From Thiotrichaceae bacterium (GTDB lineage Bacteria > Pseudomonadota > Gammaproteobacteria > Beggiatoales > Beggiatoaceae): a stretch of 64,000 nt of DNA. Within the stretch, counting starts at the first letter, position 1, and every line of letters begins with the position of its first letter. Below are positions 1 through 64,000 of the stretch, piece after piece. The position numbers were made by a program, and so were the translations under genes. The notes under the pieces are model-generated. The model did no database searches. It saw only the letters and a list, made by a program, of their open reading frames with translations, and was not told the DNA's origin. The stretch lies in contig JAABRD010000001.1 in NCBI GenBank assembly GCA_011391085.1, forward strand, positions 62,001 through 126,000. Reading direction: 5' to 3'.

Positions 1-50
1 GGGTTAGCGTAGGACGCACCCTACCCATTGCGCTTAACTTAACGGCATTG

Positions 51-133
51 CACCGGCTAAAGCCTCTAATCCACCGATTCACCGGCTAAAGCCTCTAGTC
101 CAACGATTCACCGGCTAAAGCCTCTAATCCACC
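51..133. repeat. 29-bp tandem repeat, about 2.8 copies
   Basis: The unit begins CACCGGCTAAAGCCTCTA and recurs at 51, 80 and 109 with one or two changes per copy. It is built from the GGCTAAAGCCTC half-palindrome that recurs in many gaps of this window. No coding capacity is seen. Confidence 0.8.
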
Positions 134-144
134 AGCGAAAGCCT

Positions 145-291
145 CAATGCTATTAAGTTAAGGTACGGTGGAGTGGAGGCGTTAGCCGGCCGGCGGTAGG
201 CGCCCCGCAATTTGAGTGAGGGGGTGATGCCTACGGCCGGCCGGCTAAAGCCTCCACTCCACCGGAGTTTTCCTTAACTTAATGGCATTGC
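145..291. repeat. Family E palindromic element
   Basis: The left end carries CAATGCTATTAAGTTAAGG and the right end its near-complement. The inside holds a second palindrome (GGCGTTAGCCGGCCGGC against GCCGGCCGGCTAAAGCC). Near-copies lie at 50959-51105 and 55781-56007. The element is flanked by GCGAAAGCCTC and GCTAAAGCCTC, which could be an imperfect target duplication or just neighbouring copies of a common repeat. The remaining 292-570 holds no gene; I see only AT-rich leader sequence before the ATPase. Confidence 0.7.
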
Positions 292-570
292 GGCTAAAGC
301 CTCTAGTTCAACGCTTTTTTGTAGCTACTACAATGCTTTTCTGTGGTTGGTAATGATGAACCGTTTGAACTGTGATAGATGTGATAAATTAGTGAATATT
401 TGTGAACAAATCAAACCCTCCCAAAGTAACCTCAGATAAAAAAATCGCAACTGGAGTGATTGACTTTTTAAAAGAACTTACTATATAATCTTGCTAACTT
501 TCAGAAGTTCAAAGCGACGCTTTTGACTCCTAGTCCGGTCACTACCTAAAATTACGGAAATTAAATTCAA

Positions 571-2646
571 ATGTTACTAGATTTAGGCATCTTATTAGCA
601 AGTTATGTGAGTGTGAGAGTATTTGAAAAATACCGGGACACACGTAAGGGTCCCTCCACGGCCCTGGTCAATCCGTTGCCACCGACTCCACTCGTGGAAT
701 CGCAGACCGAGGATCCAACGGCAGTGGCGATTAGAAAACAAGAACATTATGTCAAATTGAGTACCCTAAATATCGGCATCGCAACGGTTCGACAATTTAT
801 TTATCCGCAAGCCGCTTTGCTGAACATCGCCCTCTATACCTATCTTACCATACCTACTTTTAGACGGGCCGAAGAAGCCCTTCTGGAAAGAAATCAAGTG
901 AACGGATATGTATTGGACGTACTGTCAATCTCTCTCACTCCTCTCATTGGACAGTATTTTGCGGGGTCAGTCGGTGCCTGGCTACATCATCAAGGACGCA
1001 AAATAACCATTAAAACTCAAGACCACTCTCTCAAAGTCATTGCCCATGCGTTTGAACAGCAACCACGGCAGGTTTGGAGGATTCAAGACGGAGTCGAAAT
1101 GGAGGTGCCATTAGCCAGCATTCAGGTGAATGACATTGTCGTTGTCAATGCGTGTGAAGTGGTGCCAGTCGATGGTTGCATCACGGAAGGGGCCGCCATG
1201 ATTGACCAACATGCTTTAACTGGTGAATCGCAATTGGCCGAAAAGATGGTAGGTGATGAAGTGTTTGCTTCCACCGCTGTCGTCAATGGCAGAATTTTAG
1301 TCCGGGTGAAACATACCGGCCAAGATACCACGATTGCTAAAATTGGTCAAATCTTAACTCATTCAACCCAGTTTAAAACTCATTTCCAAACGAAAAGCGA
1401 AGATTGGGCCGATAAGGCGGCTGTACCCTTGTTAGTCAGTAGTGTGTTAGTCTCTCCAGTCTTAGGAGTGGTTGGTACTATAGGAGTTTTATATTGCAAC
1501 ATCAGTGGACCTCTCCGACTGACAGGTTCCCTTGGCACCCTCAATCATATCAGTTTAGCGTCCTATCAAGGTATTCTGATTAAAGATGGACGGGCAATTG
1601 AATTTTTGAAACAGGTGGACACGGTCATCTTTGATAAAACTGGGACGTTGACCACGGAACAACCGGCCGTGGGACAAGTTATTACTTGTAGCAATTATCC
1701 TGCGGAGGAGATTTTAAAATATGCAGCCGCGGCTGAATGTAAGCTAAATCATCCCGTGGCCAAAGCCATTGTCAAACAAGCGATGGCCATGAATCTTATC
1801 TTACCAGAGATAGAGGACTCTAAATATCAAATGGGATTTGGCGTCTCGGTTCAGGTTGACCATCTCGTTATCAAAGTCGGTAGTTCTCGTTTTATGAAAC
1901 AGGAAGACATCCCTTTGCCAGATTCAATAAAACAGGCACAAACAGATGCCCATCGGGAAGGTCATTCGTTGGTCCTCGTGGCCATTAACGACCAAGTCAG
2001 TGGTGCGATTGAAATACAAGCCACGGTGCGACCTGAAGTGAAAACCGTGATTGATTATTTACGGCACCGCGGCATTCAGCAGATTGCCATTGTGTCTGGT
2101 GACCACCGGCAACCGACTAAGAAGCTGGCTAAGTCTTTAGGAATAGCCAATTATTTTTATGATGTTCTCCCAAAAGACAAGGCTGAAATTGTGGAGCAAC
2201 TGCAACAGGAAGGGAGGACGGTATGTTTCATTGGAGATGGCATCAACGATGCGATTGCGTTGCGAAAAGCCAATATTTCCATCTCCTTACGGGGCGCCTC
2301 CACCGTTGCCACCGATATGGCCCAAGTGGTCTTGATGGATGGTAGTCTGTCACATTTGCCAGAATTGTTTGAACTGGCAGACAGTCTGGAAGCCAATTTG
2401 AAGAAGACGTTGTTCACTCTGATGGTGCCAGGTGTTCTCAATCTCAGTGGCATGTTTCTCTTCCACCTGGGGCTGCTGGGCGTCATTGTTATTAGTAATA
2501 CGGGCGTGGCACTGGGGATTGTGAATGCCATGTCGCCTCTGAAAAAACTCCAAATCGAACCAAACCAGTTAACCGTCGAACCCCATTTAACTGTCGAATC
2601 TCAACCAAAGGAAACAGAAAATAAACACCTCCAACTTTCATCCTAA
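571..2646 (+). CDS. P1B-like P-type ATPase lacking the CPC metal motif
   Basis: Probably a membrane ATP-driven cation pump of the heavy-metal P-type family. The 691-residue protein shows the actuator motif TGES (217-220), the phosphorylation motif DKTGTLT with acceptor Asp355, the P1B-specific HP dipeptide (394-395) and the hinge motif GDGIND (555-560). Membrane segments lie near 80-135, 285-325 and 605-650. Where classical heavy-metal pumps have CPC, SPC or CPH in the membrane, this protein reads SGPLRLTG (312-319), so the usual membrane Cys ligands are absent. There is also no N-terminal CXXC metal-binding domain. The C-terminal tail after the last helix is Glu/Pro-rich. No metal chaperone or regulator lies beside it, so the substrate is unknown. 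Family placement is firm; the transported ion is not. Confidence 0.87.
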   Translation: MLLDLGILLASYVSVRVFEKYRDTRKGPSTALVNPLPPTPLVESQTEDPTAVAIRKQEHYVKLSTLNIGIATVRQFIYPQAALLNIALYTYLTIPTFRRAEEALLERNQVNGYVLDVLSISLTPLIGQYFAGSVGAWLHHQGRKITIKTQDHSLKVIAHAFEQQPRQVWRIQDGVEMEVPLASIQVNDIVVVNACEVVPVDGCITEGAAMIDQHALTGESQLAEKMVGDEVFASTAVVNGRILVRVKHTGQDTTIAKIGQILTHSTQFKTHFQTKSEDWADKAAVPLLVSSVLVSPVLGVVGTIGVLYCNISGPLRLTGSLGTLNHISLASYQGILIKDGRAIEFLKQVDTVIFDKTGTLTTEQPAVGQVITCSNYPAEEILKYAAAAECKLNHPVAKAIVKQAMAMNLILPEIEDSKYQMGFGVSVQVDHLVIKVGSSRFMKQEDIPLPDSIKQAQTDAHREGHSLVLVAINDQVSGAIEIQATVRPEVKTVIDYLRHRGIQQIAIVSGDHRQPTKKLAKSLGIANYFYDVLPKDKAEIVEQLQQEGRTVCFIGDGINDAIALRKANISISLRGASTVATDMAQVVLMDGSLSHLPELFELADSLEANLKKTLFTLMVPGVLNLSGMFLFHLGLLGVIVISNTGVALGIVNAMSPLKKLQIEPNQLTVEPHLTVESQPKETENKHLQLSS

Positions 2647-2697
2647 CATTAACTAAAACCAGGAGTGTACCTGTGCATAACAAACCTGGTATTTCAT

Positions 2698-2773
2698 GTA
2701 GGGTGGATTAAGCGTAGCGTATCCACCAGTTGTTCGAAATATTGGTGGATACGCTACGCTTAATCCACCCTAC
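2698..2773. repeat. Palindrome of the GTAGGGTGGATTAAGCG type
   Basis: Two arms of about 31 bp, 2698-2728 and 2743-2773, form an almost perfect inverted repeat around a 14-bp loop. The same module sits at 5169-5244 and, shortened, at 17800-17838. It lies just downstream of the ATPase gene and could fold as a transcript-end hairpin. Confidence 0.85.
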
Positions 2774-2784
2774 AGAACTAAAGC

Positions 2785-2815
2785 CAGGAGTCCAAAGCGA
2801 CGCTTTGAACTCCTG
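2785..2815. repeat. Family G palindrome
   Basis: CAGGAGTCCAAAGCG is followed by its near-complement. This short hairpin sequence recurs at the 3' sides of many genes in the window. It lies 29 bp before egtB. Confidence 0.7.
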
Positions 2816-2843
2816 AATCAATCTTAACCAAAGGAAACCACAA

Positions 2844-4151
2844 ATGACAACCCAACACCCTAACACCAACCCTCAAACCGTGAATTTCACTCGCCAGGTA
2901 GCCCTCCAGCAATTCCGCACTGTGCGCCAAGATAGCGAAACTATTTGTTCTCCTCTGCAAGTGGAAGATTACGTGATTCAAACCACTCCGGAAGCGAGTC
3001 CCGCAAAGTGGCATTTGGCCCATGTGACCTGGTTCTACGAAACTCTCATTTTGACCGAATTTTCGCCCCATTACCAACCCTTTCACCCCCAGTTTCGTTA
3101 CCTATTTAACTCCTACTATGAACAAGTTGGGAAATTTTTCCCACGTCCTCAACGGGGTCTGTTATCTCGTCCCACGGTGGCCGAAGTCTATCGGTATCGC
3201 GCCTATGTAGATGAAAACATGACACAACTGATTGAGACCGCCAAAGACGAAGACTGGCCCACCATCGCCCATCGCCTCCTCATTGGCTTGCATCACGAAC
3301 AACAGCATCAAGAATTACTCTTCACTGACATCAAATACAACCTGGCATTTAACCCCTTACGTCCCCCCTATCGGGAAGACTTGCCCACGTTACCCAGTCG
3401 TTCTGCACCCGCCTTACAATGGCTAGAATATCCGGGTGGTTTAGATAACCTCGGTTATGCGGGAGAAGGGTTTGCCTACGACAATGAATCTCCCCGCCAC
3501 CAAGTTCTCCTCTCCCCATTTCGGCTGGCATCACGACTGGTCACCAATGGCGAATATTTAGAATTTATGGAAGCTGGTGGCTACCAACGTCCAGAATTGT
3601 GGTTATCCGACGGTTGGAGTACCATCCATAAACAGGGGTGGCAGGCACCCTTGTATTGGGAAAAAATCGAAGGACAATGGTGGCAAATGACGCTGGGGGG
3701 AATGCGTCCCCTTCGAACTGAAGAACCGGTCTGTCATGTCAGCTTTTATGAAGCAAATGCGTTTGCCACCTGGAAAGACAAACGGTTGCCCAGCGAAGCC
3801 GAATGGGAAGTCGCCGCCCGGCCCTTGCCCATGACCGGGAATTTACAAGCCCGTGGCTTCTTACACCCCATCGTTGCCACTGGTCAGGAGAACGAATTAT
3901 TACAGATGTACGGTGACGTTTGGGAATGGACCCATTCTCCTTACACACCTTACCCTGGGTATCGGCCAGCCGCCGGTGCAATCGGTGAATATAACGGTAA
4001 GTTTATGTGCAACCAATTCGTCTTGCGCGGCGGTTCCTGTGTCACTCCAGCCAATCATATTCGCCCCACGTACCGTAACTTTTTCTATCCGCATGAACGT
4101 TGGCAGTTCAAAGGATTTCGGCTGGCGGAGGACCTCCATGAACACTGCTAA
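2844..4151 (+). CDS. egtB: Ergothioneine biosynthesis protein EgtB (hercynine-cysteine sulfoxide synthase)
   Basis: A nonheme iron enzyme that uses oxygen to join hercynine to a thiol (cysteine or gamma-glutamylcysteine), forming the C-S bond of ergothioneine in the cytoplasm. The 435-residue length is normal. The N-terminal DinB_2 domain carries the iron-site histidines: HLAHVTW at 57-63 and HHEQQHQE at 150-157. The C-terminal half is an FGE-sulfatase fold, ending in RGGSCVTP and a GFRLAED tail typical of the family. Its stop codon overlaps the start of egtD by 14 nt, so the two are translated as one unit. No egtC or egtE is seen nearby, as in many bacteria that use cysteine directly or recruit an unlinked lyase. 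Confidence 0.95.
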   Translation: MTTQHPNTNPQTVNFTRQVALQQFRTVRQDSETICSPLQVEDYVIQTTPEASPAKWHLAHVTWFYETLILTEFSPHYQPFHPQFRYLFNSYYEQVGKFFPRPQRGLLSRPTVAEVYRYRAYVDENMTQLIETAKDEDWPTIAHRLLIGLHHEQQHQELLFTDIKYNLAFNPLRPPYREDLPTLPSRSAPALQWLEYPGGLDNLGYAGEGFAYDNESPRHQVLLSPFRLASRLVTNGEYLEFMEAGGYQRPELWLSDGWSTIHKQGWQAPLYWEKIEGQWWQMTLGGMRPLRTEEPVCHVSFYEANAFATWKDKRLPSEAEWEVAARPLPMTGNLQARGFLHPIVATGQENELLQMYGDVWEWTHSPYTPYPGYRPAAGAIGEYNGKFMCNQFVLRGGSCVTPANHIRPTYRNFFYPHERWQFKGFRLAEDLHEHC

Positions 4152-5124
4152 TCACATCCATTTTTATAACTTACATCCCACTCTAGCAGATTTCAAAGCG
4201 GAAGTGTGCCACGGTCTGTCGGTTTATCCCAAAACGATTCCACCGAAATTTTTCTATGACCAATCTGGTTCTCAACTGTTTGATGACATTACGGAATTGC
4301 CAGAATATTATCCCACTCGTACCGAAATAGGGATTCTCCATGAACATGGTGAAGAAATGGCGAGGCTGTTGGGAAAAGGCTGTTGGTTATGGGAATTGGG
4401 AAGTGGTAGTAGTAAAAAAATCCGTGTGCTACTCGATTCCCTGCAACCGTCCACTTACTTACCCATTGACATTTCTAAAGAACATCTGTTACATTCGGTC
4501 CAGACCCTGGCCATCGACCATCCTGACCTAGAGATTCATGCGATTTGTGCCGACTACTCAAGTGACTTTCAGTTACCCCGTGGTTGCATTCCCACGCAGA
4601 CGTCTGGGAACGAGATAAACCGAGTGGCGTTCTTCCCGGGTTCCAGTATTGGCAATTTTGAACCGTCTCAAGCACAAGAGTTGTTGCAACGGGTGGCGCA
4701 TCTCTTGAGGCCAACCGGCGCGTTACTGATTGGGGTCGATTTGAAAAAGGACCCGGCCTGTCTTCATGTTGCTTACAACGATGCCCAAGGCGTTACGGCC
4801 GCCTTCAATCTCAATTTGTTGACGCGCATCAACCGAGAATTACAGGCTGATTTCAACCTCACCCAATTTGAACATCAGGCTTTTTATAACGACCAACTGG
4901 GTCGCATAGAGATGCACTTGGTGAGTAAAACGTCGCAAGAAGTTCAAGTCGATGGGCAACGATTTGTGTTTGCCGAAGGGGAGAATATTCATACCGAAAA
5001 TTCATACAAGTACACTGTTGAACAATTTCATGCAATTGCAACTCGTGCGAATTTCGAACCTGTACGAGTTTGGACTGACCCGGCGCGATTATTTAGTGTT
5101 CACTACTTGCGAGTCAAGTCGTGA
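4138..5124 (+). CDS. egtD: L-histidine N-alpha-methyltransferase EgtD
   Basis: Trimethylates histidine to hercynine with S-adenosylmethionine, the first step of ergothioneine synthesis. I start it at 4138, inside the end of egtB, because a strong GGAGGA Shine-Dalgarno sequence stands about 8 nt upstream and the resulting 328-residue protein opens with the family-like MNTANHIHFYNLHPT. The SAM-binding segment WELGSGSSKKI lies near residue 80, and FFPGSSIGNFEP and GVDLKKDP are EgtD hallmarks. A longer reading frame runs upstream through egtB but does not resemble the family. The gene ends 3 nt before a family A palindrome, which probably closes the operon. Confidence 0.95.
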   Translation: MNTANHIHFYNLHPTLADFKAEVCHGLSVYPKTIPPKFFYDQSGSQLFDDITELPEYYPTRTEIGILHEHGEEMARLLGKGCWLWELGSGSSKKIRVLLDSLQPSTYLPIDISKEHLLHSVQTLAIDHPDLEIHAICADYSSDFQLPRGCIPTQTSGNEINRVAFFPGSSIGNFEPSQAQELLQRVAHLLRPTGALLIGVDLKKDPACLHVAYNDAQGVTAAFNLNLLTRINRELQADFNLTQFEHQAFYNDQLGRIEMHLVSKTSQEVQVDGQRFVFAEGENIHTENSYKYTVEQFHAIATRANFEPVRVWTDPARLFSVHYLRVKS

Positions 5125-5126
5125 GG

Positions 5127-5287
5127 TATAGTGATATTCCTCCGTTTTTGTACCTTCTCGGTTTCCCTGTAGGGTGGATTAAGCGAAGCGTATCCACCAA
5201 ATTCTATAACCCGTGGTGGATACGCTTCGCTTAATCCACCCTACATTTTAAATCAAAATGGTACAAAGGTGAAAGAATATTACTATA
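5127..5287. repeat. Family A element carrying a GTAGGGTGGATT core
   Basis: The ends are TATAGTGATATTCC and GAATATTACTATA, with inner GTACC/GGTAC complements. The core (5169-5244) is the GTAGGGTGGATTAAGCG palindrome. This is one palindrome placed inside another. It immediately follows the egtD stop codon. Confidence 0.8.
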
Positions 5288-5310
5288 CCAGGTTTGTCAG
5301 GTACAGGTAC

Positions 5311-6252
5311 TTACTTCTTCATCTTTTTCACTTTTGGAAGATTTCCCTTAAAAGTGTCCAAGTCCTGACAATGCAGGGATTGGCGGAACAGTTGTTTCAA
5401 TACGTCTGGTTGGGCGATAGCCCGAATTTGATTGGACAGTCGCTTGGGAACCTGGCCAAAACGTTCACTGAGGGCTTCTAACAGAAATTCTTGGCCTTTT
5501 TCCAACACCGCTTCTTGGCGGGCTTCTTGGCGGGCTTCTTGGCGAACTTGCTGCATGAATTGCTGGACCGCCAGGGACTTACTTAAATCGAAATTGAACA
5601 TGGTGCGAACCTCCTGATAACTGATTTGACGAAATTGATTAAGTATAAATAAGCCTAGCGCATTTGACGCTACACGTTGTTCAGACGGCGGATAGAACTG
5701 GGTCACTTGTTGTTGCCACTGTGCCCCTTTCGCGAGTAACGTGGCTTTGGGCGTTTTGGCAGACACCGTAAAGGGGGCTAATACGACTAACCTGGGATCC
5801 ACTTGGACCAGTTTCGCTTCGGTGTATTTGGTTAACACGAGTTCCTGTATACAAGTGGTTAATTGACAGGTTTTCTGGTCGGTTGACAACGACAGTGGCA
5901 ACGCAACTTGTTGATATTTAAGGTCGGTATAGACAATGCAAATTCGTATGGGTCCCTTGAATTGTTCAAAGGCACATCCCCAACACGCTTCGGCGACGGC
6001 GCGGTAGCGAATAAAGAGGTCTTCATAGCCTTGAAATTCCATGAAAAAGCGTCCTTGGGAACTGGCCAAGGAGGAGATTCCTTGAATATCCGGTTGCAAT
6101 TTCTTTTCTTTCAAGACGGTAGCATGAAAATGATAGCTGGCGGCTTCTTGGTCCGACAGACCAAAGAGTTTTAACAAACTCTTGCCACTGACCGTCATAA
6201 ATTGCCAGAAGGCTTCGTCGGTACCCAATTGGGTTGGTTTTGTGGGATTCAT
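5311..6252 (-). CDS. Rpn/DUF2887-type PD-(D/E)XK nuclease-like protein
   Basis: Resembles the Rpn family of recombination-promoting nucleases (DUF2887 branch), whose members are plentiful in genomes rich in repeats. The likely active-site pattern of a PD-(D/E)XK fold is seen in LQPDIQGI followed by FFMEFQGYEDLFIRYR. The C-terminal part has the RQEARQEARQEA stretch and QFGQVP-like region usual for these proteins; at the DNA level the first is a short direct repeat around 5517-5560. I start at 6252 (MNPTKPTQLGTDEAF), which is the family's usual opening; an upstream in-frame Met is less likely. The protein is 313 residues. It stands alone, between repeat elements on both sides. A role in rearranging the surrounding repeats is only a guess. 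Confidence 0.75.
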   Translation of the reverse strand: MNPTKPTQLGTDEAFWQFMTVSGKSLLKLFGLSDQEAASYHFHATVLKEKKLQPDIQGISSLASSQGRFFMEFQGYEDLFIRYRAVAEACWGCAFEQFKGPIRICIVYTDLKYQQVALPLSLSTDQKTCQLTTCIQELVLTKYTEAKLVQVDPRLVVLAPFTVSAKTPKATLLAKGAQWQQQVTQFYPPSEQRVASNALGLFILNQFRQISYQEVRTMFNFDLSKSLAVQQFMQQVRQEARQEARQEAVLEKGQEFLLEALSERFGQVPKRLSNQIRAIAQPDVLKQLFRQSLHCQDLDTFKGNLPKVKKMKK

Positions 6253-6321
6253 AGATAAAAGTAATTTTAAGCAAATGATCTTAGTTTCGTGGACAAGTGT
6301 CAAGAGAGAATTGTCAAGAAG

Positions 6322-6390
6322 TATGGTAATATTTCTGCAAATTTATACGATTCCTTCAGATGTGTATAAACTTATAGGAATATTACTATA
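6322..6390. repeat. Minimal family A element
   Basis: TATGGTAATATT and GGAATATTACTATA form the ends of a 69-bp palindrome with no inner module. It may be the unloaded form of the elements at 5127, 33360, 37167, 42307 and 49608. A family G palindrome follows at about 6399-6427. Confidence 0.7.
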
Positions 6391-6431
6391 TCATATCCAG
6401 CAGTCCAAAGCAAAGCTTTGGACTCCTGGAC

Positions 6432-7949
6432 TCAATGCTTCGAGAAATGGGTATCAAAAAAATGAGTTTGCCCTTCTACACTGCCAATCTGCAACAGGCG
6501 AATTTGCCACTCCGCAATCCGTTGGTAATTCAGATAACGAGTATTGACGGAAGGTGTCCACAGTCCACCAAAAATACTGGGATCCTCAAATTGCAGTAAT
6601 CCCGACTGATGTAACTCGGTCCATTGTGGAGTCCCTGGGATGGGAAAAATGGCAAACGGGGCAACTTGAAATCGCAGAGATGGATTAATCGCTAACAGGT
6701 CGGCATACAGTGTCAGGATGGCTTCCTCAAGGCGTAAGAGACTCTCTTTATTCTCATCGGCAAAGCCAATGATGACGCCATACGTGAGATTGGGGACGCC
6801 TGTTCTAACGATAGCTTTGACAACTTCACAATGTTCTTGCCAAGGCAACAATTTTTTATAATTTTCGCGCCCAAACACGGGACGTTCGGCCGGGATATAA
6901 GCATGAAAACAACCGACTTTGCCATCCCAACCCCAGAGGGCCGCAATCAACTCCTCGTCGGGAGTGAGATCAGGGGTGCCTCGATTGATTCCACGTCCTA
7001 AAGTGACTTTCTTCAGTTCCAACCCATTTGGCCAGAGAATGGCTATCCCTAACTCTCGGATACCTTTCATAATCTGGAGAATGTCAGCACGTCCACCAGG
7101 TTTGAGAATCCGGGCCAAAAATTGGTCTGAAGAACCAATCACGGCACCTGCCCCTGCATCTTTCTGTGCCGCAAACCATTGTAACGCCCGTGCCGGTGAC
7201 ATGGCACGATACCCCAAACGATATTGAGGTGTCTGGCAAAAATCACATTGTCGATCACAACCGATGTCAGTAAACACCGAACCAATGGGTAACAACGTGT
7301 CGGGAAATTCAAAACTCCAATATTCGGTGCCCAGACACTGTTTGACGACCGCAGGTTCTGGGAGTGCCCACAGTTCAGGGCCGAAGGGCCGGCCACGCCG
7401 TGGCAGTGGCTTACCGTCAGCCAACATCACTTCCGACAGTTCTTCTCTGGGAGTGTTTCCTAACACATAATCGAGGATGGGACCATTGGCAGCCCCCGAT
7501 TGGTCTAAAACCACCGCGGTGGCACCGGCCTTGAGATAAAAATGCGGTTCTGCAAACGCATCCGAACCGCCGATGACGACGGGTCTCCCTTGACTAGCCA
7601 GGTGCTGAATCGTCATCGCCACCACTTCGCGGTATTGAGAAAAATTACTGGTCACTCCCCAAACGTCGTAGGCTTGCGGGTCGAGGTTGGTAATCCGGTT
7701 ACCTAAGTACACTTTGGTGAGTTCATCTCCTCCCCAAATGACTTTCCCGTATTCTACTTGGTCATTCCCACTTTTGAGATTGACCAGTTGGGCATCAAAT
7801 CCTTTTGCTTGTAAATCCGCCAGCAAGACTTGTTTGCTAATTAAAGCACTGCCTTTCCGGCCGGAGGCCCGGTTTTTACCTTCCGAATCGAAGAGTCCGA
7901 GTTCTGGTAATTCGACTAATCCAACGGTCGGTGTTTTGAGTTGAGACAT
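6432..7949 (-). CDS. B12-binding-domain radical SAM protein, copy 1
   Basis: Predicted [4Fe-4S]/SAM radical enzyme of 505 residues. The first 190 residues look like a cobalamin-binding Rossmann fold: a GGDELTKVYLGNRI region, then VIGGSDAFAEPHFYL. The radical SAM core has CDRQCDFC (Cys231, Cys235, Cys238), the CX3CX2C cluster motif. The start MSQLKTPTVGLVELPELG at 7949 is chosen because sequence above it is the repeat-derived flank shared with copy 2. It is about 96% identical by eye to the protein at 8112-9620 and carries three extra residues (FEFPD region, about 213-217). The substrate is unknown. A MurL-like protein follows upstream on the same strand beyond copy 2. Confidence 0.85.
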   Translation of the reverse strand: MSQLKTPTVGLVELPELGLFDSEGKNRASGRKGSALISKQVLLADLQAKGFDAQLVNLKSGNDQVEYGKVIWGGDELTKVYLGNRITNLDPQAYDVWGVTSNFSQYREVVAMTIQHLASQGRPVVIGGSDAFAEPHFYLKAGATAVVLDQSGAANGPILDYVLGNTPREELSEVMLADGKPLPRRGRPFGPELWALPEPAVVKQCLGTEYWSFEFPDTLLPIGSVFTDIGCDRQCDFCQTPQYRLGYRAMSPARALQWFAAQKDAGAGAVIGSSDQFLARILKPGGRADILQIMKGIRELGIAILWPNGLELKKVTLGRGINRGTPDLTPDEELIAALWGWDGKVGCFHAYIPAERPVFGRENYKKLLPWQEHCEVVKAIVRTGVPNLTYGVIIGFADENKESLLRLEEAILTLYADLLAINPSLRFQVAPFAIFPIPGTPQWTELHQSGLLQFEDPSIFGGLWTPSVNTRYLNYQRIAEWQIRLLQIGSVEGQTHFFDTHFSKH

Positions 7950-8007
7950 AAAAGTTTTCCTATGTTGATTACTAAGTTGGTAGGGTGCGTGCCTCAGCAC
8001 CATTTTG

Positions 8008-8106
8008 GGTAGTGAGGCAATGTGGGTGAGAGGATGTTTTAAAAGCTCCTTTTCAGGCTAAGGGTAAGGGCGTCGTTATACCAGAAAATTTCTGCTTCAC
8101 TACTTA
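8008..8106. repeat. Truncated family B and family H ends between the duplicated genes
   Basis: From 8008 the sequence GGTAGTGAGGCAATGTGGGT matches the left end of the family B element at 9679, then diverges near 8030. From about 8061 to 8106 it matches one end of the family H element found at 51271. This is the junction of the tandem gene duplication. Confidence 0.65.
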
Positions 8107-8111
8107 TCAAT

Positions 8112-9620
8112 TCAACGCTTCGAGAAATGGGTATCCAAAAAATGAGTTTGCCCCTCCACACTACCAATCTGCAACAGGCGAATTTGCCACTCCGCAATCC
8201 GTTGGTAATTCAGATAACGAGTATTGACGGAAGGTGTCCACAGTCCACCAAAAATACTGGGATCCTCAAATTGCAGTAATCCCGACTGATGTAACTCGGT
8301 CCATTGTGGAGTCCCTGGGATGGGAAAAATGGCACACGGGGAGACTTGAAATCGCAAAGATGGATTAATTGCTAACAAGTCGGTATACAGGGTCAAGATG
8401 GCTTCCTCAAGGCGTAAGAGACTCTCTTCATTCTCATCAGCAAAGCCAATGATGACACCATACGTGAGATTGGGGACGCCAGTTCTAACGATGGCTTTGA
8501 CAACTTCACAATGTTCTTGCCAAGGCAACAATTTTTTATAATTTTCGCGTCCAAACACGGGACGTTCGGCTGGGATATAAGCATGAAAGCAACCGACTTT
8601 GCCATCCCAACCCCAGAGGGCCGTAATCAACTCCTCGTCGGGAGTGAGATCAGGGGTACCGCGGTTGATTCCACGTCCTAAAGTGACTTTCTTGAGTTCC
8701 AACCCATTTGGCCAGAGAATGGCTATCCCTAACTCTCGGATACCTTTCATGATCTGGAGAATGTCAGCACGTCCACCTGGTTTGAGAATCCGGGCCAAAA
8801 ATTGGTCAGCAGAATTAATCACGGCCCCTGCCCCAGCATCTTTTTGGGCCGCAAACCATTGTAACGCCCGTGCCGGTGACATGGCACGATACCCCAAACG
8901 ATATTGAGGTGTCTGGCAAAAATCACATTGTCGATCACAACCAATATCAGTAGAGACAGAACCAATGGGTAACAACGTGTCAAAACCCCAATATTCGGTG
9001 CCCAGACACTGTTTGACGACCGCAGGTTCTGGGAGTGCCCACAGTTCAGGACCGAAGGGCCGGCCACGCCGTGGCAGTGGCTTACCGTCAGCCAACATCA
9101 CTTCCGACAGTTCTTCTCTGGGAGTGTTTCCTAACACATAATCGAGGATGGGACCATTGGCAGCCCCTGATTGATCTAAAACCACCGCGGTGGCACCGGC
9201 CTTGAGATAAAAATGCGGTTCTGCAAACGCATCTGAACCACCGATGACAACGGGGCTTCCTTGACTGGCTAGGTGCTGAATTGTCATCGCTGCCACTTCA
9301 CGATGTTGAGAAAAGTTATTGGTCACTCCCCACACATCGTAAGCTTGCGGATCGAGGTCGGTAATCCGGTTACCTAAGTACACTTTAGTGAGTTCATCTC
9401 CTCCCCAAATGACCTTTCCATATTCTACTTCGTCATTCCCACTTTTGAGATTGACCAGTTGGGCATCAAATCCTTTCGCTTGTAAATCCGCCAGCAAGAC
9501 TTGTTTGCTAATTAACGCACTACCTTTACGGACGGAGGCCCAGTTTTTACCTTCCGAATCGAAGAGTCCGAGTTCTGGTAATTCGACTAATCCAACGGTC
9601 GGTGTTTTGAGTTGAGACAT
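8112..9620 (-). CDS. B12-binding-domain radical SAM protein, copy 2
   Basis: A 502-residue near-duplicate of the protein at 6432-7949. The cluster motif CDRQCDFC lies at Cys228, Cys232 and Cys235. Roughly 19 substitutions and one 3-residue deletion separate the copies; they are scattered, and both frames are intact, which points to a fairly recent tandem duplication with both genes still under constraint. I start at 9620. A longer reading frame to 9839 adds only SLTPGPSPRGRG-like residues encoded by the palindromic repeat upstream, so that extension is not real protein. About 270 nt separate it from the MurL-like gene upstream, filled by nested repeats, so shared transcription is uncertain. 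Confidence 0.85.
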   Translation of the reverse strand: MSQLKTPTVGLVELPELGLFDSEGKNWASVRKGSALISKQVLLADLQAKGFDAQLVNLKSGNDEVEYGKVIWGGDELTKVYLGNRITDLDPQAYDVWGVTNNFSQHREVAAMTIQHLASQGSPVVIGGSDAFAEPHFYLKAGATAVVLDQSGAANGPILDYVLGNTPREELSEVMLADGKPLPRRGRPFGPELWALPEPAVVKQCLGTEYWGFDTLLPIGSVSTDIGCDRQCDFCQTPQYRLGYRAMSPARALQWFAAQKDAGAGAVINSADQFLARILKPGGRADILQIMKGIRELGIAILWPNGLELKKVTLGRGINRGTPDLTPDEELITALWGWDGKVGCFHAYIPAERPVFGRENYKKLLPWQEHCEVVKAIVRTGVPNLTYGVIIGFADENEESLLRLEEAILTLYTDLLAINPSLRFQVSPCAIFPIPGTPQWTELHQSGLLQFEDPSIFGGLWTPSVNTRYLNYQRIAEWQIRLLQIGSVEGQTHFLDTHFSKR

Positions 9621-9678
9621 AAAAGTTTTCCTATGTTGATTACTAAGTTGGTAGGGTGCGTGCCTCAGCACCATTTTG

Positions 9679-9853
9679 GGTAGTGAGGCAATGTGGGTGA
9701 TATGTTTACCCTCACCCCCGGCTCCTCTCCCAGAGCCTCTCCCAGAGGGAGAGGGGAGAAAACCACTGGTACCGCCGTTCCCCCCTCTCCCTCTGGGAGA
9801 GGGGCCGGGGGTGAGGGAAAATCTATGAATATCACCCACATTGCATCACTACC
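9679..9853. mobile_element. Family B MITE with 8-bp target duplication and a nested family D palindrome
   Basis: The element begins GGTAGTGAGGCAATGTGGGT and ends with the complement ACCCACATTGCATCACTACC. It is flanked on both sides by the perfect 8-bp repeat CCATTTTG (9671-9678 and 9854-9861). Inside lies a GC-rich family D palindrome (9709-9817). No transposase is encoded. Confidence 0.85.
9709..9817. repeat. Family D GC-rich palindrome
   Basis: CCCTCACCCCCGGC...GGGGGTGAGGG with internal CCCAGAGGGAGAGGGG arms. It reads PGPSPRGRG or PSPSGRGAGGEG in translation. Further copies lie at 13415-13510, 23244-23340 (inside a gene) and 51313-51409. Confidence 0.85.
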
Positions 9854-9892
9854 CCATTTTGCAACATACCTGGGTGGTGCGTGGGACGCCCC

Positions 9893-11344
9893 CTACTCTG
9901 GCATTCCACAGAGTTTCAAAATATATTCTCGACTGACTTTAGCCGCTGATTCCAACTGGGTCAAGACGTTCGTAGCTATCGTCTGCGGTATGGCGGAATA
10001 ATTCCGATCCACGGTTGCATATTCATTTACGATGGCCTGGTAATCAACCTGTTTGACTTCCTCCATAAACATGGTCATGGCCTTGCCAGTCAGCCCTTTC
10101 CGACGACAGAGTTCAAACGCCAAGCGTGCTTCATTGACTTGCCCAATACATTCAAAGGGCGTGTGTTCCGAAAGCCCCAACATCTGTCTGAACCACAGTT
10201 GATTGTCGGGTAAATCAAGGAGGTTGACTTGATGAAACATTTGATTGACTAACTCCACTGGCAAATAGGCCATGTAGTTCAACCATACATAAGCACATTT
10301 GGCACAGCGTTTACACCAAGGTTTGGCGAGATTACAGGAGTGGGTGAAGGGCACACTGGCTAAATCTTGCCTCAGCAGGTTGAAAATAACCACGTCATAA
10401 ATTGGCTTCAGTAAGCTAAAATATTGGCAATTTGTCACTAGGTGACTTTGAACATAGTGACTGATTAATTGTTCTGCTTGCGAGGACTTGCCCCATTGAT
10501 GATTGACCGGTTCACTAGTGTGTTCCCAAATCAAATTGGGGGCATCCGCACTGCGTTCATGTCCAAGACTGAGGTAGCGGTAGTGATGTTGAAGAATGTT
10601 CGGCAACGAAGCAAAGATTGAACTCGGCGTTTCCGCAGCCGTCAGAGAAGTGACTTGGTATTCGTTAGCCAAACGGGTCACGGGACTGTCTAAAAAATCT
10701 TCATACATCCAAATTTTATGCCGGGTTTGCGGGGTGGCAGTGTCCAACAATGACTCTATCAATTGGTGTTGTGGGGTGGCACGACCATAGATGGAACTTG
10801 AATATGCACAAGTGGAATAAGACACGTTAGCCCTTTCCAAGAGTTTTAAAGAAACCAAACTATCTTTACCTCCTCCACAAAACAGCAGTACCTGTTCATT
10901 GTGATTTGCTAATTGCAAAGCATTGGAAATAGGTTGGGTGGGCTGGCTTAAAAAACGGGGACCCGCATAATGAGGGAAATTGTTCTCATATCGCCATTGT
11001 GCCCAGACATTCCTTTGAATGGTTAACCAAAGTTCCTCAAATTCTGGGGTGTGATGTCGCTGGAAAGGACCTAAGTCAAAGGTATCTGGCTTCAAACTGG
11101 TCAACTTATTCGCTTCAAAAGCGAGGATGTGAAAGTAAACGGTTGCCATGTAATCCAGACCCAAGCGACGTTCAAGTTCAATGAGGTCCACATCGTTATA
11201 CCAATACGAGGTTGAAAAACGCAAGTCATTGACCCCAAAGGTCATTGACAGTTGGTGGTGGGAACGGGTGTAAGGGGCAAGCCAAAGTGTTCTAGTCATC
11301 TGATTAGTTATTGTCAATGGTAATATGGTGAAATCCCTAAACAT
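9893..11344 (-). CDS. MurL-like PP-loop epimerase candidate
   Basis: A 483-residue protein with a PP-loop nucleotide-binding motif, LLFCGGGKDSLVS near residue 155, followed by LGHERSADAPNLIWEHTSEP and VNHQWGKS, which recall the conserved (N)ERSA...VNHQ(W/Y)SKS region of MurL, and a Cys cluster CNLAKPWCKRCAKC near 330-350. In Xanthomonas, MurL uses ATP to epimerise the terminal L-Glu of UDP-MurNAc-L-Ala-L-Glu, replacing glutamate racemase in cell-wall synthesis. No murD partner is seen here; the neighbours are two radical SAM proteins, so a natural-product role is possible. I start at 11344 because a GGGAGGGG sequence precedes it; a weaker choice is 11299. The upstream frame to 11437 runs through a repeat. 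Another PP-loop amidotransferase-like role cannot be excluded. Confidence 0.65.
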   Translation of the reverse strand: MFRDFTILPLTITNQMTRTLWLAPYTRSHHQLSMTFGVNDLRFSTSYWYNDVDLIELERRLGLDYMATVYFHILAFEANKLTSLKPDTFDLGPFQRHHTPEFEELWLTIQRNVWAQWRYENNFPHYAGPRFLSQPTQPISNALQLANHNEQVLLFCGGGKDSLVSLKLLERANVSYSTCAYSSSIYGRATPQHQLIESLLDTATPQTRHKIWMYEDFLDSPVTRLANEYQVTSLTAAETPSSIFASLPNILQHHYRYLSLGHERSADAPNLIWEHTSEPVNHQWGKSSQAEQLISHYVQSHLVTNCQYFSLLKPIYDVVIFNLLRQDLASVPFTHSCNLAKPWCKRCAKCAYVWLNYMAYLPVELVNQMFHQVNLLDLPDNQLWFRQMLGLSEHTPFECIGQVNEARLAFELCRRKGLTGKAMTMFMEEVKQVDYQAIVNEYATVDRNYSAIPQTIATNVLTQLESAAKVSREYILKLCGMPE

Positions 11345-11371
11345 GTACCCCTCCCAAAACGTGTTTTGGGA

Positions 11372-11491
11372 CTCCTCCTTCGAACCCAGCCCCCCGTACA
11401 CGGGGGGTGACTCCCACCCGCGGCGTGTGGGAATCACTCCATCCCCGCGTGGGGGGAGGGTCGGGGTGGGGTGACTGCGTAAGTCCTATAC
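11372..11491. repeat. Family F G-run element
   Basis: Complementary runs (CCCCCGTACACGGGGGG and CCCCGCGTGGGGGGAGGG) end in TGCGTAAGTCCTATA. Related copies lie at 17913-18036, 30833-30971 and 38341-38442. It sits directly upstream of the MurL-like start. Confidence 0.7.
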
Positions 11492-11614
11492 GTGTTTAAG
11501 ACCAAGCCATTTTATAGTATTCTTAACCATAAATATAATAGTGTTGCATAATGAATAGCAAATAATGAATAATAAGTCATGAAAAAACCTAAAGCTGGAC
11601 TACAGGTTTTAGGC

Positions 11615-11758
11615 GCAATGCCATTCAGTTAAGGAATTAAAACGTTGGTGGAGTGGAGGCTTTAGCCGGTTGGCGGTAGGCGCCCCCCACTCTTGAGATA
11701 TGGAGTGTACCTACCCTCAACCGGCTAAAGCCTCCACTCCAACGGCGTTTTCCTTATC
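11615..11758. repeat. Family E palindromic element, diverged right end
   Basis: The left end is GCAATGCCATTCAGTTAAGG; inner arms are GGAGTGGAGGCTTTAGCCGG and its complement. The right terminal repeat is degraded. The gap 11345-11795 holds families F and E, plus a run of AATGAATA short repeats near 11545-11577; no gene is seen. Confidence 0.65.
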
Positions 11759-11795
11759 CATTACCCATTAAACTCTATAATCAAGGACATTCACC

Positions 11796-12830
11796 ATGAA
11801 AAGAAAACTCTTTGCCATCAGTTTTGCCAGTCTCTTGGGCATGACAACCACACACACGGCTTACGGTCAAGTAGAATGCCACGGGGCCCAGATATTGACC
11901 GAGAAACATTGCGTAGGTGACGGGTTGGAACCGAAAGAAATTAGACTTTACGAGATGATAAACTACTATCGTATAGATAGAGGTCTCCCGCCGATTGCGC
12001 AATCTCCTTCGCTTACCATCGTGGCTAACCGTCATGTGCGAGATTTTGACCAACACCTGGGGTTTGTAACTCCTGCGTGGAGTCACTGTGCTTATGATCC
12101 AGGGGTGCAAAATACCTGGCACTGCATGACCAATGCGCCGCAACGCTTAGGCACGGCTTACCCTGGCAATGGGTATGAGATTGCCCAGGCCAATGCCTAT
12201 AAAATTCTCCCGGACCTAGCTTTGACGGAATTTAGCCGTAGCAATCACTACAATGCGGTTCTCCTCAATCCCGACTGGAATGCCCTGGGCGTGGGCACTT
12301 ACAAAGGATATTTGGTGCTTTGGTTTGGCAAAGAACCGGATACCCTGCCTCCCTCTAAATTGCCTTCGCTGCCCGATTTAGGTCAAGGTGGTGCAATTGA
12401 TAACCACCATCAACCCCTCCCGACCTTGGCTTCTTTTCTGGGGGGGACGTCGCTTGGATTACGGCCTTATGAAAGTCGGTTGGTGATTAATCCGTTTGAA
12501 GTGGTGAACATTCGTGGCACCTTCTTGGCAGATTCCAATCACGTTGGCAAAATCGCAGACCTAGTGGTTTATGCAACTTTCCAGGTGCCAAACTCTCCGT
12601 CCCCCGGATTTTACATGATGAATGAGAAAGGCAAAATACAACCATGGGATCAGAAGAACGCTAGTCTGGTGCCCTTTAGAAAAGACGTGACACTGCCCAA
12701 GGTTCAAGACCTGAAACTGTATAATGGTCAGTTCTCTACGCCGCTTATCTTGCAAGTTTATTTTGGTTATCGTTTGCCAGAAGGTCCCCTCGTTGTCAAT
12801 AAACAACCAATTGAGGTGACCGTGAAGTAA
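11796..12830 (+). CDS. Secreted CAP (SCP/PR-1) domain protein
   Basis: The first 25 residues form a signal peptide ending near AYGQ, so the 344-residue protein should be exported. Residues about 45-190 look like a CAP domain: LYEMINYYRIDRGLPPI as the first helix, an ANRHVRDF segment, and HYNAVLLNPDWNALGVGTY, which resembles the conserved CAP signature (usually GHYRNMLNP...VGVG). Six cysteines are spread through the first 130 residues, suggesting disulfides. The C-terminal half (about 205-344) is a separate beta-rich extension that I do not recognise. Bacterial CAP proteins bind lipids or other ligands or act on peptides; no specific activity can be read here. A strong hairpin follows the gene. 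Confidence 0.75.
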   Translation: MKRKLFAISFASLLGMTTTHTAYGQVECHGAQILTEKHCVGDGLEPKEIRLYEMINYYRIDRGLPPIAQSPSLTIVANRHVRDFDQHLGFVTPAWSHCAYDPGVQNTWHCMTNAPQRLGTAYPGNGYEIAQANAYKILPDLALTEFSRSNHYNAVLLNPDWNALGVGTYKGYLVLWFGKEPDTLPPSKLPSLPDLGQGGAIDNHHQPLPTLASFLGGTSLGLRPYESRLVINPFEVVNIRGTFLADSNHVGKIADLVVYATFQVPNSPSPGFYMMNEKGKIQPWDQKNASLVPFRKDVTLPKVQDLKLYNGQFSTPLILQVYFGYRLPEGPLVVNKQPIEVTVK

Positions 12831-12866
12831 CGGAAGGGGGGAAACGGGTGATCCCTGACCCCAATC

Positions 12867-12899
12867 AAGACTGGCAGTCTCTTAGGGACTGCCAGTCTT
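12867..12899 (+). terminator. Hairpin terminator after the CAP gene
   Basis: A 13-bp perfect stem (12867-12879 with 12887-12899) and a 7-nt loop TCTTAGG, ending in TTT. It stands 37 nt after the stop codon. The T-run is short. Confidence 0.6.
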
Positions 12900-12913
12900 T
12901 GGAAATAATGGTT

Positions 12914-12944
12914 CAGGAGTCCAAAACGTAGCTTTGGACTCCTG
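12914..12944. repeat. Family G palindrome
   Basis: CAGGAGTCCAAAACG with its near-complement, between the CAP and SET genes. Confidence 0.7.
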
Positions 12945-12967
12945 TCCTCTGTCAGACAATTAAAGTT

Positions 12968-13384
12968 ATGATGCTAATTGAGACCTATTTAGATAAAAGC
13001 CCAATTCATGGAATTGGTGCATTCACAACGCATTTTGTTCCAAAGGGGACAAAGGTGTGGGAGTACACCCCTGGATTAGATTTGATGTTATCTGATGACA
13101 CCGTGGAACGGCTGCCGAAAGTGCAATGTGAGGCGGTGTTGCATTACAGTTACCGAGTGGCCCAACATCAAATCATCCTGTGTTGCGACAATGCTAGACA
13201 CTTTAATTTTTCCGCTACACCTAATACCATGGGAACTTTAGAAGGGGTTAGTAGCGCGTTGGAAGAGTTTGTCTCTTATGCTTGTCGTGACATTGAAGAG
13301 GGCGAGGAATTGACTTTTTCAGTTCTTGAAGACATGGAAGCCCTCGCACGATTGGGACCTGAATTGTATTCGAGTTTGCTATAA
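12968..13384 (+). CDS. Small SET-domain protein
   Basis: A 138-residue protein matching a bare SET domain, the fold of protein lysine methyltransferases. The pieces seen are SPIHGIGAFTTHFVPKGTKVWEYTP (opening strands; residues 11-34), the central CDNARHFNFSATPNT, which occupies the place of the substrate and SAM site NH motif (usually RFINHSCxPN), and EEFVSYACRDIEEGEELTFS at the end, where the usual catalytic Tyr of the ELTxDY pattern reads S. No pre- or post-SET cysteine cluster is present. Such small bacterial SET proteins are known but mostly uncharacterised. Two Met codons open the gene (12968 and 12971); either could serve. Confidence 0.8.
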   Translation: MMLIETYLDKSPIHGIGAFTTHFVPKGTKVWEYTPGLDLMLSDDTVERLPKVQCEAVLHYSYRVAQHQIILCCDNARHFNFSATPNTMGTLEGVSSALEEFVSYACRDIEEGEELTFSVLEDMEALARLGPELYSSLL

Positions 13385-13414
13385 TTGAGATTCCTCAGCA
13401 GACTTTAGTCGTCG

Positions 13415-13510
13415 CCCTCACCCCCGCCCCCTCTCCCTCCGGGTGCGGGGAAAAAACCACTGGTGTTGCCTGTCTCCCCTCTCCCTCTGGGAGAGGGGCG
13501 GGGGTGAGGG
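13415..13510. repeat. Family D GC-rich palindrome
   Basis: CCCTCACCCCCGCCCC to GGCGGGGGTGAGGG, lying between two convergent genes (SET and FGE proteins). Confidence 0.8.
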
Positions 13511-13535
13511 CACTTCAGAGGGGGGGGAGTGCAAC

Positions 13536-14513
13536 TTATTTCATTCGTACCACCCGAAATCCTACCGTATCCAATCCCATCGTTTCACAACGCGGTTCGC
13601 CTCCAATTTCTTGTAACCACGTTTTATAATCTTCTCCTAAAATATAATGTCCTCCATTGGGACATAATTGGTCGGCAACCCCCGCATCCAATACCCATTC
13701 ACGTAAGTTCCCTAACAAGTCCATTACCTCATCTGGCACCGGCGGACGTTGCGTGGGGCGCAAATATTGAGATTGTTGATGTTGCCGCGTCATCGCTTGG
13801 TCAGGTTTGGCATATTGTACGGCGGCGGCTATCCATTGGGCATAGGTTGGAAGCGTCAAACTGCACCCTGTCTCTTTGGCTAACCAGTCCACATACCCTT
13901 TCGCATCCTCCCAAGTTATTGACCCCACTGGGTAATCCTGGGGTAACGGTGCCCCATTTCGATCCTGTTGCCAATCGGTACCTAAACGATCTTGTTCCGA
14001 TTCAGGTAACGTATTGACATAACGTTTAAATTCCGCCACCGTCACTTCACGTCGCATGATGTCAAAAGCTGGTTGACTCACCTGTTCCACATTTTTCATC
14101 CACGCATGTAAATCCCGTGGAATGGGGAAACGAGTCAATGCACCCACAGAAGTCATCGGAAGCGTCGCTTGTAATTCGGGAGAAGGATTGTCTAATAAAC
14201 AATTGGTTTCCCGGACCAACTGAGGTGCGTTAGAGTCCCCCGTAACCTCTAAAGACGTGGGAATCAAATGCGTTTGCGAGGGGCCATGAGGAATTAAATA
14301 AGTCCATCCAGCAAAACCGCCACCGCCTAACAAGAGGAGATAAACACCGGTTTTGAATACCGTGGCCAGAGAACTGGTTGCTGAATTGATTTCTGCCAGG
14401 CGACTGCCACAAGAAGGACAAGCGTCGTCGCTACCAGATAGGGGAACTTTCCTTTTGCTGTTAGCTTCTGGACAATTGCCAATGTTAGTACATATACCGA
14501 TTCGTGGTTTCAT
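13536..14513 (-). CDS. Zinc-ribbon, single-TM protein with FGE-sulfatase-like domain
   Basis: A 325-residue membrane-anchored protein. Cys8, Cys14, Cys32 and Cys35 (CPSCG) look like a zinc ribbon, followed by one membrane helix near 52-74. The rest, about 140-325, is an FGE-sulfatase/C-type-lectin-like fold: VTVAEFKRYV, YPVGSITWEDAKGYVDWLAKETG, LPTYAQWIAAA, DLLGNLREWV and GFRVVRMK at the end. The catalytic cysteine pair of formylglycine-generating enzymes is not evident, so a binding role is more likely than catalysis. It lies 155 nt downstream of the tubulin-like gene on the same strand and is probably its partner, with the ribbon in the cytoplasm and the FGE fold outside, or the reverse. 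Confidence 0.75.
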   Translation of the reverse strand: MKPRIGICTNIGNCPEANSKRKVPLSGSDDACPSCGSRLAEINSATSSLATVFKTGVYLLLLGGGGFAGWTYLIPHGPSQTHLIPTSLEVTGDSNAPQLVRETNCLLDNPSPELQATLPMTSVGALTRFPIPRDLHAWMKNVEQVSQPAFDIMRREVTVAEFKRYVNTLPESEQDRLGTDWQQDRNGAPLPQDYPVGSITWEDAKGYVDWLAKETGCSLTLPTYAQWIAAAVQYAKPDQAMTRQHQQSQYLRPTQRPPVPDEVMDLLGNLREWVLDAGVADQLCPNGGHYILGEDYKTWLQEIGGEPRCETMGLDTVGFRVVRMK

Positions 14514-14560
14514 AAGGATAATGAATAATGAATAATGAATAATTTAAGGAACTCAATTCT

Positions 14561-14643
14561 GGTGGACTAGAGGCTTCAGCCGGTGGGCTGGCACTGCCAT
14601 ATCAATTCTGTTCGAAGCCCCCGGCTGAAGCCTCCAGTCCACC
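14561..14643. repeat. GGTGGACTAGAGGC palindrome
   Basis: Complementary arms GGTGGACTAGAGGCTTCAGC and GCTGAAGCCTCCAGTCCACC flank a short loop. Preceded by AATGAATA short repeats at 14520-14543. It lies between the two genes of the tubulin-like operon. Confidence 0.75.
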
Positions 14644-14668
14644 TGGCTTTGGCAGGTAGTCAACTTTT

Positions 14669-17600
14669 TCATGCCTTCAACATCTTCACTGCCCCCTTGC
14701 CGCCTTCATTGAAACGTTGATAAAGGGGATGATTCAAATCCTCTCCACAATGTTCTTTTTTAATGCGATTAACCTCTTCCAATATCGCATTTTTCAACTG
14801 ATTGCGTTTCTCACGGTGCAGATAATCAGAGGCTAACAACTTGTGAACCTGTTGCTTCATTTGTTCCAAGTGACTTAAATCTAAACGTTCATACGCCCCC
14901 ACAAAGGTTTCCCCCAAATCAACCGGTTCCGCATCAAATCCATCCTCATCTTTTTGCAGAAACAGCCATTGAGTGGCCCCGGTTTTGGGATGTTCAGAGG
15001 AGAGAATCAAGCCCATCACTTTGGCCATTAACAAGTACGGAATCGCTTGTGTCTTTACCTCAGCCATTGACGGGACGAAGAGATTTGGGAATTGACTGCC
15101 ATCCCCTTCAATGTGCAATTCCAATTTGGCCCGGGCCGCGTCAGGACGATTTAATCTGGCAAGATATTTGTCTTTTAAGAAACCGACTTGGCTAACAAAG
15201 CGCAAGGGGAATAAATTGGTGATGTTTATCATCACAATCTCATGCGGGGCCGTGTGAATATCGGTTTCTAAAAATTCAATCTCGCCGGGATAACTTTGTT
15301 GAAACACATTTTTCAACTCCGTCATAAATTGCGCATGTTGCGGGGCTTGGGGCAAGATGACGGTAAAGCGTGAAAACTTGGTAGGTGACGTCGGAATCCC
15401 TAACCCCGTCTTCTGAATTTCGGCATTGTCAAAAGTCAGATAGTTGCACGCATACTTGACCAATTCAGCCACGTAAATACGAAGACTTTGGGTGTCTCCT
15501 TCATACCGTTCTTTCAATTTATCCACAATGCTAACTCCAAACAAGCGATCTTTAGGTTGCTGAATCAATTTATCATGCCCCAATTGCGCATTCTTGGCAC
15601 TTTCTATCGTCACCATATCCAAGAATGCCGATTTCCCCAATTGTTGATTGAAGGCCGAAAAATTCGGATGACTGCCCAGTTTTTTGACAATCTCCTCCCG
15701 CACTTTGGTCGTGTAAGTGCGTTGCATCACTTCCTCACTGATTAGCGTATGGGTGACCTTTTTTATCCGATCAGGGTCATACAAACGCACTTGTCTCGCC
15801 AGTTCCGTCGCCGTTTGTGGATGCAACCGTTGTTTCAACAAGGTTTCAAATTCCTTGGCCGCTTCGCTAATCGTGTTCGCACATTCTTGCAGTTGGGCCA
15901 AGCAACTATTTAACTCATTGATGACTTCATCTAGCAAACGGTCCGCAAAATTCAGGGCGTTCACCCAGCTACTGGCTGTACATAAATCTTTCAGATTGAG
16001 AACTTGTTTATCAATCAAGGCCGTCGTGCTGGTGAACCAGCTACGATTAGCCCACTGATACTTGATCACATTGACTTGTTTGAGGGCTTCTTTAGCTTGA
16101 TTTTCGCGAATTGTTAGAAGCTGTTTCAAACTGTTTTTGCGACCTTTTAAAGAATAAATCAGGGCATTGAGGGTGTCAACAATTTCGTGAATCGACAGAG
16201 TTCCATTTTTCCAGTCGGTGAACCATTCCGCTTCAATGCGGTGTCGAATCTCTTTGGCCATCGCTTTTTGCGAGGCTTGCCGAAGCCGATAAAAGTTTTC
16301 CACGCCACCCGTTTCTCCCGCGGCCCGACTGCGAAAATCTTGTTCAAACCGTTTCTGAAAGAGTTTCTCCAACTGTTCTAACCGTTCCTCTTTATTTACC
16401 GTCAACGCCAGGTCCCGGAAATGTGGCGCAATTAGACGCCATTCATCATCCAAGGTGTTCCACCGTTTCTCAATATCCGCCGGCAAAATCCCTTTGGACA
16501 AACACAAATGATCATCGGTCAACAACCAATTCATCTGGGTCGTTTTTTGCCCCACCCACTCGTTAACATCCCGCGTCGTTTTGGCCACATCGATAAACCC
16601 TTCATGGTCATCCCAATGGTTAAATTTCAACTGCAACACCGCTTGCCGGGCAAATTGATAGGTCAAATATTCCTTAATCTCCTCCTCTGGAATCGCCACA
16701 CGATGAATCCCAAAGGTCAGAAACCGTTTCGCCCGTTCCGCAATTCTGACATTGGGAAGCGGTGCCACTTCTGGCGTACTATCCCCATTTTGGGCATCTT
16801 CTAAAAATTGCAACGAAGGCCAGGTGAGATGGCGCACGGCCACCATTTTTTGATAAAGAAAGTCCGCCACAATTTGCGGAATGTCCTGTTCGACATCGAC
16901 TATCACATTTCTGTCATTTTGATTAGCATACAAATATAACCCATTGAACGCCACCTCGCAGGGAATTCGTCCCCCTGTGGCTATATCGTGGGGGTCAAAG
17001 CGACCCGCACTCAAGGCATTTAATTCCAACAAAGCGGCATATCCATTAGCTTGATAATTTCCTGTGTCCCATTTGGGATTAGGACTTTTTTCAGGCAAAT
17101 AAGTGTAAGCCAAAATGGAATAATGTGACCCTTGCGATTGATACGGATAATGTTTACGAATTTGGGCAATCGTGTCAACCACACTGCCACTGCCCGTCCC
17201 CCCCGCCAATCCGCAACAAATATGAAAAGTCACCTCCGTTTGTTTCGAACTTTGTTGTAACTTATGGACTTGCAAATTCAGTTGACTCCCCAATGCCTCA
17301 ATATTACAAGCCACCAAAAATCGTCCCAACCGCCGTTTTTGTCCGCCATACACCCGTCCGCCGGCAAAACTGCGTAAAATATCTTGCCAATCAGCCTGAT
17401 TCCCAATCCATTCCTTGATGCCAGGGTAATTGTTAATGTTATTTAACCGATGATTTAAATCGGCCCCTTGAATATGCAGTTGACTATCGGCGCCCAATTG
17501 CACAGAATGACCCAAAATTTTCCAACTAGGGTCATCCAAGACCATCATTTCTGCATCTGAATCCACATAAAGATAGGCAATATTAACCCCTTCAGGGTCA

Positions 17601-17692
17601 ATCTGACGAAATTCTTGATAAATAATTTTGCGAAACGCACGGATAATTTTGCCACCCGTGCCACCTAATCCAATAATTAAATGGTTACTCAT
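14669..17692 (-). CDS. Large tubulin-like GTPase (Tubulin_2 family)
   Basis: A 1007-residue protein whose N-terminal third is a tubulin/FtsZ-type GTPase: LIIGLGGTGGKIIRAF (residues 5-20) and the phosphate-loop signature GLAGGTGSGSVVDTI near 160. The matching family, PF13809, has been proposed to remodel membranes, but I know of no biochemical demonstration for this branch. Residues about 370-690 are charged and helical and include likely coiled coils; the C-terminal part has no domain that I can name. There is no membrane segment, so membrane contact would come through the zinc-ribbon/FGE protein downstream. The start ATG at 17692 opens directly into the GTPase motif. It differs from FtsZ in size and lacks the short C-terminal FtsZ tail. 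Confidence 0.85.
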   Translation of the reverse strand: MSNHLIIGLGGTGGKIIRAFRKIIYQEFRQIDPEGVNIAYLYVDSDAEMMVLDDPSWKILGHSVQLGADSQLHIQGADLNHRLNNINNYPGIKEWIGNQADWQDILRSFAGGRVYGGQKRRLGRFLVACNIEALGSQLNLQVHKLQQSSKQTEVTFHICCGLAGGTGSGSVVDTIAQIRKHYPYQSQGSHYSILAYTYLPEKSPNPKWDTGNYQANGYAALLELNALSAGRFDPHDIATGGRIPCEVAFNGLYLYANQNDRNVIVDVEQDIPQIVADFLYQKMVAVRHLTWPSLQFLEDAQNGDSTPEVAPLPNVRIAERAKRFLTFGIHRVAIPEEEIKEYLTYQFARQAVLQLKFNHWDDHEGFIDVAKTTRDVNEWVGQKTTQMNWLLTDDHLCLSKGILPADIEKRWNTLDDEWRLIAPHFRDLALTVNKEERLEQLEKLFQKRFEQDFRSRAAGETGGVENFYRLRQASQKAMAKEIRHRIEAEWFTDWKNGTLSIHEIVDTLNALIYSLKGRKNSLKQLLTIRENQAKEALKQVNVIKYQWANRSWFTSTTALIDKQVLNLKDLCTASSWVNALNFADRLLDEVINELNSCLAQLQECANTISEAAKEFETLLKQRLHPQTATELARQVRLYDPDRIKKVTHTLISEEVMQRTYTTKVREEIVKKLGSHPNFSAFNQQLGKSAFLDMVTIESAKNAQLGHDKLIQQPKDRLFGVSIVDKLKERYEGDTQSLRIYVAELVKYACNYLTFDNAEIQKTGLGIPTSPTKFSRFTVILPQAPQHAQFMTELKNVFQQSYPGEIEFLETDIHTAPHEIVMINITNLFPLRFVSQVGFLKDKYLARLNRPDAARAKLELHIEGDGSQFPNLFVPSMAEVKTQAIPYLLMAKVMGLILSSEHPKTGATQWLFLQKDEDGFDAEPVDLGETFVGAYERLDLSHLEQMKQQVHKLLASDYLHREKRNQLKNAILEEVNRIKKEHCGEDLNHPLYQRFNEGGKGAVKMLKA

Positions 17693-17745
17693 ACTTGATA
17701 AATTTTTTCAAAACGTGTTACTATAAAATGGAAAATGGAAATAGT

Positions 17746-17875
17746 GCCGGACTAGAGGCTTACGCCTCCATGCCATTAAGTTAAGGAATATCCAGCCAAG
17801 GTAGGGTGGATTAAGCGTTAGCGTATCCACCCTACCTTAACTTAATGGCATGGAGGCGTAAGCCTCTAGTCCGGC
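17746..17875. repeat. Three-layer nested palindrome
   Basis: The outer arms are 41 bp and perfectly complementary (17746-17786 and 17835-17875). Going inward one reads GCCGGACTAGAGGCTTACG, then the family E end CATTAAGTTAAGG, then a GTAGGGTGGATT palindrome around the centre. Confidence 0.9.
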
Positions 17876-17912
17876 GGTACATGTTGCCAAAAAATTCCGT
17901 TTCAACTACACC

Positions 17913-18036
17913 AGGACTTACGCAACCACTTTTGTAACTCGTTGATTTGACACCCCCCTATCCCCCCGTACACGGGGGGGAATCACTCCCTCCCCGCGTG
18001 GGGGGAGGGTCGGGGTGGGGTGGCTGCGTAAGTCCT
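17913..18036. repeat. Family F G-run element
   Basis: The left end AGGACTTACGCAACCAC and right end GGCTGCGTAAGTCCT are complementary, with CCCCCGTACACGGGG and CCGCGTGGGGGGAGGG runs inside. With the nested palindrome it fills the divergent gap between the tubulin-like and cyclophilin genes; any promoters must lie within or beside it. Confidence 0.8.
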
Positions 18037-18097
18037 ATACACTATTCTAACCCTTGAGATTCAACATTTCAACTTAGAGGCATATTAAAAATATTTT

Positions 18098-19801
18098 ATG
18101 AAAAACTTTCTAACTGGTTTATTCCTACTCCTCACCGTTGCAGTCCACGGCGAAGAAATCAAAGAAGTCCCCGTGGTGACCATCCAGACCAATCTAGGTC
18201 CTATCGAAGTGGAACTTAACCCTGCCAAGTCTCCGGAAACGGTGGAAAACTTCCTCACTTACGTGAAAGATGGTTTTTACGAGGGCACTATTTTCCACCG
18301 CGTGATTGAAAGTTTCGTGGTTCAAGGTGGCGGATATACACCTGATTTCAAAAAGAAACCCACCCATGATCCGATTCCTAACGAAGCGGCTAATGGCTTG
18401 AAAAATGTGCGTGGTACAGTGGCAATGGCCCGCACTTCAGAACCTCATTCGGCTTCCTCCCAATTCTTTTTCAACGTCAAGGATAACAAATTTCTTGACT
18501 ACAAATCACAAACGCCTTCGGGGTTTGGATACTGTGTCTTTGGCAAAGTGGTGGAAGGGATGGAACTGGTGGACAAAATTTCGAAACTTCCTACCGATTC
18601 CGATGGTCCCTTTAGAAGAGACGTGCCACAAACAGCGGTGATTATTGAAGATGTTCGAGTCGCCTATGCACCGCCCACCAAATGGGTGATGGCAGCCCCG
18701 GAAAAATCTCCTCCCTCAGAAAAAAAGAAGGATAAACCGGAAATGCCTTCTATGATGGAAATGCAACAGGATATGTTGTCTGACATAGAGAATATCGAAG
18801 AAGAGAAAACAGAGAAAGCTAAGGAAACTAAAGAGGGTGCGACCACCGCCGCCAAAACTGATTCTACTGATTCTGCGGTAAAAGATAAAACTGCAGAGGA
18901 GACGGAGACGGCTAAGGCTGATAAAGGCAAGGCTGATAAAGGCAAAGCAGACACCGCCGACTCCAAATCTGAAACGGCAGACCAATCTGAAGAATCTCAA
19001 GGGGATGCCGCAGATGAAACAGATAACGCCGATCAAGCCAAGTCCGTAAGTAAAACGCCTCCCCCAGTGTCTGCAATAACCGATAAACCAGAGGACCGTT
19101 TAGATGACCAAGCCGCGGCTGACATAGAAGAGGATACGGGTTCTGACACAGACCCGTCTGCACCAGGTGTAAAACCTAAACCGTCCTCGTCTGAGATGCC
19201 TCAAAAGGTTGCCAAAGAGAAGGTTGCCAAAGAGGCAGGTGAAGAGGTTAGTGAATCAGAAGAGGTTGCCAAAGAGGCAGGTGAAGAGGTTAGTGAATCT
19301 GAAGAGGCTAAAGACTCTAGCGTGTCTAAAAGTGTCAAAGACTCCCCGAAATCCAACCTCAAAGATTCGGCAGAATCGGAAGCAGGGGCCGATGCCGCAA
19401 CCTCGGCGGATTCCAATGCAGATGATAATGCAGATGCAGAAACCCAAACGGATACCTCTACTTCTGCCAAAATCAAGCCGACAGAATCCAAGCCTGTGGA
19501 AGACGCAGTAGTAGAGGAAAAGGCAAAAGGCGTGGAGAAAAACGCCAAGAATGCGGCGACGGAAGAGGAAAAAGCAGACGACGCCGAGACCGGCAAACAG
19601 GCCGAAAAATCGGAAGTTACTCGGTCTGCTATGGCAATCTCTAATGCAACAAACAGGGTGGATGTCACCGAAGAGGAGGAAAAACCGACGGACACCGTAG
19701 CTAAGGTGACACCTAAACCGGCGGTTAAAACACCGCCTCCAGGGGCGAAACCACCTGATTCACCCACACTGCCAGATAAGCCGGAACCACTGGCGAATTA
19801 A
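18098..19801 (+). CDS. Secreted cyclophilin-type peptidyl-prolyl isomerase with long acidic tail
   Basis: Residues 1-18 are a signal peptide ending VHG-EE. Residues about 23-195 form a cyclophilin domain with FHRVIESFVVQGGG, MARTSEPHSASSQFFFNV and GYCVFGKVVEGMELVDKI, which hold the active-site Arg, Phe, Gln and the usual substrate pocket; it should catalyse prolyl cis-trans isomerisation outside the cytoplasm. Residues about 205-567 are a low-complexity Lys/Glu/Ala/Ser/Asp tail with internal repeats such as ADKGKADKGKAD and two copies of VAKEAGEEVSESEE, ending Pro-rich. The tail is presumably disordered and may bind the wall or metal ions. The cyclophilin domain closely resembles the cytoplasmic one encoded next, so the pair probably arose by duplication. 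Confidence 0.88.
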   Translation: MKNFLTGLFLLLTVAVHGEEIKEVPVVTIQTNLGPIEVELNPAKSPETVENFLTYVKDGFYEGTIFHRVIESFVVQGGGYTPDFKKKPTHDPIPNEAANGLKNVRGTVAMARTSEPHSASSQFFFNVKDNKFLDYKSQTPSGFGYCVFGKVVEGMELVDKISKLPTDSDGPFRRDVPQTAVIIEDVRVAYAPPTKWVMAAPEKSPPSEKKKDKPEMPSMMEMQQDMLSDIENIEEEKTEKAKETKEGATTAAKTDSTDSAVKDKTAEETETAKADKGKADKGKADTADSKSETADQSEESQGDAADETDNADQAKSVSKTPPPVSAITDKPEDRLDDQAAADIEEDTGSDTDPSAPGVKPKPSSSEMPQKVAKEKVAKEAGEEVSESEEVAKEAGEEVSESEEAKDSSVSKSVKDSPKSNLKDSAESEAGADAATSADSNADDNADAETQTDTSTSAKIKPTESKPVEDAVVEEKAKGVEKNAKNAATEEEKADDAETGKQAEKSEVTRSAMAISNATNRVDVTEEEEKPTDTVAKVTPKPAVKTPPPGAKPPDSPTLPDKPEPLAN

Positions 19802-19824
19802 GGCCGCGGCTGTACCTCAGAAGA

Positions 19825-19873
19825 CCAGGAATCCTTCGCTGTGCTTTGACAAAGCGACGCTTTGGACTCCTGG
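19825..19873. repeat. Family G palindrome
   Basis: CCAGGAATCC...GGACTCCTGG with inner GCTTTGACAAAGC, placed between the two cyclophilin genes. Confidence 0.7.
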
Positions 19874-19924
19874 ACCTGGACTATTATTTATTAACCACAC
19901 TATAGGAAATTTTCCACCATACCC

Positions 19925-20428
19925 ATGCAAAAAGTCAAACTCAAAACCAATCATGGTACTATTGTCCTCCAACTCAATTCTGAAGAAGCCCCCAAAACGG
20001 TTGAAAACTTCTTGAATTATGTTAATTCGGGCTTCTACAACGGCACTCTCTTCCATCGCGTCATTAACAATTTTATGATTCAAGGGGGAGGAATGTTACC
20101 TGGGATGCGGGAGAAAAACACTCGTCCACCGATTCAAAATGAAGCCAACAATGGTTTACCTAACAAAGTGGGTTCCGTTGCGATGGCACGTACTTCTGAC
20201 CCACACTCTGCCACCTCCCAATTTTTTATTAACGTGGCAGATAACACGTTCCTCAATCACACCGCACCAACTGCACAAGGCTGGGGCTATTGTGTGTTCG
20301 GTGAAGTGGTCGAAGGATTGGAAATTGTGAACAAAATCAAGATGGTATCCACCACCAATCGCGGTTTTCATAAAGACGTTCCCAAAGAAGATGTCTTCAT
20401 TGAAGAAGCCGAGGTTGTTCAAGACTAA
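19925..20428 (+). CDS. ppiB: Cytoplasmic peptidyl-prolyl cis-trans isomerase B
   Basis: A 167-residue single-domain cyclophilin with no signal peptide. [33 protein letters not shown] and [18 protein letters not shown] are the conserved catalytic and binding segments. It catalyses proline isomerisation during protein folding in the cytoplasm. The length equals that of E. coli PpiB. lpxH starts 17 nt after its stop, the order known from E. coli, which supports both the assignment and a gammaproteobacterial origin. Confidence 0.95.
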
Positions 20429-20445
20429 CGGTTTTCAAATTGGCC

Positions 20446-21177
20446 ATGTCGGAAACCCTCTTCATTGCTGACGTTCATCTTAACCACCAACGCCCTGCGA
20501 TAATGCACTTGTTTTTGCAATTTTTAGCCACTCGTGCCAAACAAGCGGAGGCGTTATATATCTTAGGTGACTTGTTTGAAGTGTGGATTGGTGATGATGA
20601 CGACGAACCCCTCTCTCAAAACATCTTGACGGCCTTGCGCCATCTCACTGACCAGGGAACTTATCTCTACGTCATGCCTGGCAATCGCGATTTTTTATTG
20701 GGCCAAACCTTTGAGAAGGCCACAGGATGTACCTTAATTGCAGATCCCACCGTGCTAGAAATCTATGGTATACCAACCTTATTGATGCACGGTGACAGTT
20801 TATGTACATTAGACGTGGCCTATCAAACTTTTCGTTCCCAGGTACGGGCACCACTTTGGCAACAACAATTTTTGGCCCAACCGTTGACTCAACGGCGACA
20901 GTTGGCCCAACAAGCCCGTTCCCACAGCAACGCCCATACTCATCAAAGTGCGGCAAAAATCATGGATGTGACACCTTCGGAAGTGTTGAAGGCCATGACC
21001 CACGCTGGCGTTTCTCAGTTAATTCACGGCCACACTCATCGTCCTGCGGTGCATTCATTGACCCTTGCAGGAAAACCTGCTTATCGTAAAGTCGTCGGAG
21101 ATTGGCGAGAACAAGGGACGGTGATAATAAGTTGTACAATGGGGGGATGTCAGTTGATAAATTATGGGCGGTTTTAA
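20446..21177 (+). CDS. lpxH: UDP-2,3-diacylglucosamine diphosphatase
   Basis: Cleaves UDP-2,3-diacylglucosamine to lipid X and UMP, the fourth step of lipid A synthesis, at the inner face of the cytoplasmic membrane. Metallophosphatase motifs are all visible: FIADVHLNHQRP (residues 5-16), LGDLFEVWIGDD, PGNRDFLL, MHGDSLC and HGHTHRPAVH. Of the alternative starts, ATG at 20446 (MSETLFIADVHL) gives a 243-residue protein matching the family length; an in-frame TTG two codons earlier is less likely. It shows that the organism makes lipopolysaccharide-type lipid A. Confidence 0.95.
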   Translation: MSETLFIADVHLNHQRPAIMHLFLQFLATRAKQAEALYILGDLFEVWIGDDDDEPLSQNILTALRHLTDQGTYLYVMPGNRDFLLGQTFEKATGCTLIADPTVLEIYGIPTLLMHGDSLCTLDVAYQTFRSQVRAPLWQQQFLAQPLTQRRQLAQQARSHSNAHTHQSAAKIMDVTPSEVLKAMTHAGVSQLIHGHTHRPAVHSLTLAGKPAYRKVVGDWREQGTVIISCTMGGCQLINYGRF

Positions 21178-21506
21178 TAGCAGATAGCGGAGAGTGCAGG
21201 GTAAATTATGTCGGGCTAGAGGCTTTAGGAAACTGACAGATGGATTAGAGGCTTTAGCCGGTGAGGGCTTTGCAATTAACCGACAGGTGGACTAGAGGCT
21301 TTAGCCGGTGGGAGGCATTGCGATTTTAATTCTGTTCGGCCCCCACCGGCTAAAGCCTTTAGTCCACCGCGATGTTAATTTTTTTGCCACTTCAACTCCT
21401 CAACGCCTACCGGCTAAAGCCTCTAGTCCACCCTAATTTTTCCACTCTCCACTATCCGTTATCCACTATCCACTATCCACTAAGTCCACTCTCTACTAAA
21501 TAAAAA
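21178..21506. repeat. Intergenic cluster of GGCTTTAGCCGG palindromes and ATCCACT repeats
   Basis: Several copies of GGACTAGAGGCTTTAGCCGG and its complement lie between about 21210 and 21430. A 7-bp tandem repeat, ATCCACT, follows at about 21450-21483. The same heptamer in the opposite direction occurs at 55673-55744. No gene is seen. Confidence 0.7.
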
Positions 21507-24500
21507 ATGTTCGCTTTAGCCGGTTACAATATTCTCGAAGAACTTTATCATAACACGAAAACGATTGTGTACCGTGCCATTTTTGAACGGGACAACAGTT
21601 CGGTTATCATCAAAATTTTAAATGCTGACTACCCCTCGCCCCAAGAGTTGACTAAATTGAGATATGAGTATGAACTCACTCAAAAAATCAAATCTGCCGG
21701 GGTCATGAAGTCGTATCGACTCGAACCCTATCATAATAGTCTGGCCTTGGTGTTGGAGGACTTTGGCGGAAAATCGCTTCGAGACGTAATGGCCCGGCAT
21801 CCTTTGGACCTGGTCACGATTTTGAAGTTAGCCATTCAACTTGCCGAGACGTTAGGGGAGCTCCATAAACAGCAAATTATTCATAAGGATGTTAAACCGG
21901 ATAATATCATTTTCAATAGTGACACCGGTCAAGTCAAATTCACGGACTTTAGCATCTCCTCCCAAGGCTTCAGTGAGGGACAATCAGCCAGTTCTCCGTA
22001 CACTTTAGAAGGCACTCTCGCGTATATGTCCCCCGAACAAACCGGGCGAATGAATAGAAAGGTCGATTATCGTAGCGATTTTTACTCGTTAGGTGTGACT
22101 CTGTATGAATTAATAGCAAGTCGACTGCCGTTTGAGTCTAATGACCCGTTGGAATTGATTCACTGTCATCTGGCTAAACTGCCTGTGCTTCCGCATCTGT
22201 TAAACTCAGCGATACCTGTGTCGTTGTCTGGTATCATACTGAAATTATTAGAAAAAAATGCTGAACATCGGTATCAAAGTGCCCTTGGTTTAAAGACCGA
22301 TTTACAAATTTGTCTTCATCAACTTCAAACGATTGGAAGAGTGGAAGAGTTTGTCTGTGGACAATATGATATTATAGACAAGTTCCAGATACCTCAAAAA
22401 CTCTATGGCAGAACGACAGAGATACAAACGTTACTGACCACTTTTAATCAAGTGTGCCAAGGTAAACCGGAAATGTTGCTAATTTCTGGCTATTCTGGAA
22501 TCGGTAAAACGTCGCTGATTCAAGAAATTTACAAGCCCATCACGGCCAAACGTGGATATTTTATCATGGGCAAATTTGACCAGTTTCAACGCAATATTCC
22601 CTACAGTGCGCTTCTCAAAGCGTTTACCGAGTTAGTGAAACAATTGTTGGTAGAAACAGAAACCGTTCTGGCCCGGTGGCGCGAAAAACTTTTAGCCAGT
22701 CTTGGTATCAACGCCCAAGTGATTATCGATGTCATCCCAGAAGTCGAATTGATTGTTGGCAAACAACTTCCCGTGCCAGAGTTACCGCCAGCCCAAGCCA
22801 AAAATCGTTTTAACTTGGTTTTTCAAAACTTCATTAAGGTGTTCACCAAAGTCGAACACCCCTTGGTACTGTTCCTGGATGATTTACAATGGGCCGATAC
22901 AGCCAGTCTTAATTTCTTGCAACTGTTAGTCACCACGAGGGAAAATCACTATTTATTTGTCATTGGGGCATATCGTGACAATGAAGTTAATAGTAGCCAT
23001 CCAGTATGGCAGATGAAAGAAGAGATTCAACAAGCCGGCATTCTGATTCAACAGATTTATCTTGCCCCCTGGGAGGTTGCCACCATCAATCAACTTCTCC
23101 TGGACATGTTCAATGCTTCCTCAGAAGAAACGCAACACCTGGCCGACTTAGTCTTCCTCAAAACGCAGGGCAATCCTTTTTTTGTCAACGAATTTTTAAA
23201 ATCTCTTCATACCGAAGGACTGATTTACTTCGAATTATCTTCTCCCTCACCCCCGGCCCCTCTCCCAGAGGGAGAGGGGAGTATGGCGAGACCAATGGTT
23301 TTCTCCCTTCTCCCTCTGGGAGAGGGGCCGGGGGTGAGGGCCGCGGCCCCCGGTTGGCGTTGGAATCTAACTCAAATTCAGGCACGAGACATAACCGATA
23401 ACGTTGTCGAATTGCTAATGGTCAAAATTCGCAAACTCTCTCCGAAAACGCAAGAAGTATTGCAATTGGCCGCTTGTGTGGGGAGTTTTTTTCAAATGGA
23501 GACTTTAAAACTGATTTCCGAGAAATCCTTAAATAGCACCATAATGTCGCTTCAAGAAGCCGTTGCGGAAGGGTTTATTTTGCCTTTGACCCAAAGTAAT
23601 TTTCAGTTTGCCATATTTTGCAGTACCATCTTAAAAACCACGGAAAACTACCAGCTTACGGATGAATATAAATTTGCCCATGACCGGATTCGGCAAGCGG
23701 CCTATTCTCTGATGTCCTCGGCCCAACGGCAATCTTGTCATAGTAAAATTGGACGCATTTTGTTACACAGCACTTCTATAGAAAAACAAGAAGAACTGTT
23801 GTTCAATATCGTAAACCAACTTAATTTGGGACGCGAACTTCAAGATACGCAAGAGAAGAGAGACGAATTAGCCCAACTCAATTTGCGGGCCGGCCAAAAA
23901 GCCAAAGCCTCTGCTGCATTTGAAACTGCTTTGCGACACTTTAGGGTCGGAATAGAATTATTAGGAGAAGAGGGGTGGCAACGTCTCTACTCTATCGCTT
24001 TGTCTATAACGGTAGAAGCGGCTGAAATGGCTTACCTGACGGGCGAATTGGGGGACTTGGAAAACTTTATCGACACCGTGTTGCAACGGGCCCACTCATT
24101 GCTGGATAAAGTCAAAGTCTATGAAATTCGAATGCAGGCGTATAAGGCCCAAAACCAACCTCAACAAGCGGTGGAACTGGGGCTGTGGCTATTGAGGCAA
24201 TTGGGAGTCAAATTTCCCAAATATTCCTCTTCCCTAAACCTGACACGGAGTTATTGGCGAACCAAATGGGCCTTACGTGGCAAATCGGTGGCCCGTTTAG
24301 TGGACTTGCCCCCCATGCACGCACCGCAACTATTGGCCGCCATGCGCATCATGTTAAGCATCAGTCCCGCTGTCTATGCGATTCGCCCAGCGTTGTTGCC
24401 ATTGATTACGTTGACCCGTATTCAACTCTCGTTAAAACATGGAAATGCTTACGAATCGGCGCCTGCGTATGCCAGTTATGGCTACCTTCTGTGCGCTAGA

Positions 24501-26954
24501 GGAGACATTGAAACCGGTTTTCAATTTGGCCAACTGGCTTTGCAGTTGTTGGAAAAAAATCAGATGAAAGAACTGAAATCGAGAATTTTCCAAATTGTGC
24601 ATGGTGTGATAAACCATTATAAAAAGCCGTTGAGAAGCACTTTGAAACCGTTGCAAGAAGCCTATCAAAGTGGCCTGGAGACCGGGAATTTTGAATATGC
24701 GGCAATGTCTGCCACCACGTATGCGATGCACGCCTATTTAGCCGGCAAAGAATTGACCATCGTGGAACGAGAAATGGCCATGTACACCGAATCTTTTGTA
24801 CAACTCAAGCAGGAGGCGTCTTTGCAAGTGAATCATTTATATTGGCAAGCGATCTTAAATTTAAGAGGGTATAGTGAAAATCCAATTCGTTTGCAAGGCA
24901 AGGTGTATGATGAAGAGGAAATGTTACCACGACATCACAAAGCCCAAGCTAGAGGGTTAATTTTTCAAGTCTATACGCAAAAATTAATCTTAGGTTATCT
25001 ATTTGGTCAATATCCGGAAGCGTTTAAAAATACTCTGTTAGCTTCTCAACATATAGACGCCGTCATCGGTTCCCCGCTGGTGCCGTTGTTCCATTTTTAT
25101 GATTCACTGGCGCGATTAGCATGGTTTGAAAAGGGACCCAAAGTTGAACGCAAACAGACTTTAAAAATCGTGGCGTTCAACCAGAAACAAATGGAAGAGT
25201 GGGCACGTCATGCGCCGACGAATTATTTGCATAAATTTTATTTAGTGGAAGCCGAACGCGCACGGGTGTTGCATCGTGACGGTGACGCCAGAGAATGGTA
25301 TGACCAGGCGATTGCTTTGGCGCAAACACACGAGTATCTGAATGAAGAAGCTTTGGCCGCGGAGTTGACCGCGAAATTTTATTTAGCCAAAAGACACCCT
25401 AAACAAGCCCAAGTGTATCTGCGCGATGCCCATTATGCCTATTCACGTTGGGGGGCAACCGCAAAGGTCAAGGAGTTGGAACTGCGTTACCCGAAGCTGT
25501 TGACTCAACCATCAGCTTCTTCAACTCTACCATTGTCTTTCGAAACGTGTTCTCTCGTGCGTAATATTTCTTATGAAGTTCCTGAAGCGCGGTCTTCTGC
25601 GGTCCTGCAGGACCTGGCCAAGATGGCTACGACCACTATTCAAGGCGACCTGAGAGATTTTGATTTAAACACGGTATTCAAGGCTTCACAAGCGTTTGTC
25701 GGTGAAATCGTGCTAAAGCGTTTACTGGAAAAATTGATGACACTGGTCATTGAAAGTGCTGGGGCACAAACCGGTTTTCTGTTATTGGAACAACATGGCC
25801 AATGGACCGTTCACGCTAAGGCCACTGTTCACAGTCACGGCGTAGAAACGTCGCAATTAGGGTCTGTGGAACATCATGCAGAAGTGCCGGCGGGCATCGT
25901 TCATTATGTGGTTCGCACTAAAGAATATGTGGTGCTAAGTGATGCGACGGTGGCTACCAAATTTGCTAACGATTCCTACATTCAACAATATCAACCCAAG
26001 TCAGTATTATGTGCCCCGCTAGTGAATCAAGGTAAAACGATAGCCATTTTATATTTAGAAAATAATTTGGTGACCGGTGCCTTTACTCCCCAACGATTAG
26101 AATTGCTATATTTACTGTCTTCACAAATGGCCATAGCAATTGAAAATGCTAGGTTATATGCGGATTTGGAGGAGAAGGTTAAGGAACGTACCTTGGACAT
26201 TGCTGCCAAAAACTCAAAATTGATCGTTTTAAACGGACAATTGATAAAAGCCAATCAAGAAAAAAATGAGTTCCTCAGCATTGCGGCCCATGATTTGAAA
26301 AATCCCCTGGCCGCGATTCAAGGATTGGCAGAAATGATAGAAAGAGATTTTGATGAATTGCCTAAACCAGAGATTGTCGATTTGGCCAAAATGATTTCAA
26401 CCAGTTCTCAACAAATGTTTGAATTAATAAAAAATTTGTTGGATGTCAATCGCCTGGAATCCGGCAAACTCAACTTATCGTTAGGCGTTTTCAACATTTT
26501 GCCCGTCGTCGAATGGGTAGTCAATGGTTACAAGGACCGGGCTAAAACTAAAAATATCACTTTACATCTGGACCTCACTCAGTCAGAATATCTTGCCTTT
26601 GGCGATGAAAAAACCATTCGTCAGGTGTTAGACAATTTGATTTCGAATGCCGTTAAATATTCATCGCATAGTAAAAATATTTATATTCGGCTGATTCAAA
26701 CGAGACGCCATTTACGTTGTCAAATTCAAGACGAAGGCCCTGGTTTAAGTCTTGAAGACCAGCAAAAATTATTTGGCAAGTTCACACGTCTTACGCCGCA
26801 ACCCACGGGGGATGAAAATTCCACCGGGTTGGGTCTTTTCATTGTCAAAAAATTGGTTGAGGCAATGCAAGGGAAAGTATGGTGTGAAAGTGAGTTAGAG
26901 AGAGGATCAACATTTACAGTGGAATTGAGAACGGAAGGGGGGAATAATGAATAA
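21507..26954 (+). CDS. Trifunctional Ser/Thr kinase, AAA-type ATPase and GAF-sensor histidine kinase
   Basis: An 1815-residue signalling protein. Residues about 6-270 are a eukaryote-type kinase with HKDVKPDN (126-133) and DFS (147-149) in place of DFG. An ATPase of the AAA_16/STAND kind follows, with Walker A GYSGIGKT (328-335) and Walker B LVLFLDDLQWAD near 452-463. Residues about 760-1330 are helical TPR-like repeats. A GAF domain (about 1395-1555) and a coiled coil lead to a histidine kinase with phospho-acceptor His1595 (AAHDLKNP), an N-box VLDNLISNAVKY and GLGLFIVKKL. Such proteins occur in cyanobacteria and large sulfur bacteria; targets are unknown. A family D palindrome lies in frame at residues about 580-612 and appears as a PAPLPEGEG peptide. 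No partner regulator gene is adjacent. Confidence 0.9.
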   Translation: MFALAGYNILEELYHNTKTIVYRAIFERDNSSVIIKILNADYPSPQELTKLRYEYELTQKIKSAGVMKSYRLEPYHNSLALVLEDFGGKSLRDVMARHPLDLVTILKLAIQLAETLGELHKQQIIHKDVKPDNIIFNSDTGQVKFTDFSISSQGFSEGQSASSPYTLEGTLAYMSPEQTGRMNRKVDYRSDFYSLGVTLYELIASRLPFESNDPLELIHCHLAKLPVLPHLLNSAIPVSLSGIILKLLEKNAEHRYQSALGLKTDLQICLHQLQTIGRVEEFVCGQYDIIDKFQIPQKLYGRTTEIQTLLTTFNQVCQGKPEMLLISGYSGIGKTSLIQEIYKPITAKRGYFIMGKFDQFQRNIPYSALLKAFTELVKQLLVETETVLARWREKLLASLGINAQVIIDVIPEVELIVGKQLPVPELPPAQAKNRFNLVFQNFIKVFTKVEHPLVLFLDDLQWADTASLNFLQLLVTTRENHYLFVIGAYRDNEVNSSHPVWQMKEEIQQAGILIQQIYLAPWEVATINQLLLDMFNASSEETQHLADLVFLKTQGNPFFVNEFLKSLHTEGLIYFELSSPSPPAPLPEGEGSMARPMVFSLLPLGEGPGVRAAAPGWRWNLTQIQARDITDNVVELLMVKIRKLSPKTQEVLQLAACVGSFFQMETLKLISEKSLNSTIMSLQEAVAEGFILPLTQSNFQFAIFCSTILKTTENYQLTDEYKFAHDRIRQAAYSLMSSAQRQSCHSKIGRILLHSTSIEKQEELLFNIVNQLNLGRELQDTQEKRDELAQLNLRAGQKAKASAAFETALRHFRVGIELLGEEGWQRLYSIALSITVEAAEMAYLTGELGDLENFIDTVLQRAHSLLDKVKVYEIRMQAYKAQNQPQQAVELGLWLLRQLGVKFPKYSSSLNLTRSYWRTKWALRGKSVARLVDLPPMHAPQLLAAMRIMLSISPAVYAIRPALLPLITLTRIQLSLKHGNAYESAPAYASYGYLLCARGDIETGFQFGQLALQLLEKNQMKELKSRIFQIVHGVINHYKKPLRSTLKPLQEAYQSGLETGNFEYAAMSATTYAMHAYLAGKELTIVEREMAMYTESFVQLKQEASLQVNHLYWQAILNLRGYSENPIRLQGKVYDEEEMLPRHHKAQARGLIFQVYTQKLILGYLFGQYPEAFKNTLLASQHIDAVIGSPLVPLFHFYDSLARLAWFEKGPKVERKQTLKIVAFNQKQMEEWARHAPTNYLHKFYLVEAERARVLHRDGDAREWYDQAIALAQTHEYLNEEALAAELTAKFYLAKRHPKQAQVYLRDAHYAYSRWGATAKVKELELRYPKLLTQPSASSTLPLSFETCSLVRNISYEVPEARSSAVLQDLAKMATTTIQGDLRDFDLNTVFKASQAFVGEIVLKRLLEKLMTLVIESAGAQTGFLLLEQHGQWTVHAKATVHSHGVETSQLGSVEHHAEVPAGIVHYVVRTKEYVVLSDATVATKFANDSYIQQYQPKSVLCAPLVNQGKTIAILYLENNLVTGAFTPQRLELLYLLSSQMAIAIENARLYADLEEKVKERTLDIAAKNSKLIVLNGQLIKANQEKNEFLSIAAHDLKNPLAAIQGLAEMIERDFDELPKPEIVDLAKMISTSSQQMFELIKNLLDVNRLESGKLNLSLGVFNILPVVEWVVNGYKDRAKTKNITLHLDLTQSEYLAFGDEKTIRQVLDNLISNAVKYSSHSKNIYIRLIQTRRHLRCQIQDEGPGLSLEDQQKLFGKFTRLTPQPTGDENSTGLGLFIVKKLVEAMQGKVWCESELERGSTFTVELRTEGGNNE
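23244..23340. repeat. Family D palindrome inserted in frame in a coding region
   Basis: The 97-bp palindrome CCCTCACCCCCGG...GGTGAGGG is the same length as the intergenic copy at 51313-51409. Here it is translated as SPSPPAPLPEGEG and LLPLGEGPGVR in the kinase-ATPase protein, between LIYFE and GWRWNLTQIQ, which are normally close together in this family. Confidence 0.88.
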
Positions 26955-26990
26955 TGAATAATGGAAAATGGAGAATGGAAAACACCTGGC

Positions 26991-27048
26991 TGGACTGGAG
27001 GCTTTAGCCGGTGACGTACCCCTGCCACCGGCTGAAGCCTCTAGTCCA
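26991..27048. repeat. GGACTGGAGGCTTTAGCCGG palindrome
   Basis: Complementary arms TGGACTGGAGGCTTTAGCC and GGCTGAAGCCTCTAGTCCA lie between the giant kinase and the ferritin-like gene. Flanked by AATGAATA and TTTTCTA simple repeats. Confidence 0.75.
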
Positions 27049-27097
27049 TTTTCTATTTTCCATTTTCTATTTTCTATTATTTTTAAGGAGAACATGT

Positions 27098-27607
27098 ATG
27101 AATGACCAAAATAAACTTCTTCAAGAAGGTGACAATTATCAAGAATTAAAAAGCCAAGCTAGCGTCGGCGATATTTTAAAAATGGCCTGTTCGTTTGAAC
27201 AGACCGCTTTTACTTTTTATAGTTCGCTGACTCACAAAGTCGACCAACGTTTACGTCCTCTTGTACAAGAATTGGCTACTGAGGAAAGAGGTCACTTTGA
27301 GTTGTTTCAAGGTTTGGGCAGGCATCCTCATACGTTGGCACATATTGCAGACCTAATTAAAACGCCACCTAGTCATCTGCGTTTTACCAATTACCTGCAA
27401 AGGCCACCGCAACTGGCCGAATTTGCCAGTGATCAAGCCATTTTGTTGTATGCGATAGGACGTGAACAGGCGGCTATGGAACAGTATTCGGCATTGGCCG
27501 AGGAGACTGAAGGACCTTTGCAAGATTTGTTTTATTATTTGGCCCATGAGGAGTTTGAACATCAACAGAAGTTGCAAGGGCGTTATGAGGAATTGGTGGG
27601 AGTCTAA
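27098..27607 (+). CDS. Ferritin-like (rubrerythrin-type) diiron protein
   Basis: A 169-residue four-helix protein with two Glu/His iron-binding helices: SFEQTAFTFYSSL with ELATEERGHFELF, and GREQAAMEQYSALAEE with YLAHEEFEHQQKL. The spacing matches the rubrerythrin-like ferritin superfamily. It lacks a C-terminal rubredoxin CXXC, so it is the erythrin-only kind, probably handling peroxide or iron in the cytoplasm. I start at 27098 because AAGGAG stands 7 nt upstream; the longer frame from 27011 runs through a repeat. It follows the giant kinase on the same strand by 143 nt. Confidence 0.8.
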   Translation: MNDQNKLLQEGDNYQELKSQASVGDILKMACSFEQTAFTFYSSLTHKVDQRLRPLVQELATEERGHFELFQGLGRHPHTLAHIADLIKTPPSHLRFTNYLQRPPQLAEFASDQAILLYAIGREQAAMEQYSALAEETEGPLQDLFYYLAHEEFEHQQKLQGRYEELVGV

Positions 27608-27640
27608 GACTAAACTACCTGACGTAGTGAACGAATTTGC

Positions 27641-27750
27641 CGTTGGAGTCCGGAATTTATTCCGTTGGAGTCCGGAATTTATTCCGTTGGAGTCCGGAAT
27701 TTATTCCGTTGGAGTCCGGAATTTATTCCGTTGGAGTCCGGAATTTATTC
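27641..27750. repeat. Tandem array of five 22-bp units
   Basis: Five identical copies of CGTTGGAGTCCGGAATTTAT plus TC, at 27641, 27663, 27685, 27707 and 27729. The unit is not a multiple of three, so any reading frame rotates through it; I take it as noncoding. Its core TTGGAGTCCGGAATT is the reverse complement of the core of the next array. Confidence 0.92.
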
Positions 27751-27758
27751 CGTTTCAA

Positions 27759-27976
27759 GGCGCGGAATGAATTCCGGACACCAACTTCTTGTGAAAGGCG
27801 CGGAATGAATTCCGGACACCAACTTCTTGTGAAAGGCGCGGAATGAATTCCGGACTCCAACTTCTTGTGAAAGGCGCGGAATGAATTCCGGACTCCAACT
27901 TCTTGTGAAAGGCGCGGAATGAATTCCGGACTCCAACTTCTTGTGAAAGGCGCGGAATGAATTCCGGACTCCAACT
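27759..27976. repeat. Tandem array of 38-bp units, opposite to the previous array
   Basis: Five full units and a partial sixth, beginning GGCGCGGAATGAATTCCGGA and ending CTTCTTGTGAAA, start at 27759, 27797, 27835, 27873, 27911 and 27949. The first two units read GGACACC, the later ones GGACTCC. The array contains EcoRI-like palindromes GAATTC. It lies between the convergent ferritin-like and pyrG genes. Confidence 0.92.
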
Positions 27977-28005
27977 GAGAAACTTAGTTTCTCTGGCGAG
28001 TCACC

Positions 28006-29652
<1,647 letters not shown>

Positions 29653-29756
29653 CTACGGTTGTGCAAAAAAATTTCTAGGATAACAGATTACACTTATTTT
29701 TTCAAAGTATGTGGCAATCTATTGAAAATTTCGAAAAATCAAATTATGCTTAAAGG

Positions 29757-29832
29757 CAATGAATAATGAATAATGAGTAGTGAAGGGAGAATCATTGTAT
29801 TCATTATTCACTATTTATTATCCGTCATTCAT
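29757..29832. repeat. AATGAATA inverted simple repeat
   Basis: GAATAATGAATAATGAGTAGTGAA is mirrored by ATTCATTATTCACTATTTATTAT, giving an AT-rich hairpin in the divergent gap between pyrG and the Ala-rich gene. Similar AATGAATA tracts occur near 11545, 14520, 26943 and 38205. Confidence 0.6.
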
Positions 29833-29864
29833 TTAACTCAACCAAACTTTAGGAGGCATTAAGA

Positions 29865-30806
29865 ATGTCTAACAAATCTATTAGAACCCCTCTGGCATTG
29901 GCAATTGGCACCGTACTCAACGTCATTCTAGTGACAAATTCAGCAATTGCGGCTGATGAAACCACGAAGGCAACGGCTGACACAACTGTAACCACACCTG
30001 CCCCAGAGGGAAAGGCTACCCCTGAGAAAAAATCGGCAGAAGCTACCAAACCGGCAGAGACTACCAAGCCGCAGACTTCTGCTTCTGCAATCGCGTCTCC
30101 TGATAAGGTGAAAGCCGCTGTGGAAGCGGCTAAAAAAGCCGCAGAAGCCTCTGTGGCAGCCGCGGCCACCGCGAATAAAACCGTCGAAGCGGCCCGTCAA
30201 GCGGCCCGGGCCAATCAAGAACTCGCTATGCAGGCCGATGTTGCCGAAGCCGAAGCCCATAAAGTGGCCCTCGCGGTAGCCTCGAATACGTTATCCCCAA
30301 AGGCGGCTGAAGAAGCGGAAGCGAAAACTCAAAAAATCTTGGATGCGGCCAAAAAAGCCGCAGAATTGGCCAAAACCACTGCCGAGGATGCGGACCTGGC
30401 CGTAGAAGCGGCCAATCAAGCCGCTGATACAGCGACACTCATGGCCATGAAAGCCGATCTGGCCAAAGTCGAAGCCGATGTGGTAGCCAAAACAGAACTG
30501 GTTACGAAGGCCACTAATAAGGTTAATACGGCAACCGAAGAAGCCAAAAAGACCGCCGCGGCCGCTAAAACCGCCGCCACTGCGGCAGATAAAGCCATAC
30601 AAGCCGCTAATGAAGCCGCTAACAAAGCTAACAAAGCTGCCTGGCAAGCTGATGCCGCAAAAGGAGAAGTCCATGCCGCAACTCATGCCAAAGTCAATGC
30701 AGAGGCTTATGCTAAGGCTATAGCGGCAGACATTGCCAATTTTACAGCCCGCCTGGAAGTTGCTAAGAAAAAGGCTAATCCACCGGCAGAAGCACCTGCC
30801 AAGTAG
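29865..30806 (+). CDS. Secreted Ala/Lys-rich coiled-coil protein
   Basis: A 313-residue protein with a signal peptide (residues 1-34, ending NSAIA-AD), then a Thr/Pro/Lys-rich linker and about 220 residues of Ala-, Lys- and Glu-rich helix with runs such as AAKKAAEASVAAAATA and AANEAANKANKAAWQADAAKGE. It resembles the helical stretch of TolA or the lipoprotein-like helical spacers of the periplasm; the composition also matches alanine-rich lipoproteins, but no lipobox Cys is present. An AGGAGG Shine-Dalgarno sequence lies 9 nt before ATG. The next gene also encodes a secreted repetitive protein. Function unknown; a spacer or periplasmic structural role is inference. Confidence 0.7.
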   Translation: MSNKSIRTPLALAIGTVLNVILVTNSAIAADETTKATADTTVTTPAPEGKATPEKKSAEATKPAETTKPQTSASAIASPDKVKAAVEAAKKAAEASVAAAATANKTVEAARQAARANQELAMQADVAEAEAHKVALAVASNTLSPKAAEEAEAKTQKILDAAKKAAELAKTTAEDADLAVEAANQAADTATLMAMKADLAKVEADVVAKTELVTKATNKVNTATEEAKKTAAAAKTAATAADKAIQAANEAANKANKAAWQADAAKGEVHAATHAKVNAEAYAKAIAADIANFTARLEVAKKKANPPAEAPAK

Positions 30807-30832
30807 TCTTTCTCTGTCATATCTAATCCAGT

Positions 30833-30971
30833 AGGATTTACGCAACCGTTTTTGTAATTATTTGATTTTACACACTATCACCCCCCATGCCCCCCCGTAC
30901 ACGGGGGGGACTTCCTCCCCGCGTGCGGGGAGGGTTGGGGTGGGGTAAAGACCGGCGGTTGCGTCAGTCCT
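30833..30971. repeat. Family F G-run element
   Basis: AGGATTTACGCAACCG and GGTTGCGTCAGTCCT form the ends, with CCCCCGTACACGGGGG and CCGCGTGCGGGGAGGG inside. A family G palindrome follows at 30974-31006. Confidence 0.8.
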
Positions 30972-30973
30972 GT

Positions 30974-31006
30974 CCAGGAGTCCAAGGCATCGCTTTGGAC
31001 TCCTGG
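30974..31006. repeat. Family G palindrome
   Basis: CCAGGAGTCCAAGGC with its complement, lying 58 nt before the MORN gene. Confidence 0.75.
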
Positions 31007-31064
31007 TAAAAAATGGCAAAATGGCAAAGTGATTCAAAGTGTTAAATAATACGAGGACATCTTT

Positions 31065-32501
31065 ATGAAAAACCTAAAAGATAGATGGCAATGGCCACTC
31101 CTGTTTCTTCTGCTGTGTATACAACCTGTCTGGGCCGCCCAAGAAGAGGACGATTTTGCAGATGAAGAGGCCGTCAAAAAGAGTGTCACCTGGCCCAATG
31201 GAGACCATTACAATGGTGAATACGTTGGCAACCAACGAACCGGCAAAGGAACTTATATCTGGGCCAATGGGGATCAATATAAAGGAGAGTTTTTTGAAGG
31301 CAAACCAGATGGTGAAGGAGAATACGTTTGGGCCAACGGGGACCGCTACAAGGGAGAATATGCAGAAGGCAAACGAGATGGTCAAGGAATCTATACATGG
31401 ACCAATGGAGATCGCTTCGAAGGTGAATTTACCGAAGGTCGACGGGGCAAAGGAAAATTGGCCCGTTCCCCCAAATTGCAACCGTCTGCCGTTGCCATTG
31501 CACCTTCTAAAATTGACTTAAAACCACATTCTCCACCCACCACTGCACCCATCACTCAACCGATTACCGCAGCCGTCACCGCCCCTCAACCCGCGGCAAA
31601 TAAAAGTGACAAGTCCTCTTCTGATGAAAGAGACGCAACTCCTGCTGATTCTTCGCAACTGACAGAGGATGATAAAATGGGGGAAGAGGCGGACGAAGGG
31701 GAAGCAAAGTTGGCAGCTGAACAGGCAAAACCAGGACCTCAAGATGTCTCGAAAGCAACGAAAGAAGAAACGCCCCCAGTCGAGAAGAAAACTGTCGCAG
31801 ACATACCTAAACGGGAAGAGAAAAATCTCTTGGCAATGGTAGAGAGTTCCCAACCTGTCCCGGAACAACAACCAGATGCCAAATTCACTGGCAAATTGAC
31901 CGTCGTTTGGCCCAATAGGGACCGCTATGAGGGTGAATATGTAAAGGGCAAACGCACTGGCAAAGGAGTCTATACATGGGCTAACGGTAATCGTTATGAA
32001 GGAGACTTTCTCAACGGGCAACCGCATGGTCAAGGCATATACTTTTGGGCCAACGGCGACCGTTACAAAGGTCAATATGTCAAAGGCAAACGTCAAGATG
32101 ACAAGGGCGTCTATGTCTGGGCCAATGGAGACCGCTACGAAGGAAAATTTGTCAATAGCCAACGAACCGGTAAAGGAATTTTGATTTGGGCCGATGGCGA
32201 AAGCTATGAAGGCGATTTTGTGGGTGGAAAACGCACCGGCAAAGGAGTCTATATCAATCTGAATGGAGACCGTTATGAGGGAGAATTTAAGAATGGCAAA
32301 CGCACCGGCAAGGGCGTGCTAGTCTTACCCAATGGCGAATCTCCAGAACTCCTTTTTGGCGATAACAACAAATTTATGTTACAGCAATTGGAGTTCAAAA
32401 ATGGTACAATTGTCTCGGTACATGGTCAATATCGGGAACCGATAGAAGGTTCTGTTGAAAAGGTCCATGATAAACAGAAAGGGGGCATGGAAAGTAACTA
32501 A
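31065..32501 (+). CDS. Secreted MORN-repeat protein
   Basis: The 478-residue protein has a signal peptide (1-25, ending VWA-AQ). It carries four MORN repeats (about 45-135; for example WANGDQYKGEFFEGK), a 140-residue linker rich in Pro, Lys, Glu and Thr, and six further MORN repeats plus one degenerate one (about 277-430). Repeats of 23 residues with the pattern NGDRYEGEFxxGKRTGKG form a long beta-sheet scaffold that usually binds lipid or protein partners. The bipartite form and the export signal place it outside the cytoplasm. The antisense strand keeps open frames because of the repetitive codons; those are not genes. No enzyme domain is seen. Confidence 0.85.
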   Translation: MKNLKDRWQWPLLFLLLCIQPVWAAQEEDDFADEEAVKKSVTWPNGDHYNGEYVGNQRTGKGTYIWANGDQYKGEFFEGKPDGEGEYVWANGDRYKGEYAEGKRDGQGIYTWTNGDRFEGEFTEGRRGKGKLARSPKLQPSAVAIAPSKIDLKPHSPPTTAPITQPITAAVTAPQPAANKSDKSSSDERDATPADSSQLTEDDKMGEEADEGEAKLAAEQAKPGPQDVSKATKEETPPVEKKTVADIPKREEKNLLAMVESSQPVPEQQPDAKFTGKLTVVWPNRDRYEGEYVKGKRTGKGVYTWANGNRYEGDFLNGQPHGQGIYFWANGDRYKGQYVKGKRQDDKGVYVWANGDRYEGKFVNSQRTGKGILIWADGESYEGDFVGGKRTGKGVYINLNGDRYEGEFKNGKRTGKGVLVLPNGESPELLFGDNNKFMLQQLEFKNGTIVSVHGQYREPIEGSVEKVHDKQKGGMESN

Positions 32502-32513
32502 CTTCAAACGCAA

Positions 32514-32569
32514 GGTCCAAAACCTGTTTTGGACTCCACCGTCGGAGTCCAAAACAGGTTTTGGACTCC
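32514..32569. repeat. Inverted repeat between MORN and phosphatase genes
   Basis: Arms GGTCCAAAACCTGTTTTGGA and its complement form nested hairpins (32514-32537 and 32544-32569). It is a family G variant and could end transcription after the MORN gene. Confidence 0.7.
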
Positions 32570-32605
32570 AATAATTTCAACTCCCGATAACGAGAAACAC
32601 TCAAC

Positions 32606-33364
32606 ATGACAAAACTCCACGCCCTCATTTTTGATGTCGATGGCACGTTAGCCGAAACCGAACGAGATGCCCACCGGGGCGCCTTCAATGATACTTTTGC
32701 TGAATACCGTCTGAATTGGTACTGGTCTGAAGAACTATATGGCGAATTACTTGCCATCACGGGTGGCAAAGAACGCATCAAATTTTACTTAGACCGCTAC
32801 CTTCCTGATTATCCACGTCCTGACAACATAGACCAATTTGTGGCAGAACTGCATAAAAATAAAACCGCCCGCTACAACCAGATGTTGGTGAAGAATCCCA
32901 TTCCACTTCGACCAGGGATCCGACGGTTGTTGGAAGAAGCCCGTCGTGAAGGAATCCGCTTGGCGATTGCCACCACCACCAGTTTAGAAAATGTCACTTC
33001 GCTTTTGGAATACAGCCTAGCACCTCACTCAACTCACTGGTTTGACGTGATAGCCGCAGGTGACATGGTACAAGCAAAAAAACCTGCTTCGGATATTTAT
33101 CACCATGCCTTAAACGAATTGAAACTGGATGCTAATCAATGTATTGCGTTTGAAGATTCCTACAATGGCTTATGTGCAGCTAAAGGGGCCCAGTTATGCA
33201 CCATTATCACAGTCAATGATTATACTCGACACGAAAATTTTAAAAGTGCTCAACTGGTTCTGAACCATTTAGGTGAACCTGACTTGCCGTTTACGGTCTT
33301 GGCTGGAGACGCGAGTGGGGCAAGTTATATAGACATTGCTTGGTTGCAACAATTGGTGTTATAG
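32606..33364 (+). CDS. HAD hydrolase of the CbbY/phosphoglycolate phosphatase-like group
   Basis: A 252-residue HAD-superfamily phosphatase. Motif I is FDVDGTLAETERDAHRGAFN (residues 9-28), with the nucleophile Asp and acid Asp; motif II is ATTTS, motif III lies in KKPASDIY and motif IV is FEDSYNGLCAA. The cap region with TGGKERIKFYL resembles CbbY, which removes xylulose-1,5-bisphosphate and protects Rubisco in autotrophs; the match is by eye, and other sugar-phosphate phosphatases are close. The TAG stop codon is part of the left terminal repeat TATAGTAATATTC of a family A element. No cbb genes are nearby. Confidence 0.82.
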   Translation: MTKLHALIFDVDGTLAETERDAHRGAFNDTFAEYRLNWYWSEELYGELLAITGGKERIKFYLDRYLPDYPRPDNIDQFVAELHKNKTARYNQMLVKNPIPLRPGIRRLLEEARREGIRLAIATTTSLENVTSLLEYSLAPHSTHWFDVIAAGDMVQAKKPASDIYHHALNELKLDANQCIAFEDSYNGLCAAKGAQLCTIITVNDYTRHENFKSAQLVLNHLGEPDLPFTVLAGDASGASYIDIAWLQQLVL

Positions 33365-33698
33365 TAATATTCGTTCAAATCTGGGTAGTGATGCAATGTG
33401 GGTTCTCTGTCTGAACTATGATTAGAATGATTTTCAGATGGACTATGATTAGTCAAGCCTCCTTTCATAGCCTTCATTTAATCATCTAAATCACAGTTCA
33501 AGACCTAAGAGAAACCGCACGATATTTCACCCAGATTGCATCACTACCCAAATCTGTACGATTCCTGCTTACGCGCAATAAGAATTATTGCGCAGTATCG
33601 CGCCGCCGCTACGCGGGCGCACGGCGCAATAATTCTTAAATTCTTAAATTCTTATTGCGCGTAAGCGGAAGTGTACAAATTTATAGAATATTACTATA
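33360..33698. repeat. Family A element loaded with a family B MITE and an ATTATTGCGC hairpin
   Basis: The ends are TATAGTAATATTC (33360-33372) and GAATATTACTATA (33686-33698). Just inside the left end a 165-bp family B MITE has inserted; the rest is a GCAATAAGAATTATTGCGC hairpin (about 33579-33668). The gap 33365-33952 is otherwise one more MITE and a family G palindrome; no gene is seen. Confidence 0.85.
33384..33548. mobile_element. Family B MITE, 165 bp, with perfect 8-bp target duplication
   Basis: Begins GGTAGTGATGCAATGTGGGT and ends ACCCAGATTGCATCACTACC. It is flanked by CAAATCTG at 33376-33383 and 33549-33556. It lies inside a family A element, so it inserted later. It has no coding capacity. 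Confidence 0.92.
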
Positions 33699-33710
33699 TG
33701 AAAAGACTAG

Positions 33711-33875
33711 GGTAGTGATGCAATCTGGGTGAAATAAAGCACGGTTTCGCGAAGGTCTGGAACTCTGATTGAGATGATTAAATGAGGACTCTGATAAGGA
33801 GATTTTATTAATCATAGTTCACTGAAAATCATTCTAATCAGAGTTCAGACAGAGAACCTACATTGCATCACTACC
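33711..33875. mobile_element. Family B MITE, 165 bp, opposite orientation, with 8-bp target duplication
   Basis: Begins GGTAGTGATGCAATCTGGGT and ends with CATTGCATCACTACC. It is flanked by AAGACTAG at 33703-33710 and 33876-33883. Read on the minus strand it matches the copy at 33384-33548 almost base for base over its left half. Confidence 0.92.
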
Positions 33876-33880
33876 AAGAC

Positions 33881-33912
33881 TAGGGGTCCAAAGCGACGCT
33901 TTGGACTCCTGG
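33881..33912. repeat. Family G palindrome
   Basis: TAGGGGTCCAAAGCG and its complement CGCTTTGGACTCCTGG, downstream of the amt gene on the minus strand, a likely transcript-end hairpin. Confidence 0.7.
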
Positions 33913-33952
33913 TTTGAGGGTAGTTGAAGGATGGTTTAAGAATGACTCCCGG

Positions 33953-35233
33953 CTAGTAATACTTATTGACAAACTCCGGATAGGCTTCCATTCCGCATTC
34001 TGTCAGGTCCAAACCTTCATATTCATCTTCTTCTAAAACACGGAGTCCTAACGTCACCTTGATGAGAAACCAGGTGATGAAACTGGTCGTAAAGACCCAG
34101 GAGAAGATGACGGTAAGACCAATGATTTGATTAAGAAAACTCGCTTCAGGGGCAGTCAATGGTACCGCTAACAGTCCCCAAATACCGACCACCCCATGAA
34201 CAGAGATGGCGCCTACAGGATCATCAATTTTGAATTTCTCAAAAGTGAGAATAGCAAATAGAACTAAAATCCCGCCGACGGCACCAATGACGGTGGCCAT
34301 CAAAGGGGTTGGCGTATGTGGCCCTGCGGTAATGGCAACCAGTCCTGCCAGGGTACCATTGAGGGTCATGGTTATGTCAACTTTGCCAAACAGAAAACGA
34401 GAAATAATGGTAGCTGTCATCAGTCCACCAGCGGCTGCCATATTGGTGTTGACGAAAATCATGGCAACCGTATTAGCATCATTCACACTGGACAGAACCG
34501 TTTGGGAACCACCATTAAACCCAAGCCATCCAAACCAAAGAATGAGAGTGCCAAGTACCGCCAAGGGCAGGTTAGCCCCAGGAAAGGCATTCAGAATAAG
34601 GCCAGTGGGGCCATATTTACCTCTGCGAGGGCCAAGGAGGAGGACACCAGTCAAGGCCGCCGTGGCCCCTGCTAAATGGACCGTACCGGCCCCCGCAAAA
34701 TCCTCAAATCCCATTTTATTCAGAAAGCCTCCTCCCCAGTTCCAATAGGCTTGAACTGGATAGATAAAGGCCGTCATAACCACCGTGAACAGCAGAAAAG
34801 GCCACAGTTTCATGCGTTCTGCCACGGCGCCGGAGACGATAGACATGGCGTTGGCAACGAAGACCACTTGAAAGAAAAAGAAGGCCCCCAGCGGGATGTT
34901 GCCATAACTAGGATCAGTCTCTTTGGTCATCGTGAGAATGCTAAAAAATTGGGTGGGTAGAGAAAAGAAGCCACCCGCTGGATGATTGAACATGAGATCA
35001 TAGCCAATGAGTAAATACATGATACAAGCAATGGCGTAGAGTGTCAAATTTTTAATGAGAATGTCAAGGGTGTTTTTGGTGCGTACTAGACCCGCCTCTA
35101 ACAAAGTGAAGCCTGTGCCCATCCAGAGGACTAAGGCACCACTGACAAGAATATAGAGAGTGTTAAGGGCATAGTTGAGTTGAATGAACTGGTAATTGAG
35201 TTCTTCCAGTTGTTGGATTGTTGTAGGTTCCAT
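33953..35233 (-). CDS. Ammonium transporter (Amt family), second copy
   Basis: A 426-residue membrane protein with about 11 helices. Conserved Amt segments are visible: GTGFTLLEAGLVRTKN, the DFAGAGTVHLAGATAAL region with the pore His, LGTLILWFGWLGFNGGS and ISVHGVVGIWGLL with the second His. It conducts ammonium into the cell. There is no signal peptide, in contrast to the other copy 133 nt upstream. I start at 35233 (MEPTTIQQLEELNYQ); the longer frame begins in an unlikely hydrophobic leader. The operon order is glnK-amtB-amt. The two transporters are only moderately alike, so they are old paralogues. Confidence 0.92.
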   Translation of the reverse strand: MEPTTIQQLEELNYQFIQLNYALNTLYILVSGALVLWMGTGFTLLEAGLVRTKNTLDILIKNLTLYAIACIMYLLIGYDLMFNHPAGGFFSLPTQFFSILTMTKETDPSYGNIPLGAFFFFQVVFVANAMSIVSGAVAERMKLWPFLLFTVVMTAFIYPVQAYWNWGGGFLNKMGFEDFAGAGTVHLAGATAALTGVLLLGPRRGKYGPTGLILNAFPGANLPLAVLGTLILWFGWLGFNGGSQTVLSSVNDANTVAMIFVNTNMAAAGGLMTATIISRFLFGKVDITMTLNGTLAGLVAITAGPHTPTPLMATVIGAVGGILVLFAILTFEKFKIDDPVGAISVHGVVGIWGLLAVPLTAPEASFLNQIIGLTVIFSWVFTTSFITWFLIKVTLGLRVLEEDEYEGLDLTECGMEAYPEFVNKYY

Positions 35234-35286
35234 AGTGTGAATCTTTAGAATGATTGGGATGAATAGAAAGTATCTTAGGGTCATCG

Positions 35287-35338
35287 GACCAAAAATCCAA
35301 AGCGTAGCTTTCTCAAAGCTACACTTCGGACTCCTAGT
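35287..35338. repeat. Family G palindrome between the two transporters
   Basis: ATCCAAAGCGTAGCTTT is followed by AAAGCTACACTTCGGACTCC. It could attenuate transcription between amtB and the second amt. Confidence 0.65.
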
Positions 35339-35365
35339 TAACAGAGCTTATGGTTAACGAAAGTG

Positions 35366-36673
35366 TTAAATAATATAACCTCGTTCATCATGTAAAGCCA
35401 TATCCAATCCTTGCGTTTCTTGTTCCTCATCGACGCGAAGACCAATTAGTAAGTCGATCAATTTGAGGAAAATGAAACTTAGAATCGTCGTATAACTGAG
35501 AGTGGCGATAACGCCAATGAATTGGGCAAACACTTGGGCCAGCATGGTATCATTACCGGCGCCAAAGCCGGTGCCACCTAAAGCGGTGGAGGCACATACG
35601 CCGGTGAGAATAGCACCAATGATGCCGCCTACTGCGTGGACGCCAAACACGTCCAGGGAATCGTCATAGCCCACGGCACGTTTGAGTTTCGTGGCCGCAA
35701 AGAAACAGACGATACCGGCGGCGGTGCCAATGATAAGGGCGCCAACGGGACCTGCTGAACCGGACGCAGGGGTGATAGCCACGAGACCGGCGACGGCACC
35801 TGAAGCAATACCAAGGACGCTGGGTTTGCCGTGAATAATCCATTCGCTAAACATCCAGGAAAGGGCTGCCGTGGCCGTGGCAATTTGGGTGACAGCCATA
35901 GCCATGCCCGCAATGCCGTCGGCCTTGAGGGCACTTCCTGCATTGAAGCCGAACCAACCTACCCATAGCATGGAGGCGCCGACCACAGTGAGGGTGAGGT
36001 TGTGGGGAGGCATGGCGACGTGGGGGAAGCCTTTGCGGCGGCCCAGAACGAGGGCGGCGACCAGACCGGCCATGCCGGCGTTGATGTGAACGACGGTGCC
36101 ACCGGCAAAGTCAAGGACGCCATAATTGGCCAACCAGCCACCGCCCCAAACCCAGTGGCAGACGGGGCCATAGACAAACGTGACCCAGAGGGTCATGAAA
36201 ATGAGGAGGGCGGAGAATTTCATACGTTCCGCAAAGGCGCCGACAATAAGGGCTGGAGTGATGATGGCGAACGTCATTTGAAAGGTCATAAAGACGGTTT
36301 CAGGGATGGTGCCACTGAGAACATCTTTGTTAAGTCCTTTGAGGAAAACTTTTTCTAGCCCTCCTATCACGGGATTTAGGGCCCCGCCATTGGTAAAGGA
36401 GAGACTGTAGAGGTACAGCATCCACAAGAGGGTAACCAGGGAAGTGATCGCAAAGCATTGCATCAACACTGAGAGGACGTTTTTGCTACGCACCATGCCG
36501 GCATAGAAGAGAGATAGGCCAGGAATTGTCATAAAGAGGACCAAAGCCGTAGAAGTCAGCATCCAGGCAGTGTCCCCTGAACTCAGTGAAGGAGTCTCTT
36601 GGGCCAGCGTAAGGGTTGGGAAGAGAGTAAACAGTAGAAAGAGTCCCACTTTGTGAGTTTGGTGTAGTGTCAT
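35366..36673 (-). CDS. amtB: Ammonium transporter AmtB
   Basis: A 435-residue Amt protein with a cleavable signal peptide (1-25, ending TLA-QE), as in E. coli AmtB. The transporter core has IPGLSLFYAGMVRSKN, the LDFAGGTVVHINAGMAGL region with the first pore His, GASMLWVGWFGFNAGSAL and DVFGVHAVGGIIGAILTG with the second His. It carries ammonium across the inner membrane and is blocked by the P-II protein encoded 22 nt upstream. I start at 36673; the longer frame to 36778 overlaps the end of glnK and is not plausible. Confidence 0.95.
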   Translation of the reverse strand: MTLHQTHKVGLFLLFTLFPTLTLAQETPSLSSGDTAWMLTSTALVLFMTIPGLSLFYAGMVRSKNVLSVLMQCFAITSLVTLLWMLYLYSLSFTNGGALNPVIGGLEKVFLKGLNKDVLSGTIPETVFMTFQMTFAIITPALIVGAFAERMKFSALLIFMTLWVTFVYGPVCHWVWGGGWLANYGVLDFAGGTVVHINAGMAGLVAALVLGRRKGFPHVAMPPHNLTLTVVGASMLWVGWFGFNAGSALKADGIAGMAMAVTQIATATAALSWMFSEWIIHGKPSVLGIASGAVAGLVAITPASGSAGPVGALIIGTAAGIVCFFAATKLKRAVGYDDSLDVFGVHAVGGIIGAILTGVCASTALGGTGFGAGNDTMLAQVFAQFIGVIATLSYTTILSFIFLKLIDLLIGLRVDEEQETQGLDMALHDERGYII

Positions 36674-36695
36674 CTGATTTTCCTCGACAGTGATG

Positions 36696-37128
<433 letters not shown>

Positions 37129-37166
37129 AATCGGTTGGACTCCTAAAATAGGTTGAGTCGTTGTGG

Positions 37167-37279
37167 TATAGTAATATTCCTTCTCATTTGTACCCCCCAG
37201 CCCCCCCGCACGCGGGGGGGAGTCACTCCCCCCGTACACAGGGGGCAGGGGGGTACAAGTGATGAGGAATATTACTATA
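37167..37279. repeat. Family A element with G-run core
   Basis: Ends TATAGTAATATTCC and GGAATATTACTATA flank GTACCCCCC and GGGGGGTACA around a CCCCGCACGCGGGG core. The gap 37035-37411 holds this, the family G palindrome and AT-rich sequence; no gene is seen. Confidence 0.8.
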
Positions 37280-37411
37280 GCTGGATAGCTGTAAAGTACC
37301 CCCGGCAAAATTTAGTCCAATTTTTAATATATTGAAATATAAAGAATAAATATCAAACTTGAGTGTCATTGTTGTGTGAGTGAAGGAATGATTGTGAGGT
37401 TTACTACAGTG

Positions 37412-38200
37412 TCACTTGAGGAAAATTCGAAATTCGACGCGCCGCGATGCTTGTGTATTTTCCTGATCATTTTCTAAAATCAGGCGACTGGAAGAGAGAC
37501 CACTGGTGGTGAAAATTTGGCGTAACCAATCCTTATATTGCGCCACCACAGGGAGTTGTAGGCAATATTCTAAGACCGTTCTGGTGCGTTCCTGGGAAAG
37601 AATCATATTGTTAAGATAGGCTTCTTCTATAGAAATGCTGTGGGTCCACTCGGAAGAGGTATGCCCTTGAATACTGATGGCTTCTATAAAGTTCGCAAAT
37701 TTTTGTAACATATTGATATACCTTGGGAAAAATTCAGCCAATATTTGTTGATAGTGTGGGTTGAGAGTAGCACTACCGGTTTGGAAAAAAATCATGGGGT
37801 TGCGAAAGCTGATGGTCAATGACTGAGGGTCTATTTCCGCAGACCAGCGTGGCAGATCGTTCTGAAATTCGTCAAGGAGTGTTTGATAAATAGCCTGATA
37901 GGTATTTCTTAAGGAGTCTTCTGTAGCCCGGCATTGAGGTGGTTTGGGGGGTAGACAGCTTTCTGGGGTTGTTTGAACGGCAGGCAATTTTGGTGATGGT
38001 TCTGGTTTATCTTGTAGCGGTTTCTCTATAATTGCCTGTTTAATTGAGTTTTCCGTCTCCCGGGCCTGAAACTTAACTTGGTACACAATAGATAATAATA
38101 AAAAAGTTGTCAGGAGGACCAAGATAAGTAAAGAGAGTATGAATAACCAATGGTCTTGGGAACGAGAACGTTGGCCGAAGAGTTGTTCTACTTGGTTCAT
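37412..38200 (-). CDS. ZorB-like OmpA/MotB-domain membrane protein
   Basis: A 262-residue protein with a short cytoplasmic N-terminus, one membrane helix (about 19-42), a Pro-rich linker (65-90) and a C-terminal OmpA/MotB-type domain (about 120-262). The last domain shows FRNPMIFFQTGSATLNPHYQ, SIQGHTSSEW and the typical end ASRRVEFRIFL. Such single-TM proteins act as the peptidoglycan-anchoring partner of an ExbB/MotA-like ion channel, here probably the product of the gene just upstream. In Zorya defence systems the pair ZorA-ZorB has this order and architecture. No zorC, zorD or zorE gene is seen on either side, so a stand-alone motor is equally possible. Confidence 0.75.
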   Translation of the reverse strand: MNQVEQLFGQRSRSQDHWLFILSLLILVLLTTFLLLSIVYQVKFQARETENSIKQAIIEKPLQDKPEPSPKLPAVQTTPESCLPPKPPQCRATEDSLRNTYQAIYQTLLDEFQNDLPRWSAEIDPQSLTISFRNPMIFFQTGSATLNPHYQQILAEFFPRYINMLQKFANFIEAISIQGHTSSEWTHSISIEEAYLNNMILSQERTRTVLEYCLQLPVVAQYKDWLRQIFTTSGLSSSRLILENDQENTQASRRVEFRIFLK

Positions 38201-38340
38201 AGTGGAATGAATAGTGAATAATGAATAACTAATAATGGTTCAGGTTAATTATTTTATCCGATTTGATTTGGAGAATCCAAGGAGGGTCCTGGATTTTTTT
38301 GAGAGGGGGCAAGTACAAGCGAATATTTGTACTTGAATTG

Positions 38341-38442
38341 GAGAGGGGGAAAGGGAAGGGAGGGAGTCATTCCCCCCCGCGTGCGGGGGGGTTAGGGGGG
38401 GTATCAACTCAACGAGTTACCAAAACAGTTGCGTAAGTCCTG
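38341..38442. repeat. Family F G-run element, right part
   Basis: CCCCCCGCGTGCGGGGGGG followed by ACAGTTGCGTAAGTCCTG, located between the ZorB-like and ZorA-like genes; the left end is degraded. Confidence 0.65.
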
Positions 38443-38443
38443 A

Positions 38444-40249
38444 TTAGTAGAGGTGGTTTAGGAAGCCTTGAAATTTAGCATCGTGGCGCACGTAATCAAA
38501 GTCGTTGTCATTTCTGGCCATGTCTAGGCATTCTGGATTTAAGAATGTGGCTTGTTGTAATGCCATCAACGCTAAATCTGCGCGGCCTTGTAGGGCCTGG
38601 CAACATGCTTTGTTATAAAACAAAGCAAATTCTGTTGGTTTTAATTCAATGGCTTTGTCAAAACAAGTAATAGCCTCATGGTAATGTCCCGCCTGCATGA
38701 AGTGATAGCCTTGAGTTTGCCAATCGTCATCAGTTTGTGTCAATGCCTCTTCGGTATGTTGAATTTCATTTAATTCAACCAATGCAACCTTGCCCTGGTC
38801 ATAAGACCATTGAGTCACAGGCGTATCCAAGTCTCGTTCTACTTCTGGCGGAGGTATAGAGTGATCAGTTGGCACACGAAACTCTTGAACATCAAACGTG
38901 GGTTCTGCGAACGTCTGAAGGTCTGGAGAGAGGGTTTCTTGCACTTCTGAGTTTTTGACTTCCTGAATTTCCGCTACCCGATTTTGAACGCCTGTCACGG
39001 TACGAACTTGAGTGACCAACGTAGCAAAGCCCTCTTGTAAGACTTGGAAAGATTCCATTTGGTTTTCTAACGAGGTCTCTGCCATATCTAGCTGAGTTTC
39101 CAGAGAAATTTCCATCAAGTCCAAGTTATGTTGCATCTCTTGTTGCATTCCCTGGACTAACTGATTGAGATTGTTTTCAATCAACGGCAAAGCCTGTCCT
39201 GCCTGAGTGCGTAGATGTTGGAAACTTTCCAGGTAAAGTTCCATGTCTGCCATCTGCTGTTGCAGGCCCTGCATGAGTTGCCCAAGTTGACCCATCGTGT
39301 GAGGGATAGATTGCGTATGCGTCGCAATATCTTGTAAAGCGTCTCGAGTTTTCGAGATGCCGTCAAGTGAATAAGCAAACTGATCATTCAGACGAGTGAT
39401 TTGGTCATGGTAATGAGTTTGCCAAGTAATCAACGTGTTGGTGGCGAAAGTCAATTGTTTTAAATCTTCATTAAATTGTTCGTTTCCGGAGTGATTAGAG
39501 TCTCTTAGGGTTTGTATTAACGACGGTAGATTATTCTCTGCTAGTCTAGCAGACCAAGTACGAAATTCCTCGGTGAAGTCTTCAAAGCCTTTGGCAGAAC
39601 GTTTTTGGACGCTATATTCGCCTTCCAGATGGGTGTGCAATTTTTGCATTTGACTGACCAAAGAACTCTCTTCGGCGCCTACGAGGCTACGATTAATATC
39701 TTTTAGTAGGCGCAATTGCTGAACAAAGTCGTTTTTTTGGGATTCTAACACTTTTTGAAGACCTTGTTGGTTTTCATTGGCTTGTTCTGCCATGCTAGAC
39801 AGGATCCCTTTTTGATCAATCTGATGATTGCTGATTTCTTTCAAGACTTGGTAAATCATAGCCGGCGTCACACCACTGATAACCCCTTGTTCTTGGGCCA
39901 TCAGTCGTCTGGTATTATTGATGGTTCTAACCAGGACCGCAGAGAACAGGGTGACGACGCTGATAAGAATGGCTATTCTTAATCCATTCAGTAACACAGG
40001 AAGACTTTGTTGAATGTGATTGACATCAAAGGCACTTAGACCGACAAAAACGCCTAAAATGGCGCCAGTGATGCCTAGCATGGTGAGAACGGTGGGGACC
40101 ATATAGGCAAACCGATTGCCTCGTTGGTAAATGACAAAGACGACTAACACCAGGCAAACAAGGAGAAATAAATCAGCCAAATTGCCAAGATAGGGATTGA
40201 TTTTTTGTAATGCCAATACGATTAAGTTAGTGAAAGAGATTTGTTCCAT
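38444..40249 (-). CDS. ZorA-like MotA/TolQ/ExbB proton-channel protein with long coiled-coil tail and TPRs
   Basis: A 601-residue protein. Three membrane helices (about 20-45, 55-80 and 95-125) include TMLGITGAILGVFVGL and NGLRIAILISVVTLFS, the MotA/TolQ/ExbB signature. A long helical tail (about 150-420) rich in Gln and Leu would project into the cytoplasm, followed by an acidic linker and two TPR repeats near 520-590 (GHYHEAITCFDKAIELKP). ZorA also has MotA-like helices and a long cytoplasmic tail. I start at 40249 because the protein then opens MEQISFTNLIV; the longer frame uses TTG. It should form an ion-driven motor with the ZorB-like protein downstream. No Zorya effector is seen, so defence is inference. 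Confidence 0.75.
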   Translation of the reverse strand: MEQISFTNLIVLALQKINPYLGNLADLFLLVCLVLVVFVIYQRGNRFAYMVPTVLTMLGITGAILGVFVGLSAFDVNHIQQSLPVLLNGLRIAILISVVTLFSAVLVRTINNTRRLMAQEQGVISGVTPAMIYQVLKEISNHQIDQKGILSSMAEQANENQQGLQKVLESQKNDFVQQLRLLKDINRSLVGAEESSLVSQMQKLHTHLEGEYSVQKRSAKGFEDFTEEFRTWSARLAENNLPSLIQTLRDSNHSGNEQFNEDLKQLTFATNTLITWQTHYHDQITRLNDQFAYSLDGISKTRDALQDIATHTQSIPHTMGQLGQLMQGLQQQMADMELYLESFQHLRTQAGQALPLIENNLNQLVQGMQQEMQHNLDLMEISLETQLDMAETSLENQMESFQVLQEGFATLVTQVRTVTGVQNRVAEIQEVKNSEVQETLSPDLQTFAEPTFDVQEFRVPTDHSIPPPEVERDLDTPVTQWSYDQGKVALVELNEIQHTEEALTQTDDDWQTQGYHFMQAGHYHEAITCFDKAIELKPTEFALFYNKACCQALQGRADLALMALQQATFLNPECLDMARNDNDFDYVRHDAKFQGFLNHLY

Positions 40250-40956
40250 GATAAATATTCTCGTTGAAAGTAACAGATAATAAACAGGGTAAAGATTTAA
40301 TAACTTTTTGATAGTTATCAAATCTCACCCATATTCAAAACATGCCATAGGCCAATTATTACAATAAATTTTTGAAAAAGGAAACAGAAATTTCCTTAAT
40401 AAAACCCTTGTGCAATCCATTTGCCATTCTGTGGAAAAAGAGGGTTGTATAATCTTTCAAACGTTTAAACGACGATTCCTGGAAACCTTCTCTATTCTTT
40501 TCAGAAAAGGGTAGTTACTAAGGTTTTAAGTTAGTTGCATTCTCTATTTTTTAGGAGGATAAATGGATAAATTAGATAATTAAATTTTTTGGGTTTAATA
40601 TTTTTTATTTCATCAAGTAGCATTTAAAAGTAACATTTTTGAACTTGAATGAAAGCTGATATAAGTTAAGTGTCCTGTTGATTTTTCTACAATTTTATAT
40701 ATTTGCTGACAGACATTTAAAAAAATTAAAAGTGTAAATTATCGTATTTAGAACTTATGTAATAACGCCAACGAAACTGAGTTTCTTGAAGAAACTTAAT
40801 TTCTTTGAGAATGTGGTAGCTATAAACACTAAATTTCTTTAAAACAACCTTTGGTGTTCAACACTATTCCATCTGTAGTCATTGGAGTCCCAAAACACGT
40901 TTTGGGACTCCACCACATTTTCATTTTAAAATTGCATTTAATAATTCCGAAAAATT
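40250..40956. other. AT-rich divergent intergenic region
   Basis: About 700 bp between the divergent ZorA-like and TAXI genes, very AT-rich from 40500 to 40760. No reading frame of note. A family G variant, TGGAGTCCCAAAACACG with its complement, lies at 40883-40914, and a GAAACTGAGTTTCTTGAAG palindrome near 40768-40790. Promoters for both neighbours presumably lie here, but I cannot point to one. Confidence 0.5.
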
Positions 40957-42072
40957 ATGCAAAATGATTTTCAATGTCATCTAACAACTTCAATGCAAAA
41001 TAAGTTGAGTCTAAAGTCTGTTATCAATCGTTCCCCACTAGAAAGACGTACCTTTCTAAAATATTTATTGGCCATCGCAACGAATGTTGCCATCCCTTCG
41101 CTATCTCTCAAAGCTGCTGAAAAGCCTTATTCTTATATATTGGCTACGGCCACCACCGGGGGGACTTATTATCCTGTGGGAGTAGCAGTTGCGACGTTGA
41201 CTAAAGTAAAACTGGCATTTACGCAACAGATTGAATTGTCAGCCTTAAATACCGCTGGTTCAGGTGAAAATTTGAAATTATTAGGAGAAAATCAGGCCCA
41301 ATTTGCTTTTTTACAAGAATTATATGGTAGATGGGCATGGAATGGGGAAGGAAATATGCAAGGAAATCCACAAAATTATTTACGTTCTATCACGCGGTTA
41401 TGGCCCAATGTCGAACACTTTGTCATTGCCAGTGACCTTGTGAGAACGGGGACGGTGGCGGATTTAATGGAATTGAACGGGGCCAAATTTTCGTTGGGCA
41501 AACATCATTCTGGCACACAAGGGTCTGGGCGGCATATCTTGTCAGCGTTGGGGATAACGGTGGACAAAACTTTTGATTTGGTGTACTTGGGCTATGCCCA
41601 GGCAGCCGATGCGCTGGAAAATGCGACAATTAAAGGTTTCAATTTGCCAGGCGGTTCCCCTGTCAGTGCAGTTTCTCGTGCTTTTGAGACGTTAGGCGGG
41701 GAAATGACGATGTTAGAATTTACGAATGCCCAATTGAAACAAGTCAATCGTCTTTATCCACTGTGGTTTTCTTATTTGATTCCTGCTAACACGTATGCGG
41801 GTCAAAAAAAGGCCATTCGTACTTTGGCCCAATCTAATTTGTTAGTGGTACGTGAAGATGTCAAAGAAGAAGTAGTTTATTGGGTTACAAAGACGATTTA
41901 CGAAAATTTGCCGTTTTTTAATAGTATTCATCCTGCAACTCAAGATTTATCGCCACATAAGGCTATTCACAATTTACCAATTCCATTACATCCTGGGGCG
42001 AGGCGTTATTACCAAGAAATGGGGTTGACTCTGCCCCCCAAAACCAGTTTTTCTAAATCTAACAAAGTTTAA
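40957..42072 (+). CDS. TAXI-family TRAP transporter solute-binding protein
   Basis: A 371-residue exported binding protein. The N-terminus carries a Tat-type motif, SPLERRTFLK (about residues 26-35), followed by a hydrophobic stretch ending SLKAAEKP. The mature part opens ILATATTGGTYYPVGVAVATL, the TAXI-family signature, and continues with NTAGSGENLKLLGENQAQFAFLQ and FSLGKHHSGTQGSG, then DLVYLGYAQAADALENATIKGF. Such proteins capture glutamate or other organic acids for TRAP transporters. No TRAP permease gene is adjacent, so it may serve a distant transporter. Two Met starts are possible (40957 and 40993); neither has a clear Shine-Dalgarno sequence. Confidence 0.85.
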   Translation: MQNDFQCHLTTSMQNKLSLKSVINRSPLERRTFLKYLLAIATNVAIPSLSLKAAEKPYSYILATATTGGTYYPVGVAVATLTKVKLAFTQQIELSALNTAGSGENLKLLGENQAQFAFLQELYGRWAWNGEGNMQGNPQNYLRSITRLWPNVEHFVIASDLVRTGTVADLMELNGAKFSLGKHHSGTQGSGRHILSALGITVDKTFDLVYLGYAQAADALENATIKGFNLPGGSPVSAVSRAFETLGGEMTMLEFTNAQLKQVNRLYPLWFSYLIPANTYAGQKKAIRTLAQSNLLVVREDVKEEVVYWVTKTIYENLPFFNSIHPATQDLSPHKAIHNLPIPLHPGARRYYQEMGLTLPPKTSFSKSNKV

Positions 42073-42267
42073 TAAAAACAGCTATTTTAATTCTATTTTA
42101 ACGGCTAAAATATTCTTTTTTAAAGATTTTTTAATTGCTGGTTAACTGCTTTTATTTGCATTTTGAGTTTCATTTTTCGAAGCAAAATTCAATTCAAAAT
42201 GCCTGTTATGGCCAGGTAATGGATGTTTTGCCCGTCAAAGCCAGGCAGAAAGATATTCAGAAATATT

Positions 42268-42513
42268 GCTATACTGCATAGCTTCACAATCTGAACTTGA
42301 CAGGGATATAGTCATATTCTCATAAATTTGTACATAATTCTCTGGAGCGCAATAAGAATTATTGCGCCCCGTGCGCCCACTATGCGAAGCGCAATAATTC
42401 TGATTGCGCTCCAGAGGAAATCGTACAAGTTTGAAGGAATATTACTATAACATCCCTCGAAGGGGTGTTATCCCTTGCCGCGAACGAAACTCAAATTGTC
42501 AAGCTATGCAGTA
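42268..42513. repeat. Family I palindrome holding a family A element
   Basis: The outer ends TATACTGCATAGCTTCACA and TTGTCAAGCTATGCAGTATA are complementary. Inside lies a complete family A element (42307-42449) with an ATTATTGCGC hairpin. The left arm TAGCTTCACAATCTGAAC recurs at the end of the window (63972). Families G and F fragments lie at 42520-42700; the gap 42073-42788 has no gene. Confidence 0.75.
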
Positions 42514-42722
42514 TAGGTATTTTTCGCGTCCAAAGTGTAGCTTTGTGCGTGACAGAAGTTCAGGAGTCCAGGAGTCCAAAGCGTAGCTTTGTGAGTGACT
42601 TAGGATAGAGATTCAGAAATTCAGGAGTCTAAAGCGTAGCTTTGTGAGTGACTTAGAATGGAGGTTCTTCCCCCCGTGTAGGGGGAAGAGAGGGTGGGGA
42701 ATGACTCTACCAAATCTTGTCA

Positions 42723-42753
42723 GCTTTCCTAAACCTTCAAGGTTTAGAAAAGC
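42723..42753 (-). terminator. Hairpin terminator candidate after the OmpA-type gene
   Basis: GCTTTCCTAAACCTT and AAGGTTTAGAAAAGC pair almost fully. On the minus strand it lies 36 nt after the stop codon of the OmpA-type gene. Confidence 0.5.
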
Positions 42754-42788
42754 TAATCACTGTTGGGATTCGGTAGTCACTAATATTG

Positions 42789-44024
42789 TTATTGTACGGC
42801 CCTTAGGGTCGCTACGACACGCCGATTCTTTTGGCGACCTGCTTCGGTTTTGTTATCCGCAATCGGACGTTCTTCGCCATAGCCCATCGCCCGCAGACGT
42901 GCAGGGTCCACTCCAAATCTGGACACTAACACTTCTCGCACTGCATCCGCACGACGTTGCGACAATCTCTTGTTATGGGTATTGCTACCTTTGCTATCCG
43001 AGTGTCCCTCAATTTCTGCGGAGGTACGTGGATAAGTGCGCATGAAGTCCGCTACCCTTTGAATCGTATCAAAGTATTCAGGTTTCACCACGGCCTTATT
43101 GGTGTCAAATAAGACCTCCAAGCTAATCTCGACAGCTTCTCCAGAACCCTTCGGCAAACCCAGTGGACAACCTTCGGCATCTACAGCCTCGCCAGGAGGC
43201 GTACCAGGACATTTGTCATTGGGGTCGGTTACACCATCTCCATCGGAATCAGGGCAACCGTTTCTGTCGATTGGCGTTCCTTCAGGCGTCCCTGGACATT
43301 GATCGAGGTCATCGGTCACCCCGTCCTTGTCTTCATCGCCAGGTCCTGTCTGCGTTGGAGTTTCCACAGGCACAGGCGCAGGTCCTGCGGCTTTGCCAAA
43401 GATGTAACCCACGCCTAAACTGGCGCTGTAATCGGTGTCTTCATTGTCCCAGCTATGCAGGGCCCGCACATCACCACGGAGAAAGAGACCACCTGAGAGG
43501 GTCTTCTTAATTCCCAGGGCCACGTCCATCATGTCATCTTTCTCGCCCATGAGAGGGTCTGAATCCAACTTCGTGTAACCCACTGCAACATAAGGAGATA
43601 GGGAACCCAATCCCAGATTGAAGATACCGTTGACGCGGTACATATCGGCAGATACATCGGCCCCAGAGGGATAATATTTGCCACTATCATCAATGGCATA
43701 ATCACCTTTGATGTTACCAATGTCCTTATTCCAACCCAACGGCTTTCCTTTCTCTATGAGTTGATCCGTCTTAGGAGTCACCTCCGATTCTATCCTAAAA
43801 TAACCCGCCTCAATGGCAAAGTGTTTATTCAACTGCAAGCCCAGGCTGAGTCCATAAAGAGGGGCATCGTCCGTCTGGTTATCACTATCACTGTCAAACA
43901 TGTAATAACCTACCGACGGGGCAACATAAAACCCCTGTTCAATTTCTTGTGCAGCGACGCTACCAGTGCCTGCCAGTAGCATCACGCCCAACGTGATGGG
44001 ATAAAGTTTGTTTTTCTTTATCAT
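42789..44024 (-). CDS. OmpA-family outer-membrane protein with TSP3 calcium-type linker
   Basis: A 411-residue outer-membrane protein. The signal peptide (1-25) ends SVAA-QE. Residues about 26-215 form an 8-strand beta barrel (aromatic strands such as FYVAPSVGYYMFDSDSD, ending LGVGYIF). The linker (about 230-290) has TSP type-3 repeats, DKDGVTDDLDQCPGTPEG and SDGDGVTDPNDKCPGTPP, which usually bind calcium. The C-terminal OmpA domain (about 295-411) carries the peptidoglycan-binding NKRLSQRRADAVREVL region and the tail NRRVVATLRAVQ. It anchors the outer membrane to the wall, perhaps with porin activity. It is a single gene, with a hairpin after the stop. Confidence 0.93.
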   Translation of the reverse strand: MIKKNKLYPITLGVMLLAGTGSVAAQEIEQGFYVAPSVGYYMFDSDSDNQTDDAPLYGLSLGLQLNKHFAIEAGYFRIESEVTPKTDQLIEKGKPLGWNKDIGNIKGDYAIDDSGKYYPSGADVSADMYRVNGIFNLGLGSLSPYVAVGYTKLDSDPLMGEKDDMMDVALGIKKTLSGGLFLRGDVRALHSWDNEDTDYSASLGVGYIFGKAAGPAPVPVETPTQTGPGDEDKDGVTDDLDQCPGTPEGTPIDRNGCPDSDGDGVTDPNDKCPGTPPGEAVDAEGCPLGLPKGSGEAVEISLEVLFDTNKAVVKPEYFDTIQRVADFMRTYPRTSAEIEGHSDSKGSNTHNKRLSQRRADAVREVLVSRFGVDPARLRAMGYGEERPIADNKTEAGRQKNRRVVATLRAVQ

Positions 44025-44293
44025 TTTGAGTTTCCTTTAGAGTTGTGAATGAATATGAATAACCAGTGCTTTATAATACATAAACCTGTCCACGTCAAGA
44101 CTCCATGACTAGACGGATTTAAAAAACTCCTTTACATGAATAACTTATGATAATATCATTTAATATTTACGTGAAATCAGTGCATCCTTAAAGACACGGT
44201 ATTCAGATTTACTTTATCACAGTGTATATGGTCATGCACTGACTACCCTATTCTAGGGATAAACAAGCCAATTTTCAAATCTATCCTCTATCA

Positions 44294-45232
44294 TCATACC
44301 ATTTTCCAGGAATTTTCATCGCGCACCACCTCATATTTAGCCCAGTTTGTCAAATCCTCTCTGGAACAATCCCCTAAATTTCTCCGCCCTTGGCCCGCCA
44401 CCACTTGATAAGCTACCCTATCTTTTGAGTGCCCTTCTGTACTAGCCAATATATCCACTACCCGACGTATTGACCATGACTCCCCATACTCTCCATTGCT
44501 ATAATAATATCCGATTTGCACTTGAAGAGGGGCCATTTGTCCACAGTGCGAATGTTGCACCGCCAGCGCATAAATCTGAGTCAAATCCTCCTCTGTCACA
44601 TCAATAAAGGAATCTAATTGTCGCAGGGCATATTCCAAATCGTTATGAGATAATGCCACGCTTTCTTCCACCGTCGGCGCCTCTTTAGGCACTTTTGGCT
44701 TTAAACTGGCAGGATAACGTCGCCAGGGAAACAGATAATTCACCACAATGGCGGCAACCAACAAGACCATGGCATTCAATAACACTGGCGTGATCACATA
44801 TTGATAACCCAAATTTTGAATACTCGTCCCCCCAATCACTGCGGTCAACCCAGTGGCCGCTGCTGGTGGATGAATACAACGTAAATATTGCATCGCGCCA
44901 ATTGCCAAACCTACCGTCAACGGTGCCGCAAGAAACCAGTGAGGCACCCACTTTGCGCAAGTCACCCCAATTATCGCTGACACCAAATGCCCCATCACCA
45001 ATGACCACGGTTGTGACAAGGCCCCATGTGGTACGGCAAACAATAACACCGCCGATGCCCCCATCGAGGCGACTATCAAAGGAATCTCTTGCGTTCCTAA
45101 GAAATAATGACTGGTCCATAAGACTAAACCAATCCCCAGAAAACCGCCCACGACTGAAATCAGCCGTTCCATCAGACTGACGATATGAAACTCGATTCCT
45201 AAGAAATTGATGATTTTGTTGAAAGTTAACAT
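44294..45232 (-). CDS. HPP-family integral membrane protein with C-terminal extension
   Basis: A 312-residue protein. The first 175 residues hold about four to five membrane helices and the name-giving motif in QYLRCIHPPAAATGLTAVIGG. HPP proteins are found in bacteria, cyanobacteria and plants; a plastid/cyanobacterial member has been linked to nitrite transport, which would suit a nitrogen-active organism but is not shown here. Residues about 185-312 are a soluble extension (YALRQLDSFIDVTEEDLTQIYALAV) that I do not recognise; many HPP proteins carry CBS domains here instead. The gene is monocistronic, convergent with none. Confidence 0.82.
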   Translation of the reverse strand: MLTFNKIINFLGIEFHIVSLMERLISVVGGFLGIGLVLWTSHYFLGTQEIPLIVASMGASAVLLFAVPHGALSQPWSLVMGHLVSAIIGVTCAKWVPHWFLAAPLTVGLAIGAMQYLRCIHPPAAATGLTAVIGGTSIQNLGYQYVITPVLLNAMVLLVAAIVVNYLFPWRRYPASLKPKVPKEAPTVEESVALSHNDLEYALRQLDSFIDVTEEDLTQIYALAVQHSHCGQMAPLQVQIGYYYSNGEYGESWSIRRVVDILASTEGHSKDRVAYQVVAGQGRRNLGDCSREDLTNWAKYEVVRDENSWKMV

Positions 45233-45410
45233 GATTGAAATTCACCGATTTGATATTTTATATTCTCCATATTCACCATGAATCGAAAGCGTAACTTTGG
45301 ATTCCTGGTTTTCTGAACATCTAAAATAACGTAAACTCTTTCAACTACCTTGAGATAAATCAAATCAATGACAAAGCGACGTTTTGGGTTACTGAATGGT
45401 CTGACTCCTC

Positions 45411-45850
45411 TCAACTTTTAAACGCTTCCGCATACCGTTGCAACCATCTTTCAAACAATGGCACCCGCATGTTCCAAACGCCCGCTTGCTGAATGATGTA
45501 ACCATGTTCCGCTAGTCGTAACAACTGATATTGGTCCGTCGGTGTTTGGCCCGCCAGAATTTGTTTGACGGTGATTTTACACTGCGGGTCTTCACAAAAT
45601 TCGTTCCAAAAGATTCTCATGGCCAGATTTTCACGGTCCAGCGTAATGTTGATAGCCGTTTCTAAATCTTGCGAGGTCATTTGCCGACGTAAGTCTTTAT
45701 TGGCAATGTCAACCATTTCTTTGCAGAGTTTTTGGAGTAACGCGGGATGACCTTGGGTTAGTTCAAACATCTGTTCAGGAATGTCGGGCGGATAAATCAG
45801 TTGTACTGGTTCCGTGATGAGGCGCAATGCTTCTCGATGAACAGTTTCAA
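45411..45850 (-). pseudogene. C-terminal remnant of an AAA/STAND-type ATPase
   Basis: The readable part, LITEPVQLIYPPDIPEQMFELTQGHPALLQKLCKEMVDIANKDL, matches the small helical lid segment that follows the P-loop domain in prokaryotic STAND/AAA ATPases (pattern LTxGHPxLLQxLC), and the end FERWLQRYAEAF is the usual winged-helix tail. The Walker A and B regions are missing. The upstream sequence is replaced by the 3' end of the HNH nuclease gene, which overlaps it. It is best read as a truncated gene. Confidence 0.65.
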
Positions 45851-46753
45851 TTCTGCAATCGAATAAGGAGGCTTCTTCCGATGCAACATAGCATGACAAT
45901 TTGGACACACAGGACGCAAATCAGTTATGGGCTCAAGTTCATATTGTATTTTGAGGTCTGAGAGTGGTTTTAAATGATGAACATGAATGAATCCGTTACC
46001 GATTTCACCATATTTTTCTTCAAAATTGAAACCACAAACGGCACAATTCAAACCATAAGTGGTTATACATTTTTGACGCGCTTTAGGGTCACGTTCATAC
46101 GCATTGACGGTGATTTGTTTGAGAGTACCTTCATAAAATGTTTCTGTACTTTCACTTTGAATGTCTTCAGGAAAATGATTATCAACTTCTGCAACTGCCG
46201 TATTTTCTTGTGTAATGACCCCATACACGGGTTCTGGAACAGCTTGATTCAACTCGCTTCTAAAATAATTCAATATCTCCGTAGAATGATGTGGTTGACT
46301 TTGTTTACTTAAATGTTGGTATTTATTGGCCGCTTTTTTGATGGCTTCAAAATGCAAATGCTTGATTTGTTGCCAACCACTTAGGTCTGATGATAAGTAA
46401 TAACCATTCACCGAATCGATTGGTTTATAAACCGGAAATCTTCCCGTTTCCCATTTCCAAAAATCCACTTTGTTTAAATCAATGGAAGATGAATCTACAA
46501 GAGTTTTATCCAACGCCAGCCAGAGGCATTCTTTCTCAAAATGAATGATAACCAAATTGCCTACTAACAATCGTATTCCATTGTTTTTGTATCGAACTCC
46601 CCATTTACTGTTACCAAATGAGTTTGCATGATGAATCGCTTCCACAAAAATAACCAGATAGTACCGGCGTTTTTCGGGGTTTGAAATCAATGATTGAAGT
46701 ATCTTTTCAACTCGCAATTGCTGAAATCCTGACGGTTGTGATTTATTGAACAA
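45797..46753 (-). CDS. HNH endonuclease, McrA-like
   Basis: A 318-residue protein with a C-terminal HNH nuclease domain: YERDPKARQKCITTYGLNC, CAVCGFNFEEKYGEIG, HVHHLKPLSDL and DLRPVCPNCHAMLHRKKPP, which include the zinc Cys pairs CXXC and the catalytic HH and H residues. The N-terminal 200 residues form a domain without clear assignment that may read DNA modification, as in the ScoMcrA-like enzymes. The start codon seems to be TTG at 46753. The 3' end overlaps a broken ATPase gene, which suggests that the nuclease gene was inserted there. A host-defence role against modified foreign DNA is inference. Confidence 0.8.
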   Translation of the reverse strand: MFNKSQPSGFQQLRVEKILQSLISNPEKRRYYLVIFVEAIHHANSFGNSKWGVRYKNNGIRLLVGNLVIIHFEKECLWLALDKTLVDSSSIDLNKVDFWKWETGRFPVYKPIDSVNGYYLSSDLSGWQQIKHLHFEAIKKAANKYQHLSKQSQPHHSTEILNYFRSELNQAVPEPVYGVITQENTAVAEVDNHFPEDIQSESTETFYEGTLKQITVNAYERDPKARQKCITTYGLNCAVCGFNFEEKYGEIGNGFIHVHHLKPLSDLKIQYELEPITDLRPVCPNCHAMLHRKKPPYSIAELKLFIEKHCASSRNQYN

Positions 46754-46880
46754 TGGTTAAAGTATTTATATCTGGTTTATGTTTGGATGTCAAGAAATGT
46801 TACAACTCCAAACCATTTTTCGGCACCGTTGGTCTTTGGAAGGGATTAGGTGCTTGTGTCATAAATTTCTCCTTTTAAGT

Positions 46881-47010
46881 GTCTGAATCAGAATTGACAG
46901 AATTTTAGAATTTACAGAATGGTTGTGAATTTTCTTATGGTGGTCTGAATCGGAATTTTCAGAATGATTTATTCTGTTCATTCTAAAATTCTGCAAATTC
47001 TGATTCAGAC
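46881..47010. mobile_element. Family C MITE, 130 bp, upstream copy
   Basis: Perfect 15-bp terminal inverted repeats, GTCTGAATCAGAATT and AATTCTGATTCAGAC. It is 96% identical to 47781-47910, in the same orientation. It lies just downstream of the toxin gene. Confidence 0.9.
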
Positions 47011-47061
47011 TTTTAAACAGTTAAGTAAGCTACAAACAAATTTTACACCTACCTTACTTGA

Positions 47062-47520
47062 TTAATCAAATTCCTGTGCCAACCTCAAGACTTCCTGCAC
47101 GATAGCTGGAGACATCCTAAAGTTAACCGCCTTCAATTTCATTAAGGTCTCCGCTATCGAAGGAATAATCCCTTGTTGCTTGGCCTTCAGGAGAACGCCT
47201 AATAAGCCCGTGAACTTCAAGTTTAACTGAGTGGCAACTTTGCGGGCTTTGAGGTCATCCAATATCATTAAGCTATTCTCCATTTCTAACGCCAGTGCAA
47301 TGGTACTAGCCTCCCCTAAGTCAACTAAAGTGTTCAACATCTTGAGATAGTTTTGATTGGTCACCGACTGTATTTCAAACCAGGATTCTACCTCTTTACC
47401 AAACTCGTGATAAACCTCTTCGGTAATATGAATCTTGCCATAAAGTGCCTTTAAAATAAAGGTCATGTGAATATTATCTAGGACAATCAAACCACTAGAA
47501 TCAGAAATAACGTTAGGCAT
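47062..47520 (-). CDS. DUF3368 PIN-like toxin candidate
   Basis: A 152-residue protein with a PIN-type fold of the DUF3368 group: MPNVISDSSGLIVLDN at the start, DLGEASTIALALE with an acidic pair and LMILDDLKARKVA. PIN domains are metal-dependent ribonucleases; as toxins they cut tRNA or mRNA. The partner UPF0175 gene ends 8 nt inside its start, so the two are translationally coupled. The module sits exactly between two direct copies of a 130-bp MITE, suggesting that it could travel as a composite unit. Confidence 0.82.
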   Translation of the reverse strand: MPNVISDSSGLIVLDNIHMTFILKALYGKIHITEEVYHEFGKEVESWFEIQSVTNQNYLKMLNTLVDLGEASTIALALEMENSLMILDDLKARKVATQLNLKFTGLLGVLLKAKQQGIIPSIAETLMKLKAVNFRMSPAIVQEVLRLAQEFD

Positions 47521-47740
47521 TGCGAAAGTCCTGTTCTATTTCGCCAGGGGCATAGTTGAAGAGAGAGACTCCATAGTCACCCAGGAGTTCCACAAAAGTA
47601 CGTTTAGACACACCCGCCAAGTCAGCGGCTTGCCCCAGGGACAGTTTGCCCGTTTCATAGAGTCTGGTGGCTAAGATGAAGGCCATCTCTCTGGTGCCTA
47701 AGGGCACAAAGTCAGGGATGTGGAGTTGTAACATGGGCAT
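47513..47740 (-). CDS. UPF0175 antitoxin candidate
   Basis: A 75-residue helix-turn-helix protein: ATRLYETGKLSLGQAADLAGVSKRTFVELLGDYGV matches the UPF0175 family, usual partners of DUF3368 PIN toxins. It overlaps the toxin start by 8 nt and would bind both the toxin and the operon's promoter. An alternative start two codons later (MLQLHIPDF) is possible. The operon promoter would lie in the MITE-containing region 47741-47780. Confidence 0.85.
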   Translation of the reverse strand: MPMLQLHIPDFVPLGTREMAFILATRLYETGKLSLGQAADLAGVSKRTFVELLGDYGVSLFNYAPGEIEQDFRNA

Positions 47741-47780
47741 AATGATTGCGCCTATGGTGGTTAGTTATAATGGTGCTGTG

Positions 47781-47910
47781 GTCTGAATCAGAATTTTCAG
47801 AATTTTAGAATTTTCAGAATGGTTGTGAATTTTCTTATGGTGGTCTAAATCGGAATTTTCAGAATGATTTATTCTGTTCATTCTAAAATTCTGCAAATTC
47901 TGATTCAGAA
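47781..47910. mobile_element. Family C MITE, 130 bp, downstream copy
   Basis: GTCTGAATCAGAATT at the left end and AATTCTGATTCAGA at the right; five differences from the copy at 46881-47010. The pair encloses the toxin-antitoxin module. The rest of the gap (47911-48118) contains two copies of the 24-bp motif ending CAAGTATAATGGT around a family G palindrome. Confidence 0.88.
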
Positions 47911-48035
47911 GTGTTACAAAATTAATGGCATTTCCTTACCAACTCGTTAGAAATCAAGTATAATGGTCAAGTGAGAAGTTTGTCAAGAGTTTGGGGGAGT
48001 CCAAGACAGGTCTTGGACTCCATTCGGACATGTTA

Positions 48036-48063
48036 TTCCAATTCATTGGAAATCAAGTATAAT
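48036..48063 (+). promoter_or_regulatory. Possible promoter for the zeta-toxin remnant
   Basis: TATAAT at 48058-48063 with TTCCAA at 48036-48041, 16 nt apart; the same TATAAT-bearing sequence is repeated at about 47935-47971. The -35 match is poor. Confidence 0.35.
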
Positions 48064-48118
48064 GGTTAAGAACGTTTGTTCACTGGACACGAGTCAAAAT
48101 TAGGTATTATGCCAGACG

Positions 48119-48292
48119 ATGAATAAAAAAAACCTATTGATTATCGCAGGCGCCAATGGTTCTGGTAAAACGACAGTTGCCCCCTTTTTATATCCACTTT
48201 ATAATATTGAAGAGTCGGTAAATCCTGACTTGATTGCGGCCGGTTTGTCATTACATCCAGAAACCGTCGCTTTAACGGAGATTCTAATATGA
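48119..48292 (+). pseudogene. Zeta-toxin-like ATPase, N-terminal remnant
   Basis: 57 residues, MNKKNLLIIAGANGSGKTTV, then NPDLIAAGLSLHPETVAL. This is the P-loop start of zeta-toxin-like kinases, normally about 190 residues. The frame ends after ETVAL, where the family would continue with the substrate-binding helix, so most of the gene is deleted. The stop codon overlaps the ATG of the next gene (ATGA), as in intact modules. Confidence 0.75.
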
Positions 48293-48477
48293 TTGAAATA
48301 GAACGATTGCAAGAAGCGTTTCGACAGGCGAGGGAACGGGCTATCAAAATTCATGAAGCGTTGGAAGTTCCGTACATCACCTCGCACCATGGGCAAGTGG
48401 TGGAAATGTTGCACGGTGAGATAATACGAGTCATTGAACCCAACCGCTTTGGGAATGAGAGGGCCTCCTCGTCTTAG
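48289..48477 (+). CDS. Small protein of zeta-toxin modules
   Basis: 62 residues; the stretch LQEAFRQARERAIKIHEALEVPYI followed by HHGQVVEM resembles the small partner proteins found beside zeta-type toxins (pattern ALREAARRALRRHKRLG and WRDGKVV). It may act as antitoxin. Since the toxin is broken, it may be a leftover. It starts in the stop codon of the remnant upstream. No membrane segment or signal peptide. Confidence 0.55.
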   Translation: MIEIERLQEAFRQARERAIKIHEALEVPYITSHHGQVVEMLHGEIIRVIEPNRFGNERASSS

Positions 48478-48563
48478 TCAGCTTAACCTCTCAGGTAAAC
48501 CAGATAGGGTGGACAAGGTGTTGTTATTTTCCACCCTGCCTGGACCTCTCCTTCATACTCTCC

Positions 48564-48815
48564 TCAGCCCACTTGCACCAACGCCCCCCGTTTTCGTTTT
48601 GGTGGATCATTCGCCGCTTCCTGTTCAACCAAGTCTCCCACGGACGACGTAAGAATCACAAACGTTTCCCGCACTTGATTCCCCTCCTCTGTGCCTGTAC
48701 CTTCGACTTGTACATATTCCGGGTCTAACATCCATACCACTTCTTGAGCTAGATTCGCCGCGGCAAATTCTGCATCCCAAGATTTACGTTCTTGAATATA
48801 TTCGTCAAACGTCAT
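48564..48815 (-). CDS. Small acidic hypothetical protein
   Basis: An 83-residue soluble protein opening MTFDEYIQERKSWDAEFA and rich in Glu. A GGAG sequence stands 9 nt before ATG at 48815. I do not recognise a family; the end is PPKRKRGALVQVG. It lies on the same strand as the PIN module downstream of it in map order, separated by 68 nt. It may be a small antitoxin-like protein or a leftover. Confidence 0.45.
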   Translation of the reverse strand: MTFDEYIQERKSWDAEFAAANLAQEVVWMLDPEYVQVEGTGTEEGNQVRETFVILTSSVGDLVEQEAANDPPKRKRGALVQVG

Positions 48816-48883
48816 CAGTTTTTCTCCGGTTAAGATAATCTCGTTTTCGTTGTTTCTACACATGGCCTAGAAACAAGATAAAT

Positions 48884-49069
48884 TCAGGATGTTACGGAAG
48901 AGAGTGTCGCAGGACGTAACTTGATATGATACTGATTTATCAGATTCTCGGCAACTTCTTTCAAGTTCTTCAAATATTCTTCATCGGTCCACTGACTTCT
49001 TTCCAAACGACATTGTTCTTTCCAGTCACGGACTTCCAGTAGTGAGGGTTCTTCTTGATAGTTAGTCAT
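48884..49069 (-). CDS. Small hypothetical protein coupled to a PIN toxin
   Basis: A 61-residue acidic protein, MTNYQEEPSLLEVRDWKEQC to TLSSVTS. Its start overlaps the stop of the PIN gene by 8 nt, so the two are translated together. In position it would be the antitoxin, although antitoxins usually come first. No helix-turn-helix or ribbon-helix-helix motif is plain. Confidence 0.55.
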   Translation of the reverse strand: MTNYQEEPSLLEVRDWKEQCRLERSQWTDEEYLKNLKEVAENLINQYHIKLRPATLSSVTS

Positions 49070-49538
49070 GGTTCATCACCTCTAAAGGGGTAATCAGTTC
49101 TAATTTCTTGACATAACCTTCTGCCAAGTTAACCGCATTGATTTTGGTCATCTTGTTGAGGTTAGCCAAATGTTTTAAATTCCAACTAATGAGGGCTTCC
49201 AGTTCGTACACAGTTGCCACCGCCGCATGGGTGGCGTCGGCTTCGGCGGTAGCAGGCAATACACCTTGTGCAAGATATTGGTTAACCAAGTGTAGTACCG
49301 CCGCATTAATTTGCAGTTTTTCGGGTTGATATTCAGAAATGAGGTTAGAGAGTAATTCTCTTTTTTTCAAAGAGGCCCTGGCAATTTCTTTAAACACCAT
49401 ATCTGACACAAAGATGTCATAGACACCTTGCTTAAGTTGTTCAAAAAATTGCACGGTAGCAACCTGTTTATCTGCCGCGTCATCGGCAAAGTAGAAATTC
49501 CAAACGGAAGTTTCTAAATAGAGTTTTAGTTTTTTCAT
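49062..49538 (-). CDS. PIN-domain ribonuclease, probable toxin
   Basis: A 158-residue PIN domain protein. The N-terminal LKLYLETSVWNFYFADD carries the first acidic residue (Glu) and the ETSVWN motif of this PIN subgroup; VSDMVFKEI, TAEADATHAAVATV and ALISWNLKHLANLNK follow with further acidic residues. It probably acts as a metal-dependent RNase toxin. The overlapping small gene (48884-49069) is its only close partner. Upstream (higher coordinates) lies a family A element. Confidence 0.8.
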   Translation of the reverse strand: MKKLKLYLETSVWNFYFADDAADKQVATVQFFEQLKQGVYDIFVSDMVFKEIARASLKKRELLSNLISEYQPEKLQINAAVLHLVNQYLAQGVLPATAEADATHAAVATVYELEALISWNLKHLANLNKMTKINAVNLAEGYVKKLELITPLEVMNHD

Positions 49539-49607
49539 AGTGGGTTACTATTGTAATGAGTTATTCTAACATAACGACCTAGCAAATACAACAAGTACAA
49601 CAAGCGG

Positions 49608-49759
49608 TATAGTAATATTCCCCCAAACCTGTACGATTCGCGCTTTCGCGCAATAAGAATTATTGCGCAACCAGGCACCGCAACATAGCGGGCGCACGGC
49701 GCAATAATTCTTATTGCGCTCCAGTGGATAAGGTACAAATTTATGTGAATATTACTATA
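49608..49759. repeat. Family A element with ATTATTGCGC hairpin
   Basis: Ends TATAGTAATATTC and GAATATTACTATA; core GCAATAAGAATTATTGCGC and its complement. It fills part of the gap 49539-49937; the rest holds no visible gene. Confidence 0.8.
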
Positions 49760-49937
49760 TGAGTGCCCAGTGCTAAGTCATTTCTATTAAAGATTTCATG
49801 GAGAGACAGTTGTATAAAGGTCTTCGTTTCTTGTAAAATGAGTAACATGACCAGGCTAAACCCTAACTTGCATTGACGAGTCAATCATTTAGGGTTGACC
49901 CGAATTTTATTTATTGTTCACTCATTCATCATTTCTT

Positions 49938-50792
49938 ATGACCGCAAAACTCTTAGATGGCAAAGCCCTTGCCAATCATATTCGGCAAACGATACAACAA
50001 CAAGTTCAGGCACGTCTCGCCCAAGGATTACGTGCCCCCGGCCTCGCGGTAGTTTTAGTCGGAGAAAACCCGGCTTCACAAGTGTATGTGCGTCATAAAC
50101 GCAATGCGTGTGCCGAGGTAGGCATTGTTTCGAAAGCCTATAACCTTCCGTTAGACACTTCCCAGATGCAGTTACTCGATTTGTTAGATCAATTGAATGA
50201 AGACCCTGAGATAGACGGCATTTTGGTGCAATTGCCATTGCCGGCCCAGATTGACACGGAAACCGTTATCGAACGGATTGTGCCTCATAAAGATGTGGAC
50301 GGTTTTCATCCTTATAACGTGGGACGCCTCGTCTTACGAATGCCGCTGTTGCGTTCTTGTACGCCTAAAGGTATTATGACTCTGTTAGCCCATGCGAACC
50401 TCTCTTTAGAAGGACAAGATGCAATTATCATTGGACAATCCAATATCGTGGGTCGTCCAATGGCATTGGAATTACTAGCAGCGCGGTGTACCATCACCGT
50501 GTGTCATTCACGCACTCGCGAATTGGCCGCGAAAGTGCGCAATGCTGACCTGGTGGTCGTCGCTATCGGCAAACCACAACTGGTGACAGGAGATTGGATT
50601 AAACCAGGGGCCGTGGTAATAGATGTCGGCATGAATCGTTTAGACAATGGTCGCTTAGTAGGAGATGTTGACTTTGATTCCGTTTCTAAACACGCCAGTT
50701 GGATTACGCCCGTCCCCGGCGGAGTAGGACCAATGACGGTAGCGAGTTTATTGGAAAACACGTTACAAGCGGCACAGCCACGGACAATCTAG
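49938..50792 (+). CDS. folD: Bifunctional methylenetetrahydrofolate dehydrogenase/cyclohydrolase
   Basis: Interconverts 5,10-methylene- and 10-formyl-tetrahydrofolate with NADP, supplying one-carbon units for purines. 284 residues. The active-site Lys lies in [14 protein letters not shown], followed by [11 protein letters not shown] and [10 protein letters not shown]; the nucleotide-binding [10 protein letters not shown] and the end [16 protein letters not shown] are intact. I start at 49938 ([12 protein letters not shown]), which matches the family; a TTG eight codons upstream is less likely. purE and purK lie 5-8 kb away on the other strand. Confidence 0.96.
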
Positions 50793-50868
50793 GAGTTCAA
50801 AGTGAGATTCCAGGAAGAGTTCAAAGCGTAGTTTTGAAAGACACAAAGCTACGCCTTGGACTCCTGTC
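50791..50868. repeat. Family G palindromes after folD
   Basis: AGGAGTTCAAAG..., then GAGTTCAAAGCGTAGTTTTG and its complement to CTTGGACTCCTG. The first repeat overlaps the folD stop codon. Confidence 0.65.
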
Positions 50869-50870
50869 CA

Positions 50871-51270
50871 TATAGTAATATAGCAATATTTCTTTAAATT
50901 TGTACGATTTCATCTGGAGCGCAATAAGAATTATTGCGCCCCCTGCGCCCGCGTAGCGTCACTGCCATTAAGTTAGGGTACGGTGGTGTGGAGGCTTTAG
51001 CCGGCCGGCGGTAGGCGCCCCGCAATTTTAGTGAGAAGTGATGCCTACGGCCGACCGGCTAAAGCCTCCACTCCACCGAAATTTTCCTTAACTTAATGAC
51101 ATTGCCGCGTAGCGTCGGCGCGAAGCGCAAGAATCAAGAATAATTTTGATAGCGTCCCAGATGGAATTGTACCAGTTTGGGGGACTCTCACTCTCTTGCG
51201 CGTAGCGCAGGGGGCGCAATAATTCTTATTGCGCTCCAGAGGGAACCGTACAATTTAATTGGAATATTAC
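50871..51270. repeat. Family A element with ATTATTGCGC hairpin and inserted family E element
   Basis: Left end TATAGTAATATAGCAATATT, right end GGAATATTAC. The hairpin GCAATAAGAATTATTGCGC is split by a 145-bp family E element (50961-51105) flanked by direct repeats. The gap 50793-51474 has no gene. Confidence 0.75.
50961..51105. mobile_element. Family E element nested in family A, with 11-bp direct repeats
   Basis: Starts ACTGCCATTAAGTTA and ends TAACTTAATGACATTGC. The flanks CGCGTAGCGTC at 50950-50960 and 51106-51116 are identical and look like a target duplication. Confidence 0.75.
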
Positions 51271-51450
51271 TAAGTAGTGAAGCAGAAATTTTCTGGTATA
51301 ATGACGCCCTTACCCTCACCCCCGGCCCCTCTCCCAGAGGGCGTGGGGAGAAAACCACCGATGTTGCCTGTCTCCCCTCTCCCTCTGGGAGAGGGGCCGG
51401 GGGTGAGGGCGACGATTGAAAATACCGTAAAAATTCTGCTTCGGTACTTA
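51271..51450. repeat. Family H element holding a family D palindrome
   Basis: Imperfect ends TAAGTAGTGAAGCAGAAATT and AATTCTGCTTCGGTACTTA flank a 97-bp family D palindrome (51313-51409). An end fragment of family H also lies at 8061-8106. Confidence 0.75.
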
Positions 51451-51474
51451 CAATAACAAATATAGGTGACCCCC

Positions 51475-53100
51475 ATGAGTAAAACCCCAGAACCACACAT
51501 CATCACTGACCTCCTTTGGCGTCTCAAAACTTTAAATAAAATTGGGATGGCCCTGTCCGCCGAAAAAGATGGTACCCGTCTGTTAGAAATGATTCTGAAA
51601 GGGGCTAAACAAATCGCTTATGCAGACGGGGGGACGTTATACACTCGTACCGAAGACCATCGACTCAAGTTTGAAACCATGTTGACTGACTCTCTCAAAC
51701 TTCATAGTGGGGGCACCAGCGGTGTTCCCATCCATTTACCGTCGTTGCCTTTATACAATGAACAAAGTCAACCCAACTTGGATAAAGTCGCCGTTTGTGC
51801 TGCCATCACTGGGAAGACGATCAATATTCCAGACGCTTACACAAATACCGAATTTGAATTTTCTGGCACCCGCGAGTTTGATAAGAAAACCGGTTATCGT
51901 TCCAAATCGTTCTTAACCGTGCCAATGAAAGATCACCATGATGAAGTGATTGGAGTTCTTCAACTCATCAATGCGTTAGACCCCGTAACTAGAGAAATTA
52001 CGGTGTTTGGGCAAGCCGAACAAGAACTGGTTGAATCCCTCGCTTCCCAAGCGGCGGTAGCCTTGTCCAATCAACGTTTGATAGAAGCACAACGACGCTT
52101 GTTTGATGCCTTCATTCAACTGATTGCCAAAGCCATTGATGATAAGTCTCCCTACACAGGTGGCCACTGTCGAAGAGTTCCAGAATTGACCATGATGTTA
52201 GCGGATGCCGCGACCAATACTAAAGTGGGTCCCTTAAAAGATTTCTCCTTGTCTGAAGAAGAACGTTACGCTTTGACCGTGGCTGGTTGGTTGCATGACT
52301 GTGGCAAAATCATCACCCCTGAACATATCATCGACAAAGCGACTAAATTGGAAACGATTTTTGACCGCATTCATTCGATTAACACCCGTTTTGAAGTGTT
52401 GAAACGGGATGCTGAAATTGCTATGTTACGGAAGCAAGTGGCAGCGTTACAACAAGGTGAAACAGTGACCCAGGACACGTTAAAAGACCAGCTGGCCCAG
52501 GAATGGCAAACGTTGGATGCTGAACGCCTGTTTCTTTATCAATGCAATTTGGGCACGGAATTTATGTCTGACAAACATAAAGAACGGGTACATCAGATAG
52601 CCAAACGTCGTTGGGTCGGTCCAGGAGGTCAAGAAACCCATTTTCTCACTGAGAATGAGGTACAAAATTTGACCATTGGCAGAGGCACCTTGACTGCTGA
52701 GGAACGGGGTATCGTCAACTACCATATTGTGGCTACCATTAACATGTTGGAATCGTTGCCTTATCCGTCCTCTCTTAAACAAGTGCCGGAGTATGCAGGT
52801 CGCCACCATGAACGTATGGATGGCAAAGGCTACCCATTGGGATTGACTCGCGAACAAATGTCGATACCAGCCCGCATCATGGGTATTGCCGATATTTTTG
52901 AAGCGTTAACCGCAAAAGATCGTCCTTATAAAGACCCAATGCGTTTATCCCAGGCGTTGACCATCTTGGGTAAAATGAAAGAAGACCAACACATTGACCC
53001 GGACTTATTCGATGTATTTATTCGTGAACAGGTCTATTTGCGGTATGCGGAAAAATTTTTAGATGCGGAACAAATTGATGTCCAGGAGTTCAAGGTGTAG
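51475..53100 (+). CDS. GAF and HD-GYP domain protein, probable c-di-GMP phosphodiesterase
   Basis: A 541-residue cytoplasmic protein. Residues about 12-195 are a GAF sensor domain (KQIAYADGGTLYTRTEDHRL to LASQAAVALSNQRL). The HD-GYP part starts near 205; HD occurs in AGWLHDCGKI, and HHERMDGKGYP, the HD-GYP signature with its GYP, comes near 448, followed by ARIMGIADIFEALTAKDRPYK. About 120 residues with a coiled coil separate the two halves, as in a known subgroup of long HD-GYP proteins. It probably breaks down cyclic di-GMP in response to a ligand at the GAF domain. I prefer ATG at 51475 over GTG at 51466. It stands alone. Confidence 0.9.
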   Translation: MSKTPEPHIITDLLWRLKTLNKIGMALSAEKDGTRLLEMILKGAKQIAYADGGTLYTRTEDHRLKFETMLTDSLKLHSGGTSGVPIHLPSLPLYNEQSQPNLDKVAVCAAITGKTINIPDAYTNTEFEFSGTREFDKKTGYRSKSFLTVPMKDHHDEVIGVLQLINALDPVTREITVFGQAEQELVESLASQAAVALSNQRLIEAQRRLFDAFIQLIAKAIDDKSPYTGGHCRRVPELTMMLADAATNTKVGPLKDFSLSEEERYALTVAGWLHDCGKIITPEHIIDKATKLETIFDRIHSINTRFEVLKRDAEIAMLRKQVAALQQGETVTQDTLKDQLAQEWQTLDAERLFLYQCNLGTEFMSDKHKERVHQIAKRRWVGPGGQETHFLTENEVQNLTIGRGTLTAEERGIVNYHIVATINMLESLPYPSSLKQVPEYAGRHHERMDGKGYPLGLTREQMSIPARIMGIADIFEALTAKDRPYKDPMRLSQALTILGKMKEDQHIDPDLFDVFIREQVYLRYAEKFLDAEQIDVQEFKV

Positions 53101-53140
53101 CTTTTTCTGCGTCGCTTGACAAAACACCTATGTTAATAAA

Positions 53141-53199
53141 TGAACTGGAGTGGAGGCTTTAGCCGGTGGGGATTGGCTAACGCCTCCACTCCAATTCAT
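53141..53199. repeat. GGAGTGGAGGCTTTAGCCGG palindrome
   Basis: TGAACTGGAGTGGAGGC and its complement GCCTCCACTCCAATTCA. It lies between the HD-GYP gene and the next gene pair. A TATAAT sequence follows at 53230-53235. Confidence 0.7.
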
Positions 53200-53268
53200 A
53201 GACTAAAATAGGTATTGCACACAAGGTAGTATAATTACTCAGAATTTTCTCACAGAGACTCTTCAATT

Positions 53269-53640
53269 ATGTTAATCGCCAATATTCCAGAAGCTTTACA
53301 ACACCATTTTGAACAGGCCGCCCATCTGCTTTACCAGACCGACGGAGTGAAACAGGCCTTAGTGGAAGCCATTGAATTATGGTTAACCCAACACCGTAAT
53401 CCTGTCATTGAAGCCGAGGCGAGGGCGAATAACCAAGCCTATCAAACTCTCCAAACGGAACTGGAACAAAAATACTTTGGGAAGTGGATTGTCATTGCCC
53501 ACGGTCAATTACAAGGGGTGGGAGACTCTATCGTGGAACTTAACCACCTAGCCAGTGATGCCCATCATCGAATTGTCATGCAAGTGGGTCAACGACATTC
53601 AGAAAAGGTAGAATTAGGATGGCAGATAGCATTCAACTAG
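53269..53640 (+). CDS. Small hypothetical protein (DUF5678-like)
   Basis: A 123-residue protein. The C-terminal half, YFGKWIVIAHGQLQGVGDSIVELNHLA, resembles the short DUF5678 motif (a strand-turn with a GKWVAV start and a VGxSxxE step). The N-terminal half is helical, MLIANIPEALQHHFEQAAHLLY, with no known motif. It overlaps the start of the protease gene by 22 nt, so the two are co-translated. Such small proteins often pair with retropepsin-like proteases; the role is not known. Confidence 0.6.
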   Translation: MLIANIPEALQHHFEQAAHLLYQTDGVKQALVEAIELWLTQHRNPVIEAEARANNQAYQTLQTELEQKYFGKWIVIAHGQLQGVGDSIVELNHLASDAHHRIVMQVGQRHSEKVELGWQIAFN

Positions 53641-54041
53641 CCTGTTGGTCCTCACCTGACTACTTGAACATCGGTATTCAGGTGAGAAATTTAGAGGGGC
53701 AATGGCACAGTGACAGAGAAGAAGTCGTGCCAATAGACACCGGTTATAATGGACAGTTGTTAGTTCCTTACCCACTGTTTGAAACTCTCAATCTCCATTG
53801 TTGGAGTTTAGCCGATTCTTCCAAGAAGATTATTGCGACTACGGTGACAGGACAAGTCATTCACTTGAGAGAAGCTTATGTGGAAGTCGTCATTCCTAAA
53901 ACCGGGGAGGTATATCAAGTTGTTGCACAAACTTTTATCGGAAACACTCGTTTCCTTATTGGCAGAGGATTTTTACGTTGTTTCAGAATCTTGTTTGATG
54001 GCCCAGCCCAGCAAACTTGTTTGTTAACGTTAGAAAATTGA
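53619..54041 (+). CDS. Retropepsin-like aspartic protease
   Basis: A 140-residue protein of clan AA. The active-site triad lies in VVPIDTGYNGQLLVPYPLFETL (residues about 37-58), with DTG in the usual setting; a second flap-like segment TTVTGQVIHLREAYVEVVIP and a hydrophobic-hydrophobic-Gly motif FLIGRGFLRCFRILFD complete the fold. A single-domain protein like this would act as a dimer, as retroviral proteases do. Small bacterial genes of this kind are common beside DUF5678-type partners. Substrate unknown. Confidence 0.75.
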   Translation: MADSIQLACWSSPDYLNIGIQVRNLEGQWHSDREEVVPIDTGYNGQLLVPYPLFETLNLHCWSLADSSKKIIATTVTGQVIHLREAYVEVVIPKTGEVYQVVAQTFIGNTRFLIGRGFLRCFRILFDGPAQQTCLLTLEN

Positions 54042-54067
54042 ATCGATAGACAAGTACCTGTGGAGTC

Positions 54068-54112
54068 TAAAGCAAAGCCAGGAGTCCAAAGCGTAGCTTT
54101 GGACTCCTGGCT
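54068..54112. repeat. Family G palindrome, convergent gap
   Basis: AAGCCAGGAGTCCAAAGCG and its complement between the convergent protease and methyltransferase genes; a likely two-way transcript end. Confidence 0.75.
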
Positions 54113-54120
54113 ATTAAACT

Positions 54121-55662
54121 CTAAGCCCTCAACACCCCTCCTCTAGCCAATAACTGCAACGAATCCTCCAACACTTGACCTAACACATTGCGCATATTAA
54201 CCTCCGCTAATTTCACGGCTTCGTTTGATTGTTCCACTTCAATGGCCAATTTGCCAGCCTTGATCCAACCTTGGAAGAGGTCCAGTAAGGCTTCCCGATC
54301 ATGGTTGCCATCCAAATAGGGCAATATTTGCAACGCGGTAATATCCTCGATGATAACCTCTTCACAACGTAAATTGGTCACTCTCTTCCGTTGTTGAACC
54401 TCCCAACGGGCTAATTGACTGGCCAGGGGACGCGGACTGACTGTCGTGACCAGACGTAGAGGAGAAGTATATAACTCAATTAACCCTTTCGTGTAAGCAA
54501 TCAGTAAGGCATTGGCAATGGCATATTCATCCGTCTGCGCTGGTGCCTGTCCAATCTGTTGACAAGCCTCTTCCACAATCTCGGCAAACGTGAAAGCCGC
54601 CGGCCAACGCCCGGCTAAATAACGGAAGGCAGCCTGAATGACAGGACTTTCCGTATTGAGAGTACCACGCTGATTTTGAAACGAATTATCGGTGATAGGT
54701 TGCAAAGAGGAAGCAATATAAAATTGCGAAATGACATCCGCAGAAATCGCCCGCCGTAAAGAAGTGCCTTGGTGACATAACAACGTATGTCGAAAATGGC
54801 GATTGCTTAAAAAGTCCATCACCTGTTCTTGATGGATGACATTGCGATTGAAAGCCTGCAACTTCTCAGCTACGGTGGACGGGAAATTGCCGGCTAACAT
54901 GGTGTGTAGATAGGCATCTCCTAAATAGGTTAAACCGAATACCTTCGCCCGTTCCGTAAATTGGTGAAAATAAACCGGTTTATTCTCCTCCTCCAAAAAC
55001 TCATGGAAGACAAAAGTGGACGGTAGCCCACTGAAATTTTTGATCTCCTCGGCAATGTGTTGACTATAAGCATCATTACTGGCCGCTGTACTCTCCAGCA
55101 AAAAAGTCAGTAAAGCCTTCAACTGAACTTCCCGTTGTTCCGGATCAGAAATGGTTGCTGTATGATAAAGCATCAAATCGCGCAAAGTGCTACGCATATT
55201 CCAGCCGGGTTTCGTGTTGTAACTGACATAAGCGACACCATTGGGAACGAGATGTTGTTGACACAGGTTGAGAATCTTATTTTGCACTGCCACGGGCACC
55301 CAGGAGTAAATACCGTGGGCAATGATATAGTCAAACTGGCCGATACTGTCATCTAAGTCTAAAATATTCTGGCATTGGAGTTGAATATTGGTCAAGCCCA
55401 CCGCATCAATCGTGGCCTTTCCTCTAGCGATGCGGGGAGGTGACAGATCAATTCCCAAACATTCTGACTGTGGTAGAGTGTAGGCGGAAGCAATGAGATT
55501 TCGCCCATCGCCACACCCCAATTCCAGCACACGACTGGTTTCTACAGGAGGAGGTGTCATGCCAAAGAACATAGCCACCGTGGCCAGACGGTCTGGTTGG
55601 GCGTAGGGCATGGCGTTAGAAGTATAAGGTAGTTCGTCGTAAGAAATTTTGGTAACGGGCAT
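54121..55662 (-). CDS. Class I SAM methyltransferase with regulatory domain
   Basis: A 513-residue protein. The N-terminal third is a SAM-dependent methyltransferase: TSRVLELGCGDGRNLIA (motif I, residues about 43-58), GIDLSPPRIARGKATI (motif II) and FDYIIAHGIYSWVP (motif IV). The middle holds the methyltransferase regulatory domain (RHTLLCHQGTSLRRAIS region near 285-305), and the last 150 residues a winged-helix-like part ending SLQLLARGGVLRA. This is the PF10119-type family found in plant-associated and sulfur bacteria, whose substrate is unknown. Transcription would start in a repeat-filled gap (55663-56118). Confidence 0.85.
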   Translation of the reverse strand: MPVTKISYDELPYTSNAMPYAQPDRLATVAMFFGMTPPPVETSRVLELGCGDGRNLIASAYTLPQSECLGIDLSPPRIARGKATIDAVGLTNIQLQCQNILDLDDSIGQFDYIIAHGIYSWVPVAVQNKILNLCQQHLVPNGVAYVSYNTKPGWNMRSTLRDLMLYHTATISDPEQREVQLKALLTFLLESTAASNDAYSQHIAEEIKNFSGLPSTFVFHEFLEEENKPVYFHQFTERAKVFGLTYLGDAYLHTMLAGNFPSTVAEKLQAFNRNVIHQEQVMDFLSNRHFRHTLLCHQGTSLRRAISADVISQFYIASSLQPITDNSFQNQRGTLNTESPVIQAAFRYLAGRWPAAFTFAEIVEEACQQIGQAPAQTDEYAIANALLIAYTKGLIELYTSPLRLVTTVSPRPLASQLARWEVQQRKRVTNLRCEEVIIEDITALQILPYLDGNHDREALLDLFQGWIKAGKLAIEVEQSNEAVKLAEVNMRNVLGQVLEDSLQLLARGGVLRA

Positions 55663-55672
55663 AATATGTTAG

Positions 55673-55744
55673 TGGATAGTGGATAGTGGATAGTGGATTT
55701 CTAGTGGATAGTGGATAGTGGATAGTGGATAGCGGATAGCGGAA
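55673..55744. repeat. Heptamer tandem repeat AGTGGAT
   Basis: About nine copies of AGTGGAT in two blocks, with small interruptions. It lies upstream of the methyltransferase start. The same heptamer in reverse occurs at 21450-21483. Confidence 0.8.
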
Positions 55745-55780
55745 AATCGGGAATGTCACGGTGGACTAGAGGCTAAAATC

Positions 55781-56007
55781 GCAATGTCATTAAGTTAAGG
55801 AAAACATAGCCGGAGTGGAAGCTTTAGCCGGCTGGAGTGGAGGCTTTAGCCGGTTGGCAGTCGGCACACTCGATGTCTCAAAACTAGGAGGACGCCTACC
55901 GCCGGCCGGCGGTGGGCGCCCCGCAATTTGAGTGGGGGGGTGATGCCTACGGCCGGCCGGCTAAAGCCTCCAGTCCACCGGGATTTTCCTTAACTTAATG
56001 GCATTGC
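55781..56007. repeat. Family E element, long form
   Basis: Left end GCAATGTCATTAAGTTAAGG, right end CCTTAACTTAATGGCATTGC, perfectly complementary but for one base. Several GGCTTTAGCCGG and GGCCGGCCGG arms repeat inside, so it is an E element that has itself been invaded. The gap 55663-56118 holds no gene. Confidence 0.75.
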
Positions 56008-56118
56008 GGCTAAAGCCTCCACTCCGGCTGAAGCCTCTAATCCGGTCTTTGTTTTTCTGTTCTTTTCTCCCCCTTTCCCCTCTCCATAATATACTTCACA
56101 AACATCATAGTTCAGTTC

Positions 56119-56637
56119 CTACCCACCTAAAAATTTCTCATATCCCAATTCTTCTAGCTTCTGTGCCTTGTCACAAACCATCTTTTCCAATTCCGCTTTA
56201 TAGCGTTTGACCTGGTGGCGAAGGGCTGGATACTTGATACCTAAAATTTGCGTGGCCAGAAGCGCAGCATTTTTGGCATTATTAATAGCTACTGTGGCAA
56301 CTGGGACGCCGGCGGGCATTTGGACGATGGAGAGAAGAGAATCCAATCCGTGTAAACTAGACGTTTTAACAGGGATGCCAATGACCGGTAAGGGGGTGAT
56401 GGCGGCCACCATGCCTGGTAAATGGGCCGCCCCACCGGCACCGGCAATGATGACTTCTAAACCGCGATCTTCAGCCGTTTTCGCATACTGAAAGAGTCGT
56501 TCTGGTGTACGATGGGCGGACACCAACGTGAGTTCATAAGTGACGCCCAGTTCTTCAAATAGAATGGCCGCGTCTTTGAGTACAGGGAGGTCCGAATCAC
56601 TACCCATGATAATGCCGACAAGTGTTTGGTTCATCAT
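56119..56637 (-). CDS. purE: N5-carboxyaminoimidazole ribonucleotide mutase
   Basis: Moves the carboxyl group of N5-CAIR to C4, giving CAIR in purine synthesis. The 172-residue length is normal for class I PurE. The substrate loop [12 protein letters not shown] (residues 12-23), [12 protein letters not shown] with the catalytic His, and [11 protein letters not shown] are conserved. purK lies upstream on the same strand, 53 nt away, giving the order purK-purE. Both Met1 and Met2 could start the protein. Confidence 0.96.
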
Positions 56638-56690
56638 TTTTCTGCTGAATGAGGTTATATGAATAAATTAGGCCAGACTGGCTTTGGTTG

Positions 56691-57851
56691 CTAACGACTA
56701 ACAATTTTCAAAACGTCCTTAACCCTCTCAAGCTTCTCCAAAGCATCTTCCGAATGGTCACCCAAAATCGTAATGTGTCCCATCTTTCTATAAGGCTGAG
56801 TCACGTCTTTACCATAGTAATGAAAAGAGAGACCTGGAATCGTTAAAGCCTCTCGCAGTCCTTCAATCAGAGGAGGACCTGAGTGACCTGCTTCGCCGAG
56901 TAAATTCAGCATCACGGCAGGTCTTAACAGTTCTGTGCTGCCCAGTGGTAAGCCACTGATAATACGCAGAAGTTGTTCAAATTGGCTGGTGATACAGGCT
57001 TCTATTGTATAATGGCCAGAATTGTGCGGACGCGGGGCAATTTCATTGATCAAGATGTGTTCGTCACGAGTGAGAAACATTTCTACACCAAAGACTCCCA
57101 CGCCATTTAACGCTTCAATAGCCAGTAAAGCCATGCGTTTAGCTTCATCTGCTACCCTTGGGTGAACTTTCGCCGGGGCCTCCACAATGTCACAGATATT
57201 TGTTTTGTCGTCAAAGACCATTTCTACCACGGGATAGCAAGCCGTTTCTCCTTTGGCCGTTCGGGCAATAATAATAGCCAATTCTTTCGTGAAGTCAATC
57301 CATTCTTCCACAATAGAAGGCGTTTGCAACACTTTGTCAGCATCTTCTGGACCTTTGAGGATGACGACCCCTTTGCCATCATAACCTCCCAGCCGGGCTT
57401 TTTGGACGAGAGGAAAATGGGCTTGGGCAAGATAGTCTGGAGTCAGGGAATCCACTGCTTCAAAACACGGCACGGGAACGCCATGTTGGGCTAGAATTTG
57501 TTTCTGAATCAGTTTATCTTGAATAATTTCTAATAGGTCTGGAGAAGGGTAAATAGTATGACCTTCATTGTATAACATCTTCAACGTGGCCGTGTCAATA
57601 TGTTCAATATCATAAGTGAGTACCTCACTGACTTTAGCCAGTTCCCTAAGTTTATCGGCATCATATAAACTACCGACAATGTGCAGGTCGGCCAGATGGG
57701 CCGTCGGACAATGTGGAGAAGGGTCAAGAATATTCACTTGAAAGCCCATTTGTTTAGCTGCCAAAGTGGTCATTTTAGCCAGTTGACCTCCGCCTATGAT
57801 GCCTATGCGTAGAAGAGGGTAAGGAAATTGGTCTGGTTGATATTGAAGCAT
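56691..57851 (-). CDS. purK: N5-carboxyaminoimidazole ribonucleotide synthase
   Basis: Makes N5-CAIR from AIR, bicarbonate and ATP. 386 residues with the ATP-grasp fold: IGIIGGGQLAKMTTLAAKQMG at the start, ARLGGYDGKGVV (glycine loop), EEWIDFTKELAII, VFGVEMFLTRDEHILINEIAPRPHNSGHYT with the metal-binding acids and the substrate His. I start at 57851 (MLQYQPDQFPYP); an upstream Met seven codons earlier is possible. It is co-transcribed with purE. Confidence 0.95.
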   Translation of the reverse strand: MLQYQPDQFPYPLLRIGIIGGGQLAKMTTLAAKQMGFQVNILDPSPHCPTAHLADLHIVGSLYDADKLRELAKVSEVLTYDIEHIDTATLKMLYNEGHTIYPSPDLLEIIQDKLIQKQILAQHGVPVPCFEAVDSLTPDYLAQAHFPLVQKARLGGYDGKGVVILKGPEDADKVLQTPSIVEEWIDFTKELAIIIARTAKGETACYPVVEMVFDDKTNICDIVEAPAKVHPRVADEAKRMALLAIEALNGVGVFGVEMFLTRDEHILINEIAPRPHNSGHYTIEACITSQFEQLLRIISGLPLGSTELLRPAVMLNLLGEAGHSGPPLIEGLREALTIPGLSFHYYGKDVTQPYRKMGHITILGDHSEDALEKLERVKDVLKIVSR

Positions 57852-57928
57852 GATGTTCTTGGTTTTTAACAATCTGAATTTTTTGAAGAAACTCTGTTTC
57901 TTAGGTTGAGAAACTGAGTTTCAGTCAC

Positions 57929-60900
57929 TTATTGATAACGAATTTTATAAACCGTTTGTGTTTGTGACTTGCCCTTTAAAATCAATGGCGGAAGCGGTTC
58001 AATGGCGCCTGCCAATTCGATACCATCGATAGCTGTTAGGACGGATTCTGACAGAACAATTTCGCCCTTGTTAGCCAATCCTACCAATCTTGACGCGACG
58101 TTGACGGTATCACCAATGATAGTATAATTCATATAAGTGGGAGAACCCACATTGCCGACAATCAGTTCGCCTTTGTTGATACCGATACCTAAGCCGACGT
58201 TCACATTAAACTGGGTTTGCCAGGCCGCATATAGATGGACAAAGTCTTTCTGCATTTCAGTGGCCGCTTGAACAGCACGTTGGGCCGCATCAGATTGGCA
58301 AAAGGGGACCCCAAAGCCAATGAGGAGGCAATCCCCCGCCATATTGAAAATGGTACCATCATAGCGGTAGCCAATGTGAGTTAGCATCGTGAAAAACTGG
58401 TTGAGTAACGCGACCACATCCTTGGGTTGTAGTTGTTCAGACATAGCCGTGAAACCACGTAAATCGGCAAAGAGAACGACCGCTTCTTGACGATTTTGTT
58501 GGTCCACCAAGGCAATTTCCGCTTTGTCACGATGCAGAAGAATTTCGTCAACCAATTTGGGGGAGACATAGCGTTTGAACATGCTTTTGAGATGTTCTTT
58601 TTGGGCATCTTCCAATTGGGAACGAACCAGTTGGTAACGGAGGAGGGAACGGACCCGGGCCAAGAGTTCTTCCCGATTGATAGGTTTGGACAAAAATTCA
58701 TCGGCCCCAGCTTGAATGCCCTGAATACGGTCTTGTTGACCATCTAGGGAAGTGATGAGTACCACCGGAGTGAGGAGGTTATGTTCATTGTCTTTAATCT
58801 GTTCGCAGAGTTGAAAACCGTTCATGCCTGGCATCATTACGTCAGACAGAATGACGTTAGGGGACTCTGTTTCAAGTTTTGCCATGGCCTCGGGACCTGA
58901 GTGGGCCGTTAGAACTTGGTAGCCTTCTTCACGCAGATAAGTGCTAACCAATAGGATGTCATAAGGCTGATCGTCCACAACTAAGATTTTAACCGTGGCG
59001 GGGTCAGGCAATTTTGGTAATTGAGGGGTAGCAATGGATGGCGGATCATCTTCAGCGTTCTCTACCAATTTAGAGTCTGATGTGAGAATGGCGTTAGAAT
59101 CAGATTGGACTTCCAGTTGAGTATCAAAGGTAGTCAGGGCTAAACAAACTTGGGCGTATTGGGCTTCTAATGAAGCTAAGTGGTCTTGAATATTTGTGAA
59201 ATCCCCCGAACGGCCTTGTTTTTCCAAGATGGATGAGAGGTCCGCAAGCTTCTGCGCCCCCAGATTGGCACTACTAGATTTCAACGTGTGGGCCGCGTGG
59301 GCCAGTTGAGAAGCATCGCTTTGAAGGACTGCGATACGAATCTCTGCCATCAACTTAGTAGCGTCATCTTGATAAGTTTGAACAAGGTCGCAGACAATGG
59401 TCAAATCGTCTTCGCCAAAGAGGCTAAAGAGAGTGTTCTGGATGTCCTGTCTAAGTGTTTCTAACTCTGACTCATTTTGGGATTGACTGGAGTTATCTGA
59501 TTGACTAACATCAGAGGTTGCAGGTTGCGGCAGGGGCACGTCTGGGGAAAGACCGTGTAAGGCCGTCAGAACTTGTCTAAATTCAGTTTCAATCTGGGCC
59601 AACATCGTTTGGGCCTGCGTAAGATCACCCGACTTGCCTTGTTGTTCCAACGTTAAACAAAGTTGACTGAGAGTCATGGCACCTAAGTTGGCACTGCTAG
59701 ATTTCAGCGTGTGGGCCGTCTTGCTTAATTCCCTGGCATTGTGGGTCGTCACGGCCTGGCGGATGCCTTCCATTAAGGTCAAACTATCGCTGTAATAAGT
59801 TTGAATCAAGTCGTTTAAAATCTCCGGTTCATCACATCCGACAATAGTGACTAGAGTCTCTTTGATAGTGGTTTCTAATGCGGAAACTGACCCGGAAGAT
59901 TCAGGCGTTCCAAGCGTAGCTGTGTCGGATAAAGCTACGCTTGGAACGTCTGGAGGGGACGGAGGAGACGGAAGTTCCGGCGAGTTCTGGACTCCTGGAG
60001 AAGATTGGAAAACAGATTCAGAACTGAGAATGGGAGATTTCGAACTGATGACAGTCAATGCTTGACAAACGTTAGCATATTCGGACAGGGCCTGTTGTGT
60101 TCTCTCTTTGGCCCCACTCATATCTCGTGCCCGGCCTTGTTGTTCCAGTTGTTTACATAGTTCGGCCAGGTGAGTAGCGCCCAGGCTGGCACTGCTAGAT
60201 TTAAGGCTGTGGGCCGCTTGTTCCAATTTGGAGGGATTATTTTCGGCAATGGCGGCAGTCAGATCGTCAGTCAGTACTGTGCCACCTTGTAAATAAGTTT
60301 GAATAAGTTCATTGAGGAGATCGGGTTCACTGTCGCCAATCACCGAATATAAAGATTTGCGAATGTCGCTAATTAATTTTTCTAAACTGGTTGTCTGTGC
60401 AAAGGGTTGCCAAACGGTGTCTGGGTCGAATATCGACACGGGTTCAACCACGGGTTCAATTTTCTTAATGGCTTCGTCTTTAACCGCCGGTTCAACTTCA
60501 ATCACTGGTTCATCCACTGGCTGAGATGGAACAGGCAACGAGTGGAGAGGGGATTTGCCAGTGGTTGGGGAAGTATGGGGGCAACGTTTTAAGGCAGCCG
60601 CGAGTTTTTCGGGGTGAACGGGTTTACTCACATAGTCGTCCATGCCTTCTTCCAAACAATGTTCACGGTAGCCGCGCATCGCATGGGCAGTCATGGCAAC
60701 GATATAGGGACGTTGACCGGGCCATTGTTCACGAATCCGGTGAGTGGCTTCGATACCATCCATTTCAGGCATTTGGATGTCCATGAGGATAATATCATAA
60801 GTTTGGCGGGCCACCGCTTCTACTGCTTCGCGCCCATTGGAGGCTATATCAGCAGTATAACCCATGCGTTTCAGAAGGAGGATAGCGACTTTTTGGTTAG

Positions 60901-63004
60901 TGACATTGTCTTCAGTTAACAAGATTCGTAGCGGGTGTTCATGCGCCAACTCGGGGGTAAGTTTAAGAGGTGGAGGAGTGACTTTAACCTTGTGGGTGTC
61001 TTCGGCCTTAAACAAGCTGGAGAGACAGTAAAACAGTTGGGCTGCTTTGATAGGTTTAGTCAAGTAGGCGGTGAACAGTGCCAAATCGTTGGGGCCAGGA
61101 GAGATTCCTATGGAACTCAACATGAGGAGAGGCAGGGGAGGAAGGTTTGGTAGCCGTTGAATTTCTCGGGCCAACGTGAGACCGTCCATAAAAGGCATCT
61201 GCATGTCTAAAATAGCCACATCGAATTGGGTATCCTGTTCAAGAATCCGTATCGCCTGTTCTCCCGACTCCGCTTCAACTGTTTGCATTCCCCAATTTTG
61301 GAGTTGTAAGTAGAGAAGGCGGCGATTGGTATGATTGTCGTCCACCACGAGGACGCGTTTATTGGTGAGACTGGCCTGGGGACGGTCTAGCATTTCGCCT
61401 TCGTCAGAGGTAATCGATTCAACTTTCATGGTGAAGTGGAAGGTAGAACCTTTGCCGGTTTTGCTTTCGACCCAAAGTTGTCCTTCCATGAGTTCGCACA
61501 GTTGCTTGCTAATCGCCAATCCCAAACCAGTGCCGCCATATTTGCGGGTCATGGTGTTGTCAATTTGGCTAAAGGAACGGAATAAGCAATCCATCCGGTC
61601 TGCGGGAATGCCGATGCCGGTGTCTTTGATCGCAAAGTGCATTTCTACTCGTCCATGATCCAATAGGTGTCCAGAAACGAGAATGGTGACTTCACCCGTT
61701 TGCGTGAATTTGACGGCGTTGCTAAGGAGGTTGAGGAGGATTTGGCGGAGCCGGGTCACATCTCCTTTGATACGTTTCGGAACTTGTTTTTCAAAGAAAT
61801 AGGCCAGTTCTAAACCTTTTTCAGCCGCTTTGGTGGCAACCAGGTCTAAGGTGTCTTCGATACAGTCACGGACGTTGAAGGGTTGTATTTCCAGTTCTAA
61901 TTTGCCGGCATCGATTTTGGAAAAGTCTAAGATGTCGTTGACCAGTGAGAGTAAGGCTTCCCCGCTGTTGCGAACAGTTTCTGCAAATTCTTGCTGTTCG
62001 GTGGTCAATTTGGTTCCCAACAGCAGGCCGGTCATGCCAATGATGGCATTCATGGGCGTCCGAATCTCGTGACTCATATTAGCCAAAAATTGGGTTTTAG
62101 CTTGACTTGCCACTTCTGCTATTTCTTTAGCATCTTGGAGTTCTTTAATGGTTTGTTCCAAGTGTCGATTCGTGTTAGACAATTCGTTTTTAGCATCTTG
62201 GAGTTCTTTGATGGTTTGTTCCAAGTGTCGATTCGTGTTAGATAATTCGTTGGTCCGTAACTTGACTTGTTCTTCCAGGTGTTCACGATGGACGACCAGC
62301 ATTTGGTCACGGGTTTGAATTTGTTCTAACATTTGGTTAAAACTATTGACTAACATTCCTACTTCGTCACCGCCTAATCGGTGGGCACGCAAACTGTAGT
62401 CACATTGTTGCGTAACGGCTTCCGCGGTTTCTACCAGATGTAAGATAGGATGCGAGATGAGACCCTGAAGTTTGGTGGACAAGAGGAAGGCCAGCAGCGA
62501 GGAGATCACGAGAATAATGAAGACGACAATCGCATAGTCTTTTTGTAATTTGTAGATTTTCTCTAAATCGGACTGGATAAAAATAGTGCCAATTTTTTGA
62601 GAGTTAAAGATGATTTCTTCAAACATTTCTAGGTGGCTAGACGTGAACCAAAAACCAGACGGTTGTACCAGGGACGCCACGAAATGTTGCTGACCGGGAC
62701 GTTTGTATTCGGCAAAGACTTCCCCACTTTTGTTATAAATGACGGCGGCCGTGACATGGGGTTCGGCCCGCAACGCGGTTAACGTTTCCGCGGCTTCGTC
62801 AGGTGACATAAATTCCAAGGTGGCCCGGCTATTGAAGCCTATCACCTTGGCAAGTACGGAGTGGTCACTGACCATAGCCTTACGCAGAGTGTTCATTTCG
62901 TTGACCACAAAAAACACGGAGGCTGCCATGAGTGCTACCAAATTGGTCAGCATGGTAAGAAGGATGAGTTTTCGTTTAATGGATAAATTAGCAAATGCTT
63001 TCAT
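57929..63004 (-). CDS. Giant hybrid sensor kinase with three receivers, three Hpt domains and a nucleotide cyclase
   Basis: A 1691-residue membrane signalling protein: TM helix 10-35, periplasmic sensor, TM 157-177, HAMP about 180-232, coiled coil with an exact duplicated [20 protein letters not shown] unit, histidine kinase with His near 311 (MSHEIRTP), HATPase to about 545, receivers at about 551-665 and 691-808 ([12 protein letters not shown]), three Hpt domains ([30 protein letters not shown]) at about 875, 1090 and 1230, a third receiver at about 1338-1455 ([10 protein letters not shown]), and a class III cyclase to the end ([23 protein letters not shown]). By eye, the Lys that picks ATP reads Asn. 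The YfiR-like gene lies 16 nt upstream on the same strand and is probably translated with it. Confidence 0.92.
59902..59953. repeat. Family G palindrome in frame inside the hybrid kinase gene
   Basis: CAGGCGTTCCAAGCGTAGC and its complement flank TGTGTCGGATAAAG. It is translated as [17 protein letters not shown] in the linker between the first and second Hpt domains. A second partial unit (GGCGAGTTCTGGACTCCTGG) lies at 59979-59998. Confidence 0.85.
62128..62252. repeat. 63-bp tandem duplication in the coiled coil of the hybrid kinase
   Basis: Two copies of a 63-bp unit (21 residues, [20 protein letters not shown] plus K) differ at only two bases. The 21-residue length is three heptads, so the coiled coil keeps its register. 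Confidence 0.85.
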
Positions 63005-63020
63005 AATGACTTGTCAATGG

Positions 63021-63599
63021 TTAATCTGGACATTCCCGGGTAATTTTAGATAACTTCAGTAAGTCAGCTGTCGCTTTCAGCTTCGCTTGTTCAAGAACAC
63101 AGATATTTACGGCTACTTTGAGGTTTTTCTCCAGAGTAAAAATTTCAATCATTCCTCCTTGGTTTTCCGTAAAACCTTCCATATCACTCACCGTCAAAAT
63201 CGAGTAGCGTTTTGCGAGTTGGTGTATTTGAGTGAGAGAGTCTTGTTGCGATTTCACGATAAAAAGAAGATGGCAAGAGGAGATAGTATTGATATTGTCA
63301 ATTCGGTCTATGACTAAAGAACGTTCTCCTGTTGCATATTTTCCTTCTTTTGCGGTTTTCCCTTGCACCGTGGAGTCTAAGAGACCATCAAAGGGGTCTT
63401 CACCTAAGATACATATATGAAAAGGTTCTTTGTCATCGGTAAACCTTGAAGATGGCCAAGTAATGAAACCTTGAGTAAAGTTATACACAAAGGCAGCTTT
63501 AATCTGGTATTCTCTAGCGGCTATTGAAACTGGCGTGTAAGCGGTTTTCAGAGTGCTTAAACCCAAAGTTGCTATAATCAGGAAGTTTAATAAATTCAT
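63021..63599 (-). CDS. YfiR-like periplasmic protein (DUF4154)
   Basis: A 192-residue exported protein with a signal peptide (1-22) ending near TAYTPVS. The mature part matches the YfiR family: REYQIKAAFVYNFTQGFITWP (residues about 25-45), FHICILGEDPFDG, GKTAKEGKYATGERSLVIDRI, and the ending LTVSDMEGFTENQGGMIEIF with NLKVAVNICVLEQAKLKATADLLKLSKI. YfiR in Pseudomonas represses the diguanylate cyclase YfiN from the periplasm; here it would more plausibly modulate the sensor kinase encoded 16 nt downstream. I start at 63599 for the good signal peptide; a longer frame begins inside a repeat. Confidence 0.88.
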   Translation of the reverse strand: MNLLNFLIIATLGLSTLKTAYTPVSIAAREYQIKAAFVYNFTQGFITWPSSRFTDDKEPFHICILGEDPFDGLLDSTVQGKTAKEGKYATGERSLVIDRIDNINTISSCHLLFIVKSQQDSLTQIHQLAKRYSILTVSDMEGFTENQGGMIEIFTLEKNLKVAVNICVLEQAKLKATADLLKLSKITRECPD

Positions 63600-63705
63600 A
63601 CTGACTCTATTATGGTGTTCCTTCACGAGGGGAAGGTTGAACAGCCACGAGAATAGGTTAACGGATATATTTTTTATCATCAATAAGTTGATCAAAGGTA
63701 ATGGT

Positions 63706-63764
63706 TCAAGAGTCCAAAGCATCGCTTTGTTTGGCACACAAAGCGATGCTTTGGACTCCTGGAG
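63706..63764. repeat. Family G palindrome upstream of the YfiR-like gene
   Basis: CAAGAGTCCAAAGCATCGC and its complement around TTTGTTTGGCACACAAAG. The remaining 63765-64000 is AT-rich without a gene; a family I left arm TAGCTTCACAATCTGAAC begins at 63972. Confidence 0.75.
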
Positions 63765-64000
63765 TTGAGAGAGTTTGATACCATTACCAACTACTACACT
63801 ACTAGAATCGTGGGTGACACATTAAGTTTCTGGCTAAATCTAGTTTCTGGGGGTATGTTCTTGTATGCGGTATAAATACACGTTAACCAATATGTATAAT
63901 GCAGAAATAATGCCATTACATGGCCGAATTAAAACAATATTTTAAAGATGGAATATAGTTATTATTATGCTATAGCTTCACAATCTGAACTTTGACAGGG

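Follow-up and report, generated by a model that had tools for sequence, protein, structure and literature searches.

An in-frame copy of a REPIN-like palindrome in an ATPase-region loop of a giant kinase from a Beggiatoa-like bacterium, with other palindromes in the same loop of other lineages

How a long G+C-rich palindrome comes to lie within the coding sequence of a giant signaling protein without breaking it, and what has become of the residues it encodes, is the question raised by a gene in a 64,000-nucleotide stretch of a Thiotrichaceae bacterium genome (contig JAABRD010000001.1, positions 62,001 to 126,000; hereinafter the window). The gene occupies positions 21507-26954 of the window on the forward strand and codes for a 1815-aa protein, in which a domain search recovers Pkinase, AAA_16, GAF, HisKA and HATPase_c domains. 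The palindrome, hereinafter element E, is found on the same strand at 23244-23340, and the ORF is open across it with no interruption, which bears out the preliminary description of a 97-bp palindrome in frame in a kinase-ATPase of this size. E differs sharply from its surroundings in composition (68.0% G+C vs 43.5% in the rest of the host ORF) and reads, from host residue 580, as PSPPAPLPEGEGSMARPMVFSLLPLGEGPGVRA. Judged by the loops of homologues and the predicted strands 573-576 and 616-619 (see below), the extra segment of the protein comprises host residues 577-615 (23235-23351, forward strand), and a G+C-rich 13-nt stretch on that strand adjoining E at about 23341-23353 (CCGCGGCCCCCGG) may also be part of the insert. 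As the nearest named homologues of the kinase are from Candidatus Parabeggiatoa, we term the genome Beggiatoa-like.

E is an inverted repeat of two 38-nt units with a 21-nt spacer. An inverted-repeat search of the window places its arms at 23244-23281 and 23303-23340 (both forward strand) with 97% complementarity, and each arm holds an inner hairpin of its own (23257-23279 and 23305-23327, respectively). The DNA of the loop (135 nt) has a folding energy of -100.8 kcal/mol as compared to -59.8 (sd 4.2) for its dinucleotide shuffles, i.e., 9.7 sd lower, and none of 200 shuffles folds as low. An Rfam search gives 17 matches (up to E-value 1), 15 of them on E, but all are to microRNA models and fall below the gathering scores and, E being a long hairpin, we take them as chance.

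E is abundant in its own genome (5.77 Mb, 140 contigs): besides the window copy, at least 39 sites match E over all or nearly all of its length at 90-95% identity, a lower bound as 40 of 357 candidates were scored. A census of 97 regions, which were selected because of matches in them and total 695,002 nt, gives counts that are likewise lower bounds: it recovers 137 E-like pieces, of which 114 are near-full and 16 measure 30-60 nt. Together, 108 copies yield a 97-nt consensus with ends CCCTCACC...GGTGAGGG and complementary outer pairs at 38 of 38 positions. Three further copies lie in the window itself, all on the reverse strand, at 9729-9817 (89 nt aligned, within an element of type A at 9679-9853), 13415-13510, and 51313-51409, the last with flanks of another outer element, B. 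Across 39 genomes, E matches are present in seven, own included, and outside the own genome they are pieces of about 20-40 nt. Among plasmids, 11 records match E, nine over most of its length at 76-78% identity (from Pseudanabaena, Tolypothrix, Microchaete, Klebsiella and Cupriavidus) and two over one arm at 92-95%, while a search of phages returned no E match.

The site of the insert in the protein is a loop that is short in most members of the family. A motif search of 119 homologue sources yielded 114 ORFs (L125, L126 and L135 gave no match; L113 and L116 were duplicates); a stricter version of the motif missed seven homologues (L029, L143, L146, L154, L157, L166 and L178) that were all caught by the looser one, and the remaining eight of the 15 matches that it missed are, by eye, chance matches. 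Between the LLxF and W.W motifs, the window kinase has 41 residues as compared to a median of 6 in the 113 other ORFs, 65 of which have 3-10 residues and 16 of which have 20 or more. Thus, the flanking segments are indeed close together in the family, as had been described earlier, and no displayed homologue loop carries the residues of the insert. The homologues include no close strain with an empty site, the nearest being 61% identical. In an AlphaFold2 model built with 76 sequences (mean pLDDT 85), the strands 573-576 (IYFE) and 616-619 (GWRW) stand 39 residues apart and, on our reading of the model, pair as one hairpin; the insert core between them (model residues 297-314, the host number being the model number plus 297) has pLDDT values under 50. 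Foldseek relates the model to Orc1/Cdc6, CED-4, Apaf-1 and a STAND protein, with low TM-scores (0.29-0.45 among the displayed rows, normalized by query length).

These observations are very probably explained by a multiplication of E in the genome followed by the entry of one copy, in frame, into the kinase loop, whereby the protein gained tolerated loop residues. E would be a non-autonomous, REPIN-like palindrome of two inverted hairpin units with more than 100 copies in the genome, one of which would have entered the kinase gene within the codons of an ATPase-region loop between two β-strands. As the frame survived the overall change in length and meets no stop within E, the protein would have gained roughly 30-36 proline- and glycine-rich residues in a loop that tolerates changes of length, and insertions of E that break genes would have been weeded out. 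The kinase insert is presumably translated, and it is probably near neutral.

The earlier view of the palindrome as intergenic elsewhere holds for most copies, but not for all: eight of the 114 near-full copies are read through in frame. Nine near-full copies lie between at least 100 open codons on each side, and in eight of these a single open frame runs from one flank across E into the other, where a third would be expected (p 0.00097); the single exception, on contig C108, is out of frame and has a stop. Besides the window kinase, the in-frame copies are found in its paralogue on C85, in a hybrid histidine kinase (C79; within the HATPase_c domain by the flanking residues), in a second histidine kinase (C68; upstream of HisKA, where a full unit is in tandem with two partial ones), in HypF (C128; with an additional half unit in frame), in a methyltransferase-domain protein (C140), in a protein with sub-threshold TPR and AAA matches only (C11; here the full E is accompanied by a partial copy), and in a 392-codon open stretch at about position 10082 of C98, which contains A together with E and has a 7-bp duplication. 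The ORFs on C98 and C108 have no Pfam or NCBIfam family match that counts and, being equally unsupported as genes, both are given no weight. Six of the eight in-frame copies lie in proteins with Pfam domains over the cut-off, and restricting the count to such proteins leaves six of six in frame (p about 0.0014 by the same rule). The case of HypF can be compared with a solved structure: against 3vth, it has 39 vs 10 and 32 vs 9 residues between aligned stretches, and both extra stretches coincide with E units. On two plasmids of Pseudanabaena galeata, annotated DNA methyltransferases (L237, L238) each contain an in-frame E-like unit matched by BLAST, with several more E-like units discernible by eye, and one of these genes lies beside the DISARM gene drmD.

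The same set of genes speaks to the concern that the kinase is an artefact, in which fragments of different genes were joined in assembly via a copy of the repeat. The genome is indeed a draft of 140 contigs, some of which end in E copies (e.g., C10, C37, C38, C61 and C124). However, both halves of the kinase align to the same homologues, in adjacent places and in one frame, and the E copies in Pfam-supported proteins are all in frame; further, a palindrome occupies the same loop in a genome of 10 contigs, and the two Pseudanabaena plasmids with E-like units in methyltransferases were deposited as complete. We therefore regard a misassembly as most improbable.

Most E copies are nested in larger inverted repeats, most often in element A, which has 8-bp target duplications. 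This raises the alternative that E reached the kinase as the core of such a larger mobile element, either A with its duplications or B, the outer parts of which were lost thereafter. The flanks could be read for 104 copies; 69 of these are within A and 24 match B loosely, the C85 copy being among the latter, and in C98 the whole of A is in frame together with E. Yet 11 of the 104 have neither, neither A nor B sequence is seen beside the window copy, and no target-site duplication is seen at its junctions. The preliminary description had attributed the preserved frame to the insert length plus any target duplication; the frame is intact, but no such duplication was found. An arrival inside A or B is accordingly unlikely for the kinase copy, and E presumably moves by itself.

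Element A, as seen at 9679-9853 of the window and at other loci of the genome, has ends GGTAGTGATGCAAT...ATTGCATCACTACC, mostly 8-bp duplications and varied interiors. Among 91 A end pairs, two of which share an end with another pair, 60 are accompanied by a perfect duplication of 7-9 bp, and E-like sequence lies within 64. The length of A plus its duplication is divisible by 3 in 30 of 44 E-bearing cases vs none of 15 others, a bias that may be a founder effect. With regard to a mover, we considered a RAYT transposase and rejected it for E: the sole PF01797 (Y1_Tnp) match in the genome is flanked by other palindromes (GTAGGGTGGATTAAGCG) and not by E. At this match (L058:13900-14830, contig C75), near-perfect GTAG-tagged palindromes GTAGGGTGGATTAAGCGAAGCGTATCCACC stand on both sides.

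The kinase loop also carries palindromes in other lineages. In a genome from another genus of the family (G003), a 77-nt palindrome is present in the loop of one of five tandem paralogues, with a net gain of 75 nt, and absent from the other four; it has at least 54 matches in its own genome (40 of 94 candidates scored), of which two are the place itself and three the flanks in paralogues. The loop insert of the cyanobacterium Microcoleus sp. EPA2 has at least 45 further matches in its own genome (40 of 90 candidates scored). In a Nostoc clade, eight of ten rows bear loops that we label palindrome-derived. Four of these eight genomes were searched for repeats: the inserts of L149, L129 and L141 recur at 14, 6 and 1 further distinct places (counted by hand), and that of L173 has two matches; the labels of L142, L168, L169 and L172 are based on likeness and folding. 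In 200 shuffles each, the observed folding energy is reached by none for L141, L149, L169 and L173, by one for L172, by eight for L168, and by 13 for L129 and L142. The inserts of the window kinase (E), G003, Nostoc L141 and Microcoleus show no significant mutual likeness, the best match being one of 16 nt between Nostoc and Microcoleus (E-value 0.007-0.011). On a quick tree from which the loop was left out, the 11 labelled rows need five changes, at least four of them forced by starred branches, though some of the five may be losses.

Inverted repeats (arms of 15 or more, up to 2 mismatches) are also enriched in the loop when all 114 ORFs are considered, with eight in 5,487 nt of loop vs 31 in 519,360 nt elsewhere (p 6.6e-9). 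The value becomes 3.6e-5 with Nostoc counted once, 0.00048 with the window copy also left out, and 0.0054 with the loop repeat of L097 removed as well; this pruning by lineage was applied to the loop repeats only, the rest of the ORFs being kept unpruned, and the loop had been selected on account of the window copy. The loop length is swollen by the inserts themselves, which works against the result, and its total is slightly too small as 14 of the 114 loops were miscounted, the end motif having been caught too early and the loop scored as -1 (the six displayed are about 6).

Two palindrome-like loops were rejected as repeat families: the insert of L097 (genome G001) matches only its own place in its genome, and that of Nostoc flagelliforme (L175) has a single weak further match. 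As several other long loops (L118, L109, L124, L127, L130 and others) have no excess folding, palindromes appear to be one source of loop growth and not the sole one. Elsewhere in these proteins, a second palindrome, AAACCTGACAGGTC...GACCTGTCAGGTTT, encodes NLTGLxDLSGL-like peptides (L024, L033, L043, L044, also L224) and sits in the linker before the ATPase domain in four kinases from three genomes; it has 97 forward pattern matches in the genome of the window (up to 3 mismatches) and none in the control. The G001 paralogues L033 and L097 also share a 42-nt coding palindrome, TTCGAGGCTAAAG...CTTTAGCCTCGAA, about 108-130 codons past the loop.

One may ask whether the insert has been domesticated, as the preliminary description had it, such that selection maintains the E peptide for a service to the kinase, for example the tuning of its ATPase switch. 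The intact frame in a large ORF with recognizable domains, the palindromes in the same loop of other lineages, and the eight of ten labelled Nostoc rows speak for such a role. However, the eight in-frame copies encode three different kinds of peptide (PSPPAPLPxGEG type in three, LTPGPSPxGRG type in four, and RPLSQGERGG type in one), which supports tolerance and not domestication; likewise, the insert is modeled with low confidence and the homologues manage with a median of six residues. In the window copy, 7 alignment columns depart from the consensus of the family, and we see no sign of a function of the peptide. The in-gene copies do not look younger, being slightly more diverged than the remainder (median of 11.5 off-consensus columns, n=8, vs 8, n=100), which tells against our main reading. 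A selected role for the peptide seems very unlikely, and we retain the capture of a tolerated insert as the preferred reading. A broader proposal, to which we give about an even chance, is that the loop between the two β-strands acts as a structural landing pad in this kinase/ATPase family, with about four independent captures of palindromes in Beggiatoa-like gammaproteobacteria and cyanobacteria, so that mobile palindromes would time and again supply large signaling proteins with new loop sequence; captures would be repeated because the loop tolerates proline- and glycine-rich inserts.

There is precedence for several of these features. As described in PMC2229807, the palindromic elements of Rickettsia (105-146 bp) are intergenic but also occur as in-frame fusions within protein genes; many of these are conserved, and one enzyme with such an element stays active (Ogata et al. 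2000, as cited there). The likeness to them drawn earlier stands: E is likewise a dispersed palindrome found both in and outside genes, and in the kinase it is in frame at a loop that is short in most homologues. However, the host is not Rickettsia and the likeness proposed is one of behavior; E is a REP-like doublet whose copies are read in different frames and often lie within a larger inverted repeat. According to Di Nocera et al. 2013 (PMC3733652), REP singlets and dimers with GTAG or CGTC tags occur within ORFs of free-living bacteria, where intragenic dimers or groups encode 20-30 residues and clusters 43-82, and the recB genes of two Xanthomonas species carry different REPs at about the same site. 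In contrast, the E consensus has neither tag, and the shared site described here is one ATPase-region loop in different genera of two phyla. REPINs, as presented by Bertels and Rainey 2011 (PMC3116915), comprise two inverted REPs and a spacer forming one hairpin, with singlets also occurring, and are mainly extragenic and tied to RAYT genes. E shares with them the two inverted units, the spacer, the single hairpin and the occurrence of single units (the 16 pieces of 30-60 nt among 137), but no RAYT gene flanked by E is present in its genome. From the repeat-rich genome of the sulfur bacterium Thiomargarita nelsonii, PMC4853749 reports MITEs with direct repeats, one of them in hupL as an interrupted gene, whereas the kinase frame is kept; unlike MITEs, the window copy of E has no target-site duplication, although the outer element A does show this MITE hallmark.

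In-frame palindromes are therefore known as a kind. For the E family, its host, its occurrence in HypF and the kinase, and the repeated use of a single loop in two phyla, we found no earlier account in the literature: a search in which subscription journals are mostly uncovered named neither the E repeat nor the shared loop, and a text search with four E-encoded peptide words returned no match. The present observations add to the protein-coding palindromes an untagged REP-like family, from the genome of a free-living bacterium resembling sulfur bacteria, and tie such palindromes to a defined site struck by different repeats in two phyla. They also offer a testable rule, namely that mobile palindromes persist in genes when located in loops and linkers. 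For annotation, they carry the warning that a translated repeat can be the source of peptides like PAPLPEGEG or SPSGRGAGGEG when these are met in large proteins.
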